A DNA stretch of 64,000 bases, taken from positions 42,784,875 to 42,848,874 of the forward strand of contig CM026561.1 of assembly GCA_015143295.1 (NCBI GenBank), written 5' to 3'. The DNA comes from Tetracentron sinense. Lineage: Eukaryota > Streptophyta > Magnoliopsida > Trochodendrales > Trochodendraceae. Shown one piece after another: positions 1 through 64,000 of the stretch (position 1 is the stretch's first letter; each line of letters opens with the position of its first letter). The notes under the pieces are model-generated. The model did no database searches, was not told the origin of the DNA, and saw only the letters and a program-made list of their open reading frames with translations. A program made the position numbers and the translations under genes.

Positions 1-374
1 CCAATACATGAATTACAACCCCAGATCGTTGATCTGATACAAAAGTAACCAAGGTGATGATAATCCATACACCTGATTGGTATCAGGTTGTGGACCCTTG
101 GTTGAAAAATCAGACTAATGATAAATCGAATGGTCGTGGTAGTGGCCCACCGAAAATTTTGGAGTGGACTCACAATGGGAACACACACCTTTAAGCTATC
201 ATGACTGATGACTTTGTTAGTGAGGACTAGGAAGGCAGAAGCTGTACTAACGCTTTCAACTTTCAAGGCTTGAAAATGGGGAAACCTACCCTGAAAAAGA
301 TGTCCTTGAAGAAACATATGAACATGGTAGTTAGACTTCATCTTCTTTTTCTCATCTTTTGTACCTTCCTATTT

Positions 375-404
375 TGTGTGTGTGTGTGTAAGAGAGAGAG
401 AGAG
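375..404. repeat. Compound dinucleotide microsatellite (GT)n-(AG)n
   Basis: About seven GT units are followed directly by about seven AG units. This is simple-sequence DNA. The short frames reading through it (ends rich in VCVCV or RERE) are products of the repeat, not genes. Confidence 0.9.
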
Positions 405-1199
405 CTTAGGATTCTGCATCTCAAGGCAAGAAGATGGCATTCTAACTTTTAATAATGGTGTGTTGGATGGAAAGATTAATCCTCACAAGGGTCAAGAGTC
501 CTTAGTTCAATTTGACAGTTTAGTGAAGTTACTACTGGTGAATGCGTCTTCTTGTCTAGGTCTACTCCACCTGTTCTGGTGGCAGGACAGTAGTTCTAAC
601 ATATTTTTGTTAGATAATTATGGATATTATTCAGGTGAAATATTCGTTATACTGATCTTCCAAACTTCTAAAAAGACCACTAATAAATCAAACTATTAGT
701 TTAAGACACTGTTCTTGGTTAAGTGTTCGACCGTAGTGCAAGTAGCTAAAGCAATGAACACCTGCAATGTAATCAATCTCCTCAACAGCAATGATTTGTA
801 ATTAATCAGTCATTTGTGCTTGGTTTAGGCCTACACGACCTCAGCCCTGAACCGATGTCGTAAATAAAACATTGATCCACCTCAATTGTCACGGGCGTTT
901 AAGGGAAGCCATTAATGGTAGATGAACTCCAAGCTAAGCTTCCATCAACTCATTAATAAAAGGGCCTAATGATGTTAATATTTTATGAAGCATATATCGA
1001 TGGCGTCCCTTACCAGGTAAACATAGTAGTTAACAATAACACTCTGCAATTTCAAAGAATAAGCATTGATCGCTGTCTCCATACATCGTGGCTACTGATA
1101 GACAATGAGAACAAATTATAAACTATGCAGTAAAAAAATGTCTTGCTACAACATCATCGAAAATACACACAACCATGCACAGTATCCCTAAGAATTTCG

Positions 1200-1760
1200 T
1201 ATAATAATATGATTTAACAGTTCCTTAAAGATCAAAGCTTCTGGGAGTCACCTCAACAACGATGTAACACATCAATTTCAATTTAAATATTCAATACCAG
1301 TTAGATGGAAAGTTTTGGTTTGAAGTGAAACATCTGACAACATAATGAAAAACACCCACAATCATAAGTAGTACTCCTAAGAATAGCTTATGTAATGTGA
1401 TTTTAAGTTGGGAGTTTCGTTTTCAAACCAAATTGAGAAAATTTACCACCAAAACTTGCTATTTCATCCCATCTTAGAAGAGGGTATTGAAAAAAAAATT
1501 TCCACCCTCAAACATCAAAAGGGAAATAATAAGGAGAAGCCTGGTTGTAATATGATTTAACAGTTCCTTTAAGATCAAAAGTTGTGCTCTCTCCACTACC
1601 AAGAAGAACAATTTCGATTCACATATTCAATACAAGTTAGGTGGGAGTTCTGTTTTCAAACCAAATTGAGAAACTACCCCTTCCAAAACTTGCCATGTAA
1701 CTGTATCTCAGAAAAGGGAAATGAGACATTTATAGTTATTTTGGTTTTCTAAATTAAGCA
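1200..1760. repeat. Diverged direct duplication, two copies
   Basis: Copy 1 (about 1200-1480) and copy 2 (about 1547-1735) share ordered blocks: an identical run starting taatatgatttaacagttcc, then a block around attcaata, then tttcaaaccaaattgagaaa followed by an accaaaacttgc-like stretch. The blocks have many substitutions and indels, so the duplication is old. No coding capacity is seen. Confidence 0.6.
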
Positions 1761-2150
1761 TCAAAAGAGCAATAACAAGGATAAGGGATTGAGCTTTGAG
1801 ACCCCATTGGTGAATTGTACTTTGAATACTTATGTTCATTTACATACAATAAATACATGTATATAAAAGGTATTGCAACTTAGCTTTTGAGTAAATGCAC
1901 CCCAACAAACTAGTGACTTTCAAGGGCCCCACCAATCAATGCATGTTAGGGCAGGTGATGCAAAAGACACAATAAAGACATATGAAGAGCGCACACATTA
2001 TCATCTTGGACCACTTCTTAAGAGGGACCTGTCGAATTTAAGATACATCGGCCCACACCCCTATAAAGTTACAAACGAGGAAGACAGTTTATACAGTCCG
2101 AGATGCTAACTTGCGCTGATGGGGTACAATGTAAGGCAATTTTCAGTCTG

Positions 2151-2193
2151 CTAGTGGTGGTAGTAGTAGTACTGTAGTCTGTAGTAGTAGTAA
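2151..2193. repeat. Imperfect GTA/TAG trinucleotide repeat
   Basis: Runs of gtagtagta interrupted by ctgtagtct. A 65-codon minus-strand frame crosses it and is read here as a repeat by-product. Confidence 0.7.
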
Positions 2194-3950
2194 ATGCACC
2201 CAAAATTATAGAGCTCGTGGTCGGATCTGTAGGTTCTGTTTGGCTGCCTCTGTTTTTAGCTTTCAATACCCAACTTAGTCAGCTACCTCTTGGGTGGGTA
2301 TAGCCACAATTAGAACAGCCTCAGTGCTTGTGTCGCTCAGTTAATGCACGATGTGGTCCATGATGAAGCGGAGCCACTCAACCGCACCCATTTCACCTGC
2401 GCATCACTTAATCAAGTGTCAGCTCCATCATCATCAATGAAGTACTCCACACTGTCTGGTTTGACGCCCTGATCCCTCAATGCAATTCAAACAAATGTAC
2501 AAATTACAATATGGATCCATCTCTACCAGCCTCAATGAATCGGGTCACTGTATATCATACCTGTGACAAGAGATGCTAACCCCAGTAGTAGATTTCCAAG
2601 CTCTCACGGTGGTAGCAACAATTGTTGCTATTTTACCTGATACCTTGAGAACCGGTATAAATCATCAATTCTTTTTTTGAAAGTTTTTTTATGTTGTTAA
2701 AAATGGTAGCAATGCCACGTGTTGCACCCACCTTGAGAGTTAAAAAAAAAATTGAATTGTGCGAGTAGGCTAGCTCTCCTCTACGTGTGCATTGATTTCA
2801 ATCATTGCATGGGCCATCTAAAGGCCCAATTCAAGCAATAATCAGATTGGGTTTGGTCGACCAAATAAGCCACTGAGTTGGGGGTAATTAGAAGCAACCT
2901 GGTTGATGACTAAGCAATCAAGGAAATCTTAACTGGCTGAGTCTGGGACCACCTGGCCTGGTCCATTGCTGCCCCTGCTGTACCCTCAAGTAACTCAGTA
3001 GCTGGAAATTGAAGCTGTATGTAAGGAACCCAATTCCTGCAAGCAATGGTCTTAAAGGCTTCACCTGTCTTGAAGAAGGGAAATGTTAGCCCCTACTGAT
3101 CATTCAACTTATGTATCCAGAAACAGGGGAAAGGCATAGCATCACTAATACACTCGACCAAAGCTAAGCCTACACATCAATCTCACATTTAGCATCACTT
3201 GCTTATTATAATAGGCTCTTAGTTAGATTTACCCTTCATTTTCCTCAAATTGATTGTGTAAGATATGCTGTCCTTGTATATCTAACTCATCAAGCGAATA
3301 GTGATGGCATCTACACCATCATTCACAAACTTCGTTTCGACAATAAAAGAGGTGATGATATATTGTATCACCACTCCATTAAATGTGCTATTCCTCCTCC
3401 ATTGATGAAACCTCCCTACATAGACTCTAGAACAACCTGCATGACATAAAAACCAAGTGGTGCCTGTTTATTAATAGCAACCAGAATATAATGATTTTTA
3501 AAAGTTCAACAAATCTTTTCTATTATAATTATAATGAATTTTCAAAGTTTAACAAATCTTTTCTATTAATGAGTAACTTCAAAATGCAAACAGATTCTAA
3601 ATATCTTAACCATTTACCGATCAAAAAAAATATCTTAACCATTTACAAATTTCATGCATCTCAAGAAAACTGAAAGTAAAGGTTATTTCTGACGTACTAC
3701 ACCTGTGAGGATGACTTGGATCTTTCATGTCGATTACAATAATTGTAGGCTTCTTTGGTTATCTGGTGTCGGTTACAATAACCCGCATGGGTAGGCTCAG
3801 TTGTTTTGGGTCTTGGGAGAGATCCCCAAGATCTCGAGTTTAGCTCCTCCTGGGCTTACCTGATGCACGCAATTTGTGGGTGATTGCGTGCATCCGAAGG
3901 ATTAGGCCTTCCTTGTCAGGGTTGGGACACCCTCCGTTACAAAAATAAAA

Positions 3951-5330
3951 GGAGAAAATATATTTAAACCCCCTGAGGTTTGACGAAGATACACATAAAC
4001 CTCCTCAGGTTTCAGAAAATACATTAAGTACCCCTACTTTTCAAAATATTGACACTTACACCTTTTCCATCAGTTGACCATTAATCAATTGACAGAATGA
4101 TGATGTCATGTGATAAAATGGTATGAACTACCAAAAATGCTCTCTACTAAAGTTGTCATTTTCCATATACAAAATTATCCCCTCATTTTTAAATGAAGTC
4201 AAATCTTCTAGGGGTGGCCACATGTCCTTAACATCCCTTGAGGTAGCCACGTGTCCTTTTTGACACCCCTTAAATGGGGTTATATTCACCCACCCCTAGG
4301 GTTCACCCGCCCATCCTTGGTTTTTTTTTTCTAAATATTAATTCTTTTTTTAAAATTTAAAAATTGTTTTCAAGTATTTTTTAATATTAAATTTTAAAAA
4401 AAAGAATTAATATTTAAAAAAAAACCAAGGATGGGTGGGTGAACCCTAGGAGTGGCCACGTGTCCTTTTTGACACCCTTTGAAGTAGCCACATGTCCCTT
4501 TTGACACCCCTTAACTGTGGTTAAGATTCACCCATCCCTTGGGTTCACTCACCCATCCTTGGTTTTTTTTTTAATATTAATTTTAAAAAAATATATTAAT
4601 TCTTTTTTTAAATTTAAAATTTGTTTTTAATGTTTTTTTAATATTAAAATATTTATATAAAAAAAAGGATGGGCGGGTGAACCCTTGAGGTGGCCAAGTG
4701 TCCTTTTTGACACCCTTTGAGGCAGCCATGTGCCCTTTTTGACACCCCTTAAATGGGGTTAGCTTCACCCACCTCTAGGGTTCACCCGCCCATCCTTGGT
4801 TTTTTTTTTAAATATTAAATCTTTTTAAAAATATTTTCATATTAAAAAAGTCTTAAAACAGTTTTTAAATTTTTTAAAAAAGAAATAATATTTAGAAAGA
4901 AAAAAAAACCAAGGATGGACGGGTGAACCATAAGGGTGGGTGAATCTAACCCCATTTAAGAGGTGTCAAAAAGGACACATGGCCACCTCAAGGGGTGTCA
5001 AAAAGGACACTGGCCACCCCTAGAGGATTTAGCTTCATTTATAAATGAGGGGACAATTTTGTATATGAGAAAAGTGGAAAATAACAACTTTAATAGATGA
5101 CATTTTTGGTAGTTCATACTAACAACTTCAATAGAGGACATTTTTGATAGCTCATACCACTTTATCACATGACATCATCATTCTGTCAGTTGACTAACGG
5201 TCAACTGATGGAAGGGGTGTAAGTGTTAATATTTTGAAAAGTAGAGATACCTAATGTATTTTTTGAAATCTGAGGGGGTCTAGTGTATTTTCATCAAACC
5301 TCGAGGGGGGGCTGTAAATGTATCTTCTCC
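3951..5330. mobile_element. Mutator-like nonautonomous foldback element
   Basis: The element begins ggagaaaatat and ends with the matching tatcttctcc, flanked on both sides by the 9-bp duplication aaaataaaa (3942-3950 and 5331-5339). Nine-bp duplications with long inverted ends are typical of Mutator-like elements. The terminal inverted repeats are long, about 275 bp on the left and 320 bp on the right. The right arm is longer because a block containing a 'tagttcatac' motif is duplicated. Inside, several alternating direct and inverted copies of a block with 'tgtcctttttgacacc' and 'accaaggatggg' alternate with AT-rich spacers. It has no transposase frame. The A-rich TSD could match partly by chance, but it agrees exactly with the inverted-repeat tips. 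A rearranged relative lies at 47490-48414. Confidence 0.85.
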
Positions 5331-5339
5331 AAAATAAAA

Positions 5340-5682
5340 AAATAAAAATCCCATAATGTGTGAAGCACTTGATGCAGCATAATAGGCTGTAATATCATGC
5401 TAGAGGTAACCTACAAATATTCCCTTGGAGGTTTATAATAACTAATCAAATCAAATAACTCTAAAATAGCTACATAAACCACACAGCAACTTACAAAAAC
5501 TAGGAAACACGAAGATAAAACTTTCCTTGCAAAATATAGCCCACCAGAAAACCCACTGATCATAACTAATTATTTCATCAGTCCAACTTCACCCATCCAA
5601 CCCTGAGACCCAAAAGAGGAACCATACATCATGATGCAGATGCACAAGCACAAAGGCATACCAAATTTCAGTACACTTTAAT
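5340..5682. other. Short intergenic gap
   Basis: No coding frame or recognised repeat is seen between the Mutator-like element and the LINE tail. Confidence 0.5.
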
Positions 5683-5775
5683 TTTTTTATTTATTTTTTT
5701 TTTAAAAAAACCACTCAGTAGGAGTGGGGGGTTTGGCGGACCCCTACCAGTTTATTAATAAAATTAAAATTTTTT

Positions 5776-5970
5776 GGGGGGACATAAACCTTACCCCTAC
5801 ATGAGAAAGGGGGGGGGGGGGGGGGGGGGGGGACATAAAACCTTACCCCTACAAAAAACGAAAATAAAGGAGGGGGGGGGGGGGGGGGGGGACATAAGAC
5901 CTTACCCCTACAAAAAAAATCGAAAATAAAAGAAATATGGGGGGGACATAAAACCTTACCCCTACAAAGA
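5776..5970. repeat. Four-unit tandem repeat with long poly(G) runs in the LINE 3' UTR
   Basis: Each unit is a G run followed by an 'acataaaaccttacccctac'-like block and an A-rich spacer. The G runs are 6 (5776-5781), 24 (5809-5832), 20 (5872-5891) and 7 (5939-5945) bases long. On the LINE RNA, which is transcribed from the minus strand, these are C runs. Short minus-strand frames reading repeated CRGK-V-CPP units come from this array and are not genes. Homopolymers this long are prone to length error in assemblies. Confidence 0.9.
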
Positions 5971-6006
5971 AAAGAAAATAGAAGAATGTAACTACTACCC
6001 CACAAG

Positions 6007-9000
6007 CTAATTCTGTTGCTTTCGAAAATTCCCTAAACCCCATTTATCCAACAGAATCAACACTTTAATTCTTTCTGGAACGCTCCTAGAAGAAAAAATA
6101 CGATTAGAGCCCATTAGATCACAACCAATATTAGCTAACCCATCAGCCACTGAATTAGCTTCTCGATAAACATGTTTAAAAGAAAAACTATTGCGCCAAT
6201 AAAGTTTTATCTTCTTATCCAAATACCAATTCTTCCACGAATATGAGCTTATTCCGTTCCATCTCTCAACCAGAATTTTAGAATCGGATTCAATGTCAAT
6301 GTTGTAGATACCCAAGGAGTTGCACAAAATAAGACCATCCAAAAGTGCCCGAGCTTCCGCTGAGTTATTGCTTTCAATACCATAATAGGAATAAAAACAA
6401 GCAACAAATTCACCATTATGGTCTCTGATAATTCCTCCTCCACTAGCAGTTCCAGGGTTCCCCTTGAAGGCCCCATCAACATTTAATTTCATTCTACCCC
6501 TAGGGGGAAAACTCCACTTGACAAAGAGAGGACGAATAGGAGAGGGAGTAGGAAGTTTAATACCACAAATAGACAAGTCCAAATTTTTCTGATGATGCAA
6601 GGATGTAATGTTTATTATCTTCCTGTAGATGGTATCCTTTAAACTATTAATAGGGCGCCTTCTGGAATTATGTTTTCTGTTACACCTTTCGATCCAAATT
6701 TCCCAAACAATCAGAGCCGGAACAAGAAATAGTAAATCATTTTTTCTATGAGAAGCCATGCGAAACCATCGAATAAGTCTGCATTTAATGTTATCTTGGA
6801 TATAAGATGGAATGAAGCAGCACCCCGAGAAAAACTTCCATAACTGAATCGCCGTATCACTGCAAATAAGCAAGTGAGAGATATCTTCCATCCTAGCATT
6901 CTTGCAGCAGCTACATTTACTAACCAAAGGTATACCCAGTCTTTGAATCGCTGCATCAGTTGGAACTACATTATGAAATATTTTCCAACAAAAAATCTGA
7001 ATTTTAGTAGGTATAATGCGATTCCAAACAGCAGAAGTCCAGACTCGATTTTGCTGTTTACTTCTTATGCAATTCCATGCCGAATGGACTGAGAAAATTC
7101 CAGAAGTAGAAGGTTTCCAAATAAACACATCTTCATCCTCAGAAGTAGCATATCCACCAGCTCTAATATTCTCCATAATGTTAGGGGAAAGAGATTGACT
7201 TACCTGGGAAAAATCCCAATCCCCATTAGAATTAAGTATGGAGCTAATATTAGGACAATCTAAAGGGGGAACTGAAGCCAAGGAGATGAGGGCTTGATCG
7301 TCATGCCACCTATCAAACCAGAAATTGATCTTAGAGCCACAACCAATAAGAACAGCAGAGTTAATAAGCATAAGCTGAAATACCCCACAGATAGCTGTCC
7401 AGAACTTTGAAGACCCCTTGCTAGGAAAAGAATTCCACACATGATCCACTCTGTATTTAGCTTTGAAAAATCTAGACCAGAGACTATCTGAAGAATAAAT
7501 TTTTCAAGCCTGTTTAACTCGGAAAGCAGAATTTACCTCAGCCATTTTTCGAATACTTAACCCTCCCTCCAGATTGGGTATAGAGCATTTCTTCCAACTC
7601 ACCCAGTGACGTCTTTTGGAAGAATCAGAGTCATTCCAGAAAAAATCTGCCATAGCCTTATCAATAGCAATACTAATACCAACTGGAATATGAACTCCAG
7701 CTAAAGTGTAAGCAGGAATCGAAGATAGAACATGCTTAATTAGAATCAATCTCCCTCCTGCAGAAAGAAGCTTACCTGTCCAACCTGAGATACGTCTCTG
7801 AATTTTCTCTAGCATAGGCAAAAAATAAGACTTTTTTTGACGACCTTTGAATAAAGGAATCCCAAGATACATAAAAGGAAAATTTTTAAATGTAAATCCT
7901 GTGAAATTTGAGATAATCCTTTTTCTAGAGTTGAGGAGCTTGTCGGATCCATACAAAGAGCTTTTCCTATTGTTAATCTTCTGGCCCGAAGAAACTTCAT
8001 AAATCTTTAAGAATTCAAAAATATTCTTTAAGGTTTTAGAGTTACCGTTGCAAAAAATCAGAGTGTCATCAGCAAAAAGAAGGTGTGTAACTGGAAAACC
8101 ATTTCTCCCCACATTATAAGCAGGTGGATTAGGAGCCAAAACCTTTTTTAATCCTCTACTAAGTACTTCTTCGGCTATGATGAAAAGAGCGGGAGAAAGG
8201 AGATCACCTTGCCTTAAACCTCTTGAGCTCTGAAAAAATCCATGCAGGGACCCATTTATAATAATAGAAAAACTTGGATTTTGGATACAACCTTGAATGA
8301 GATTATAAACCCCTCACAAAACCCAAACCTTTTCAAAACAGCAAAAATAAATGGCCACTCAATTCGGTCATAAGCCTTTTCCATGTCAAGCTTAATAATT
8401 ATATTGCCTCCAAATGCTTTCCTATCAATCTCAGTAACCATTTCTTGGGCTATCGTGATATTCTTAGTAATGTTCCGGCCTTTAACAAAAGCACTTTGTT
8501 CCTCCGAGATAATTTTGGGGAGAATTTTTCCAAGTCTGTCAGCAAGCACCCTTGAAAAAATCTTATACAGAAAATTGCAAAGACTGATAGGGCGAAAGTC
8601 AGCAAAAGTGGAAGGGTCTTCACATTTCGCTATTAAAGCTATAGCAGTGGCATTAACTGAGCTAGGCATATGATGCTCCTTGAAGAATATAGTAATAGCC
8701 TTGAATAAGTCATCCTTAATAATATCCCAGCAAGTATGGTAGAAGACACCATTAAAACCATCTGGGCCCGGCGCACTGTCAACATCCATGCTGAAAACAA
8801 CCTGTTTGACTTCATCAATAGTGGGAGAAGCCACAAGAAATATATTGTCCTCTGAAGAAACCAATGAAGGAATAAGATCAATAGCCTGAGCATCAATAGA
8901 GCTCCCAGAAGAAGTAAGAATATTTTGATAAAAAGAAATAGCTTCCGTAGCAATATCATTTGGTGAATCCAACCACTCATCCTGCTCATTCTTGATTTTT

Positions 9001-10115
9001 AAAATACCATTATTCTTTCTTCTTTGTTTAACAACAGTATGGAAGAATTTAGTGTTGTTATCACTCTCCTTGAGCCACTTTATTCTAGATTTTTGTCGCC
9101 AAAAAATTTCCTCTTGGAGAATGACTTTTTGCAGCTCATCCTTAAGAAAAGTGAGATACTCCTCCTGCCTACTGTCCCATTCATCCTGGAGCTTTGTTTC
9201 CACACAACAAATTTTTTCTTCCAAGTCCTTCATTTTAGAAAAAATATTTCCAAACACCTCCTTATTCCAAATCTTAAGAGTAATTTTTAGCCTCTTAAGT
9301 TTAACAAAGAAAGCTAAAAGAGGAGGAGCATTAACAGGCAGAATCCAAGAATTATGAACTAACCTCTGAAAATCTGAATGAGTTGTCCACATTTTCTGAA
9401 AACGAAAAGAAGAAGGGTTCCGAGCAGCAATGACTTTAAAATTTAAAATCAGAGGAACATGATCCGAATTAAGTCTAGATAAATGAGTCACCTACGAATT
9501 TGGGAAGATTTGAATCCAAGTAGCATTAAAAAGGATCCGATCAAGTCTAGCATAGATTCTGTTTGTCCCTTTTTGATTGTTGCACCAGGTATATTTATTT
9601 CCAGAGAAGCCCCCATCCATAAGCCCCAAATCATTTATGAAAGCATTAAAGTCTTCAAGGGAACGTAAATTGATTTCTCGACCCCCCAGTTTCTCATCCG
9701 GCGAAGTAATAGCATTAAAATCCCCAGCTATCATAAGAGGGGCCTCATATGAAGCCAGAATAAGAGTAAGATCATTCCATAATAATTGTCTTTCCTCCCT
9801 TCGGCATTTAGCATACACAAAAACACATCTGATAACATCCAACCCTGCAACTCTAACATCAACAATAATAGCTTGGTCTAGCGACGCTATGAGAGAAACA
9901 GTCAAAGAGCTTTTCCAAAAGAGCCATATCTTTGGATGGAAAAAATAATCAGACATACCCAACATTTTTCTGAGAGATTGAATCTTGTCAGTTGGTTGCA
10001 TAGGCTCCATAATCGCAATCAGAGCAATATTATGTAATTCCACCAATTTTTTCAGCCGGGCTTTAGAAGCTAAATTTCCCTCTCCTCTAATATTCCAAGA
10101 TAGTAAGCTAGACAT
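6007..10115 (-). pseudogene. LINE ORF2: endonuclease, reverse transcriptase, RNase H (broken)
   Basis: ORF2 encodes the replication enzyme of the LINE. It starts at the ATG at 10115 (protein begins MSSLLSWNIRG). Domains in order: an exonuclease-endonuclease-phosphatase type nuclease with SWNIRG, GDFNAI and SDH; reverse transcriptase with RPISLCNFLYKI, KLDMEKAYDRIEW, GLRQGD and the catalytic FADD (about 8075-8065); a zinc-binding zf-RVT-like segment; and an RNase H domain with NVDGAFKGNPG, SAEARALLDG and SDSKILVERW ending near 6007. Length is about 1,370 codons, normal for plant L1 ORF2. Lesions: an in-frame TAG at 9494-9492 just before the SDH motif, a frameshift at about 8300-8320 between RT blocks, and a TGA at 7506-7504 where relatives have Trp. 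Apparent starts inside it are GTG codons at the breaks, not real starts. Confidence 0.9.
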
Positions 10116-11837
10116 GGAAAACAATGTGGTTTTCTTCACAATTAGCTTGAGCCACCGCTCTAGATCGAGTAATGATAGCTGAAGGGGGAAACTCTTTTTT
10201 TTTTTTTTTAACTTTTTCCTCCTCCACTTCTAAATTATTGATAGAAAAAACCTTGGAAAGTTCCTCAATGAAAGCTTTTGACTCTGCAATGAAAGATTCT
10301 TTCGGGACAATAATAGAATCATATATGTCATTATGAAATTCAGAAGAAGCCGAGGATGACCATAACATGTTAGAAGATAATTTTTTACTTTTTGGAATAC
10401 TAACCTGGGCACGCTGAAGAAGAATGCTCAGCTTTGAAATAGGTGGGACTTGTAAGTCTTCCAAATCAGAGTTGTTTGGTGAGGTTTCACTATTTGCAGC
10501 AACTGGAGAACGAGGAGAGCAACCATATTGTCTGCAAACCACTCCACCGGCTGGATTAGAATCTAAATAAAATTCTGGAAGCAAAGAAGATTGCTCAATC
10601 TTGCTATTATCTATAGCGAGAAGACTTGTTTCGGGTATCCGGTCAGCACCTTCTTCCTCCATAAAATCGTTGGTACAGTCTTCAATAATTTCAGCATCCT
10701 TCTCTTCTATCAGAATAAAAGATGTGCTCACTCTTGGCTGAACAGAACCATCTACTTTACCAGAAATCTCAAGTTCCATATTTTCTGTGCCTGCCATTAT
10801 GATCTCTTCTGTTTGATGCTCTTCTACTGCAAGAATCTGGTGCGACTGCTTCAGAACCTCGCTGGTTATATTATTGTTATTATTCTCTTTCATCAAGTCA
10901 GCGTCTGAAGTTTTCCCAAAAGCTTTTGCAACCCAGATGTGGGTTGGAACCGATTCCTTCAAACCTTTGTTACTGTTATTAAGAACCATATTCTCAGATT
11001 CCATAACAGGTTTGAGAGTTTTAGAAACTGCCCCCTTTTGATACGGTTTCTTATTAAGGATTTTGCAATGATCCTCATCATGCCCAAGCTTTTGGCACCG
11101 AGAACAAAAGAAGACATCCTTTTCATACACAACCCTTTGCCATCTGCTAGCTGACCCCATTCCTAGCCAAAAACGATGGATTTTTTCCTTACTAGCATCG
11201 ATCTCTACGCAAATTCTGGCCAAACTAGGTCTAGATAAATTCCTTGTAGGTCTGTCCACAAGTAAAACTCTCCCTAAAAGGTTCCCTATTGAGGAAAGAT
11301 CTTTAGGGTTGAAAAAGTTTAATGGTAATCCAGGGAGATTTATCCAAACCGGCACTATTGAGGGTTCTATACCAGATCGGAATTGAGGCGACCATTTAAT
11401 GAATCGAACTAGTTTACCATCAACATAGCAATATTCTTTCATCCAAACCGTTAGATAATCCTCTTCCTCTTGGAAACGTATAAGAAGATGTCTTGAATCC
11501 ATCACGCCCACTGTAAAGTTCTGCTTACATGGAATTGCTCGTGTAAATTTTTTTTTAAAACATCAAGCTTCGGCCTTCCATAAGCGCATTTAGCAACTAG
11601 TGCGAATTTCAGAGGAATCGCTGAATGTTCAAGCTCTTCTACAGAGAAATATAACGCTGGTTCACCTTGAAAGATGGCTGGTTTTTTTGTATCCATAACA
11701 TTTAATCTAATATCCCCATTGGCAGATTCACCTTTGCTTGATCTAGCACCAATAACCTCAGCAAAAGAAACTTTATGATCTGGCGGCCTAGTGGAGGAAC
11801 CACCTCCTACGGTGGTGGCTGCTGAAGGGGTTTCCAT
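10108..11837 (-). pseudogene. LINE ORF1: nucleic-acid-binding protein (DUF4283 + CCHC), frameshifted
   Basis: ORF1 of plant LINEs encodes an RNA-binding protein that coats the element RNA. The ATG at 11837 opens a 111-codon frame. At an A/T homopolymer near 11549-11556 the reading shifts, and the continuing frame (MDSRHLLIRF onwards) runs to TAG at 10110-10108. The first 180 or so residues match the DUF4283 pattern, followed by a zinc knuckle CSRCQKLGHDEDHC and a long acidic, Ser-rich C-terminal half ending in a Lys-rich patch. A one-base slip in the homopolymer is enough to explain the break and could also be a sequencing error. ORF1 ends inside the start of ORF2: the bases ATGTCTAG hold the ORF2 start and the ORF1 stop, an 8-base overlap. 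Confidence 0.85.
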
Positions 11838-11880
11838 GAAACCCTAATCCCAACAAGAAAACGATGCTATCTTACACTAG

Positions 11881-12164
11881 TTTTCTGAATTGTGCTAACG
11901 TGCACCTCCAGAGCAAAACTTCTCTCTGTCTTTTGTATCATTTTCTTGATATGATTGAACATAACATATTCCATCCAATATGATGACACTCATAGCATTA
12001 CAGACTGAGATACTATTAGCTTTATACGTGAAAGGGAAAAAATCCCGCACACGCCACGCGTCTATAGCTGCTTAGCTGGTAGAGGAATGATAGCAAAACT
12101 CCACCTGTGAATGAGTTTGAGGGGCGGGTGTGCACCCTGAAATAAGCTCCGATGATAAAGTCAG
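11881..12164. other. Sequence between LINE ORF1 and the tandem array
   Basis: Probably includes the LINE 5' UTR, but no boundary can be placed. No gene is seen. Confidence 0.4.
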
Positions 12165-13135
12165 TATAAGGCACAAGCACAGTATAAGGCATAAGGCACA
12201 AGCACAGTATAAGGCACAAGGCACATGAACATATGAACATAAGCACATAATAGTATAGAGATACTTATCGTGAGGTCACTGGGTATATGCACTTGAGGAC
12301 GAGCTCTGGTGTTATGCTCTGGAGATTGTAGCTCGGGAGGCACAAAGAATATGGCTCATACAACGTAGCTCAGACAACGTAGCTCGGATAAGGCACCGAC
12401 AACGTAGCTCTAACAACGCAGCTCGGATAAGGCACTGACAACGTAGCTCAGATAAGGCACAGACAACGTAGCTCAGATAAGGCACAGACAACGTAGCTCT
12501 GACCACGCAGCTCTAGCTCGGATAAGGCACAGACAACGCAGCTTAGACAAGGCACTAGCAACGTGCTCTGATAACGTACTCTGATAAGGCACCGACAATG
12601 TGGCTCTAGCTTGGACAACGTAGCTCTGATAACATAGCTCGGATAAGGCACTGACAACGTAGCACTGACCACATAGCTCGGATAAGGCACTGACAACGTA
12701 GCACTGACCTCGTAGCTCGGATAAGATAGCTCGGACAACCTAGCTCTGACAACATAGCTCGGATAAGGCACTGACTACGAAGCACTGACCACATAGCTCG
12801 GATAAGGCACTGGCAACGTATACGTTGTGCATCCGTTGTGCATCAGACAACGGATACGTTGTACAACAGATAACGTGTACGTTGTACAGCAAACAACGTG
12901 TACGTTGTATAGCTCACGACGGGTACGTTGTACATCAGACAACGGACAATGAGCTCGGCACTATGCACAACACAACGTGACCACGGATTCGGCACCATTC
13001 ACAGCACAACGTATTCGGCACTATTCACAGCACAACGTATTCGGCACTATTCACAGTAGGCGATGCGACAACGGATTTGGCACTATTCACAGCGGACAAC
13101 GCTACAACGGATTTGGCACTATTCACAGCGTCAGG
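12165..13135. repeat. Compound tandem array of four related sub-arrays
   Basis: Four successive families of short repeats share the core acaacg or ggcac. (a) 12165-12225: units of 'agtataaggcacaagcac'. (b) about 12343-12820: some twenty units of roughly 20-25 bp built from 'acaacgtagctc' and 'ggataaggcac'. (c) about 12815-12955: imperfectly palindromic units such as 'acaacggatacgttgtac'. (d) about 12957-13135: roughly five units of 'cggcactattcacagcac'. Minus-strand frames of 60-120 codons rich in LIRA, LSEL and RCQCLI arise from the periodicity and are not genes. The array lies directly upstream of LINE ORF1 in that element's transcriptional direction. Confidence 0.85.
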
Positions 13136-13418
13136 CACAAGTTCAAGTATGATTGCACTCACCAGATGATCAATTGCAAGGCCGTGCAAGTGGCAATGTG
13201 ACCATTCATGGAGAGCATCAGGCGGATACGGCCTATTTGAGAGAATCTGACCCGCTCTCCCCCTATTCTTAATAGTATTAGGGCTACATAACAAATGTGA
13301 AAATACCAAAGTACCCCTCGAGGCAGGCTCCACACTTCCTATCATGATAATAGTGGGAAAAAAAAACACCCAAAGACAAGTGATGAATCCCACTTACCTA
13401 TTATTAGCTACCAATGCT
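13136..13418. other. Unassigned spacer
   Basis: No gene or recognised repeat seen. Confidence 0.4.
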
Positions 13419-13427
13419 CGGTTTCTC

Positions 13428-13583
13428 AAGATAGGGGATCACAGCCAAATGCAATTGCATATGTGGCACATGTTGATTGGAAGATGGAAAAAAATTTAAA
13501 TTTTCTCCTTTTTCCCCCTCATCCAATCAACATGTGCCACATATGCAATTGAATTCAATTGCAATTGACTGTGATCCTATCTC
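13428..13583. mobile_element. Small Mutator-like MITE (hairpin)
   Basis: A 156-bp stem-loop flanked by a perfect 9-bp duplication cggtttctc (13419-13427 and 13584-13592). The arms begin with aagataggggatcacag on the left and gagataggatcacag, read in reverse complement, on the right. They continue with near-perfect pairing through a 'catatgtggcacatgttgat' block to an AT-rich loop near 13490-13515. A 9-bp TSD with terminal inverted repeats points to a Mutator-type nonautonomous element. Confidence 0.8.
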
Positions 13584-13707
13584 CGGTTTCTCTCTCCTGA
13601 CTATCGATCCCGCTCTCCCCTTTTATTTTATTTTTACAGTTGGTATCAAAAGAACAATAATCAGCTACAAGGCAGCCGCTCACAGCGCCAACTATGAGAA
13701 AAAGAGG

Positions 13708-13920
13708 TTAGGGGTTAGCGGTGGATAATGTTAACAGAAAAAGGAGCTGAAGATGGTAGAAAAATAAAATATTTTTTTCATTCATGAGGCAGTGAGCTTG
13801 TACTGCCCTGACAATAATTGATGTTGACATTTTCTTAAAAGAAAACAAATCATCTTCTCATTTAGTTACAGAGATGGTTAAAGAGAACTACATCAAATGT
13901 CCAGATGGTCAAAGTGTTTG
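13708..13920 (-). repeat. Dispersed repeat, inverted copy of 25690-25905
   Basis: Reads in opposite orientation to 25690-25905. Shared landmarks are a 'ttagc-gtggataa-gttaa' block, an aaaatattttttt run, 'catg-ggcagtgagctt' and the ending 'ttttcttaaaag'. Divergence is around 20 percent by eye. The family is not identified. Confidence 0.65.
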
Positions 13921-14678
13921 AAGACCAAGTTTAACCTTTATGTGCTTACTTGAATCTTCAAGGAACTTAGAATCATTCAAGGGTTGCTTTGGGTCAACAC
14001 TAACAGAGCCTGGACTAAATATTAAATATCTACTATCTAATATCTACTAACGTATGACTTTAATCGAGGGATCAAAGCCACTTCTTGTTCCTGTTATTAG
14101 CTTTATCATCCATTTTAGTTGTGGGATTTTTTCTAGTTATATACTAGTTTGTAGTTTGTACAGTCTTTCCTGAAAACTAGTGTTTGTTGGGAGATTGGAA
14201 TAGATATTAATATGAAAATTAAACTTTGTAAAAAAAAAGGTAAGCATAACTAGCATGTGGTGTCAACTAAAGGTGTATAACTGTAAATTGCCATTTTCCC
14301 TGCCATTTTGAGGTTGGTTATGTTGATCTGGGTCAGCATTTGATGAAGCACAGGTTCAAAGCAATGCCATCACACATACATCCGCCACAGATCCTATTGG
14401 TGATGCCAGGTATGCCTTGATGCCAGCATGGACAACCTTTGGCAGGTAGGCCTAAAGGCTCCATGGTTCTAAAAGGGGTTGGGGAACTGGGTTTAGTAGG
14501 CCTAGGATAACCAAATTGAAGGATGTCAAGTACTTTTAACACTTGCACATTGGATTTCTACAAACTCAAACCTTCTCCAATTACACACAAATGTGTTTTC
14601 AGATAGATCGAAAGTAACTGCATATTTTTTAAAAGGCTCGCGGTGCGGATAGAAAGTTAGGGGAAATTTGTTTCCCCA
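13921..14678. other. Unassigned, upstream of LINE 2
   Basis: May contain the degraded 5' part of the plus-strand LINE, but no ORF1 motif could be read in any frame. Two short minus-strand frames (14333-14548 and 14526-14876) match nothing I recognise. Confidence 0.4.
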
Positions 14679-15223
14679 ATGATGCACAACCATATCATAT
14701 CCTGGAATATTCACGGTCTGGGGATCGCGAATAAGAGACAGGCAGTTAGAGAGTTGGTCCGAACATCTAAACCTTACATTCTCTGTCTCCAAGAAACCAA
14801 ACTGCACACCATGTCTGACAAGGTTGTTGTAGACGTTTGGGGGTTGGGCCCCACCTTTGGAAGGCTGTTCCCGCATATGGGGCTGCGGGTGGGATTCTTC
14901 TGGTTTGGGATCCTGAGTATCTTGAGGTTCTAGAGTGGGAGGAGGGAGTGTTCTCCCTATCTATCTGCTGCAAATCTTGTTTGGATGACTTTCGATGGGT
15001 TTTCACAGGAGTGTATGGGCCATCCTCTTATAAAGATCAGTTACTTTTTTGGACCGAGCTCAATGATGTAGCTGTCCGTTGAGGCCTCCCTTGGTGCCAC
15101 GGTGGGGATTTTAACTGTGTCAGATCCCTGAGGGATCGATCCAATGGGGGGCTGTTAACTCGTCACATGCAGGGCTTTGAGACTTTCATATCCCGCAATT
15201 CTCTCATAGACTGCCATTTGCTT
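14679..15223 (+). pseudogene. LINE 2 ORF2, endonuclease part (5' segment)
   Basis: Starts MMHNHIISWNIHGLG, the N-terminal nuclease motif of LINE ORF2, and continues with LCLQETKL, LLVWDPEYLEV and GGDFNCV. The frame shifts near 14890 (around the GAAGGILLVWD segment), with a further stop near 15082. It is cut at 15223 by the Copia element and resumes at 20637. The bases tgctt at the cut are duplicated, and removing the insertion restores a continuous reading (LIDCHL then LGARYTW). This LINE is from a different lineage than the one at 5683-11880. Confidence 0.85.
15219..15223. repeat. Target-site duplication (left) of the Copia element
   Basis: tgctt, repeated at 20632-20636 immediately outside the other LTR. 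Confidence 0.9.
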
Positions 15224-15873
15224 TGTGAAGAAAGACGAAATCCAATTACCGGAATTTCGCTTCTCAAAATAGTGTAGAATTACACTAGCCCAAGACTCAC
15301 CACTAAAAGAAGAAGAACAATTGAGGAAATAAGAGAGGATGAAACTATAATTTTATTCAAAAAAATAAAACTTACAAGCTTAGGTTTGAGCCACCACTTG
15401 CACAAGATATGGAACCTCGATATTGTTGAAGAGTTACTCTCTCTTGAAGGACTTATGAAGATGGGACTTGACTTGTGACTTGGGACTATGGAACTTTGAG
15501 GCTTTGATGCTTGTAGAGAGAAACCACTAAACTATGTATAGATGAAGGTTCTAAGATAAGGAAGTTGAGAACATTAATAAGGTGGTTGTATGGTGGTGGT
15601 TGAAGGAAAATAAATGAGGTGGTTGAATGAGGGAAGTTAGGAGTTTAAATGAAGGTGGATATTCTCATGAGAATATGGTCAAGTGGTGAGGTGGAAGGGA
15701 GAGAAAGAGAAAGAGAGATGGAGACATGTGTCAAACATGTGCAAGTGGGGTCAATGTACAAAAAGACAAAAATACCCTCAAATCAAATTACATATTTAGC
15801 CTCACTACATCCCTCAAAATAAAAATAGAGAACTAGACTAATATTTTCTAGAAAACACTTTAAAAATTTAACA
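15224..15873 (-). repeat. 3' LTR of the Copia element
   Basis: 650 bp, TG...CA bounded. It lies left of the coding region because the element reads on the minus strand. Confidence 0.92.
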
Positions 15874-15885
15874 CTCCCCCTTAAA
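15874..15885 (-). promoter_or_regulatory. Polypurine tract of the Copia element
   Basis: On the minus strand the sequence reads aagggggag directly before the 3' LTR. It primes plus-strand DNA synthesis in LTR elements. It immediately follows the pol stop at 15881-15883. Confidence 0.85.
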
Positions 15886-18800
15886 ATGAATATCTAGAAA
15901 AGATAACAAGTTTAGCTCTAAGAAATTCAAATGGACCTTTAGAAAGCGACTTGGTGAAAATGTCGGCAATATTGTCGTTGTTTCGCACCTCCAAAACTTT
16001 AATTGATCTATCAAACACTTTTTCTCGAATAAAGTGATGTTCAATTTCGATATGTTTGGTTCTTGCATGACAAACCGGATTTGTTGCAAGCTTGAGAGCA
16101 CTTTGGTTGTCACCATATATAATTGTATGTTTTTGGATTGGTGAAGAAACATCCTTGACCACACACATTCTTGTGCGGCAAGAGAAGCAGCCTTGTACTC
16201 CGCCTCAGTTGTAGATAGAGACACCGAATCTTGCTTCTCGCTACATCATTAAACACATGCCGATCCACTTGAGAAAACATAATCGGAGGTAGACTTAAGA
16301 TCATCCAAGTCACCACCCAAATCGGCATCACAATATCCTTTCAGTTCGAACTCACCTCTTTTCTTGAACATAAGACCCATGTCAAGAGTATAATGACATA
16401 TTTCAAGATCCGCTTTGATGCCTCCAAGTGTGGCTTATGTGTAGCTTGCATATAACGACTAACAAGCCCAATGGAAAAGGCAATATCCGGTCTTGTAATA
16501 GTCAAATAGATAAGACTACCAACAAAAGCCCAATAAGGTTAAGGATCTGGAAGAAGCTTTCCTTCATCACGTCATAATTTCATATTAGGCTCAAGAGGAG
16601 TGGAACATCACTTACTTAACCAAATCTGCATAGCCCTTTTGTGAGACAAAAATTCCATCCTCCAAGGTTTCCACTTCCAAGCCAAGGAAGTGACTAAGAT
16701 TGCTCAAATCTTTCATTTCAAAACGAATAGAAAGTTCAGTCCAAAGCTTTTCAATTTCTCCCTCATTATTGCCCGTGACAATCATGTCATCCACATACAA
16801 GAGGACAATAACATGCAACCTTCCCTGCTTCTTAACAAACAAGCTAGAATCAAAGTTAGAAGCAAAATAACCACAAGAGTATAAGTACTCGGCAATCTTA
16901 CCATACCAAGCACTAGGAGCTTGCTTTAGGCCATAGAGAGCCTTCTTGAGTTTGCAAACATACTCCGAATGTGCATGAGATTCATAACCATGAGGTTGCT
17001 CCATGTAGATTTCTCTATCAATCTCACCATATAAGAATGCATTTTTAACATCCAATTGCCATAACTTCCAGTCATAGCAAGCTACCAAGGAAATCACAAC
17101 CCGAATCGAAGTCATCTTTGCTACGGGACTAAAGTTTCTTCATAATCCTCTCCATAATTTTGAGAGAATTCCCGTACAACAAGTCTTGCCTTATATCTAT
17201 CCACACTCCCATCCGCCTTACATTTTATTTTGTAGACCCACTTACATGTGATAGGTTTTACATCCTTGGGCTTTAGCACAAGATCCCAAGTTTGATTTTC
17301 AATGAGAGCATGAATCTCCTCATCCATGGCACAATCCCATTCTTTAACACCCTTTGCTTCATCAAAACAAAAAGGTTCATCATCTATAGGGCTAGCAAGA
17401 AAACAAGAGTGCACACTAACAAAATTTTCATCTCTATACCGAGCGGGCAAAACAATTTGCCTCTTAGACCTTCTAAGAGATGGTACACTTTGCACTTCTT
17501 CAATAATATCTTGCTGCCCATTCAACTCATGGCAACCAACTTCACTCCCCCTATCACATTGCTCCCCCATTGATGAAGAAGAGGAACCACTAGGTACCAT
17601 AGGGGCACTTGGAGTCATTGGGAAGCTTGATTATTTTTGTGGCTCAATATGAACATGAGTGTTACTACCAACACTCCCCATGATAGCACCATCTAATCCA
17701 TAATATGATGAAACTTCATCAAATACAACATCCCGATAAACAATAAAGTTATGGTTTCGGGATCCATACACTTCCACCCTTTCTTTCTTTCATCATAACT
17801 GATGAAGATACATTTCTTTGCCTTAGCATCCAATTTTGATCTATTTTCATCCGGTACATGAACATAGCAAATTGAACCAAAGAATTTAAGATGCTCGACA
17901 CTAGGCTTTTCCTCAAACATTAGCTCAATGGGTGATCTTATATTAACTAGGCTAAGGGGCACCGGATTAATCACATAAGTTGTACATGTCATGCCCTCCG
18001 CCCATAAGGCCTTAGGTAAATTCTTTGCATGTAACCAACTTTTACATGTCTCTACAATGTACCTAATCTTTCTTTCGGCTACACCGTTTTGTTGTGGTGT
18101 ATAGGCACAAGAAAGCTCTCTTTTAATTCCATGTTCTTGGCAAAATGAGAATAAATCATTAGAAATGAACTCTCCACCATTATCCGTCCTCAATCTTTTG
18201 ATTTTCTTGTCAAGGACACCTTCAACCGTCACTTTGAATTCCTTGAACTTTGAGAATGCATCCGACTTTTCTTTTATAAAATAAACTCATGTATATCGTG
18301 TAAAATCATCCACAAACAACAACATATAGCAGAAGCCCGTATGTGAAGGTGTAGCATAAGGTCTCATCAAATCACTATGGATAAGCTCCAATGGGGCCTT
18401 GTACTTAGAATAGGATTTATCAAATGGAAGGCGATGTGTCTTACCATAGTGACAACCCTCACACACTTCACCATTGCCAAAAGTCGTCAACTAAGGTAAT
18501 CCATTCACCAAAATTTTAATACCATAACTTTCAATTTATCAATGCTAAGATGCCCCAATCTAGCATGCCAAATTGAAGCTCCATCATTTGTACTCATTCT
18601 ATCAACATATAAGGTAGTAGATGATAAAACAAATAAATTTTTAACTCTCTTACCGGTATGGACGATGTCCGCCTTCAAATCTGAAATGTTCCGAAGAAAC
18701 TTCACATCTTGAGGCCCGAACAAGACATAGTGTCCCAAATCCACAACATTTGCAACGGAAAAAAGATTCTTTTTCATGCCCGGTACTTGAAACACACTAT

Positions 18801-19905
18801 TAAGTATGATATGATCATCTCCATCACCTTTGAATGTAACGACTCCTTCCTTTTCCACGGGATGAATGGAGTTGTCCGCCATGATAATAGCATTATTGCC
18901 ATTGTAGTCCCGGAACCTTGAGAACTTAGAATCATCATTGGTGAGATGATGCCCAAAACCGGAATCAACGATCCAATCAATCTCAAAATTGATTGCATTT
19001 AATGCATCAACCGAAGTAGTACCCACCATGAAGCACTTTCCCCACTCATCTCCTTTAGATTCTTCCTTCTCGGCTACATTTCCACCTTTTAATTTTACAC
19101 GACAATTCTTTTTAATGTGCCCAAGTTTACCACACCGGTAACACTTGACACCTTTCCGATTTCCATCACCCATACCAGAAGATTCTCCTTCACCATACTT
19201 GCTTGAAGGATTTTTGAAGCCTCTACCCTTATCTTTCTCTTTGTTAAAATTCTTTTTATTACTTGAAAATAAAGCATCTCCATCTCTATTAGAAAGTGAG
19301 CATCCGGCCATTTGTCGAGCCAAGGATTCTTGAAAAGTAAGAAAGTTCTCAAGCTCCACCAAGGATGGTTGTGTAGCCCACCCTTGAATAGATTTAACAT
19401 AAGGGATATATTCCTTCTTTAATCCATGAATGATGTGTCGTTTCATTTGTGCTTCCGAGATGGGTTCTTCCGGATCAAGAATAGAAATTTCTGAACATAG
19501 ATTCTTAATCTTTAAAAAAAATTGTGAAATAGAGAGCTCAACTTGGCTTGTGTTAGCCAATTCATTCTCCGACAATTGCAACCGAGCCACATCCTTTCTA
19601 TTAAATAACCCATCAAGAGTAGTCCATATATCGCTTGCCGATTTACAACTCATGATGTGATCAAATAAATCATGAGAGATAGACCATTTCAAGATAGACT
19701 CCGCCTTTGCATTAGTTATCCGTCATTTCTTCAAAATTTCAGCATTCTTCGGATTCTTTGGAGGAGCCTCCACATCATTTCCGCCAACAACATCTCATAA
19801 GTCTTCACCAACAAGGTAGGATTCTCTACATGACCTCCATATCTTATAATTGGATTGAGTAAGCAACTCAATATCAAAACCATTGAACCTTCCACCTGAA
19901 TCCAT
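15881..19905 (-). pseudogene. Copia gag-pol polyprotein (broken)
   Basis: ATG at 19905. GAG runs to a zinc knuckle CYRCGKLGHIKKNC (about 19145-19100). Then come a protease motif DSGFGHH, where relatives usually have DSGCSxH or DSGAxxH, a pre-integrase motif IWHARLGHLSIDKL, CEGCHYGKTHRLPF, the integrase core (RTDNGGEFIS, PQQNGVAERK), RT ([28 protein letters not shown] near 16795) and RNase H (STTEAEYKAAS, YGDNQSALKLA) ending at 15881. Total span is about 1,340 codons, normal for Copia. In-frame stops are TGA at GAG codons 37 and 61 (19797 and 19725), TAG at 18493, TGA at 18289 and TAA at 17633. Frameshifts lie near 18510, 17750, 17130 and within 16610-16110. The TGA stops sit where relatives have Trp. 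Confidence 0.9.
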
Positions 19906-19959
19906 CTCCAAGGAACCAATCGAACTTCTTCACTAAGAGAGTATATCACCACCACTCTT

Positions 19960-19974
19960 GTGGCTCTGATACCA
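19960..19974 (-). promoter_or_regulatory. Primer binding site, initiator tRNA-Met
   Basis: On the minus strand TGGTATCAGAGCCAC directly follows the 5' LTR. It is complementary to the 3' end of plant initiator tRNA-Met, the usual Copia primer. Confidence 0.92.
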
Positions 19975-20631
19975 TGTGAAGAAAGACGAAATCCAATTAC
20001 CGGAATTTCGCTTCTCAAAATAGTGTAGAATTACACTAGCCCAAGACTCACCACCAAAAGAAGAAGAAGAACAATTGAGGAAATAAGAGAGGGGGAAACT
20101 ATAATTTCATTCAAAACAATAAAACTTACAAGCTTAGGTTTGAGCCACCACTTGCATAAGATATGAAACCTCGATATTGTTGAAGAGCTAGTCTCTCCTG
20201 AAGGACTTATGAATATGAGAATTGACTTGTGGCTTGGGACTATGGAGCTTTGAAGCTTTGATGCTTGTAGAGAGAAACCACTACACTATTTATAGATGAA
20301 GGTTGAAGGTTCTAAGATAGGGAAGTTGAGGGAATTGATAAGGTGGTTGTATGGTGGTGGTTCAAGGAAAATATATGAGGTGGTTGAATGGGGGAAGTTG
20401 GAGTTTAAAAGAAGGTGGATATTCTCATAAGAATATGGTCAAGTGGTGAGGTGAAAGGGAGAGAAAGAGAGAGAGAGATGGAGACATGTGTCAAACATGT
20501 GCAAGTGGGGCCAAGGTACAAAAAGACAAAAATACACTCAGAACAAATTACATATTTAGCCTCACTACATCCAAAAAAAAAAATAGAGAACTAGACTAAT
20601 ATTTTCTAGAAAACAATTTAAAATTTTAACA
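19975..20631 (-). repeat. 5' LTR of the Copia element
   Basis: 657 bp, starting TGTGAAG on the plus strand and ending TTTTAACA. Aligned with 15224-15873 along its whole length. Confidence 0.92.
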
Positions 20632-20636
20632 TGCTT

Positions 20637-23238
20637 GGTGCTCGTTACACTTGGTCGAACTTCTAGGTGTCGACCACTTGCTCTAAGCTGGACAAATTCC
20701 TTGTTTGTACTCGTTGGGAAGATAAGTACCCGGATGTTCAATCCTCCATTCTAGCTATATCCACGTCGGATCATGTCCCAATTATGTTAGACCCTTCAAA
20801 GATCCGAGGCGGCTCTCACCCTTTCAAATTTGAAATTATGTGGATGGAACACCCTGAGTTTCTTACCCTAGTCGCAGACTCTTGGTCGCAAGCTGCCTGT
20901 TGGGGCCCAGCTAGCACCAGATTCAGCCTAAAGTTGCAAGCCCTTAAAGTGTGTCTTAAGGAGTGGAATAGAGAGGTTTTTGGCCTAATCCCAATCACAA
21001 GCAAACTATCATATTTGGTATTGCATTGCTCTATGATGAAACTAATGAAAGTTTTGTGTGGTTGTTCAAGACCTTCCTTAAAGCAATGTCAGGAAAAGAA
21101 CTACAAACAATCTTTACTGACCAATGTAAGGCAAATGTAATAGCTTTAGTGTTGCCAAGAACGCATCACCGTATTTGTATATAGCCAAGATCGCATCACC
21201 ATATTTGTATAGGGCAAATGTACCAAAAGGCAGCCAAGCACCTAAGTCATGTGTTTAATCGAGTTATTGACAGATTGAAACCTTTCTTCAAATATTTCAG
21301 AAGTTGTATATATGATCAAGAAGAGGAATAGGTCCAAAGGATTTCATAACATCATGGGGAAGTATGCTTGAAAAGTATGGCCTTGGAGAAAAAAATGGTT
21401 AGAGAGATTGTTTGAAGAAAGAGAAAAATGGGCATTAGTTTATAGCGACATACATTTTCTGCTGATATGAAAAGCACACAACGGAGTGAAAGTATGAACA
21501 ATGTGTTAAGACGTTACTTAAAGCATGAATTACGACTTGTTACAATTTTTTCAATATTTTGAAAGGGAGTCGCAAGATTTATGCTATCATGAATTAGAAG
21601 CTAATTTCAAATCTCGACAAACTTGTCCAAATTTGTCTATACCTATGCACATGTTGAAGCATACATAAGTGTAGGCAGAGTAGCAGACATAGATCAGCTT
21701 GTCATCTGCTTCGGTAGTAGAGTGGGGGCATGCCACTAGGGGTAGGATTCAAAGCCAAAGCAGTGTGGGCGCTAGGCTTAGATAGGTGTGTGAAACAATT
21801 AGCGAGTTGGGAGTCACATTTTCTATCTAAAGGGGGGAAACTCACTCTCATCCATAGCACCCTAGGTAGCCTCCCCACATTTTATATGTCCGCATTAACC
21901 ATTCCAAAGTTAGTTACCGCTTCTCTCGAGAATGCAGAGGGAGTTCCTTTGGAACAATAAGGTAGATACTTTCAAGTATCACTTGGTGGCTTGGAATCAG
22001 TGTTGCCTCCCTAAAGAGGGAGGAGGTCTAAATCTAAAATCCATGGCTCGCGTGAATAAGGCTTTGTTAGGGAAATTGATCTAGAGATTTGGAGCAGAGA
22101 GGGAGAGTTTATGGCAAGTAGTGATAGTGGCTAAAAACATAGAGTCTTCGTGTTGGGTCCCGAGAGAGGTTGGGGGTCGCATGGTGTTGGGCTCTGGAAG
22201 GGTATCATAGCGGCTACCAACTTGGTGGTGCCTAGATTCAAATTTCAGGTAGGGCTAGGATCCGAGGTGAGGTTTTGGAAAGATGTGTGGTATGGAGATT
22301 CTAGGCTTCAGGATGACTTTAGGTACATCTTTTCGTTAGCCTTCGATAGGGATGCATTAGTAGGGGATTACTATGAGAGGCAGGGAGGGAAGGGGGATTT
22401 GGTGTCCAAGGTTGAGGCGAGATTTAAATGATTGGGAAATTGCTAATGTCCTGTGACTATTAGTTCACATCAGTTCTTCGTCCCCGAGTTCTGAGATTAG
22501 GGATTGCCGAGTATGGTCTAGAAGCAACCATGATCGTTTCTCAGTAAGATCATTGTTACAATTACTTAGTACGATTCTCTTGGGTCTGTTTCCTAATCGG
22601 ATTGTATAGAATCCGGAGATTCCTTTTAAGGTGTCTTTCTTTCTCTGGAATGCAACACTAAATAAAATTCTTGCTTGTGATCACTTACAACATAGAGGGT
22701 TGAGGATGGCTAACAGGCGTTTTATGTGCCTCCAAGTGGAAGAGTCGGTGGACCATTTGCTATTGCACTCTCCTATCATGTTTGGTACTTTGGGCCATTT
22801 TCTTTCCCACATGGGTGTGGATTGGGTCTTTCCCTCATCCTTTCTCATCTTCTTATCTTGTTGGTCTTTGGTCAATGTGGCGAGGGCTCGTGAGGCACTT
22901 TGGTCGGTCTTACCGGGAGCCATTTCATGGATGATATGGAAAGAACGTAATTTCGGAATCTTTGAGGATACTTCATCGCCCTCCTCTCCCATATGTGCCC
23001 GTATCTGTATGGTGGCTTTGGAATGGGCAGGGCTCGGATCTAGCGGAGAGGACTTACGGGGCATTGTTGGATTGTAATTAGTATGGTTGGAGTAGTCAGG
23101 CTAGGTGGGCATGGAGGCTTTCTTTTTTTTTCCTTTGAGTTTTTATACTTGTAAACTCTTGGTCTATGTTTGTATGCTTTCATGTTCCTGTATTGGCTTT
23201 TCTCTTTTTATATAATGCTTATTATCGATTTTAAAAAA
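20637..23238 (+). pseudogene. LINE 2 ORF2, remainder (endonuclease end, RT, zf-RVT)
   Basis: Continues the LINE from 15223. 20667-21010 carries the nuclease end (STSDHVPIML) and the linker (LKEWNREVFGLI). The RT fingers and palm, including the catalytic FADD block, are missing and a FAR1-like segment stands in their place. From about 21672 the RT thumb region resumes (LGVGFKAKAVW, LSKGGKLTLIHSTLGSLP), followed by a zinc-binding zf-RVT region (SFFLWNATLNKIL at 22637, then WMIWKERNFGIF) ending near 23077. Several stops and shifts are present. A T-rich 3' UTR ends near 23238 in 'cgattttaaaaaa', typical of a LINE tail. There is no RNase H domain, unlike the first LINE. Confidence 0.85.
21017..21670 (+). 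pseudogene. FAR1/FHY3-related (MULE-type transposase) fragment inside LINE 2
   Basis: In shifting plus-strand frames the sequence reads ALYDETNESFVW, LFKTFLKAMSGKE, TIFTDQC, MKSTQRSESMNNVLRRYLKH and further blocks. These match, in order, the central MULE-transposase domain of FAR1-related sequences, plant proteins derived from Mutator transposases. No intron is apparent. A roughly 30-bp block starting gccaaga-cgcatcacc is tandemly duplicated at 21154-21213, and many stops interrupt the frame. It replaces the RT core of the LINE rather than simply splitting it. Confidence 0.75.
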
Positions 23239-25587
23239 GGGTATATTTGCTCCCCTCTCAAATTATTGTTCTTTGGACCACTCTTTTATAAGCCTCACAT
23301 CACCACTACCATCATTAAGATCACCCAATTGTATATAAATAAGAGGAATATAAGTTAGCTTACTTTAAAAAAATGGACAAATATATAATACTTGAGCCAC
23401 ATAAATCACCCAAGTAATATCACTAAGATTTTGGTTTTAAAAAATACCTAGTGATCGATCCCCTCTTCTTAAAATCCCATGAAGATGTGTTCCTCCTTGG
23501 CTGAGCACAACACCAAAATTTGTTTGTACCTCTTTGGGGAAGAAGATGAGAAGTTCTTTGAAATGTCAACATTAGGCCCCTCAAGTGGAGTACAAGCCCA
23601 CTCCCGTCCTTCTTCCTTTTCCTCAAGGTTCTGAATGTCGATATCGCTTGACATATCAAGCCGCGGAAAAAAGATATATTGTTTATTAGTGATTTTTGGA
23701 AAAATTGCAAAAAGATGGGGCAAAACATGGAATTTTACAGTAAAACTTCAAAAAATGTTAAAATAGATGTTTATACACTTTTTAAAATAAAAACATTTTA
23801 AAAAACAATAATGTGCATAAGAGATGCAATGAGAAGAGAACAAAAATCTGCGCTGACGAGTGGCGATAATGCATGATTGATTCATGTTTCATTCATTTCT
23901 CAATCAATCATAAATTCATAATTTATAAAATTCATAATAATACAAACATACATAGTACAACCCACCACACAAAACTACAATTACCACCAGGAGTTACGCG
24001 GAGGTTCTAAGTCATCATCTTTGTCCTAACTATTAATTTTAAGAATTATTAACATATTAATAATCAAGCAAGATTTTTATGAAAAATACAAAATACAAAG
24101 GTTTTAATTTTCTAACTGGTTGAAAAATAAAGTTTGATTCTTCTACAAATTATAGAGTGGTGGAATTACTCGGGCTAATTCTTTTACAATATAATATTTT
24201 TAAAAAAATTTTAATTTTAAGAATTATAAGCTATTAATAATAATAACATAACATTATTACAATTCATAACTAAATATAATATACATAAATTTCAAGTATA
24301 ATTATTAAAATAGGTGATCTAATTCTAAATAAATGAGCAGGACTACTATTCAAGTTTTTAATACATATTTTTTAACAAAGAGAACCGTGAATAGCATTAG
24401 ATGTGTAAAGTCGTTCCAATGGCTTCCATTGTCTCGATTAAAAATATTTTATATTTTTTAACATATTAATAATTTGTGTGAAAAGTATCAATACTTTTAA
24501 TGTTATTAAATAATATATTTAAGTATATTAAATAATTTTTTTTATTAGTTAAATAAGTTATATTATTTGGTCGATGTTACTAAGTAAATTATTTAGAATT
24601 GTTAACTATTAATAATAATAATAGAACATTATTAAAATTCATAACTAAGTAAAATATTCACGAATTTCATGTATAATCCTTAAAATAAAAAAGGCATTAT
24701 ATTAAAATTTTAATACTTTTTTACGTGACAATTAAAGAAGAATATTTAATGATAAAGGAGTGACCCTAGCATACCCTTGTTAGGGTTACTAAAGTTAAAA
24801 CATAAGAGAAGTATGTTATTACATAGGGCTGGAGTGACCTTAGAATTCCCTTATTAAGTTAAATAACATAGGTCTGGAGTGACCTTAGAATGCTCTTATT
24901 AGGTTATTCTTACTAAGTTAAGATAAGAGGGATACATTCGATCAACAGAAGTTACAAAACCACAAAAAAAAAAAAAAGGCTGCTCAGAGCTTGGAAACTA
25001 GAAAGGAAGAGAAGAGGGGAAGGGGATGACCTTGACGGCAAAGGCTACAACCCATGGCAACGGCGGAAACTCACAAAGACGGTGACGGCAACAACCCACG
25101 GCAACGGTAATGGTGACAGTGAAAGGTATATACCCTCTTGCCTTCCTCTTCTTTCTTCTCTACTCTCAACCCTTTTCCCCCTCTTTTTTTTAATCACATA
25201 TGATGTTTGAGTCTTTGCATGAATGATGAGTTATGTGAGTATGGTATTTTTCTTATTTAAAGACATTTGAATGGCTATGAATCATTCACGGTCATGGATT
25301 TTCTGTAGCGAATATGGGTCTGTGAAGGAGTGAACTGAGGACTGAGAGGACTGATTTCAGTCCGTAATTTTGCTCTTTTCTTTTGGTTTTTGGATGATGC
25401 ATGCACATCTGGAAAAAAAAGAAAGGGAAAACAGTTTATTTTTCAGATTTGGTCGATATCGCCGATATCTCCCGATATGATGTAATTTTTTTAAAAACAG
25501 GGTATAGATGTGTCGGTGTTGGGCGATATCAAAATATATCGGCAATATATCGCTGATATTATTGATATTTCGAACCTTGCTTTTCCT
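23239..25587. other. AT-rich intergenic sequence
   Basis: No gene is recognised. 24000-24950 is very AT-rich with short internal repeats (for example 'ggagtgaccttagaat' twice near 24830-24890). Near 25455-25565 there is a cluster of 'cgatat' words (gatatcgccgatatc and variants). Short minus-strand frames at 23423-23728 match nothing known to me. Confidence 0.45.
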
Positions 25588-25905
25588 AAACAGAAGTTGA
25601 TACTATGCTTGACATGGACATCACCATCTTATATTGCTTTCTTGATCTATACCCTTCTATAAATGTAACCAAATGGTTATATCCATTTGATGGATGTAGA
25701 CTTTAACCATCTAGATTTTTGATGTATTTCTCTTTTGCCATTTTTGTAACCAAATGATAAGATGATGAGTATCCTTTTAAGAAAACGTCAACAACAATTA
25801 TTGACAAGGGAGTAGAAGCTCACTGCCCCATGAATAAAAAAATATTTTTTCTTTTTCTACAAACTTCAGCCTCCTTTTTCATTAACGTTATCCACTGCTA
25901 ACCCA
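25588..25905. repeat. Dispersed repeat, related to 27239-27418 and 13708-13920
   Basis: 25588-25768 matches 27239-27418 in the same orientation (shared 'caccatcttatattgctt' and 'tgatgtatttctcttttgcc'). 25690-25905 matches 13708-13920 in reverse. All are noncoding and the family is unidentified. Confidence 0.7.
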
Positions 25906-26029
25906 AATTTGGTGTTAAGCGCATATATTGTTCTTGTGTATTGATTGCACAATTTTAGCAATATTGAAGTCGATATTGTTTAGATATGATTAGTTATGTA
26001 AGTGTGATACATTGGATCTCTCTTTAAGG

Positions 26030-26205
26030 GTATATTTGTAATAAGCCTATTATGGTCATTATAATATAAAATGATTAGAGATTAGAGAGATATCTCTTTA
26101 ATCATGTTATTTCTCCAACAAGTCTTCTTCCTCTCTCTCTCTCTCTTTCTTCATCTTCTCTTCTAGGTTTCATCTTCAAGTTGATATCAAAGCAGGAAGA
26201 AAAAC
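26030..26205 (+). other. Possible LTR end with primer-site-like sequence
   Basis: A TATA-like and CT-rich stretch ends near 'tttcatcttcaa' and is followed by 'gttgatatcaaagcagg', which resembles the Copia primer site TTGGTATCAGAGC with three changes. There is no matching second LTR and no coding region, so this is only a candidate remnant. Confidence 0.3.
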
Positions 26206-26472
26206 CTGCGTTTTTTTTCTCATTTTATGGAGTTTTCATGAACAGTGTTCGTGAACAGTGCTTGTAAGCTATTTTTCATGGTCATGGAAGATGAGCATGC
26301 CGCATGATACCTTGGCATTAATCGAATTTTATAGTGAGTTTTTCGAAATTTTTTGGCACCCGTAACTGTGTTCTCTAGAATTTTTTTGAGAAATTCAAAA
26401 ACAGGGCAGACTTAGTTCAACAGATTGGTGCGAAGCTTTTGAGTGTTTTTGAAACCTCAAGATAGTTGTATT

Positions 26473-27062
26473 CATAGTCACAAAAAACTGCGTTTTTTTG
26501 AAAAAATCCCGTTTAAAACGAACATTAATACCCTGCCAAGAAAATGGCGTTTAAAACCCGTTTTTTGAATAAAACATGTATTATAGTTTTAAACCAGTTT
26601 AAAACGAATAATTAAAAAAAAAACGCGTTTAAAACGAATAATACGAAAAAAACGGATAATCTTAAAAAAATTTGGGAATGAAGATTATGCATATATTGAT
26701 GACTTTGATGCGCTTTTGAGCGATTGATGAATATAAATGAGTGGTTTTATTAATATACGTATTTTAGTCTTCTTTTTAATCTTGATAATTGATGTTTTAA
26801 TGAAATTTAGTGTCTTGATGGAATGAATTTGATGTTAAAATGATGTTATGAACTTATTATTGTTGATTATAGGTACTCTTTTTGTACATTGTCTCACCAA
26901 ATTGTTAGATTTATTAAATAGCATTGTTTCTAATTTTTATAATTATAACTTTTTCTTCCTTTTTTTTCCCGAAGTTTTTTTTTCGTATTTTCCCGAATTT
27001 TTCAAATTTTTCTGTACTTGACCCTTGCCGAATTATTCCCGAACCCCGACTTTGTGACTATG
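26473..27062. mobile_element. hAT-like nonautonomous element, 590 bp
   Basis: Terminal inverted repeats catagtcacaaa / tttgtgactatg (12 of 12) are flanked by a perfect 8-bp duplication gttgtatt (26465-26472 and 27063-27070). Eight-bp TSDs are the hAT hallmark. Inside the left part are several copies of 'gtttaaaacgaa' and 'acgcgtttaaaacg', and the right end carries repeated 'ttcccgaa' words, both possibly subterminal binding repeats. No transposase is encoded. A 98-codon plus-strand frame at 27018-27314 starts inside the element and leaves it, so it is not a gene. Confidence 0.85.
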
Positions 27063-27238
27063 GTTGTATTTGAGTCAAAATTTCCCTCTCTCTCTAATGG
27101 AAGTGATCTCAATCGTTTTGGAGCAGATTTGAAGTTTTTTGAACACTTTGTGTCCACGACTTCACTTGGGAATACCGTACTTTTGGATTATAATGACCTT
27201 AATAAGCTCACTCCCGTCCTTTTTACTTTTTCTAAACC

Positions 27239-27418
27239 GAAGTTGATACTTTGCTTGGCAGGGACACCACCATCTTATATTGCTTACTTGATCTATACCC
27301 TTCTACAAATGTAACCAAATGTTTATATCCATTTAATGGATGTAGACTTTAACCATCTGGACTGTTTGATGTATTTCTCTTTTGCCATTTTTGTAACCAA
27401 ATGAGAAGATGATGAGTT
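27239..27418. repeat. Dispersed repeat, second copy of 25588-25768
   Basis: About 90 percent identical by eye to 25588-25768, same orientation. Confidence 0.75.
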
Positions 27419-28895
27419 CGGCAAAGGGGTCTCTAAAACCCTCTCTAACGGTAATATTGAAATTAAATAGATAGTTCAGCTATTTTATCTTCAAAAGCCC
27501 CAACATCTCTTAACCTAGATACTAACATTGTCATTATCTAAAATTGTGAACTTTGGCATTAAGATTAGATCATTCCACTAACGATTCAAATGTCTCCAAG
27601 AATCAAAACTAAACAAAGTCGAAAACAAATATACAGATTAGAGAGTAGGATCGTGGAAAACGGCAGTTATGGTCCATTCAATACAGAATAATAAACAGTG
27701 AATAGCATCGAACATTTCATTTGCAACCGAGATATAGATAGAGGTAGAGGGAGATTACTGGATTTTTAGGGTTGAAAAAGAACGAAGGCTGCATATGGGA
27801 ATTGAGAAGTCAAGGCCAGGGTAGCCTTAACCTCTCTCTCTCTCTTTCTCTCGTCCGTATTTCCAACTCTTCTTATAATAAAGCCGCTTCTTCCTCTGAC
27901 CATCTCACAAATCACAAATTTACAAATTTTTATGGTAACCGGCGTATACACCATACAGGTCGGGCTAACATATGCCTAATTTGTAACACCCCGTCTCTTG
28001 CCCCAATGGTAGGGTGTGGTCTCTTTTGTGTAGGGCCAGGGCAAGGGCAGCCAAGAAGCCCCAAGCTAGCTCGTCTGCTCGACTCATTTGATTCACATTT
28101 CAGGCTGTAATTAATCAGGTCAAGCTTTTATTTGAGCTCAAATGTTTAAACAAATTAAGCTCAAGCCAGATCATATTTGATTTGACTCGGCTTGTTTAGG
28201 GTTCAGTTTGGTTTGAGCTTGGTTCAACTTGAAATATATATTATCATTCTACTAATAAAAGCACAAGGAGTATGCAAAACTTTATATGGACGTAATTACC
28301 CTTTATCATTTATAAAATAAAATTATAATGTAAAGTATTATGTGATTATTACGTATTAAATCTCTCTTTCCTATTTCTATTAGGCTTCCTCTTTTGTATA
28401 GTAGAGTCCTAAATGGGCTCTCCTTTCTTTTCCAATAGATAAAAAGAGGATTCTTCTTTTGTGGGAGATATATCAAGCTATCACCAGCCTTAAGGGTACT
28501 GCCTTGCTTAAGGTATTGCCTCCCATTTTGGTGTACTCTCCAGTTCGGCCCCTAACAAAAGTCATGGGGTAGGGTATCCTACAACTACGGACTGGCCTCA
28601 TCATAGTTTGGTTATATATATACCATTTTCTTATGTAATGATTGTCTCTCCCTCTCTCTCTTTTCAAATGGATGTTATATATTTCCCTTCACTATATGTT
28701 TGTTATTAAGTAGTGACTACTGGTTAATGACCTTATGATATTTTTAGGCAACCCTAGTTACCGAAGAGATCAACCACTATGTTGAGTATATTGGGCTACA
28801 ATCCTGCACACATGGCCACTTACAAAACACAGACAGTTAAAGATAACAGTTAATTAAACAAATAATTATTTAATTGATTATAATTGAGAATCGTT
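27419..28895. other. Intergenic sequence with CT repeats and a possible SINE 5' half
   Basis: A (CT)n run at about 27830-27852. 27985-28060 resembles the 5' half of the SINE at 41913-42088 ('tctcttg' then 'tggtagggtgtgg'). 28085-28240 has repeated 'gctcaag' and 'gagctc' words like the hAT element ends elsewhere in the window. No gene is recognised. Confidence 0.4.
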
Positions 28896-29189
28896 TCATT
28901 GAGAGGCGTTACAAGTGAATCTTTCTTGAAGATAGTCGAAGTCTCCAATGTGTAAGGGATGTGGCAACTCTATCTTCGGGATACAACTTAGCTCGGATTC
29001 TCTCCAGTCTTCCCAACGAGTTTGCACCACTCGGTAGAAAACAAGATACTGATCTTCCTTTAGGATGCCATTTAAAATAAAATACTTATATATTTTATTT
29101 AGGGTTTGCCAATTATCCAAACATCCTAAAGTCTCACATGCTTTATGGAAAAAGTCTATCCATTTATTTGATAAATTTATAATTATCAT
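28896..29189 (-). CDS. Hypothetical open frame, 97 codons
   Basis: A minus-strand frame of 97 codons with a balanced, protein-like composition (for example VQTRWEDWRESELSCIPKIE). It is not low-complexity and does not overlap a recognised repeat. I do not recognise a family. It could be a gene fragment or an exon. Its upstream boundary runs into AT-rich DNA resembling a MITE edge ('gggtctgtttggttacagg' at about 29208). Confidence 0.25.
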   Translation of the reverse strand: MIIINLSNKWIDFFHKACETLGCLDNWQTLNKIYKYFILNGILKEDQYLVFYRVVQTRWEDWRESELSCIPKIELPHPLHIGDFDYLQERFTCNASQ

Positions 29190-29476
29190 TTTACCCCTCA
29201 GGGTTTAAGGGTCTGTTTGGTTACAGGATTAGGCCTACTCTAATTTAGTTTAATCCCGATTCCAACTTATTCTATATTAGGTCTGCTCCTAATCTTATTG
29301 GTTACAAATTTTGGTTTTGTTTAGAATCAATTCATTTTACAATTTATAAGTTTTAATTGTAGGATTTTCAGAATCAATTTCGTTATAACCCTTTTGGTCA
29401 CAAATTTAATGTTAATCCAATTATGTTTGGTCACGGATTTACCATTACTTCGATTTATCATGCATGTTTTAACTTT

Positions 29477-30960
29477 TGTTTAGTGATCGTTACGCAATTT
29501 AATTATTTTTTTTAGTAATAATTTCATAGAATAGTACTAGTAAGGGTGTCGAACCTCTGAGGACTGCGATGGTTTCGTTGTCTTTTATTAAAATTAATTT
29601 TAAACTAATGAGTAACAAGATTAATTGATTTGATTGATTTTAATCTAATTAAACTATCGGATTTTATTTAACCTAATTACTAAGATCTTTTGGTTATATA
29701 TCGGTTGAGAAAATCTAAGGTGTCTGAATCCACCACTAGCTTCATAACTAATCTTATTTTGATTTTATTCAAACTTCTCAAATTGCGAACATTACAGTGA
29801 GAGTGACGACACGTCCTCTCTCAACTGATCAAAAAAATACAAGAGATCAAATCTTGGGCATATTGTATTCTCGGTTAACACGAGTGATATACATTAGACT
29901 AGGGAAGTACGATCACTCGTCTTCTCTTAGCATAAAATATCATACGATTTAATCTCTTGATATATTAAAACCATTAAATAAAACTTATATTCAAATTCTA
30001 ACGAAAATCAACACAAGTGGGTTCAATTTCAATTTCATAACACCTAATACAATGATAGAAATTTAATTGAAATCAAATTTAAATCTAATAAATCCGATTG
30101 TTAAAACAATTCTTTCATTATGCAATCAATATCATACAAATAAGAAATCTAAATAAAAACAAAATAAAAGACACAGTTACTTGGCTAGGGTTTTATCGAA
30201 ACCCTAGAATGAAAAATTAGTTCATCGCGAGGGAGGAGCACGTCATCTTCATAGAAAAAAAATGAAGAACTCATCATTTTGGTTTCCTTGATCTCCAGAG
30301 CTTCTTTTCTTTAAATCTCAAAATCTCTACATGATTATGGCTAAGTGTTCTCCTATTTATAGAGAAAGAGAGAAAGATAGAGTCCTTGTTAATTTATGAG
30401 TTCTAATTGAAGTCAAACTTTTCTTTTTCTCTCTCTAAACTCTCATAGGGTTAAATGGTGATCAAACCCTCAATTATGTAGGAAATAATAGAGTTGGAAA
30501 GTGTTTAGAAGTGTTAAAACCCTATGTACGAAACATTATTCATGCAATACTATTCATCCTATTTATAGTTTTACCACTAAACTTTGAATAATTCTAGAGA
30601 GCTCAATTCTTATTGGATTGACCCGAAATTTAAAACATAGCTACTTTAGGTCATCTATAATCTACCCAAAAAGTTTCATAAATTTTGGATGAAATTAAAT
30701 GATCAAAGTATCCCTCTATTGATAGAAAGACGGTTTTGGCCAATCGATCCATCAAGGTAGATTTTCGCGATTTTTTTCTCTTTTCTTCTTCTTTATTTTG
30801 TTCTTCTCTTTTTTAAGATTCTTATGAATATTCAAAGCTTGTAAATCTCGCATTTTATACTATTTTTCTCTCATGAACTTGAAAAAGATAAAAACAACCA
30901 AGTACCGTAAACAGTTTAAAATAAAACTCTAAGGAACTAATAAGTTTAGTTTGATATGCA
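29477..30960 (-). mobile_element. Degraded LTR, probably Gypsy type
   Basis: A candidate LTR tip TGTTTAGTGATCGTTACGC at 29477 and, shortly inside, 'gggtgtcgaacctctgagga', a landmark often seen near the end of long plant Gypsy LTRs. On the minus strand a TATA-like 'actataaatagg' lies near 30560, with an 'aatcgatc' motif about 170 bp upstream near 30740. The outer boundary on the right and a TSD are not visible, and no internal coding region is present. Confidence 0.4.
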
Positions 30961-32160
30961 TAAATGTATATAGTACTGATCATTTGATCACAAGTTTAAG
31001 GTTCACCCATACTCCTAAACTTGTTTGGTAATAGGTTCGAACTCATCTTATCCAACTCTATTTGGTGACATAAGGATATATATCTAATTCCATTTTAGTG
31101 GCATGTCCAGAATAGTCTCATTCCACATATACACCCATGTTTGGGTGCACAAGGGTCCAATCCAGAATCCATCAAATGAATCTACAACATCCATCTGAGA
31201 TCATATGGTTGCTAATGAGATCTATCCGTAGGACGGATCTACTAGATCAATCCCATAGGGATTGGTCATCAACCCTATCTAGTGGTCCAGATTGAGCAAT
31301 CGGATTGATCCATATGAGGACTGATCTGGATTGGACGGAGGAGAATGCCCAAGGGCTTTCTACAACTCCTATGGGTCTGGATCGACCCTGGACATCCACA
31401 CGGGTATGGGTCTCCTTCTAGCGCTTCAATGGAGGCCTCTTTCTACCTTGGGCTTTAATGGAGGTCTCTAGGTTAGAGACTTCCTACCCTTGGCTCACTC
31501 TTTCCTTGATCTGGGTTCACTCTCTCTAATTTTCAGATTTGGTATGGGTGCACTCATCCAAGAGACTTAAACCACCTCTAGGGCCCTCTATTTATAGAGG
31601 ATGAGGGCTCTCTTGCATGTGAATGGGCCTAGCCACATGTCACAAGCTTCCAATGCAATGCCCACTTGTCTTTTGGGTCAGCCATGGAAGGCCCACTTGT
31701 CCCATGGTTTAACACATGCTCGTGATGGGTAATCATGAGCCTGCACAACCCATGTGCTACTCCCTTGGATAAGTCCCCAAATCGGATGACCCAAGTTAAA
31801 TCTGAGCACAAGCTCAGATTGGATGGTTTAAATCACATCTAGAAATATCCCAAGATCAAGATTACTCATGATTAAAGATTGGGTGGCTCAGATCATCTCT
31901 AGGAAGATCTCTTGATCAAGATCGACCATGATCAATGGTTGGATGGCTTAGCTCGACACAAGGAAGATCACTTGATCAAGATCAACCCCGATCAAAGGCA
32001 TCAACACTAAGGACGGTCCAGATTAAGTCCAAATTATGGGTGGACTCAAAAGCAATGGTGTGCATGCGTAGCTCGCACACCAAAGATTGGTGAAACACAT
32101 TACATGGGATAATAGTTTACACCTAGAAGGTACTAAATGCTTTATATATATACCATTCAA
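30961..32160. other. Noncoding, LTR-like sequence
   Basis: Contains 'ctatttatagagg' (about 31588), resembling an LTR TATA box, and the 60-bp tandem repeat listed below. No ends or TSD were found. Confidence 0.35.
31817..31998. repeat. Three tandem copies of a 60-bp unit
   Basis: Exact 60-bp period. Each unit holds a 'ttggatggct'-like start, an 'aggaagatc' block and 'gatcaagatc-acc-tgatcaa'. The copies differ by about 10-20 percent. Confidence 0.8.
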
Positions 32161-33577
32161 ATAGCTTTTCCTAAGCAATGTAGGATTGAAGTTTTAAAAA
32201 AAAGATTTTCTTCTAAAGAGGTGTTTTCTCCCAACTAAGGGATCAAACTCCCAACCTATTCAAAAACAAAATCATGGGCGGTTTTACTCTCGGATCAAGA
32301 TTGAAAACCCGGCTCCTAGAGAGCCGGTTTTGGGTTTGAATTTGAATCAAAAATACCAACTAAAGCTACTACAAGGGGCTTCCACTCCTCCTTAAAGCAT
32401 GCCTTTTGGAGTGAATATGTCGAGTGGTTGGGTTCAAAGTTAGGGTTCCGTTCAGGTGTGAGTTGGATGGGTGATTTGGGGAGTGGTGGTTCTTTCCTGA
32501 AATCCTTCTGAAAAGTTATATTTGTAGCTTATTTTGCTTCTATATTTGAAATGTATTTTGTCATATTCTTAGAGATCAGATATGCAACCTTCCCATGGAG
32601 ACATGGGGCTTGAAGAATTGCACACTAAAATGAGGAATGGTCTAGCGACACAACCCCTGTTGTGATTGTTCCTCTATATATTGACGGCTCAGAAATTGTT
32701 AGAAAGGCATAGAAGAGATACAACTGAAGCTTAGGTTTGGGCCTAAATAAAGCAATTGGAAAGGATTTTAGAATAGGGTATCTTGGTACCTTAACGAGGT
32801 ATGATTCAGTTCTCATATCTCATGTTCTGAAAATATTAATTTGAATTTCAAGATAGTTTAGGGGTCATTCTAAGAAAAAAAATATACAATAGAACTTCAC
32901 GATATGCAATACACTACTTATTGGACATAGGTCTTCCATTAGAACTGAATATATAACTTTCCCAGCAAGCATCAAAACTAAATCTTCTTTCGAATTTTCA
33001 AGCTCTATTATGTTGATGAATATAAGAATTCTTCTTTTACTAGAGTTGTTAATACTTCGAATTTGTTATAAAATACTTTTCTTCTTCTTCACGGAGGTTA
33101 GAGTCCTTATTCCTCTGCCTCGAGTGAAGGGCAAAGAGCCACTTTTCTAATATTAATAACTTCTTTTCTAATATTAAATTGAAATTAATATAATAAATTT
33201 TAAATTTAATTACCAAAATATATTTATAAAATATGATAATATATTAAAAAAAATATTTAATATAAAGAGAGTAACATGATGTCTAATGCAAAAATAAATT
33301 AAAATCTAGATTTTTTAAAAAACAATTATATTTTTTAAAAAGCAATTTGAAAAAGTTATATTTGTATACCTTATTTAATTATTTAAAAAAGATTAATGAC
33401 TCTAAAAATTCATGAGATGACATTTTTACAAAAATAAGTATTTCTAAAATTATTTATTCTTATAAAAAAAACATATTTAGAGTCATTGATTTTCTATAAA
33501 AAAAAATGACTTAGATAATGTGTACAAATAGGGTGTACCATAAATTGAGTCTACATATACACACTTTTTTTTTTTTT
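32161..33577. other. Intergenic sequence
   Basis: Partly very AT-rich (33150-33560). No gene is recognised. A 63-codon minus-strand frame (32625-32816) has no support. Confidence 0.45.
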
Positions 33578-34217
33578 GAGATTTTTCTCTAAATACACCT
33601 AGGGTTATGTAACGACCCAAAATCTTATATTGGTCAAATAAGAATTTGGATCGTTACCTGCATATCAAACTCATCCTAACAGTTTATAAGGTATATAAAA
33701 ATACGAGTCTCAAAATTTCTTCAATATTAAACAAAATTCAATTGATAATTCTTATTCATCATCCAAAATAAATGACCAATCATAACCATATTTAAAATCC
33801 GATCATCCCATGTGATCACAAAATTTAAAACTGAGTTCAACCTAAGCAACATTATTAAAATTGTCTGAGTATAACTCTTTTCAAATTAAAATAACTATTG
33901 ATTCATCAGTAGAGCCATCTATCTAGATTTCATTCCCCTTCAGGATAATCGCCTTACGACTCTTCTTTGTATTCTTCCTCAATCCACGGTCCTAAAAGAC
34001 AAATGTCAAATTCTGAACTTACCAAACAATAAAAGTGTGACAGAGTATTGGAATTACTCATCAGGTGCAAGTCTTAATTAACAATAATAATAATATGCAT
34101 TTTCAGTCATGTCATAATTCATAATATCAGAGTGCAGAAGCATAATGCAGTTCATATAATAATTTATAGACATTTTCATACTCATGACTCATGCAAACTT
34201 GTAATACTTATGCAGAG

Positions 34218-34710
34218 TAGGGCTGTATTCGTGCCGGGCTTGGCCAAGCCCGGCTCGGCTTGAAGTAGCTTGATCGAGGCCCAAAGCCCGGCTCGGCCCG
34301 AAAACAAGTTCGTTTGTGTGGCCCGAAGCTCGGCCCGAAAAAAAAAATTGGCTTGAAGCCCGGCTAGGCCCGAATTGATTCAAGCTCAAGCTGGGCTTGG
34401 CTTGGCTCGAGCTCGGCTTGAATCCCTTTTTTTGTTAAAAAAAATAAAATTTTATATTATTTATATATATAATAATGATATATATAAATAATATATATAT
34501 ATATATAAATAATTTTCGAGCCGAGCCGAGTTCAGACCAAGCCGAACCTCAATCGAGCCGGGCCGAGCCGCACAGGGGTGGGCTTGAGCTTGGCTTGAAT
34601 TGGCTTTCGGGCTTTTTTTTAGGCTTGGCTTGGCTTGTTCGAGCCCAAAATTTCGGGCCGATCTCGGGCCGAGCCGCACCAACGGGCCAATCGGGCTTTG
34701 TGCAGCCCTA
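34218..34710. mobile_element. hAT-like element inside the solo LTR
   Basis: Ends tagggctgtattcg / gtgcagcccta with flanking atgcagag (34210-34217) and atgaagac (34711-34718), 6 of 8 matching. Both subterminal regions are dense in 'cccggctcgg', 'ggcttg' and 'gagccgagccg', typical of a widespread nonautonomous plant hAT group. The centre is an AT-rich run (34440-34515). Short frames on both strands are by-products of these repeats. Confidence 0.8.
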
Positions 34711-35458
34711 ATGAAGACTCATGTCCATTCACACTAGGTCCATGCCATATATCAATTTTCTCATCAGAACGAGCACTGTATCTAGAACGTGCTGCAGAAT
34801 TAATGCATAACTGTATCTAGAACGTACATCCATATTCATGACATTTCAGTATTACAAATTTCGTACCAGGGTCCTAAAGTCCATATAAATTCTAGGGGTT
34901 TATACCATCTACATGTAAATTCTATGTTCATATCCGTACCGTTTGCATGTAAATTTCATGCTCATACCTGTACCAACAGGTCCATACCATTTATATCAGG
35001 TTCCTACCAGTCATGAGTACATATGCAGACTCAATAATGCATGAACTCATACAGATTTATCATCATACCATGCTGTGTGACTCATGCTTGACCGTGACAA
35101 TAGATTCATAAATAAGCATAATTTAATAGTAATATCATGTTACAATTCTTATCAATTAACAAAAATTAACTTCAATTCGTCTTATGAAGATTATCAAACA
35201 TTGTCTAAAATTATGAAATCATAAATCTGTAACCTTTCTTTCAACCATAATACAAGTACATCTCATCCTCCATGAAACATTCCATAGCCATCATTCATCT
35301 CCTTCTTTCTTTTTCAATCAAGATCTATTATATGTTATATCCTAGCGATAAAACAATTAAAAACAGGGTCCATGATTTTTATCAATATCCTTTCAATTAT
35401 TTCGAGCTAGATTTTTAGATTCTAAACATTAAAATTTTATAAAATGATTCTACTCAAT

Positions 35459-35640
35459 TGGGGTTGGTCTACACCCAATCATAATCTTGAAAATTAGGGT
35501 TTATCTATACTCATTCTTGATCTAAAAATTTAGGATTTATCTACACCCATTCTTGATTTAAAAATTAAGGATTTATCTACACTCATTCTTGATCTACAAT
35601 TAAGAGTTTATCTACACTCATCCTTGATCTAAAAGTTAAC
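35459..35640. repeat. Tandem repeat of about 40-45 bp, four to five units
   Basis: Units of 'ttaggatttatctacactca' followed by 'ttcttgatctaaaaa', varying slightly, within the solo LTR. Confidence 0.75.
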
Positions 35641-37994
35641 AATTTTATTAATTATACAAAGCATCAAACCTCTCAAGATCGTCTCCCTACGATCAATCGT
35701 TTGCGAATGCCTTAGATCTCGATCTCCAAATGATTCTCCTTCTCCAATTAGATCTCCTTGCAAAACCTTTGATTTCCCCTTCTTGAATATCTTAGAAAGC
35801 ACTCTTTTCTCTCTCTTTTAAGTTTAGGAGACTCTTAGAACTCAAATTTAACTCATGAAATAGGGCTTTTTTTTTGTAGAGTTTGAGACCCAAAAGAAGT
35901 TAAAAAGTCATAAAAATGTATATCCCAAGAAAATCACCATACAGGCAATCGATCGGTCATCGTCGATATTTATAAAAAAAAAAGTTTTTTGCTACTTTTT
36001 TGATTGCTTCATATTCATGAAATTAAATCATAAAAATATGCTCAAATGAACAAGATAATTGAGTTTCAACCACTATTTTCAGGACTAAACCAGTCGTTGA
36101 ACCGGCTGGAGGACCGGTTCCACCAATTCAACAGGTTCAGCCGGCTGATTCAACCGTTTCGATGGTAAACCCTCCAAAAAAACCTGTTTTTAAAGCCCCA
36201 GACACCTTTTTAGTATTATTATAGAATTAAGGTCATTAATTTAGTATTATTCAAAGAATGGTCTGTCTATCTTAAAAGAGATGGTATATTATCATTTAAG
36301 ATCAACAAGTAGCTGAGCTCCAAACCTTCAAGGAATCGAAGAAAACAAGTAGCAGAGCTTGGATGATTAGCAGAGCTTCGAAGAAAACAAGGAATCGAAG
36401 AAAACAAGTACCAGAATTTGGAATCGAAGAAAACAAGTAGAGAAACAAATTCAACTCACCTGTATCCAACTACAATGTGAGAAGATTAACTCCTTGAAAC
36501 AAGATTTCCCTTCTTGAGTTTCTTAACCCTAGAAATTTCTTCTCTTTCTCTTCTTAAAAAACCCCCAAATAACCCTATTCTTTCCTTTTTATACTTAAAG
36601 GAAACAAAACCCTTATTTTACTTAAACTTTTCTGGGCATTTGGCTTACCAAAAATGGCTGGAAAAACCTAACGGCATCGTAATCTATGGTTTGTCACGGA
36701 ACTGGCCGGTTATGGTGACCGGGCGCTGGTTCCATTGGTTACCAGTTCAATCGTCCGGCTCTCCCGATTCTCAAAAATAATTCCGGTTTTGAATTACTCC
36801 CGATTTTGAGGGCTTTCATAACTGCTGAGGGGGTTCCACCGGTTCGACAGACCGGTCTGGTCTGGTTCTGACAACACAGGTTTCAATTTCTAAACTTTCC
36901 AAAATAATTTTCATAGAAATAAATGCATTAAAATTAAGCATGCTTTTCTAGAAAATATTATTTAATGACATGAATATCGGTGAATAAATAATCAAGTCAC
37001 TACGGATTATTGGAGAGACCCAAAATACACCCCACTTTTAGTGTGTTATTTTTTTACACCCCAAACCCATTTTTAAGACCATTTTTCTATCAAAATAAAG
37101 GGTTTCAAGAAACTCAAGAGTTTCTCTCTTCACCACCGTAACTCTCTTCTCTCCCCACTATAATTCTCTTCTTCATCACTATTGTTCCCATCGGCTCCTG
37201 CAATCTCCCGCACGCCATTACTCCCGTTGTTAGCTCCTATGGTGGTAAATGCTTTCATCGTTGCTTCTAGCTCACCGTAAGCCTCTCTTTTTTAAAGAAC
37301 AATCTCTTTGTGTTATTGGATATTCTCTCCTCGCAATAACGGTCGATCTCTTTGTTTCTCTCTTATCATTGTTTTAATTTTTTGGAGGTTTTATTTCTAA
37401 GAAGAAACGATCTCTTCATGTTAGTTTTATTTTTTGATTTGTTTTTCTTTAAGAAGAAACGATCTCTTTTGCGTGTTATAGTTGATTGTGATTTTTCTAT
37501 CATCTCATCTATTGGTTGTGATTTATATTTTAATTTTTTTGGGGTTTTGTTTTGAAAGAAGAAACGATATGATTGATTGTGTTTTTCCATCATCTCACAT
37601 GTTGATTTTTTTTAAAAAAAAATTGCTGTTGATCGTTATTTTTTCTTCACAAATTCACGATTAATCATGATTTTAACCCAAATTCGTGATTGGATGGAGT
37701 ATAATTAACGATCTACAAACCAGATTAATCAAGCTACCCTTATCTTGAACCGAACTCCTATTCTTTATGTTTTCACTTTTTTTTTTCAAACCAGATTAAT
37801 CGTGAAGTACATCGATCTAAAAACTAGATAGATCATGAAGTAAATTGATCTTATATGTAGCAACCTTCCCATCGATTTTGATTCGGGAAGTTAAGATACA
37901 TGTGTTTATATTTATTATCGATATTCTCTTTTGGTTCTGACTTGCATTTTGTATGTTAATTTTTAGAGAAATTCTACAAACTTCAGGAAGACTA

Positions 37995-38165
37995 TTACAT
38001 TTGACTGTCTGAAGCACATCAAGTAGCGAGGTCCTCAATAGTATTGGTAGAGGAGAGTGGCTTTCATGGATGAGGTCCAAAAGAGCTGTCGGAAGCACAT
38101 CAAGCAACGGGGTCGTCAATAGTATTGGTAGAGGGGAGTGGTTGTCATGGATGGGCATGAAAGAA
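37995..38165. repeat. Two tandem copies of an 81-bp unit
   Basis: 'ctgtc-gaagcacatcaag' at 38005 and 38086, each followed by 'aatagtattggtagagg'. About 90 percent identical. Inside the long-TIR element. Confidence 0.75.
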
Positions 38166-38204
38166 TGTATTTAAAAATATTTGTAAGTGCTTTAAGATAA
38201 TGAG

Positions 38205-38585
38205 GGAATGTTGTCATTCTCTGCTTTTTTTACCGTGATTTTTTTTATTGGATCATTAATTACAGTGGACATGATCGTTAAATACAGGTTTAAATCTCAA
38301 GTTTCAGTAGTGGTTTTTTTTTTTTTTACCGTGATTTTTTTCACTTGATCTTAATTACAATGAACATGATCATTAAATACAGGTTTAGATCAACAAAAAA
38401 ACAGGTTTAGATTGCAAATTTCAACAAAAAAAATAGACTCTATTCAACAAAATACATGTTTAGATTGCAAATTTCAACAAAAAATACAAACTTAGTTCAA
38501 CAAAAAAACAAGTTTAGATTGCAAATTTTAACAAAAAATACATTTTGTTCAACAAAAAAACAAGTTTAGATTGAGACTACGCATC
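38205..38585. repeat. Two neighbouring tandem repeat blocks
   Basis: A duplicated block of about 110 bp ('taccgtgattttttt', 'catgatc-ttaaatacaggt') at 38225-38390, followed by four units of about 60 bp with 'gtttagattgcaaatttcaa'. Inside the long-TIR element. Confidence 0.7.
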
Positions 38586-39944
38586 TTGAGACTCCACTTT
38601 TGTATGAGAATCTAGCATTTTCATATACCTATTCACCGTCATAAAAAGCAAACAATATATTTTATGGTCATTAGCTGCAAATTAATATGGGAAAATTTAT
38701 GCATTAATAAACATTTAATACGGGTAAAATTATAAAGACTATATGTTCATGGAAGATTGATTAAACTGTTTTTAAGATCGTTAATTACAGTGCAACCAAA
38801 CGTGATTTTTTTTTTTTGCAAAGTCAGGATCAATCGTGAATTGGTGGAAAAATTAATCACAATCAACCACGAAGTTTTTGCGATCAATCAATGGTTATGT
38901 GTGGACGCTAATTTGTCACGGTCGACTGACCACTAACTAGTCAGGATAAAGACTGATCGCGAATATTTTGATATGATTGCGTTAAGTATATATTGATCGT
39001 GAGTTTCTATAAATGATCACAAATATCAGAAATCCCATCTTCTTCAACCTTTCGGCTTGGAATTTTTCAAAATGGAGGATTCCTCCATGGATCCTCTATT
39101 TTACTTTAAAAAATCTTCTATAAGATGAAAAAATGACATGAAAATTGGAGAGAGCCTCATGATAGAAAGAAATTAGAGAGAGGAGAAGAGAATAAGCCCT
39201 AACTTTAATCCAATAGAAAATGGAGAGGAAAACTAGTTATCATATCCCTAGCATTACCCATCCATCTATCCACAACATCTCCAAAGAAAAAACAGGCAAA
39301 CACACACGCAAGGAGAGAGAGATAGAGACTATCCTCCCTTTATGACCACCGAACTGGGGAGAGAATGAGAAATAAGAAGGGGGTTCATAACCCCTTTCAC
39401 TACTTTAAACATTATAGTGAGGAAGAAGAGAGTTACGATGGGGAGAGACGAGAGTTACGGTGGGAAAGAGAAACTCTTGGGTTTCTTTAAAGTACTCTTT
39501 CTTTGGTAAAAGGGTAAAATAGTCTTACAATGGTGTTTGGGGTGTAGAAAGTAAAGAATTTAGAATGGGGTGTACTTTGGATCTCTCAAAGAACTCTAGG
39601 TGTATTTAGGGAAAAATCCCAATTTTGTTTAGTAATGTAAATATAAATACACAAATTTTTTTAGTAATGTTATTTATATTAATACAAAATAATATCTTTA
39701 AATTTCTTTATCATAAATTGCAATAATTTTTAACTTAAAATAAATAAGTTTAAGAGATAATAATAACAAAAAATGTTAAGAATTTAAAAGTATTAATTCT
39801 TATCTAACTCTCTACCTTGTACCGAAGGACTACTCCAAATCTTATTTTTGTATATGAATGTATTAATTTTATATGATATTTTGTATTATAATATATAAAT
39901 AAGTAATTTAATTAAAATTATGTAAAATTAAAGAAAATAATTAT

Positions 39945-40125
39945 GTTAATTAGGCTTGAGTCAACCTGAGCTTGGCTCGAGCTGGATAAAGTTTGAGCTT
40001 GAACAGAACTCGAGTTCAATCAAGGTTGTTCAAACAAACTCAAGCCTAAACATTCGAGCTCAAATCAAGCTCAAACCATGCTTGCACATGTTATAGCCAA
40101 GCTCGGCTCAAATACACCCCTACTC
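39945..40125. mobile_element. hAT-like element end (one side seen)
   Basis: Repeated 'gagcttggctcgag' and 'ctcaagc' words end in 'aatacacccctactc', the right-hand end type of the GGGCCGGGC/CTCGAG hAT group. The left end could not be placed in the AT-rich sequence before 39945. Confidence 0.45.
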
Positions 40126-40194
40126 TTATGAGAGAGGTATTGAGATCCATTCCCACCCGATGACTGACTTGCAAAAACTCCACTCCCTACTGCA

Positions 40195-40262
40195 TGAGTG
40201 AACCTTAAGAGTGAGTGAATCTTAACCACATTTAAAGGGAGTTAAAAGGAGACACATGGTAC
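40195..40262. repeat. Short relative of the Mutator-like foldback family
   Basis: 'agtgaatcttaaccacattt' then 'gttaaaaggagacacatgg' match internal blocks of 3951-5330 and 47490-48414. Confidence 0.5.
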
Positions 40263-40286
40263 GAAAAGGGGATCGGAGATGCCCCC

Positions 40287-41772
40287 TGTTGCACAAGGTT
40301 TGGACCCTAGAGGGGGGTGAATAGGGTCTAAGGTAATTTAAAATTCTTTCTACTTCCTTAAACAGAATTTCAACTTAAACAAGTTAAAAGGAGTTATAAA
40401 TTAAACAATTTTACACAAGAATTCAAAACAATTAATATATAGAGAAGGAATAGAGAGAATGCAAACACTTTGACACACGATGTTGTTCACGAGATTCGGC
40501 AATCCGCCTACGTCCCTGCCTCAAGTTATACCCGTTAGATGATTTATTACAATTTATTCACAATCGTCAATCTTCTTCCAGGTGAAGGTCAACCCTTATT
40601 AGAGAACAATCCTCCCTAGACTTAGTCCATTTTTCGGGTAGTGACCAGACCTTCCTACTCTCTTTCCAGGTAGAGATCAAACCTTACAAAGCTTCCGGCT
40701 TCATGGACAAGTGTCCCACGGACCACTTGATTTTACAACATCTTTGACAAGAGAAATTTGCACTCAGATAATACTCCTTACACGAGCTAATAAATGCTTT
40801 AACACTCTCTAGAAAATCTCTCAAATATTGGAGTTGAAAAACTCAATAAAACAGATTTGAGGATTTTATGTTTAACTCAATAGATTTAAAAATCTAAGCT
40901 TTGGAGTGGATGATTGAATGATTGAATTTATATTTCATCATGTTCTAGATCATAAATCATCCATATTTATAGTCCTTGCAAAGATATAGTCATTGGAGGC
41001 ACATTGAATGCAAAAGAGCCGTTTAAATATAGCTGTTACAGAGTTAAAAAAATTTTTGTCCCAAGCCATCTAATCAACTGGACGGGTCATCTAGTCGACT
41101 GGATGAACCCAGTGGTCAGATTGAATTATGATCTTCATCTAGTTGACTGGATGACTCCATCTAGTTGACTGGATGATGTAATTTTTGCACAGAATCCATT
41201 TTCCAATACCTTAATGATGAGATTTGATTTCAAGGTCTTTTGTCTCATCTTTATCATGATTTTTATCATTCCTTATGATGTTCTAGGTCCTTAGTATGAT
41301 ATTCAAATATGGTCTAAGGCACCTATGGTCATTCTAGACTTTGAGCAATTCAACTGACCAAACTTTAAGAACTTTTTACAAAATTCTTAAAGACACTGTC
41401 ACTAAAATATAAAACATTGAACTTTTCTTGAGAGTCTTCATTTTTCATGACTTGATCTTGATTGATTTGTTTTCTTTGACTTTATGATCAAGCTACATCT
41501 TCTTCATTCTTTATTTTCATGATTTGGACTTGGTATGATCATAAATATTCCCATCTTGATTCATCTTGACTTACTTGATTTTGATATTGATCAATTCCCT
41601 TTAAGTATGATGCCTTTTTTCATGCTTCTTCATTGAATGACTTGCTAATGCTCTTTATAAACTGATTTTCACATAAACTCAATTGAGACATTAGTAACAC
41701 AATAACGTTACATTATTGTGTTATCATCAAAATTAATGGTGTTACCTTAGGTTAAAAACCTAAAGGCTAACA
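40287..41772 (-). mobile_element. Solo SIRE-type Copia LTR
   Basis: TG at 40287 and CA at 41771-41772. The left edge carries 'ccctagaggggggtgaatag', the reverse complement of the conserved end of SIRE-type LTRs also seen at 57680-57715, so the LTR reads on the minus strand. Near its start (right edge) it has 'ttttgatgataacac', a landmark of this group. A minus-strand TATA box 'gactataaatatgg' lies near 40965, downstream of an array of 'ctagttgactggatga' motifs (41075-41180). Flanks ccccc and ccctt match poorly, so the TSD is degraded or the borders are off by a base or two. No internal region remains. Confidence 0.75.
41060..41180. repeat. Motif array in the solo LTR
   Basis: Four to five copies of 'atctagt(t/c)gactggatga' and variants, upstream of the LTR TATA box in the sense direction. 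Confidence 0.75.
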
Positions 41773-41912
41773 CCCTTCTTGTGTCACGGACCGAGGAGGA
41801 GATTATTTTCCATTTGGGAGTACCTATAGATCGACTCAACTGATGTTAGTAAATGATATCCCACAATTGAGAAAATACTTCTAATTCCTTGTGAGACCTT
41901 TAGGCATTGTGA

Positions 41913-42088
41913 CCCCTGCCTCTTGTGTGAGTGGTAGGGGTGTGGCCTTCAATGGAGGGAGGTCGGGGGATCCAATCCCCACAAGGGTATGAGTTGTAAG
42001 AACTCCAATGCCCAAGCTAACATCTGATGTACTGACCTACTGACCGTATTAACGTAGATAAATGACGCTTACACGAAGAAAAAAAAAA
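41913..42088 (+). mobile_element. tRNA-derived SINE
   Basis: A 176-bp element with a B-box-like ggatccaatcc at 41968-41978, an A-box-like 'tgtgtgagtgg' about 40 bp upstream, and a 3' run of ten or more A. It is flanked by 16-bp direct repeats cctttaggcattgtga (41897-41912) and ccttcaggtaatgtga (42089-42104), 13 of 16 identical, as expected from LINE-driven insertion. RNA polymerase III would transcribe it. A second copy lies at 51880-52033. Confidence 0.8.
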
Positions 42089-42133
42089 CCTTCAGGTAAT
42101 GTGAGAGAAATGCTTCACTTCCAAAGTCCCACC

Positions 42134-42617
42134 TAGGGCTGTCAAAGGGCCGGGTAGGAGCAGGGTTGGGGTCAACCCTAGCCCTACTCTTCCCAATAAG
42201 AGTATGGCCCTAGTCCTTCAAGGGCCGGGCCGGGCCGGGCCGGGCCAGGCCAAAGGGGTTGAAGAGAGCGGGATTTGGTTCAAGAAAGCCATTCAAATAT
42301 GTAATACAATCGTACAAAATATTGACCTCGTGGAAAAATTTGTAATGAATTTCAAGAAAAAAAAATATATAAAAAGGTTTGGGTTATGAATTTATGAATA
42401 TATCCCTATGTTAATATCATTAAGGGGTTTATATTAGTAATTTTATAACTTAAATTAAGTATTCTTAAAGAAAGCCGGCAGGCTGGGCATTGGTTAACCC
42501 TAACCCAGCCTATGGAAGAAGGGTTTCCCTACGTGCCCAAGGGCCGGAGAAGGCCGGGCTTTGACGGGGTTTGGAAGGGCCGGATACCCTTTGATTCAAT
42601 CTTTTTTGACAAGCCTA
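42134..42617. mobile_element. hAT-like element with GGGCCGGGCC subterminal repeats
   Basis: Ends tagggctgtcaaaggg / tttttgacaagccta, with flanks gtcccacc (42126-42133) and gtcccatc (42618-42625), 7 of 8 matching. The left subterminal region has tandem 'gggccgggcc' (42222-42250) and the right has 'gggccgg' copies. It belongs to the same broad group as 34218-34710. Noncoding. Confidence 0.85.
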
Positions 42618-42625
42618 GTCCCATC

Positions 42626-43275
42626 GTGTTGACCCCGTATGCCACTACTTTTCTCTATTATCTTTAGAAGCAATATTTTTTTTTTTTTAAAAATCTTTTA
42701 ACTTGTGGAGTACGATGACAGTTTGGAAGTGTGAACTCTGGCATTCGCACTCGTGAACCACACGTGAATGTGAATCTTGTCCCTCCATTATAGTTCAGAA
42801 GTCGTACATTTGTTTAAAGCAAATAATAAATAAAAGAGATTAACTATGAAATTGAGATCCAATTGAAAAGATAACCCAGCAATTCAAAATATAACCAGAT
42901 CATTAAAAAACCAAATTCATTCCAATTATAATCGAATTCAAGATTTCAAATCCGTGCGTATCTAATCCAATGAATCAGTTTCGATCCTAATCTTGATCAT
43001 TGACAGCCCTAATGGAGATCAAAGAGAAGTTATGTTTATAGTATAACTCACATCTCGTTTAATATGTTTATGCAAGAGCTAAGCATGGTTTAAATAAATA
43101 AAATATAATCAAACAAACAGCTAAGAAAGTTTATAAATAAACAAACACAAAACGCACCACTTAGCACAAAAGTTCCAATAGAAGATGGCCAACATACTTG
43201 AGAGCTAACGTCTCAAAAGATGGAGAAAAGTGAGAAAGCTCAACAGAGAGTACCCCAAAAAAAGAAAAAAAAAGA
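42626..43275. other. Intergenic, downstream of the dirigent gene
   Basis: No gene is seen. The 3' UTR of the dirigent gene must lie in the right-hand part. No clear AATAAA signal was found close to the stop. Confidence 0.5.
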
Positions 43276-43860
43276 TCAATAATGCATGACAAAGACATTA
43301 TACTCGACAGTGGCATCCCCAGTTTTGAGGTCGAGAGTATGAGTCTTGGCCTGAACATAACCCCGAGCAAACCGGAAAAGGCCGCTCCCTCCGATCACCG
43401 GCATCTCCCTGACCGTCGAGAACACGGGGTTCCTCCCAAGTATCGTGATCGTGCTACCGTTGTACTTCCCCTCAATGAAAGCAAAGTTCATGGCCATTAA
43501 TAAGCCAAGCTCTTGCTGTGCCGCCGATGCATAGAACCCTTGTGCCCGTCCGACCAGCTTCGAACTCATCTTCGGTCCCATTGTTAACGGGTTATCGATC
43601 ATCCTGGTTAAACCAAATCCTGTGACCGATGTATTTGACGGTGGTCCTACGACTATAACACCGGTTGGGTTAGGACCGCTAATGATGTCGTGCCAGTATA
43701 AACGGAAGTGGCTTAGCTTCTCTTTTTTAAGCCCGATCTTCTTCTGACTCAGGGATCTAGAGAAGCTGTTTGGTTTTCCGGCGACGGCGACGGCGATGAA
43801 GAAGAAGACGACGGAGAAAATGACGAAGGGAGACCCTGACTTGGGAAGAATTCTAGCCAT
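43276..43860 (-). CDS. Dirigent family protein
   Basis: 194 residues, intronless, from ATG at 43860. A longer reading would start at a TTG and is not used. Residues 1-28 form a hydrophobic signal peptide ([16 protein letters not shown]), so the product is probably secreted to the apoplast or cell wall. The dirigent domain spans about 48-194, with [18 protein letters not shown], the aspartate in HD at 58, DNPLT (89-93), GRAQGFY (104-110), MNFAF-EGKYNGS and the C-terminal RFARGY and [10 protein letters not shown]. Potential N-glycosylation sites are NTS (76) and NGS (134). Dirigent proteins guide stereoselective coupling of phenoxy radicals in lignan, lignin or related pathways. Which substrate this one uses cannot be told from sequence. 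Length and intronless structure are normal for the family. The frame is intact and it is the only clear host gene in the window. Confidence 0.95.
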
Positions 43861-43916
43861 GGCTACCAAATGGGTTAAATCAGAAAAGTGTGAAAATTGC
43901 CTTGGGTGCTTATCTA

Positions 43917-43925
43917 CATATAAAG
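43917..43925 (-). promoter_or_regulatory. Possible TATA box of the dirigent gene
   Basis: Minus-strand ctttatatg about 57-65 bases upstream of the ATG. It would imply a 5' UTR of roughly 30 bases. The match to the consensus is modest. Confidence 0.45.
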
Positions 43926-44307
43926 TGAAGACGCGTGAATCTCACGATTACTTGATGGCAATTCAAGAATGAACTCGTAGAGGAATGCTAACCATACTCT
44001 CACGATTCAAAAAGCTGCCTACTCGCCCTTTAAAAAAAATAATAAAATAATATGTTTTTATCAGTTCCACTTATGCGTCCCTCGAATCTGTTTTTGAGTC
44101 ATGAGAAGCGGACCCAGGGTCCACTCTAAGCTGACCCAAGTGTCCGGTGTTCTTTTAACTTATGTTTAATTATAATTAAATTAAAATTAGTAATTTTATT
44201 TTTGTGTTTTTTTCTAGAAATCATGGTTAGATTGTTTAACCTTAAGGGGTTAACCTCAGTTGATAGATAATAAAAAAAAGGGGCTGAACCAATGAGGCCA
44301 CGGGGTC

Positions 44308-44565
44308 TTTTTTTTTTTTTTTAAGTTGAGATATCAATTAAGTTAAAGAACAATTACAAGCTCTCTATGGAGGTCGAGGACCCCTTTCAAAAATCAACCT
44401 GCATTCTTGGACCGAAAGATGGCGAACCTCAAAGCACCCACGAGCACAGAATTCAAGACCCTGTGCACCCCTTTGTTTTATTACATAAAATGATGAGAGT
44501 ATTGGAAATGCAAGTATCCTTAGCAATAATCGTGACAGGTGGGGTTTGAAAGTCCTCAAAATTTA
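44308..44565 (-). mobile_element. Possible 3' end of a poly(A)-tailed retroelement
   Basis: A run of about 15 T at 44309-44323 would be a poly(A) tail on the minus strand. The preceding bases give broken frames that hint at, but do not prove, a LINE 3' end. No diagnostic motif can be read. Confidence 0.3.
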
Positions 44566-44902
44566 GACTTTTCAATTTGAAGTTTGTGTTGAAAAAAAAG
44601 TCCTTGATAATTTGTTGTAGCTACTATGCACCGACATGAATGGTTTTCAAACCGGTTTGGTTTGACTGGGTCCCTTACGTTACAACCGGTCTCAAAGAAA
44701 CTAGTTATAAACGTGGAGATGATATTGGTCTTAGCCGTGTACTATTAATGGTTAATTAGTGTTACCATTAGCATGAATGGAAAAGATACAAATGTTATTT
44801 AACTTATTTTCAAGTTAAGAGAATCTCCCGTTACAACCAGTCAGTTTAAAGAACAGGTTACAGACAAGCTTGCTAAAAAAACACAAGGCCTTAAAATAAA
44901 GA

Positions 44903-44966
44903 GGAGTGTTAGCCCCAGCCTCATTTATTCCAAAATTTTCTAGAGGCAAGATAGGGCTAACACGTG
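44903..44966. mobile_element. Short hairpin, MITE-like
   Basis: Inverted ends gtgttagcccc (44906-44916) and gggctaacac (44954-44963) about 40 bp apart. The tips resemble the 'gaggaatgctagcc' MITE at 50237-50380. Confidence 0.4.
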
Positions 44967-45458
44967 AAGAGCTTTTATTGTTTTAATAGTTTAAAAAGTA
45001 AAAGTTAGAAAATGTTAGAACATTTGTAACGCCGTAGTTGCATCTTTGGAAGATTTACTAATGGGGCTAGCAAAATCCTAAAATAAAAAAGAGGGCAATG
45101 CTAGCATATTCTCATAATCTTACTCTCACCTTGTTTTAATAATAAAACAATTAATTGTGTAGGGCCAGGCCCAAAAGTAGGCTGAAGAGTTTGTTTATTA
45201 TCTACTAGCAGAGATCCGTGCATGATTAAGAATATCTAAAATTAAATAATATGATTTATTTATTTAAATATTAAGTAATATATTTTAAGAATATTTCATT
45301 AATTTTATTTTTAGTAGTATTAGTTTTTTATTATTTGATATACATTATTATTTGTATTAATTAATTAATTAATTTTATAATAATAATTAATTTTAATTTT
45401 AATAACATTTATAGGAAAATCATAAGTTTTTTAGTATTAAACTTAAATTAATACACCC

Positions 45459-45618
45459 AAGAGTTGGAGATAAGAGCGAACTCTACAATAGTGGAGATAG
45501 ATAAGGCTCAAGGATGAGATAGTGGGTCCCAAACCTATAAGAGTTGGAGATAAGAGAGGAGTCTATAATAGTGGAGATAGAGAGGGTTCTATGATGAAAT
45601 AGTGGGTCCCAAATTTGA
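45459..45618. repeat. Two tandem copies of an 80-bp unit
   Basis: 'aagagttggagataagag' at 45459 and 45539, each ending 'atagtgggtcccaaa'. About 88 percent identical by eye. Confidence 0.8.
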
Positions 45619-45819
45619 ACTTTAGAGATTAAAGAGAAAAATCACATCTCATCTCTAAAATAGAACTTATGAGATTGAAGGGATTGAAGTTTGGATAGCA
45701 AAAAGAAAAATCTTATTTCTTTATATTATGGTAGTAGATAACTAGCAGAAGGCATGTACGTTGCACGTGCGTGTACAGTGCAATACACGCGAGAGAGTGG
45801 TGGGGGAGAGCGACTGGGG

Positions 45820-46165
45820 TGAACCCTAGATGTGAGTGAATTTTAACCATAGTTAAGGAGAGTCAAAAGGGACACGTGTTAATCTGTGGGTATAATTGAT
45901 GAGAAAGAGATAGTTTGAGGTGGGTGAATTTTAACCATAATTAAGGAGTGTGAAAAGGTGTAGATGAGAAAATGATAATTTGGGAATTAAGTAAAATATT
46001 AAATAAAGGTTTTGTCTTAAGGGTAGTTTAGGAATTTATCAAAAATAGGCAATGGTTTGAGAAATGGGTAATTTGGTAGATTGTAGATGAGAAAGAGATA
46101 GTCTAGGAATTAAGTAAAACATGAAATGAAGGATTTGTAAGGTTTATATATAAGGGTAGTTTGGG
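45820..46165. repeat. Foldback-family fragment with local duplications
   Basis: 'gtgaattttaaccata' occurs twice (about 45836 and 45923) beside 'gacacgtg' words, as in 3951-5330. A second repeat, 'gtagatgagaaa', 'gggaattaagtaaaa' and 'aagggtagttt', occurs at about 45960-46033 and 46082-46160. Confidence 0.55.
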
Positions 46166-47489
46166 AATGGGAAAAAAATCAGGCTACGGTTTGTTAAGGG
46201 AGATAGTTTGGGAATTTCCATCATTAGGAGAGGCTTCTCTCATTATAGTCGTGATGTCAAGACTCATCCTTATGGTACCTTAGTGGTTGCCTTAGGTGTG
46301 TATTACATCTTCCAAAAAAAAAAAAAGAATGAACTAAACAAAAAATAATTTCAAGGTAAGCCTTAAAAAACAATTGCAATACCAGGAAAAATATATGGAA
46401 GGGAAGTGAACTAAAGAATGAATTCTTCAAATGACTCTTCTTTGAATCTGCTTCTGATAATAGGTCCAGAAATTTGAGATACATTTAAAATCCCAGAAGA
46501 CACATTTGAAATTTGGTATATTCTTCATCTTTTGTTTTTTACTTCAGGGTAGGAAGATGACAAATAGCTTAGAGAAAACTCTCAATCTCTGGAAAATAGG
46601 AAAGTGGTGGGATTTATATATATATATATAAAACAGGCTGGTTTCAACAATGTTTTTTTTTTTTTGGGTATCGCAAATACAATTAGGTCACAACCTAGTT
46701 TTTTTGTGGAAATATTATCATGTAACTAACACACTAAACTCACACACATAGCCAGACCTAAGGTAGCCGCTAAGTGTTTGCTTGGACTTACTCTTATGGT
46801 CACAACCTAGTTAGTTGTGTTAGTATTTGTTCATTGGTTAGTAGGATACAGAGCATAGTATTTGAAATAATTCAAAGTGGTAGACTTGTACAATGTAGTT
46901 GAAAGCTTGGATGCTCTAGCCCGACGGAGCCAAGATTTTCTTTCTAAGAAAGCAACAGTTGATTGAAAATGTTAGTAATTAGTGATGGATTTATAGAAAA
47001 TGATTAGACGAGTATAAAATATCTAGGAGAATGGGGTTGGGTTCAAGGAGCAATTTGTCCCATGCCTAATGGTTATTCCCTATTAAAATAGTTTTTTTCA
47101 AAAATTGAAGGGATAGTGTCCCTACTCCAGCTACACTACTAAATGGTAGGGTCAAAAATACTTTTTTTTTGGAAAATGGTAACTATACTCTTATAATTCT
47201 TACTTTTATTATTATTTGAATAATAAAACAAAATGTTAGGTATATTCTCACAAGTCTTAGATAATAAAACAAATAGTTCTATATCTACTCACTTATATCC
47301 TCATAGGGGCATTTGTCTTATCCTTACTATCCTTCTTTACTATTATAAAGAGAATGAACGGGTTAAAACGTTGATTAAATTTTATCATAATGAAAAAATT
47401 GTCTTTATACTTATATTCTACCTTTTATACTATTATAAAACTAGCCTACTAACCACTGACCTTTCATCTACTATCAAATAACAAAAAAA
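46166..47489. other. Intergenic sequence
   Basis: A short TA repeat near 46616-46630 and a repeated 'ggtcacaacctagtt' (46687 and 46799). No gene is recognised. Confidence 0.45.
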
Positions 47490-48414
47490 GACACGTGGCT
47501 ACCTCAAGGGGTGATAACAGTAGAGGATTCGAGAATTTAAAAAGAACTCAAATCCTCTACTGTTATCACCCCTTGAGGTAGTCATGCGTCCTTTTTGACA
47601 CCCCTTAAATGGGGTTAGATTCACCCGCCCCTAGGGTTCACCCACCCATCCTTGTTTTTCTTTTAAAAAATATTAATTCTTTTTTTTTAATATTAAAAAA
47701 ACCTTAAAAATAATTTTTTAATTTTAAAAAAAGAATTAATATGGTAGAAAAGGGACACGTGGATGGGTGAGTGAACCCTAGGGGTGGATGAATCCTAATC
47801 ACAGTTAAGGGGTGTTAAAAGGGACACGTGGCTACCTCAAGGGGTGATAACCGTAGAGGATTTGAGTTCTTTTTAAATTCTCAAATCCTCTACAGTTATC
47901 ACCTTTTGAGGTAACCACCTATCCTTTTGACACCCCTTAAATGGGGTTAGATTCACCCACCCTAGGGTTCACTCGCCCATCCTTGATTTTTTTTTTTTTA
48001 ATTTTTTAATATAAAAAAGCCTAAAAAACAGTTTTTTAATTTTAAAAAAAGAATTAATATGGTAGAAAAGAGACACGTGAATCTTAACCATAGTTAAGGG
48101 GTGTCAAAAGGGGCACAAGGCAACTTCAAGGGGTGATAACCGGATTTTTCAAATCCGGTTATCACCGTAGAGGATTTGACTTAATTTAAAAATGAGGGGG
48201 CAATTTCGTATATGAGAAAAGTGGAAAATGAGGGCATTTTTGGTAGTTTATACCACTTTATCACATGACATCACTATTCCCTCACGGTCAACTGATGGAA
48301 GGGGTGTAAGTGTCATTATTTTGAAAAGTAGGGGTACCTAATGTATTTTCTGAAACCTGAGGAAGTTTATGTGTATTTTCGTCAAACCTCGAGGGGTGAA
48401 AATGTATTTTCTCC
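47490..48414. mobile_element. Rearranged Mutator-like foldback element
   Basis: The right end (48130-48414) matches the terminal inverted repeat of 3951-5330 over its full length, ending ttttctcc at 48414. The left terminal repeat is absent. The rest consists of blocks from the same family ('ccttaaatggggttagattc', 'gggacacgtgg') and three hairpins built on gataac...gttatc at about 47511, 47848 and 48136. Noncoding, with one end missing. Confidence 0.7.
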
Positions 48415-48980
48415 TACATTTAATTTAATAAAATATTTAAAATAATTAAAATTCTAAAATTTTGTTTAGAAATCCAAAATTTTGAATTTTTCGATTCGAC
48501 TTGGAGGACTGAAATTGTCAATATAAACGCGATTCAAACCTTGGTAACTAGTGGACCGCATGTTGTATGTATATACAACGTGAGGGAGTGGGGATGAGAG
48601 AAAATGGGAAGAAGGATGCCTAGTGAGAGTAATTTTGTTGTTATGATAATTCAATCATCGTTTTTAATTGACCCATTTATTTTATAATAATATAAAAGGT
48701 AGATTATAAGAATAAAGACAATTTTTTCATTATGATAAAATTCAATCACGTTTTAATCGGTTCATTCTCTTTATAATAGTAAAGATAAACGGACCCTTGG
48801 GGGTTAGGGGATTTTTATTTTTTTTGAGTAATTGGTCCATTGTGGTTATAAAACTCATCAGTGTTGCATTCCAAAAAGGGGTCTCGTAACAAGAAAAAGT
48901 GAAAAACATTGACCAGTCACTCACCCCTAGGGTTTATCCATTTAAACTTAGTTTTTAGAATAATTTTAAGTTGATTAAGC
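48415..48980. other. Intergenic sequence
   Basis: No gene or recognised element. Frames of about 60 codons on the minus strand have no support. Confidence 0.45.
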
Positions 48981-49305
48981 TTAACCACGGTGAAAGGGGA
49001 TGAAATGGGAAGACATTTGAATATTTAATCAAATGCAGGATGGGCTAATCACTACTATAAAATTACTATATTTTTATACTATGGAGATTTTTTTCACGCG
49101 CATGCCTCCCCTGCTTGACATGTGTCCCTTTTAACACATATTAACTGTGGTTAAGATTCACTCACTATTAGGGTTTATACATCTACCCATAGTTTTTATT
49201 GAAAAAAATTAACTCCTGAGATAATAAATTTTAACTAAGGTTAAAAAGGGACATAAAAAATCAATCCCTTTATAATTTACATATAAAAAAAAAGGACTTT
49301 GCTAG

Positions 49306-49457
49306 TGAGAACCCCTTAGGGCCGAGAATACCGAGATCATGCTCTAAGAGAATGAGATTTCAGGTGGGACCCATTTCACATGGTAGGCCCCACTTGAAAT
49401 CCCATGCTCTTAGAGCATGGTCTCGGTGGTCTCGGCCCTAAGGGAGTCTAAGAAAGT
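49306..49457. mobile_element. Hairpin MITE in copy 1
   Basis: Arms 'ccccttagggccgaga' ... 'tctcggccctaaggg', with further pairing through 'atgctctaagagaatg' and 'gatttcaggtgggacc'. Stem of about 65 bp with a very small loop. Confidence 0.75.
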
Positions 49458-49959
49458 TTTATCCTAAAAAAAAATGTACAATATTTTTTTGAGGCACTAT
49501 AGAAAAAATGTATATATCATATATATTTTTAAATCATAGGTATAATATATTAAGATTCAAAAAAATTGAGGAATGCTAGCCATATTCTTAGTCAACCAAT
49601 ACTCTCCCTCTCTACCAACCACCTGCCCATTTTTGTGTTAACCACGGTGAAAGAGAATGAAATGGGAAGACATTTGATTATTTAATCAAATGTGGGATGG
49701 GCTAATCACTACTATAAAATTACTATATTTTTATATTATGGAGATTTTTTTCACGTGCACGCCTCCCCTGCTTGACATGTGTCCCTTTTAACACATATTA
49801 ACTGTGGTTAAGATTCACTCACCCCTTAGGGTTTATACATCTACCCATAGTTTTTATTGAAAAAAATTAACTCATAAGATAATAAATTTTAACTAAGGTT
49901 AAAAAGGGATATAAAAAATCAATCCCTTTATAATCTACATATAAAAGAAAAGGACTTTG

Positions 49960-50116
49960 CTAGTGAGACCCCTTAGGGCCGAGACCATCGAGACCATGCT
50001 CTAAGAGAATGGGATTTCAGGTGGGACCCATTTCACATGGTAGGCCCCACCTGAAATCCCATGCTCTTAGAGCATGGTCTTGGGGTGGTCTCGGCCCTAA
50101 GGGGGTGGGTCTCAGA
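49960..50116. mobile_element. Hairpin MITE in copy 2
   Basis: The same hairpin as in copy 1, with tips tgagacccc / ggggtgggtctca. The central arms 'gggatttcaggtgggacc' and 'ggccccacctgaaatccc' pair almost perfectly. Confidence 0.75.
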
Positions 50117-50236
50117 AGTTTTATCATAAAAAAAAAAATGTACAATATTTTTTGGAGGCACTATAGAAAAAATGTCTATATTATATATGTATATTTTTAA
50201 AATCATAGGTATAATATGTTAAGATTCAAAAAAATT

Positions 50237-50380
50237 GAGGAATGCTAGCCATACTCTTAGTCAACTAATACTCTCACTCTCTACCAACCACCTGTCCATT
50301 TTTCTGTGAAAAAGTGTTTTAATCATTGCAACATGGACATGTGGTTGGTGGAGAGCTGAGAGTAGGGCTAGCACTCCTCC
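50237..50380. mobile_element. Small MITE, 144 bp
   Basis: Inverted ends gaggaatgctagcc / ggctagcactcctc, with inner pairing of 'tctaccaaccacctgtcc' and 'ggacatgtggttggtggaga'. Flanked by aaaaaatt on both sides, with one extra base on the right. Related fragments are at 43981 and 45085. Confidence 0.7.
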
Positions 50381-51207
50381 AAAAAATTTGTAAGTTGGGG
50401 TGGGGTGGGGTGTGTGTAGGAACGAAACCGACAACGAGAACCTTATTAGTACCTAAGGGGTTGTTTGACATTGTTCCTTAGGAACAATTTCTTAATCCCA
50501 GGAATAGAAACAGTCTAAATGCGTTTGGCAAGTCATTTTTAAGAAATAATTTTAAGAATTGTCTTGCTTTAGGCACAATTTTTAAGGAACAAAAAAAAAT
50601 CATTTTTCAGAATCGATTTTGAAAAACACGCTTAAAAGGAACCAGATTAGCATTAAAATTGACAAGAAATATGAGACATAATATAAAAAAAAAAATTGGT
50701 ATTTTATGACACTTGTATATGTGTTGATGATATAAAAATATAATTGTCTAAACTAATTTTATTTATTTTTCTTTTTTTCATCCAAACGTAATTCTGTTAT
50801 TTCTTTTATTCATAATTGATTCTGACCAACAGTTACCAAATTCATTCACAATATAAAAGTGATAACAAGAATCAAAACTTATAAGAACTAATTCTTTTTC
50901 AAAAGGAGACAATCACTATAATTGATGTCAAAGGGACCTAAGAATAGAGAACAGGTTTTGATGCCAGACGACCCCAAAGAAAAGAGAACAAAGAACAGGT
51001 TTGTTATGCTTGGCATTCTTCTTTTGTGAGGTTATGCTGGCCTTCTTCTTTTCCTTGGAACAAAAGATAACAGACTGTTATAATTGAAGAGAACAGAATA
51101 CTGTCCTTAATTTTCCCCCTTGCAATGGGACAAATAACTTTTTTTGTGGGCCTCGCCTAAAGTGGTATTTCCGCGTTCAACAATCAAAACCAGCTATAAT
51201 GCCTACG
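50381..51207. other. Intergenic, possible MITE edge
   Basis: 'ggggttgtttgacattgttc' at 50458 resembles the end of common plant MITEs, but no matching opposite end was found. No gene is recognised. Confidence 0.4.
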
Positions 51208-51840
51208 TATAGATGGGCCTCGAATTGTAAAATGGTCTCGGGCAACCACATAATAGGCGACATGTGGTAATAAAAAGGGGAGAAGTCATTTCATTTTGTC
51301 CCCATGATTTTGACTTCTCCCCCATTGATATCTCTCCCCATTTTTCTCACACTTATCGCCACATGTCTCATTATGTGTGGAGAAGTCAAAATCATGGGGC
51401 CCATGATTTTGACTTCACCACCACATGTCCCCTATTCTATAGACACCCGAGACAAGCCCTTTCTGGCTTCACCAGAGACAATCCGAGGCCATATAGGTGT
51501 CCTTGTTTTCTCTTTTATTTTTATTTTCACAGGTGCACCAGGGCCTCGGATTGTCTCTGGTGAAACTAGAAACCCCTTGTCTGGGCAACCATAGAACAGG
51601 GGACAAGTGGTGGAGAAGTCAAAATCATGGGCCCCATGATTTTGACTTCTCCACACACTATATGACACATGGTGATAAAGTGTTGAAATAAAGGGAGAGA
51701 GATATCAAGTGGGGAGAAGTCAAAATCATGGGGAGAAAATGAAATGACTTCTTCCCTTTTTAACACCACATGTACCATATTCTATGGTTGCCCAAGAGGG
51801 CTTTCTGGCTTCGCCAGAGACAATCCGAGGCCGTGCACCA
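51208..51840. mobile_element. Large palindromic foldback element
   Basis: The left arm (about 51210-51520) and right arm (about 51535-51838) are inverted copies. Paired landmarks are 'ctcgggcaacca' / 'tggttgcccaag', 'ggggagaagtcatttcattt' / 'aaatgaaatgacttcttccc', and 'agagacaatccgaggcc' / 'ggcctcggattgtctct'. Each arm also contains its own small palindrome of 'gaagtcaaaatcatggg' with 'cccatgattttgacttc'. Overlapping frames on both strands give nearly the same protein, as expected for a palindrome, and are not genes. No clean TSD was located. Confidence 0.8.
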
Positions 51841-51879
51841 GACGTCTAGACCTTGACTCTTTACGTATAAAACACACCG

Positions 51880-52033
51880 CCTCTGGCGCCAATGGTGGGT
51901 GTGGCCTCTCTATTGAGGGAGGTCTGAGGATCCAATCCACCCGGGTGACGAGTCCGCAAGAAATCCAATCTCCCAAGCTAACCACTAACCATTGTTTTAA
52001 CCACTAACTATAGTTAAATGACCAGAATAAGAA
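51880..52033 (+). mobile_element. tRNA-derived SINE, second copy
   Basis: Shares with 41913-42088 the block 'ggtgtggcct', 'gagggaggtc', the B-box-like ggatccaatcc (51928-51938) and 'cccaagctaac'. The A-box region reads 'ctggcgccaatggtggg'. The poly(A) tail is degraded. Confidence 0.65.
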
Positions 52034-52288
52034 AGCTAGCTGCACTCCTAGAATTCCACTCTCACCAAATGTCAGAGACGGTCTTAGCTGTACTCTTGTA
52101 GCATTGCTCCATGATCATTTGGTTTGGATCAATGTTATCTGGTTTGTCGATTCGCTCGTTTTGAATTCGGGTTCACAATTTGCAACTCTAAAGTGAACCC
52201 AATTTGCCAGGGGTAAGATGAGACAATTCGTTTTTCAGTTTGCTTAGTTCTTTAGTTTGGTTCGTTAGTTTTGTTTACTTATATAATA

Positions 52289-52293
<5 letters not shown>

Positions 52294-52331
<38 letters not shown>
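52294..52331. repeat. (AT)n microsatellite
   Basis: About 19 uninterrupted AT units. Confidence 0.95.
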
Positions 52332-52333
<2 letters not shown>

Positions 52334-53789
52334 CCGTGTAAATAAATATATTATAAATACTTATTTTTAAAAAAATAGGTTATTTAAAAAAAACATTAGA
52401 GAATAGGTTTTATGGCCAGTTCGCGAATCCAAAAAACAAATTCGTCGAACTCAAAATATAAGTTCGTCAAACTTAAAAAACAAATTCGCTGTACCCAACC
52501 AAAAAGTTCGTTGAACCTAAACAAAAAATTCGTCGAATCAAAGCTATTGGGTTTGGAACCCAAGCAAACCAATTCACTGTTCGCACTAGGAGGTAGCGAA
52601 CTAGGTAACACTGGTTTGGATTATCATATGATTTTATTCAAGAACTTAATTAAATATGTCTAAATTATATATCGATAATAGTGTTTGGTTCCACTCATCA
52701 TAAGTGATTAGGTAATAATCGATTATAAAAAGTTTGAATTCATAATCTCGTGAGGGGATGATTGTTGTGAAGCATATATGCTTATGAACCTTTACGACTA
52801 TAAAAATTATTATACCTATCCAGATTTACACCCAATAAGACTAAGACCTACAGGTTTCATCAAGTTTCAAAGAGTAATTTTTAAATAATAAAAAATTCAA
52901 AATAATCAAATTTTTTTAATTATCAAATAATCACTTATCAACAAAGTGCCAACCAAGCCTATAAGCTGAATTACAACTATCAGTGATTATTGACAAAAGT
53001 GTTTATCAACACAATTAATTATGCTGGCAATAATCCGAACCAAACGGGCTTCCAATTATTTAAAAAAATTTTGATTAAAATAATAATTTTAAAAGACGAG
53101 GAATAACTATTTTAATCCATCGTAAAAGTAACTAGCTAAAACAACAAGGCGTGTCCCTTCAGTAGTAAGATATGGAAGTTTGAAGTCATGTGGATAGCAT
53201 ACTCGAATACAAACAACTTTTACACTACTACTGCTAGAGTAATTTTAGTAGAGATGCAAGAGTTTTAAACTCTCATCAATAAAGTGACGCATGTTATTAT
53301 TATTGTTATTATTATTTTTTTTATTATAAAATTATCTTTACAACTGGTCAAGCTAACAAATTAATTTCTCTTAAAGATTGTTGCCACAACGGGTTGTAAG
53401 TAGGGGGCATTTTAATCCCTTGGGTTTATTAATCTTAAAAGTGATCTTATTAGCTCTTTAAAAGGAGTTTCTTTTAGTGAGAAGATAATACTTTACTTTA
53501 GATAGAGCTTTACGCCAAGGGAAATTGGAGTTCTTGAAGCAATTATAATGTTTAGATGATTTTCATCGACATCTACTTGCAGGAAACAAAGTCGAAAGGT
53601 AATAACAAGAGATTGATGGAAGCTAGCATTAGTAAGGAAGGATCATATTGAATTTATTTTCTAATGTGAAGTAATTTTTGTAAAGCTAAAGCTTGTATTT
53701 TTCTCCACCGATAGTAAAAACATTCTTGTCTAATGCTCGTATGTAGATGTAGCCCAGATTAGGTGAATCATATATATATCGGACCGCAC
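52332..53789. other. Intergenic, no gene seen
   Basis: 52681-53050 begins 'gtgtttggttcc' and ends 'gaaccaaacggg', a possible degraded MITE. The rest is AT-rich and unassigned. Confidence 0.4.
52425..52545. repeat. Short tandem repeat with 'aattcgtcgaa' core
   Basis: Five or so degenerate units ('aaattcgtcgaact', 'agttcgtcaaactt', 'aaattcgctg', 'agttcgttgaacct', 'aaattcgtcgaatc'). May be the subterminal part of an unrecognised DNA element (52120-52620). Confidence 0.6.
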
Positions 53790-53834
53790 GGTCAGCTTCC
53801 AAGCTGATTGCTCGATCTCATTGGTCTATGCCTT

Positions 53835-53990
53835 CCTTTTTAACGCCCACTAACTGTGGTTGAGATTCACTCGCCACTAGGGTTCATCCATCCAACCTTA
53901 ATTTTTAGAAAAATAATAAATAATTATAATTTAGTTAAGTTTAACCATGATTACAAAGGGGTTAAAAGGGACACGGGACACAGGGTTCAG
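53835..53990. repeat. Foldback-family fragment
   Basis: 'ctaactgtggttgagattc' and 'gttaaaagggacacggg' match blocks of 3951-5330, in inverted arrangement around an AT-rich centre. Confidence 0.55.
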
Positions 53991-54072
53991 CTAGGAAGGA
54001 GACGTTGTAGTCCCTTTCTCAAGACTCTATTTTATATATTTTGTTCTCCTAATTACACGTTACACATATTTT

Positions 54073-54338
54073 GTGTCGCGCCCCAAATTAAACCCCACCT
54101 TAGTTATAATGGGACTTTGGACTGTGACACTGTTTATCCCTGCTTGACTTAATAGCAATAAGGCAATAACTAAATAACAAATCTCCAAAAGGGCAACCAT
54201 AAAATTTCGATATAAACACACTATCATGTGTATCAAGAAACTAATATGAACACAACTTATAATCTGATCACCCACCATGATCTCCAAAATACAACTAAGT
54301 CTAAAGTAACATCTACTAAAAGTATAATGAGTCCATTT
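54073..54338. mobile_element. LTR fragment (TGTGTCGCGCCCC start)
   Basis: Starts TGTGTCGCGCCCCAAATT, a common type of plant Gypsy LTR tip, with the inward inverted echo 'ggactttggactgtgacac' 40 bases later, the same arrangement as at 33608-33656. The other end is missing. Confidence 0.45.
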
Positions 54339-54835
54339 TATGTAGAGACCCCGAATCTTTTTCATGTTTTTACTTCAATGTATTAGGGGTATTATAGTCC
54401 TTGTGATGTTTTGATGTTTATGGTATTATATATTTATTTGGTGTGGTGTAAACTAGGCTTAATCAAACTTGTAACGGAGGGATGTCATATCACACCCTAA
54501 ATTTTAGGAAGCTCTAGTTTTGGCACCGTTTACTGGAATTGAGTGATTCTTGAACCATTAGAAAGGTGTTGGAACCCTCTTCGAAGTTCATGTTTAATTT
54601 TTTTCCTTATTTTGAGTTTAAACCAAGTCAATGGTGGGTTTTATCTGATGGAATTGCAGATCAGTCAACTTTTGGGATAATTTAGTCTATTAATTTAGTG
54701 GAATTTAGAAATTCTAAAATACCAAAAATGTTCTTTTTCGAAAGACGAATCCAACGCAAGTTGAATCGTCGAAATCCGACGAACAAGTCAAAAGTTATGG
54801 CCGAAACAGTAAAGCGGGTCAAAAATCTGTAGGCA

Positions 54836-54997
54836 ACCGATCGCTCGGTCAGAAGTAGCAATCGATCGGTCCAAAACCGATCGATCATTATCTATCGACT
54901 GGTCCAGAATTTTGTATGGGAAAAATTTCCAGAGAGTGCTTTTTTGACCGATCGACCGGTCAAGAACACCGATCGCTCGGTCATAACCACCGATCGT
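54836..54997. repeat. Palindromic CGATCGGT-type motif array in the Gypsy-type LTR
   Basis: Six or more variants of 'accgatcgctcggtc' and 'gaccgatcgaccggtc', interrupted by a 'ggtccagaattttgtatggg' block that is also found in the Copia LTR array. Confidence 0.8.
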
Positions 54998-55948
54998 TCG
55001 GTCCTTCGTATTTTTGCAGAATTTTAGTATGGGAGTTTTGGTCTTTTTTTTCTCAGACCTTGGGGCTATAAATAGGGGATCCTACTCGAAATATTAAAAT
55101 ACTCTACTTATTTCTAACCTAATTTGGCAAAAAGGGGGAGAAAACCTAGGGTTTGAGGGAGAGGGTTGCTTGGAGAAGAAGGAGGTTGCTAGAAGATTGA
55201 GAGGAAAGCTTGGAGATCGTCCTCAAAGCTTCTCCAAATCTCCTCGGGAGCGTTTGAATCCAAGGGAATGATTCCTAAGGTCGATATACTATCCTAATCA
55301 ACTCTATTTTAATGTTTTGTGAATATTAATTTGATAGAAATGATAGAATAGAGATTAAATGTATTTTTCCCAAATTTTCTATGAAGTAAGCTAATTATTG
55401 ATGGAAATGTGGATTGGATGTGGATAGAATATATGGAGGATGGGATTAATATGTGGATGTGAATAGTGAATTGATTGTATGGATGAATTATGGTTTGATG
55501 AATGCTTGAAAATATAGAAGGGAAATGGATTCATATTATGCGTACACAAGGTGTTTGTGAAAATGCTTGATAGGATAAATGCTATTATACTCTTATGAAA
55601 TAGTGGTAAATAAATCATGAATTGTGTTAAGAATTATGATAAGATATATATATGTGATTGTTTGGTAAGTATATCTAATTACTTGCATGGAAATTGGTAG
55701 TCGGGAAGGTAAGAACTTAGAGAAACATCTCTCAAACCGGGAATTCTCTAACTATTTGGTATGGGACAGTATAGTGGAGTTTCCATGGTGGGAGATCGGA
55801 ATCTAAGTAATTACCAACTCGAATGTTAATTTCGACACTTAAGCACATATGCACGTGTATGTTAAGATAAGAGTCTCACAAGTCACACATGTGGACCACA
55901 AGCATGAGCATGGTATACGTATGATATTCTGAATAAGCATAAGCATGG

Positions 55949-56085
55949 CATGGTCTGTATCCGTCAAGAACGGCATGTCGATTACATTTGATTCTTAGGC
56001 ATGGTCCATATCCGCCAAGAACGGCATGTCAACCATTTGATTCTTAGACATGGTCCGTATCCGCCAAGAACGGCATGTCACATCA
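55949..56085. repeat. Three tandem units of about 50 bp
   Basis: 'catggtc-(t/c)(a/g)tatccg(t/c)caag' at 55949, 56000 and 56049, each followed by 'aacggcatgtc' and, in the first two, 'tttgattcttag'. Confidence 0.85.
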
Positions 56086-56822
56086 TTGTATGATCTGAAT
56101 AAGTGCATAAGCATAAACATCTCACAAGCACGTGGTCTCATAAGCATAAGCAGCTCATAAGTGTATTGTCTTCTAAGTCTAAGATTCTCACAAGTACACG
56201 AGTCAAGGTGATGATATGATGTATATGCGCACACGTTTTTCCGCGCTCTGATTATGTTACTATGTTATTGGATATGTTTCTAACCAAGTACAGGTATATA
56301 TTGTTGGTTGGATTTTATATACACTGAGTACCTTTGTACTCAGCCGGACTTCGTCTTGGCAGGTTTAGAGCAGGAGTACACGGCGGAGCCGTGGGTTGAG
56401 GAAACATACGCAGAGGAAGGAGGTGAAGGTGAGCCTTCTGAGGAGGGAGCCAAAGACTTGGGTGGCTACACCTCTTAGTTTTATTTCATTTGATTGAGAG
56501 AGTGTATTAGACTAGTAAATCCCTAAATAGGTGTTGGCAAATTCCGTGATCATTAGATAGGTCAGTTGAGTCGAGTCGTCGAGTCATGTTTAACTTGTCA
56601 GAAGAGAAGAGCTAAAGCTTAAAGAAGATTGAAGAAAGTGAAAGAAAAAGCTTCTACTCCGGATCTAGACAGGTAATGAACTTAGAGACCCTACCTAGGT
56701 TGGATTTGACTTAGATAACCCTAAAAATACCTAGGAGGATAGTTTTAAGCCTACCAAAGATATTTGATCTTAGTTGAATCAAATAAAAATAAAATGATAA
56801 TGGTTTTGGCAAAAATTATGTC

Positions 56823-57014
56823 TCAACCGATCGTTCGGTATTACGACCGATCGATCGGTGGCCTACCGAGCGATCGGTGGCTATCGACTGGACCAAATTT
56901 TTGTATGGAGAAATTTTCCAGAGAGATGATTTATGACCGAGCGATCGGTCATTAGAACCGATCGATCCGTTTTGAACCGAGCGATCGGTAGTGAGCACCG
57001 ATCGATCGGTCCCC
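56823..57014. repeat. Palindromic CGATCGGT-type motif array in the Copia LTR
   Basis: Eight or so variants, including the perfect 14-base palindrome accgatcgatcggt at 56846-56859 and 56997-57010. They are interrupted by 'tatcgactggaccaaatttt' and 'ttttccagagag', the same spacer as in the array at 54836-54997. It ends about 40 bases before the TATA box. The second copy is at about 62729-62917. Confidence 0.85.
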
Positions 57015-57055
57015 GTAAAAAGAATTTTTCTTTTTCTGGATTCTTTTTTTAACCC

Positions 57056-57063
57056 TATATAAA
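57056..57063 (+). promoter_or_regulatory. TATA box of the first Copia LTR
   Basis: tatataaa between the motif array and the transcribed part of the LTR. Confidence 0.7.
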
Positions 57064-57743
57064 CAACTTTTGAGAGACCTAATTCGGGTCATTGATATTT
57101 TTGAAAGAGTAGAGGTCTGAGAAACTCTTCTAGGGTTTTTCTTATTGCTTTTATTAGATCTTTGTTGATCCCTCCTCTTTCTTAGATCCTAGAGAATGCA
57201 AGTAGAGATCTAAACCTTTGATCTTGCATTGTGTGATCTCAGATCTGTATGAGATCCCTCTAGGGTTTGAAACTTACTAAATTGATTCACAACCCTACAC
57301 CTTGTGTGTGTGTCCGGTGTTTGATCCGGAGCCTTCGTGGAAGGAGATCAATCGTGTGTGATCGTGGTTTTGAAGTTGCTTGAAAAGATTTGGTCGGTGT
57401 GGAACCGAAGCTGCTAAGGCGGAGATCGAACCTGCTGGTTCGTGGAAATCAAGAGTAAGAGTCTATACCTAGGAACGTCGTTTCTGTTATGGTAAGGTGT
57501 TGTCTTGTACTTGATATCTTTTCATAGTGAAGTTTATTGCTGGACAAGGTCCCGTGGTTTTTCCCCGTTAGGGTTTTCCACGTAAAAATCTTCTGTGTTT
57601 GATTTGTGTGGATTGTCTGATTGAATTAATCATTGATTTCTAAACATATTAATTGAAAAATTAAAATTGGTTAGAAATTATTAGATAGACCTATTCACCC
57701 CCCCTCTAGGTCTTAGAGATCATTGATCTGGATAAATTTCAAT

Positions 57744-57755
57744 TGGTATCAGAGC
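57744..57755 (+). promoter_or_regulatory. Primer binding site, initiator tRNA-Met
   Basis: TGGTATCAGAGC two bases after the first LTR. Confidence 0.9.
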
Positions 57756-57808
57756 TTGTTCACTGATAAGGCTAATCCCTTAAGTGTGATCCTGTATTAT
57801 CCGTGATC

Positions 57809-60800
57809 ATGAGTACTCTAAGAGAAGGAGGATCCGTCTCTCGTCCACCACTTTTTGATGGAAATAATTATGCATACTGGAAAGCTAGAATGAGAGCCTT
57901 TCTCAAATCTATAGACGAGAGAATTTGGATGTCTATACAGAATGGGTGGACTACGCCCATAAAAACTGTAGGTGATTTGACTGTCGTCAAATATTCTGAT
58001 GAATGGACCAGAGAAGAGCTTGATTCAAGTGGATGGAACACTAAAGGTCTCAATGCTATCTTTACTGCAGTCACTGCTGAGGAATTCAGACGAATTTCTT
58101 CATGTGAAACAGCAAAGGAGGCTTGGGACATTCTTGAAATTACCCATGAGGGTACTACCACTGTTAAAATCTCAAAACTCCAAATGTTAACCACCAAATT
58201 TGAACATTTAAACATGGAAGACAATGACACTTTTGATGAATTCTATGCAAAACTTAGTGACATTGTCAATGCTAGTTTCAATTTAGGTGAGAAAATATCT
58301 GAGTCCAAAATAGTTAGAAAAGTCCTTAGATCTCTCCCAGAGAGATTTCAACCCAAAGTCACTGCAATCGAAGAGAGTAAAAATGTTGACTCTCTGAAGA
58401 TTGAGGAATTGGTTGGATCACTCCAAACCTATGAACTCAATCTACGTCCATCCAAGAAGAATAAATCTTTAGCCTTGAAAACCATCAAGGAAACTTTGGA
58501 TGAGGATGACAGTGATGGAGATATGAATGAGGAAGAAATGGCTCTTTTCGTTAAAAAATTTCAAAAATTTTTTAGAACGAAAAAGAGATTTAATCCCAAA
58601 CTGGGAGGAAAATCTTTTGAGAAGTCAAAGTCTAAGCCCTGGGAAAACAAGAAAAATTCCAAGAGTGGCGACAAGAAATCCCAAGGTGTTCAATGTTATG
58701 AATGCCATGGCTTCGGTCATATTTCACCTAACTGTCCTAACAAGAAGAAGAGTAAGGGCAAAGTGATGAATGCCTGTTGGGATGACAGTGATTCCGAGAA
58801 TGAAGAATCGGACAGTTCCTCTTCAAGTGAAGATACTGGAAATCATACGGCTTTCACTGTTTCCCTTTCTGGGATTCTTGAGACTACCTCTGCGGTTGAT
58901 GAAAATGATAGAAGTGATGAGAGTATTCATACTGAGTCTAGTGATGACTTACAGAAGAGTCAAACTGACTCTGAAAGTGATGAAGATTTGAAAACAACTT
59001 ATGATAAGTTGTATGCTGAAAGTTTGAAACTGACTAAAACAAAAATCTCTTTGAGCAAAAAACTCAAACTCATTCAAAATGAAAGAGATATCTGTAAACT
59101 AGTAGCAGAAGAGAAGAGTGCACTAGTTAGTCAGTTGGAAAATGAAAAAGAAGCATTTGTTATAAAAGTTCAATGTCTTTTGGAAGAGAATGTCTCATTG
59201 ACTAATGTGGTCAGAAAATTAGAAGTTGAAAGAGACACTTCCATGAAAGAAATTGAAGAGTTAAGAACTCTGCAAATGGAGCTGGAAACTTTTAAAGTCT
59301 CTCTTGTTGATAAGGTGAAATTTCTTGAAAAAGAACACCAAATTACCCTTAAAGACAAGACTGACTTGATTCAGAAGGTCTATACTCTTGAAAAAGAAGT
59401 AAGAATGTTTGGTAACACCAGCTGCCTAGATGAATTAGTTAGAAAGTATGGATCAAATTCTAGTAGATCTGGGATAGGACATGTTGACACACCAACTGGT
59501 CCTTTAGCTGTTGGTACAATGGCTAGTGCAGTGTTTGAGCCAATACATTCTGAACCTAAAGAAAATTTACCTTCTACATCAAGTACTAAGGCTTATACAA
59601 ATTTTGTAAAGCCTAGAAATATAGCTCCTAGAGTGAATGCTTTTAGGAATCAAATTCCTGTTAGAAGAAATCCTCCTCCTCTACCAAGATTCATACCCAC
59701 ATGTCACTTTTGTGGTGTGAAAGGTCACATTCGACCTAATTGTAATGCATTTAGGAGAGCTCCCCGAAATGGTTCATGGAACCAAAATCAAAGTCAAGGG
59801 ACTCTTCAAAGACAGATTCAGGTTCTAGCTGAAAAGTCTAGAATGTTGAGCGATGATGTTAATAGAATTGCTCAAATCTCTAGGACAAGAACTGGTCAAT
59901 TTATTCCAAATGATTATTCAAGAGGAAATAATTTGACTTATCAAAAACCTAGAACTGAACAAAATAGAAAAAGGTCAAGGAGGACAAAAAGGAAAAAGGT
60001 CTCTACTACACAGATTAATGATCAAAGATCTAAACAAAGTTTAAAGACTGTGTATGTAAGAAAAAAAGACCTTAAGTGCTTTGTCATTCATACTGCCTTG
60101 AAAGCCCAAAACACAGAAATGTGGTACTTCGACAGTGGGTGTTCTCGGCATATGACAGGTAACAAGTCCTTATTTATTCAATTTGAGGACTGTCCTGATG
60201 GGACTGTTACTTTTGGTGATGGAAGCAAGTCTTTAGTCAAAGGAAAGGGTATCATCGATTCACCAGGCATACCTAAATTGAAAGATGCCTTGTTTGTTGA
60301 AGGACTGAAAGCTAATTTAATTAGCATAAGTCAACTATGTGATGATAATCATGCTGTGCACTTTACCCAAAATAAATGCTTAGTCATTAATGGTAAAGGT
60401 AAGTGTGTTCTAGAAGGATTGAGAACCACTGACAATTGCTACGGCTTAACTCCCAGTCCTATTCCCTCAAATGTCTGTTATAAGACTAAAATTGAGGAGG
60501 TTGATTTGTGGCACCGAAGACTAGGTCACATGAACTTCAAAGACCTATGTAAAATCTCTAAGCAAGAGCTTGTGAGAGGTGTTCCCAAACTAGGAAAGCC
60601 TTCTACTGCTGTGTGTGGGCCATGCCAAATTGGTAAACAAATTAGGACCCCACATAAGAAGACTTCAAGTATTGCTACTTCATATCCACTGGAATTATTT
60701 CATATGGACCTTATGGGTCCTACAAGAACTGAAAGTCTAGGTGGAAAGCGATACATCCTAGTCATGGTTGATAATTTCTCAAGAATGTCATGGGTGGCAT

Positions 60801-62524
60801 TTATAAGAGAGAAATCCGATGCTTTTGACAATTTCAAAAGTATTTGCCTGAAAATTCAAAATGAGAAAAGATGCCCAATCACTCGAATTCGAAGTGATCA
60901 TGGAAAGGAGTTTGAAAACTCTAAGTACAACGACTTTTGTGATGAGTCGGGTATCAAACATGAATTTTCTGCACCTATTACACCTCAGCAGAATGGTGTA
61001 GTAGAGAGGAAGAACAGGGTTCTCCAAGAGATGGCTAGAGTTATGCTTCATAGCAACAATCTAGCTTCTCATTTCTGGGCTGAGGCAGTTAACACTGCTT
61101 GCTATATAGTTAATAGAGTTTTTGTAAGACCTGGAACAAGGAAAACCCCATATGAGTTGTGGAATAACAAGAAACCTAGTGTCAAGTACTTTCGAGAATT
61201 CGGAAGTAAATGCTATATCCTTAAGGATAGAGAGCAACTGGGCAAATTTGAATCCCGGAGTGATGAATGGATATTTCTTGGATATTCCACCAACAGTAGA
61301 GCTTATCGAGTGTATAACTTGAGAACCTCTACAATTATGGAGTCCATAAATGTAGTTGTGGATGACTCCGGTGTTGAAAATGTGCAACGTGAGGATGATG
61401 AAAGTGCTGAAAATGAAAATGTTGAAATTATTTCAACTCCACCTATTGATAAGCAAACATCTCCATCAAAACCTACACATCCTAGGGTCATGAGTCCTCA
61501 CACCCCCACTGATATAATTGGTGATGTTGAAAGTGGAGTGAGAACGAGGAAACAAATTGAAAATGAAGTTAGCTACATTTGCTATACTTCATCTTTTGAA
61601 CCCAAGAATGTAACTGAAGCTCTTGCAGATGATAATTGGATAAATGCAATGCAAGAAGAGTTACTTCAGTTTACTAGGAATGATGTTTGGTATTTAGTAC
61701 CTAGGCCTAACAATACAAATGTGATAGGTACCAAATGGATTTTCAAGAACAAATCTGATGAAAAAGGTACTATCATAAGAAATAAGGCTAGGTTAGTTGC
61801 ACAAGGATACACCCAAATTGAAGGTATTGACTTCGATGAAACTTTTGCTCCTGTAGCCAGGCTAGAATCAATAAGAATTCTTCTAGCTGTGGCTTGTCAT
61901 ATGAAATTCAAACTTTTTCAAATGGATGTTAAGAGTGTCTTTCTGAATGACATTCTACATGAAGAAGTCTATGTGGAACAACCAAAAGGGTTTGAAGATC
62001 CACATCACCTTGATCAAGTTTATCGACTAAAAAGGACCCTCTACGGTTTAAAGCAAGCTCCAAGAGCTTGGTATGAGAGGCTGACTACTTATCTCTTGGA
62101 AAACGGATTTTCGAGAGGGGGAGTAGACAGAACCCTTTTCATAAAGAAAGTGAAAGGTGATATTGTCATCGCCCAGATATATGTTGATGACATAGTATTT
62201 GGTTCCACATTAGACTTACATGCTCATTCATTTGCTGAACAAATGAAAAATGAATTTGAAATGAGCATGGTTGGTGAGCTAAGTTTCTTCCTTGGTCTTC
62301 AGATCAAGCAATTGGATTCTGGGATCTCAGTATCTCAAATCAAATATGCAAAAAATCTAGTGAAGAAATTTGGAATGAGTTCTGCTAAGCATGCTAGGAC
62401 TCCTATGAGTACTACTATAAAGCTTAGTAAAGATACTTCAGGGAAGGATGTCGATCAGACTAATTATAGGTCAGTTGAGTCGAGTCGTCGAGTCATGTTT
62501 AACTTGTCAGAAGAGAAGAGCTAA
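57809..62524 (+). CDS. Copia (SIRE-type) gag-pol polyprotein, truncated and fused to LTR sequence
   Basis: 1571 codons open from ATG at 57809; the GTG six bases earlier is not used. GAG: N-terminal [13 protein letters not shown], zinc knuckle [14 protein letters not shown] (residues 296-309), a Lys/Glu-rich coiled-coil-like stretch at about 400-560, and a second knuckle [14 protein letters not shown] (632-645). Protease: DSGCSRH at 775. Pre-integrase: [11 protein letters not shown] and CGPCQIGK. Integrase catalytic residues D967, D1030 and E1066 (DDx35E). [24 protein letters not shown] and YVDD at 1458-1461. From about codon 1553 the frame leaves pol and reads LTR sequence for some 18 codons to the stop. 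RNase H and anything beyond are missing, so this copy cannot be autonomous as drawn, although every other catalytic motif is intact. Such elements encode capsid and replication enzymes for cytoplasmic reverse transcription and nuclear integration. Confidence 0.93.
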
Positions 62525-63648
62525 AGCTTAAAGAAGATTGAAGAAAGTGAAGAAAAGCTTCTACTCCGGATCTAGACAGGTAATGAACTTAGAGACCCTA
62601 CCTAGGTGGATTTGACTTAGATAACCCTAAAAATACCTAGGAGGATAGTTTTAAGCCTACCAAAGATATTTGATCTTAGTTGAATCAAATAAAAATAAAA
62701 TGATAATGGTTTTGGCAAAAATTATGTCTCAACCGATCGTTCGGTATTACGACCGATCGATCGGTGGCCTACCGAGCGATCGGTGGCTATCGACTGGACC
62801 AAATTTTTGTATGGAGAAATTTTCCAGAGAGATGATTTATGACCGAGCGATCGGTCATTAGAACCGATCGATCCGTTTTGAACCGAGCGATCGGTAGTGA
62901 GCACCGATCGATCGGTCCCCGTAAAAAGAATTTTTCTTTTTCTGGATTCTTTTTTTAACCCTATATAAACAACTTTTGAGAGACCTAATTCGGGTCATTG
63001 ATATTTTTGAAAGAGTAGAGGTCTGAGAAACTCTTCTAGGGTTTTTCTTATTGCTTTTATTAGATCTTTGTTGATCCCTCCTCTTTCTTAGATCCTAGAG
63101 AATGCAAGTAGAGATCTAAACCTTTGATCTTGCATTGTGTGATCTCAGATCTGTATGAGATCCCTCTAGGGTTTGAAACTTACTAAATTGATTCACAACC
63201 CTACACCTTGTGTGTGTGTCCGGTGTTTGATCCGGAGCCTTCGTGGAAGGAGATCGATCGTGTGTGATCGTGGATTTGAAGTTGCTTGAAAAGATTTGGT
63301 CGGTGTGGAACCGAAGCTGCTAAGGCGGAGATCGAACCTGCTGGTTCGTGGAAATCAAGAGTAAGAGTCTATACCTAGGAACGTCGTTTCTGTTTTGGTA
63401 AGGTCTTGTCTTGTACTTGATATCTTTTCATAGTGAAGTTTATTGCTGGACAAGGTCCCGTGGTTTTTTTCCCGTTAGGGTTTTCCACGTAAAAATCTTC
63501 TGTGTTTGATTTGTGTGGATTGTCTGATTGAATTAATCATTGATTTCTAAACATATTAATTGAAAAATTAAAATTGGTTAGAAATTATTAGATAGACCTA
63601 TTCACCCCCCCTCTAGGTCTTAGAGATCATTGATCTGGATAAATTTCA
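62466..63648 (+). repeat. Second LTR (first 25 bases missing)
   Basis: Matches 56557-57741 with a few single-base differences (for example 'gaaagaaaaag' versus 'gaagaaaag', 'atcaatcg' versus 'atcgatcg', and 'ttatggtaaggtg' versus 'tttggtaaggtc'). It is joined directly to RT coding sequence, with no polypurine tract in front. TATA box at 62962-62969. Confidence 0.9.
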
Positions 63649-63650
63649 AT

Positions 63651-63662
63651 TGGTATCAGAGC
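63651..63662 (+). promoter_or_regulatory. Primer binding site, second copy
   Basis: TGGTATCAGAGC, same spacing from the LTR end as in the first copy. Confidence 0.9.
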
Positions 63663-63715
63663 TTGTTCACTGATAAGGCTAATCCCTTAAGTGTGATCCT
63701 GTATTATCCGTGATC

Positions 63716-64000
63716 ATGAGTACTCTAAGAGAAGGAGGATCCGTCTCTCGTCCACCACTTTTTGATGGAAATAATTATGCATACTGGAAAGCTAGAATGA
63801 GAGCCTTTCTCAAATCTATAGACGAGAGAATTTGGATGTCTATACAGAATGGGTGGACTACGCCCATAAAAACTGTAGGTGATTTGACTGTCGTCAAATA
63901 TTCTGATGAATGGACCAGAGAAGAGCTTGATTCAAGTGGATGGAACACTAAAGGTCTCAATGCTATCTTTACTGCAGTCACTGCTGAGGAATTCAGACGA
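63716..64000 (+). CDS. Second Copia gag, 5' part (runs off the window)
   Basis: ATG at 63716; 95 codons visible, reading as the first copy ([14 protein letters not shown] onward) with no difference noticed. It shows that the second LTR is followed by another internal region rather than by flanking DNA. Confidence 0.93.
   Translation, partial: MSTLREGGSVSRPPLFDGNNYAYWKARMRAFLKSIDERIWMSIQNGWTTPIKTVGDLTVVKYSDEWTREELDSSGWNTKGLNAIFTAVTAEEFRR

Follow-up and report, generated by a model that had tools for sequence, protein, structure and literature searches.

Introduction

Tandem arrays of LTR retrotransposons with common internal LTRs have been described in rice, Arabidopsis, almond and cotton, and in the portion of that report considered here 10 of 28 selected rice cases had perfect 5-nt target duplications at their flanks (PMC11899658). 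Break-induced replication and fork-stalling template switching are named, in the excerpt of a second report considered here, for microhomology-mediated tandem duplication (PMC3744419). For the SIRE lineage of Ty1/copia, an extra forward ORF between pol and the 3' LTR is given for 74% of elements in the part of a third report used here (PMC6317226).

We describe a locus of Tetracentron sinense that begins within a window of 64,000 nucleotides, this being the whole stretch of DNA that was analysed, and that continues beyond its end. Like the arrays of the first report, in the portion considered here, it has head-to-tail units of one element and an internal LTR; however, those arrays have internal LTRs common to alternating units, whereas here the joint runs from pol to LTR position 44 (PMC11899658). 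Whole LTRs and internal regions do not alternate at this locus, the second LTR being cut at its head and unit 1 at its pol end. Microhomology-mediated tandem duplication, as the excerpt presents it, is resembled in the direct tandem copy and the few common bases at the joint, but here the event lies entirely within a retrotransposon and the pathway is one that we infer (PMC3744419). The element has the marks of Ty1/copia, namely a Copia gag, integrase before reverse transcriptase (RT), a copia-type RT, LTRs, a primer site, a polypurine tract and a 5-bp target duplication. Its Copia domain order, tRNA-Met-type primer site and extra forward ORF after pol resemble the SIRE lineage as described in the part of the report used here (PMC6317226), and we call it SIRE-like, a probable assignment that is based on domain order, primer site and extra ORF.

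Results

Comparison of the window with itself gave, as the longest repeat pair listed, 56557-58093 and 62466-64000, at an offset of 5909 and with 99.4% identity over 1538 columns, of which 10 differ; a first-pass annotation of the window had noticed this direct repeat from 56557 at 62466, at more than 99%, and is borne out. LTR1 (56514-57741, forward strand, 1228 bp) was delimited by comparison with other copies and with LTR3. Its first base is A where other copies have the T of TG, so that it begins AGTAAATCCC, whereas four other copies, a fifth copy (L026) and LTR3 begin TGTAAATCCC; LTR1 therefore starts at 56514 and LTR2 at LTR position 44. The first-pass annotation had set the LTR start at 56532 (TGTTGGCAAATT) and the junction at LTR position 26 with 25 bases missing, which must be corrected: 43 LTR bases are absent at the joint. 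LTR2 (62466-63648, forward strand) was delimited by the repeat comparison and other copies, and LTR3 (72336-73563, forward strand, outside the window) by other copies and a reading of its boundary. The primer-site-like TGGTATCAGAGC, which we take to be the complement of initiator tRNA-Met, lies 3' of both LTR1 (57744-57755) and LTR2 (63651-63662), both placed by motif position on the forward strand, in agreement with the earlier observation that the second LTR is again followed by a primer site.

A single target duplication, AGACT, brackets the entire array, its left copy at 56509-56513 and its right copy at 73564-73568, outside the window. The empty site, reconstructed by joining the flanks with one base left out, matched 40 of 40 scored places at 98-99% (1965 candidates), the joined flanks corresponding to dispersed repeats. 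Reading beyond 64000, we found two units, after which the array stops at 73563; the downstream unit is complete, and there is no third unit in the 20 kb read downstream. The first-pass annotation had named a further unit with RNase H and a polypurine tract as a sign of deletion in a recombined array; a complete downstream unit is there, but it does not separate the possible origins, because a one-step duplication leaves an identical picture.

Unit 1 has an open gag-pol frame (57803-62524, forward strand, stop at 62524) with the order gag, zinc-knuckle match (weak, under its curated cut-off), integrase, near-complete RT and then the joint. Pfam matches are, in order, Retrotran_gag_2, gag_pre-integrs, rve and RVT_2 (1.3e-71), and no protease was matched by Pfam in the gag-pol frame. 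Past the joint the frame continues for about 19 codons of LTR2, stop included, such that the last 18 pol residues beyond the joint tyrosine are LTR-derived, and unit 1 has neither pol end nor polypurine tract. The internal region of unit 2 (forward strand) occupies 63649-64000 in the window and runs on to 72335 outside it, with pol, extra ORF and polypurine tract followed by LTR3. Outside the window, the rest of pol continues in frame at 67984-69030; Pfam names the RT part alone in this frame to 69030, a comparison of this part of pol with solved structures gave no match, and a putative RNase H is presumably located in the pol end, as its position and an end motif suggest. Further downstream are the extra forward ORF between pol and the 3' LTR (70424-71686; 420 codons; Transposase_32 domain, 2.5e-23) and the polypurine tract directly before 72336. 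No function is evident for the array structure.

At the joint (ATAG, 62466-62469, forward strand), where RT passes to LTR position 44, unit 2 reads AATTATAG-AAGCATG, LTR1 TTAGATAG-GTCAG and the joint AATTATAG-GTCAG, the pol frame crossing into LTR2 over the common ATAG. In a profile search, RT is matched up to position 243 of the 244 in the profile ahead of the break. The earlier reading that pol enters the LTR at the RT end with only ATAG in common holds. A longer microhomology, guessed from YRS kept in the junction peptide, was ruled out, the common stretch being 4 bp. At a random joint, 4 matching bases would be expected with a probability of approximately 0.02, and microhomology is therefore likely, on the evidence of one joint. 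A 35-base joint pattern, allowed up to 3 mismatches, matched once in 1.16 Gb and 0 times in a reversed control, so the joint is not a chance match; this also ruled out a spreading deleted family carrying the joint. Among 40 scored of 3463 candidates the locus itself alone spans the joint, and at each of the 29 further RT loci that were fetched the sequence continues into ordinary pol. In these comparisons L010 and L025 represent a single locus and L013 and L026 another; plasmid loci L003 and L004 were left out. No close RT copy was found in viral contigs (8 and 161 stretches pattern-matched, none confirmed), phages (no match), plasmids (4 distant records) or species genomes (64 stretches; 3 distant contigs). 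In the related copy L026, a pol-to-LTR deletion of its own lies within a single GATAA target duplication.

LTR1 and LTR2 have in common five derived bases that neither LTR3 nor the C16 sister element carries. Four occur in 0 of 17 other distinct LTRs and the fifth recurs in one, one of the 17 having no sequence at two of the five sites; derived bases common to LTR2 and LTR3 only were not found in these alignments. L009 (386 bases only) was counted where present, L022 has no sequence for part of the LTR, and pieces of up to 600 bases (up to 800 in one comparison) were left out. After LTR1 itself, the best match to the LTR head is the array's LTR2 (40 scored of 3678 candidates). LTR1 and LTR2 differ at 6 of 1182 positions and LTR1 and LTR3 at 15 of 1185, a contrast that is weak by itself (Fisher p 0.077); for the 5:0 split the one-sided value is 0.03. 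A substitution rate of 1.3e-8 per site per year would put LTR1-LTR3 at about 0.49 My and LTR1-LTR2 at about 0.2 My, dates that are tentative given the mixed look of unit 2. LTR1 agrees with LTR3 against LTR2 at 57368, 57563 and perhaps 56643; at these sites LTR2 is either gapped or in the state of the family. The changes expected to be shared between a copy and its source are thus found at five LTR1-LTR2 sites, with two to three contrary sites that count against duplication, being unexpected in a plain copy of LTR1.

The five derived bases, the single AGACT pair and the unique joint favour duplication after insertion over the two other origins that the first-pass annotation had listed beside it, LTR recombination or concatemer insertion, each with deletion, which are less well supported. 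In the first, an unequal LTR1/LTR3 crossover giving LTR-int-LTR-int-LTR would be followed by a deletion of about 4.0 kb taking the end of pol, the extra ORF, the polypurine tract and the head of LTR2. Each step is known in plants, L026 provides a pol-to-LTR deletion within one target duplication, and tandem LTR elements are common, at least in the portion of the tandem-array report considered here (PMC11899658). However, two events are required, and a crossover predicts an LTR3-like 5' part of LTR2, whereas from LTR position 166 on this part is like LTR1 and has none of LTR3's seven own changes; the crossover would have to sit in the first 166 or so LTR positions, unless LTR3 acquired its changes afterwards. 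We consider this origin highly unlikely; the LTR genealogy separates duplication from LTR recombination modestly. Still less probable, to the point of being very doubtful, is a ready-made tandem inserted in one step, derived either from a one-LTR circle by way of a read-through transcript or from a circle that had closed at this joint. The single target duplication framing the array and the two to three LTR1-LTR3 agreements would suit it, and a tandem-transcript route is proposed for rice tandems in the portion considered here (PMC11899658), but it predicts LTR1 and LTR3 to be closest, where LTR1 and LTR2 are, with their five derived bases, barring later LTR1/LTR2 conversion, and the joint is absent elsewhere in 1.16 Gb.

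In 4569 coding positions unit 1 has 11 private substitutions and unit 2 has 0 (two-sided probability 0.001), none of the unit 1 changes being present in unit 2. Each of the 11 rows other than unit 2 carries between 8 and 49 (L021, L024 and L026 cover the region in part). The 11:0 split counts against duplication, for which an even split between sister copies is expected. The unit 2 coding part has three indels, all at family-variable sites, and LTR2 three more length differences, two at variable sites; indels occur in 5 of the 11 other rows (7 in total), with deletions at sites that have one base elsewhere. The assembled second copy thus looks read-mixed, as a mixed-read consensus would in a large, very similar family (4633 candidates, 32 scored). 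These features would fit an assembly artefact, in which one ordinary element acquired an extra 5.9-kb copy from a chimeric read, filled with unit 1 and family reads. Assembly mis-joins normally follow long overlap, whereas this joint is 4 bp inside unlike sequences; moreover, the LTR2 front retains alleles seen at this locus only, there is no N in the 20 kb from 63501 onward, and the contig is 45 Mb. We regard an artefact, a concern that the first-pass annotation had raised, as unlikely, though it deserves serious attention. A real but renewed second copy, made by repair that started on LTR1 at ATAG and then took as its template a young copy of the family, the cDNA of such a copy or a circle, is a more doubtful proposition; if true, about 5 kb of unit 2 would be free of old mutations, which LTR1, unit 1, the 3' part and LTR3 would have kept, and one-sided template-switching repair would rejuvenate an old retrotransposon in place.

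Discussion

The assembly has at this locus the two-unit structure, the single target duplication, the unique joint and an LTR2 front akin to LTR1. We think it probable that a direct tandem duplication of the 5' part of the element, via ATAG microhomology, followed insertion; correct assembly, the timing and the repair pathway are what we infer. A single SIRE-like Copia element would have inserted into a dispersed repeat, making the AGACT duplication; later, at the same locus, 5909 bp from LTR position 44 to just beyond the RT domain would have been duplicated in direct tandem and joined via the 4-bp ATAG, probably either by microhomology-mediated end joining of sister chromatids or by replication template switching. 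The product would be LTR1-gag-pol(cut) / LTR2(cut)-gag-pol-extra ORF-LTR3. Such a rearrangement appears ordinary in kind, with unusually clear joints.

Where an assembly contains retrotransposon copies in tandem, their interiors may be mixed with sequence from other copies and should be read with caution. If the assembly is right, the locus would be a fully bounded duplicated LTR element that arose by local rearrangement, not by ready-made tandem insertion, at which three LTRs help to distinguish the two.

Results

The longest pair among those listed in the self-comparison of the window joins 56557-58093 to 62466-64000 at 99.4% identity, with 10 of 1538 columns differing. This agrees with the first-pass annotation, in which sequence from 56557 was said to recur from 62466 at over 99% identity and to be followed, after the second LTR (LTR2), by a further primer site and gag; the primer site lies at 63651, and gag restarts. 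In unit 1 the gag-pol frame is open across 57803-62524 and encodes, in Copia order, domains for gag, integrase and RT; its RT profile is matched up to position 243 of 244, after which LTR sequence enters the frame. Here the sequence is AATTATAGAAGCATG in unit 2, AATTATAGGTCAG in unit 1 and TTAGATAGGTCAG in the first LTR (LTR1), with only the four bases 'atag' in common, as had been noted from the sequence; a match of at least four bases at a random joint has a probability of about 0.016 to 0.02. A 35-base joint pattern occurs once in the 1.16-Gb genome at up to 3 mismatches (control, 0), only the array's own locus spans the joint among the best 40 of 3463 candidates for a 401-base joint query, and pol continues normally in 29/29 other RT loci (30 fetched from the best 40 of 1473 candidates, one being the array's own). 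The repeat and its joint are a real feature of the assembly. Separately, a related copy, L026 (C13:31149696-31156696), has a pol-to-LTR deletion joint within one GATAA target duplication.

The LTR opens with TGTAAATCCC in four other copies (L009, L010, L012 and L015), in L026 and in the third LTR (LTR3), while the left end of the array, at the start of LTR1, reads AGTAAATCCC; L011 and L013, shown in the opposite orientation, form no part of this evidence. Because of these openings LTR1 is placed from 56514 and LTR2 from LTR position 44, replacing the earlier placement of the LTR start at 56532 and the joint at LTR position 26. AGACT stands immediately 5' of LTR1 and immediately 3' of LTR3, and the host flanks, joined with one AGACT and queried without one base of the right flank, match 40/40 scored places (the best 40 of 1965 candidates) at 98-99%, 37 over the full query length and 3 slightly shorter. 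The array is therefore a single insertion within a dispersed repeat. From its sequence features we take this host repeat to be a putative Gypsy LTR. It shares about 170 bp (54834-55003) with the Copia LTR (56824-56989) at 74% (E 4e-23), comprising palindromic CGATCG-type repeats and, beyond these, 44 bp that match at 86%, and these apparently unrelated elements seem to have an LTR module in common.

The window occupies 42784875-42848874 of contig C11, and reading past 64000, as the first-pass annotation had advised, recovered the remainder of a second unit; no further unit appeared in the 20 kb covered, up to window coordinate 83500. Unit 2 is 99.6% identical to unit 1 across 57594-62469, and its pol extends beyond the unit 1 break point as far as 69030, in a frame that small indels split into pieces as assembled. 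Downstream lie an extra frame (70424-71686; 420 codons; Transposase_32, 2.5e-23), a purine-rich tract and LTR3 (72336-73563). According to PMC6317226, 74% of SIRE elements carry an additional forward ORF.

Elsewhere in the window, adjoining direct repeats of about 660 bp each occupy 48981-50307 at 92.6% identity. Another direct pair, 15224-15873 and 19975-20631 (92% identity, about 4.1 kb apart), has a minus-strand primer-site motif beside its second member, at 19963, and is possibly another LTR element. Outside the plant, two small 'plasmids' of soil Streptomycetaceae (NZ_CP115454 and NZ_CP115302) carry a gene for a Copia-type RT with about 32-33% identity to that of the window, and are perhaps eukaryotic DNA filed as plasmids.

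Discussion

LTR1 and LTR3 are expected to be alike at the time of insertion, and a ready-made concatemer would leave them the closest pair; however, LTR1 and LTR2 differ at 6/1182 positions, versus 15/1185 for LTR1 and LTR3 (LTR2 and LTR3, 15/1182). A crossover between LTRs predicts an LTR3-like front to LTR2, but five derived bases (56679, 56818, 56834, 56843 and 56909) join LTR2 to LTR1 instead, being absent from LTR3, from the C16 sister (L065) and from the copies first examined where sequence is present. Four of these occur in 0/17 other LTRs, counted once per locus with L022 lacking sequence at two of the five sites, and the fifth also in one, L068. No derived base is common to LTR2 and LTR3 at any site compared; they agree against LTR1 at three sites, the minority base always being that of LTR1 (at 57350 also present in L019). 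This distribution therefore fits the prediction of a 5' part duplicated after insertion. The test is small: 5 versus 0 sites has a one-sided probability of 0.03, and the difference in divergence, taken by itself, gives p 0.077. Among the routes listed in the first-pass annotation, tandem duplication by microhomology is modestly favoured by the three-LTR test, with LTR recombination and concatemer insertion fitting less well.

Some evidence is at odds with a plain copy. LTR1 equals LTR3 at 57368, 57563 and perhaps 56643, where LTR2 carries the family base or a gap. Across 4569 coding positions no private substitution occurs in the second copy, against 11 in unit 1 and 8 to 49 in the other ten rows, three of them partial. 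The three indels in this part of the second copy all fall where family bases vary; LTR2 has three other length differences, two at variable sites and one at a non-variable site. As a control, 5/11 other rows hold 7 indels in total, the deletions among them lying where the remaining rows agree on a single base. In the single-copy stretch that comes next, 68376-72335, 45 of 3940 positions carry private substitutions: 24 fall in the first half (5 to 20 in the eight panel copies) and 21 in the second (5 to 144, the 144 being the poorly aligned L031). The C16 sister lay outside this panel, so some of the 45 are subfamily variants. The misfits of the assembled second copy (62466-68375) point to a consensus of mixed reads or to conversion, and would be explained by a genuine recent copy into whose consensus reads from other copies were mixed, by an artefactual copy in the assembly, or by conversion by a young family copy.

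Tandem LTR elements sharing internal LTRs are described as common in plants in PMC11899658, which keeps both recombination and tandem insertion as possible origins; PMC7004042 deals with short tandem repeats within Ogre elements rather than with whole units. A limited literature search found no published tandem element with a pol-to-LTR joint, which does not prove absence. Among the routes to tandem duplication, PMC3744419 names break-induced replication and fork-stalling template switching linked to microhomology. The feature is most likely a 5909-bp microhomology duplication within a single Copia insertion, with no evident function, and is an ordinary kind of event.
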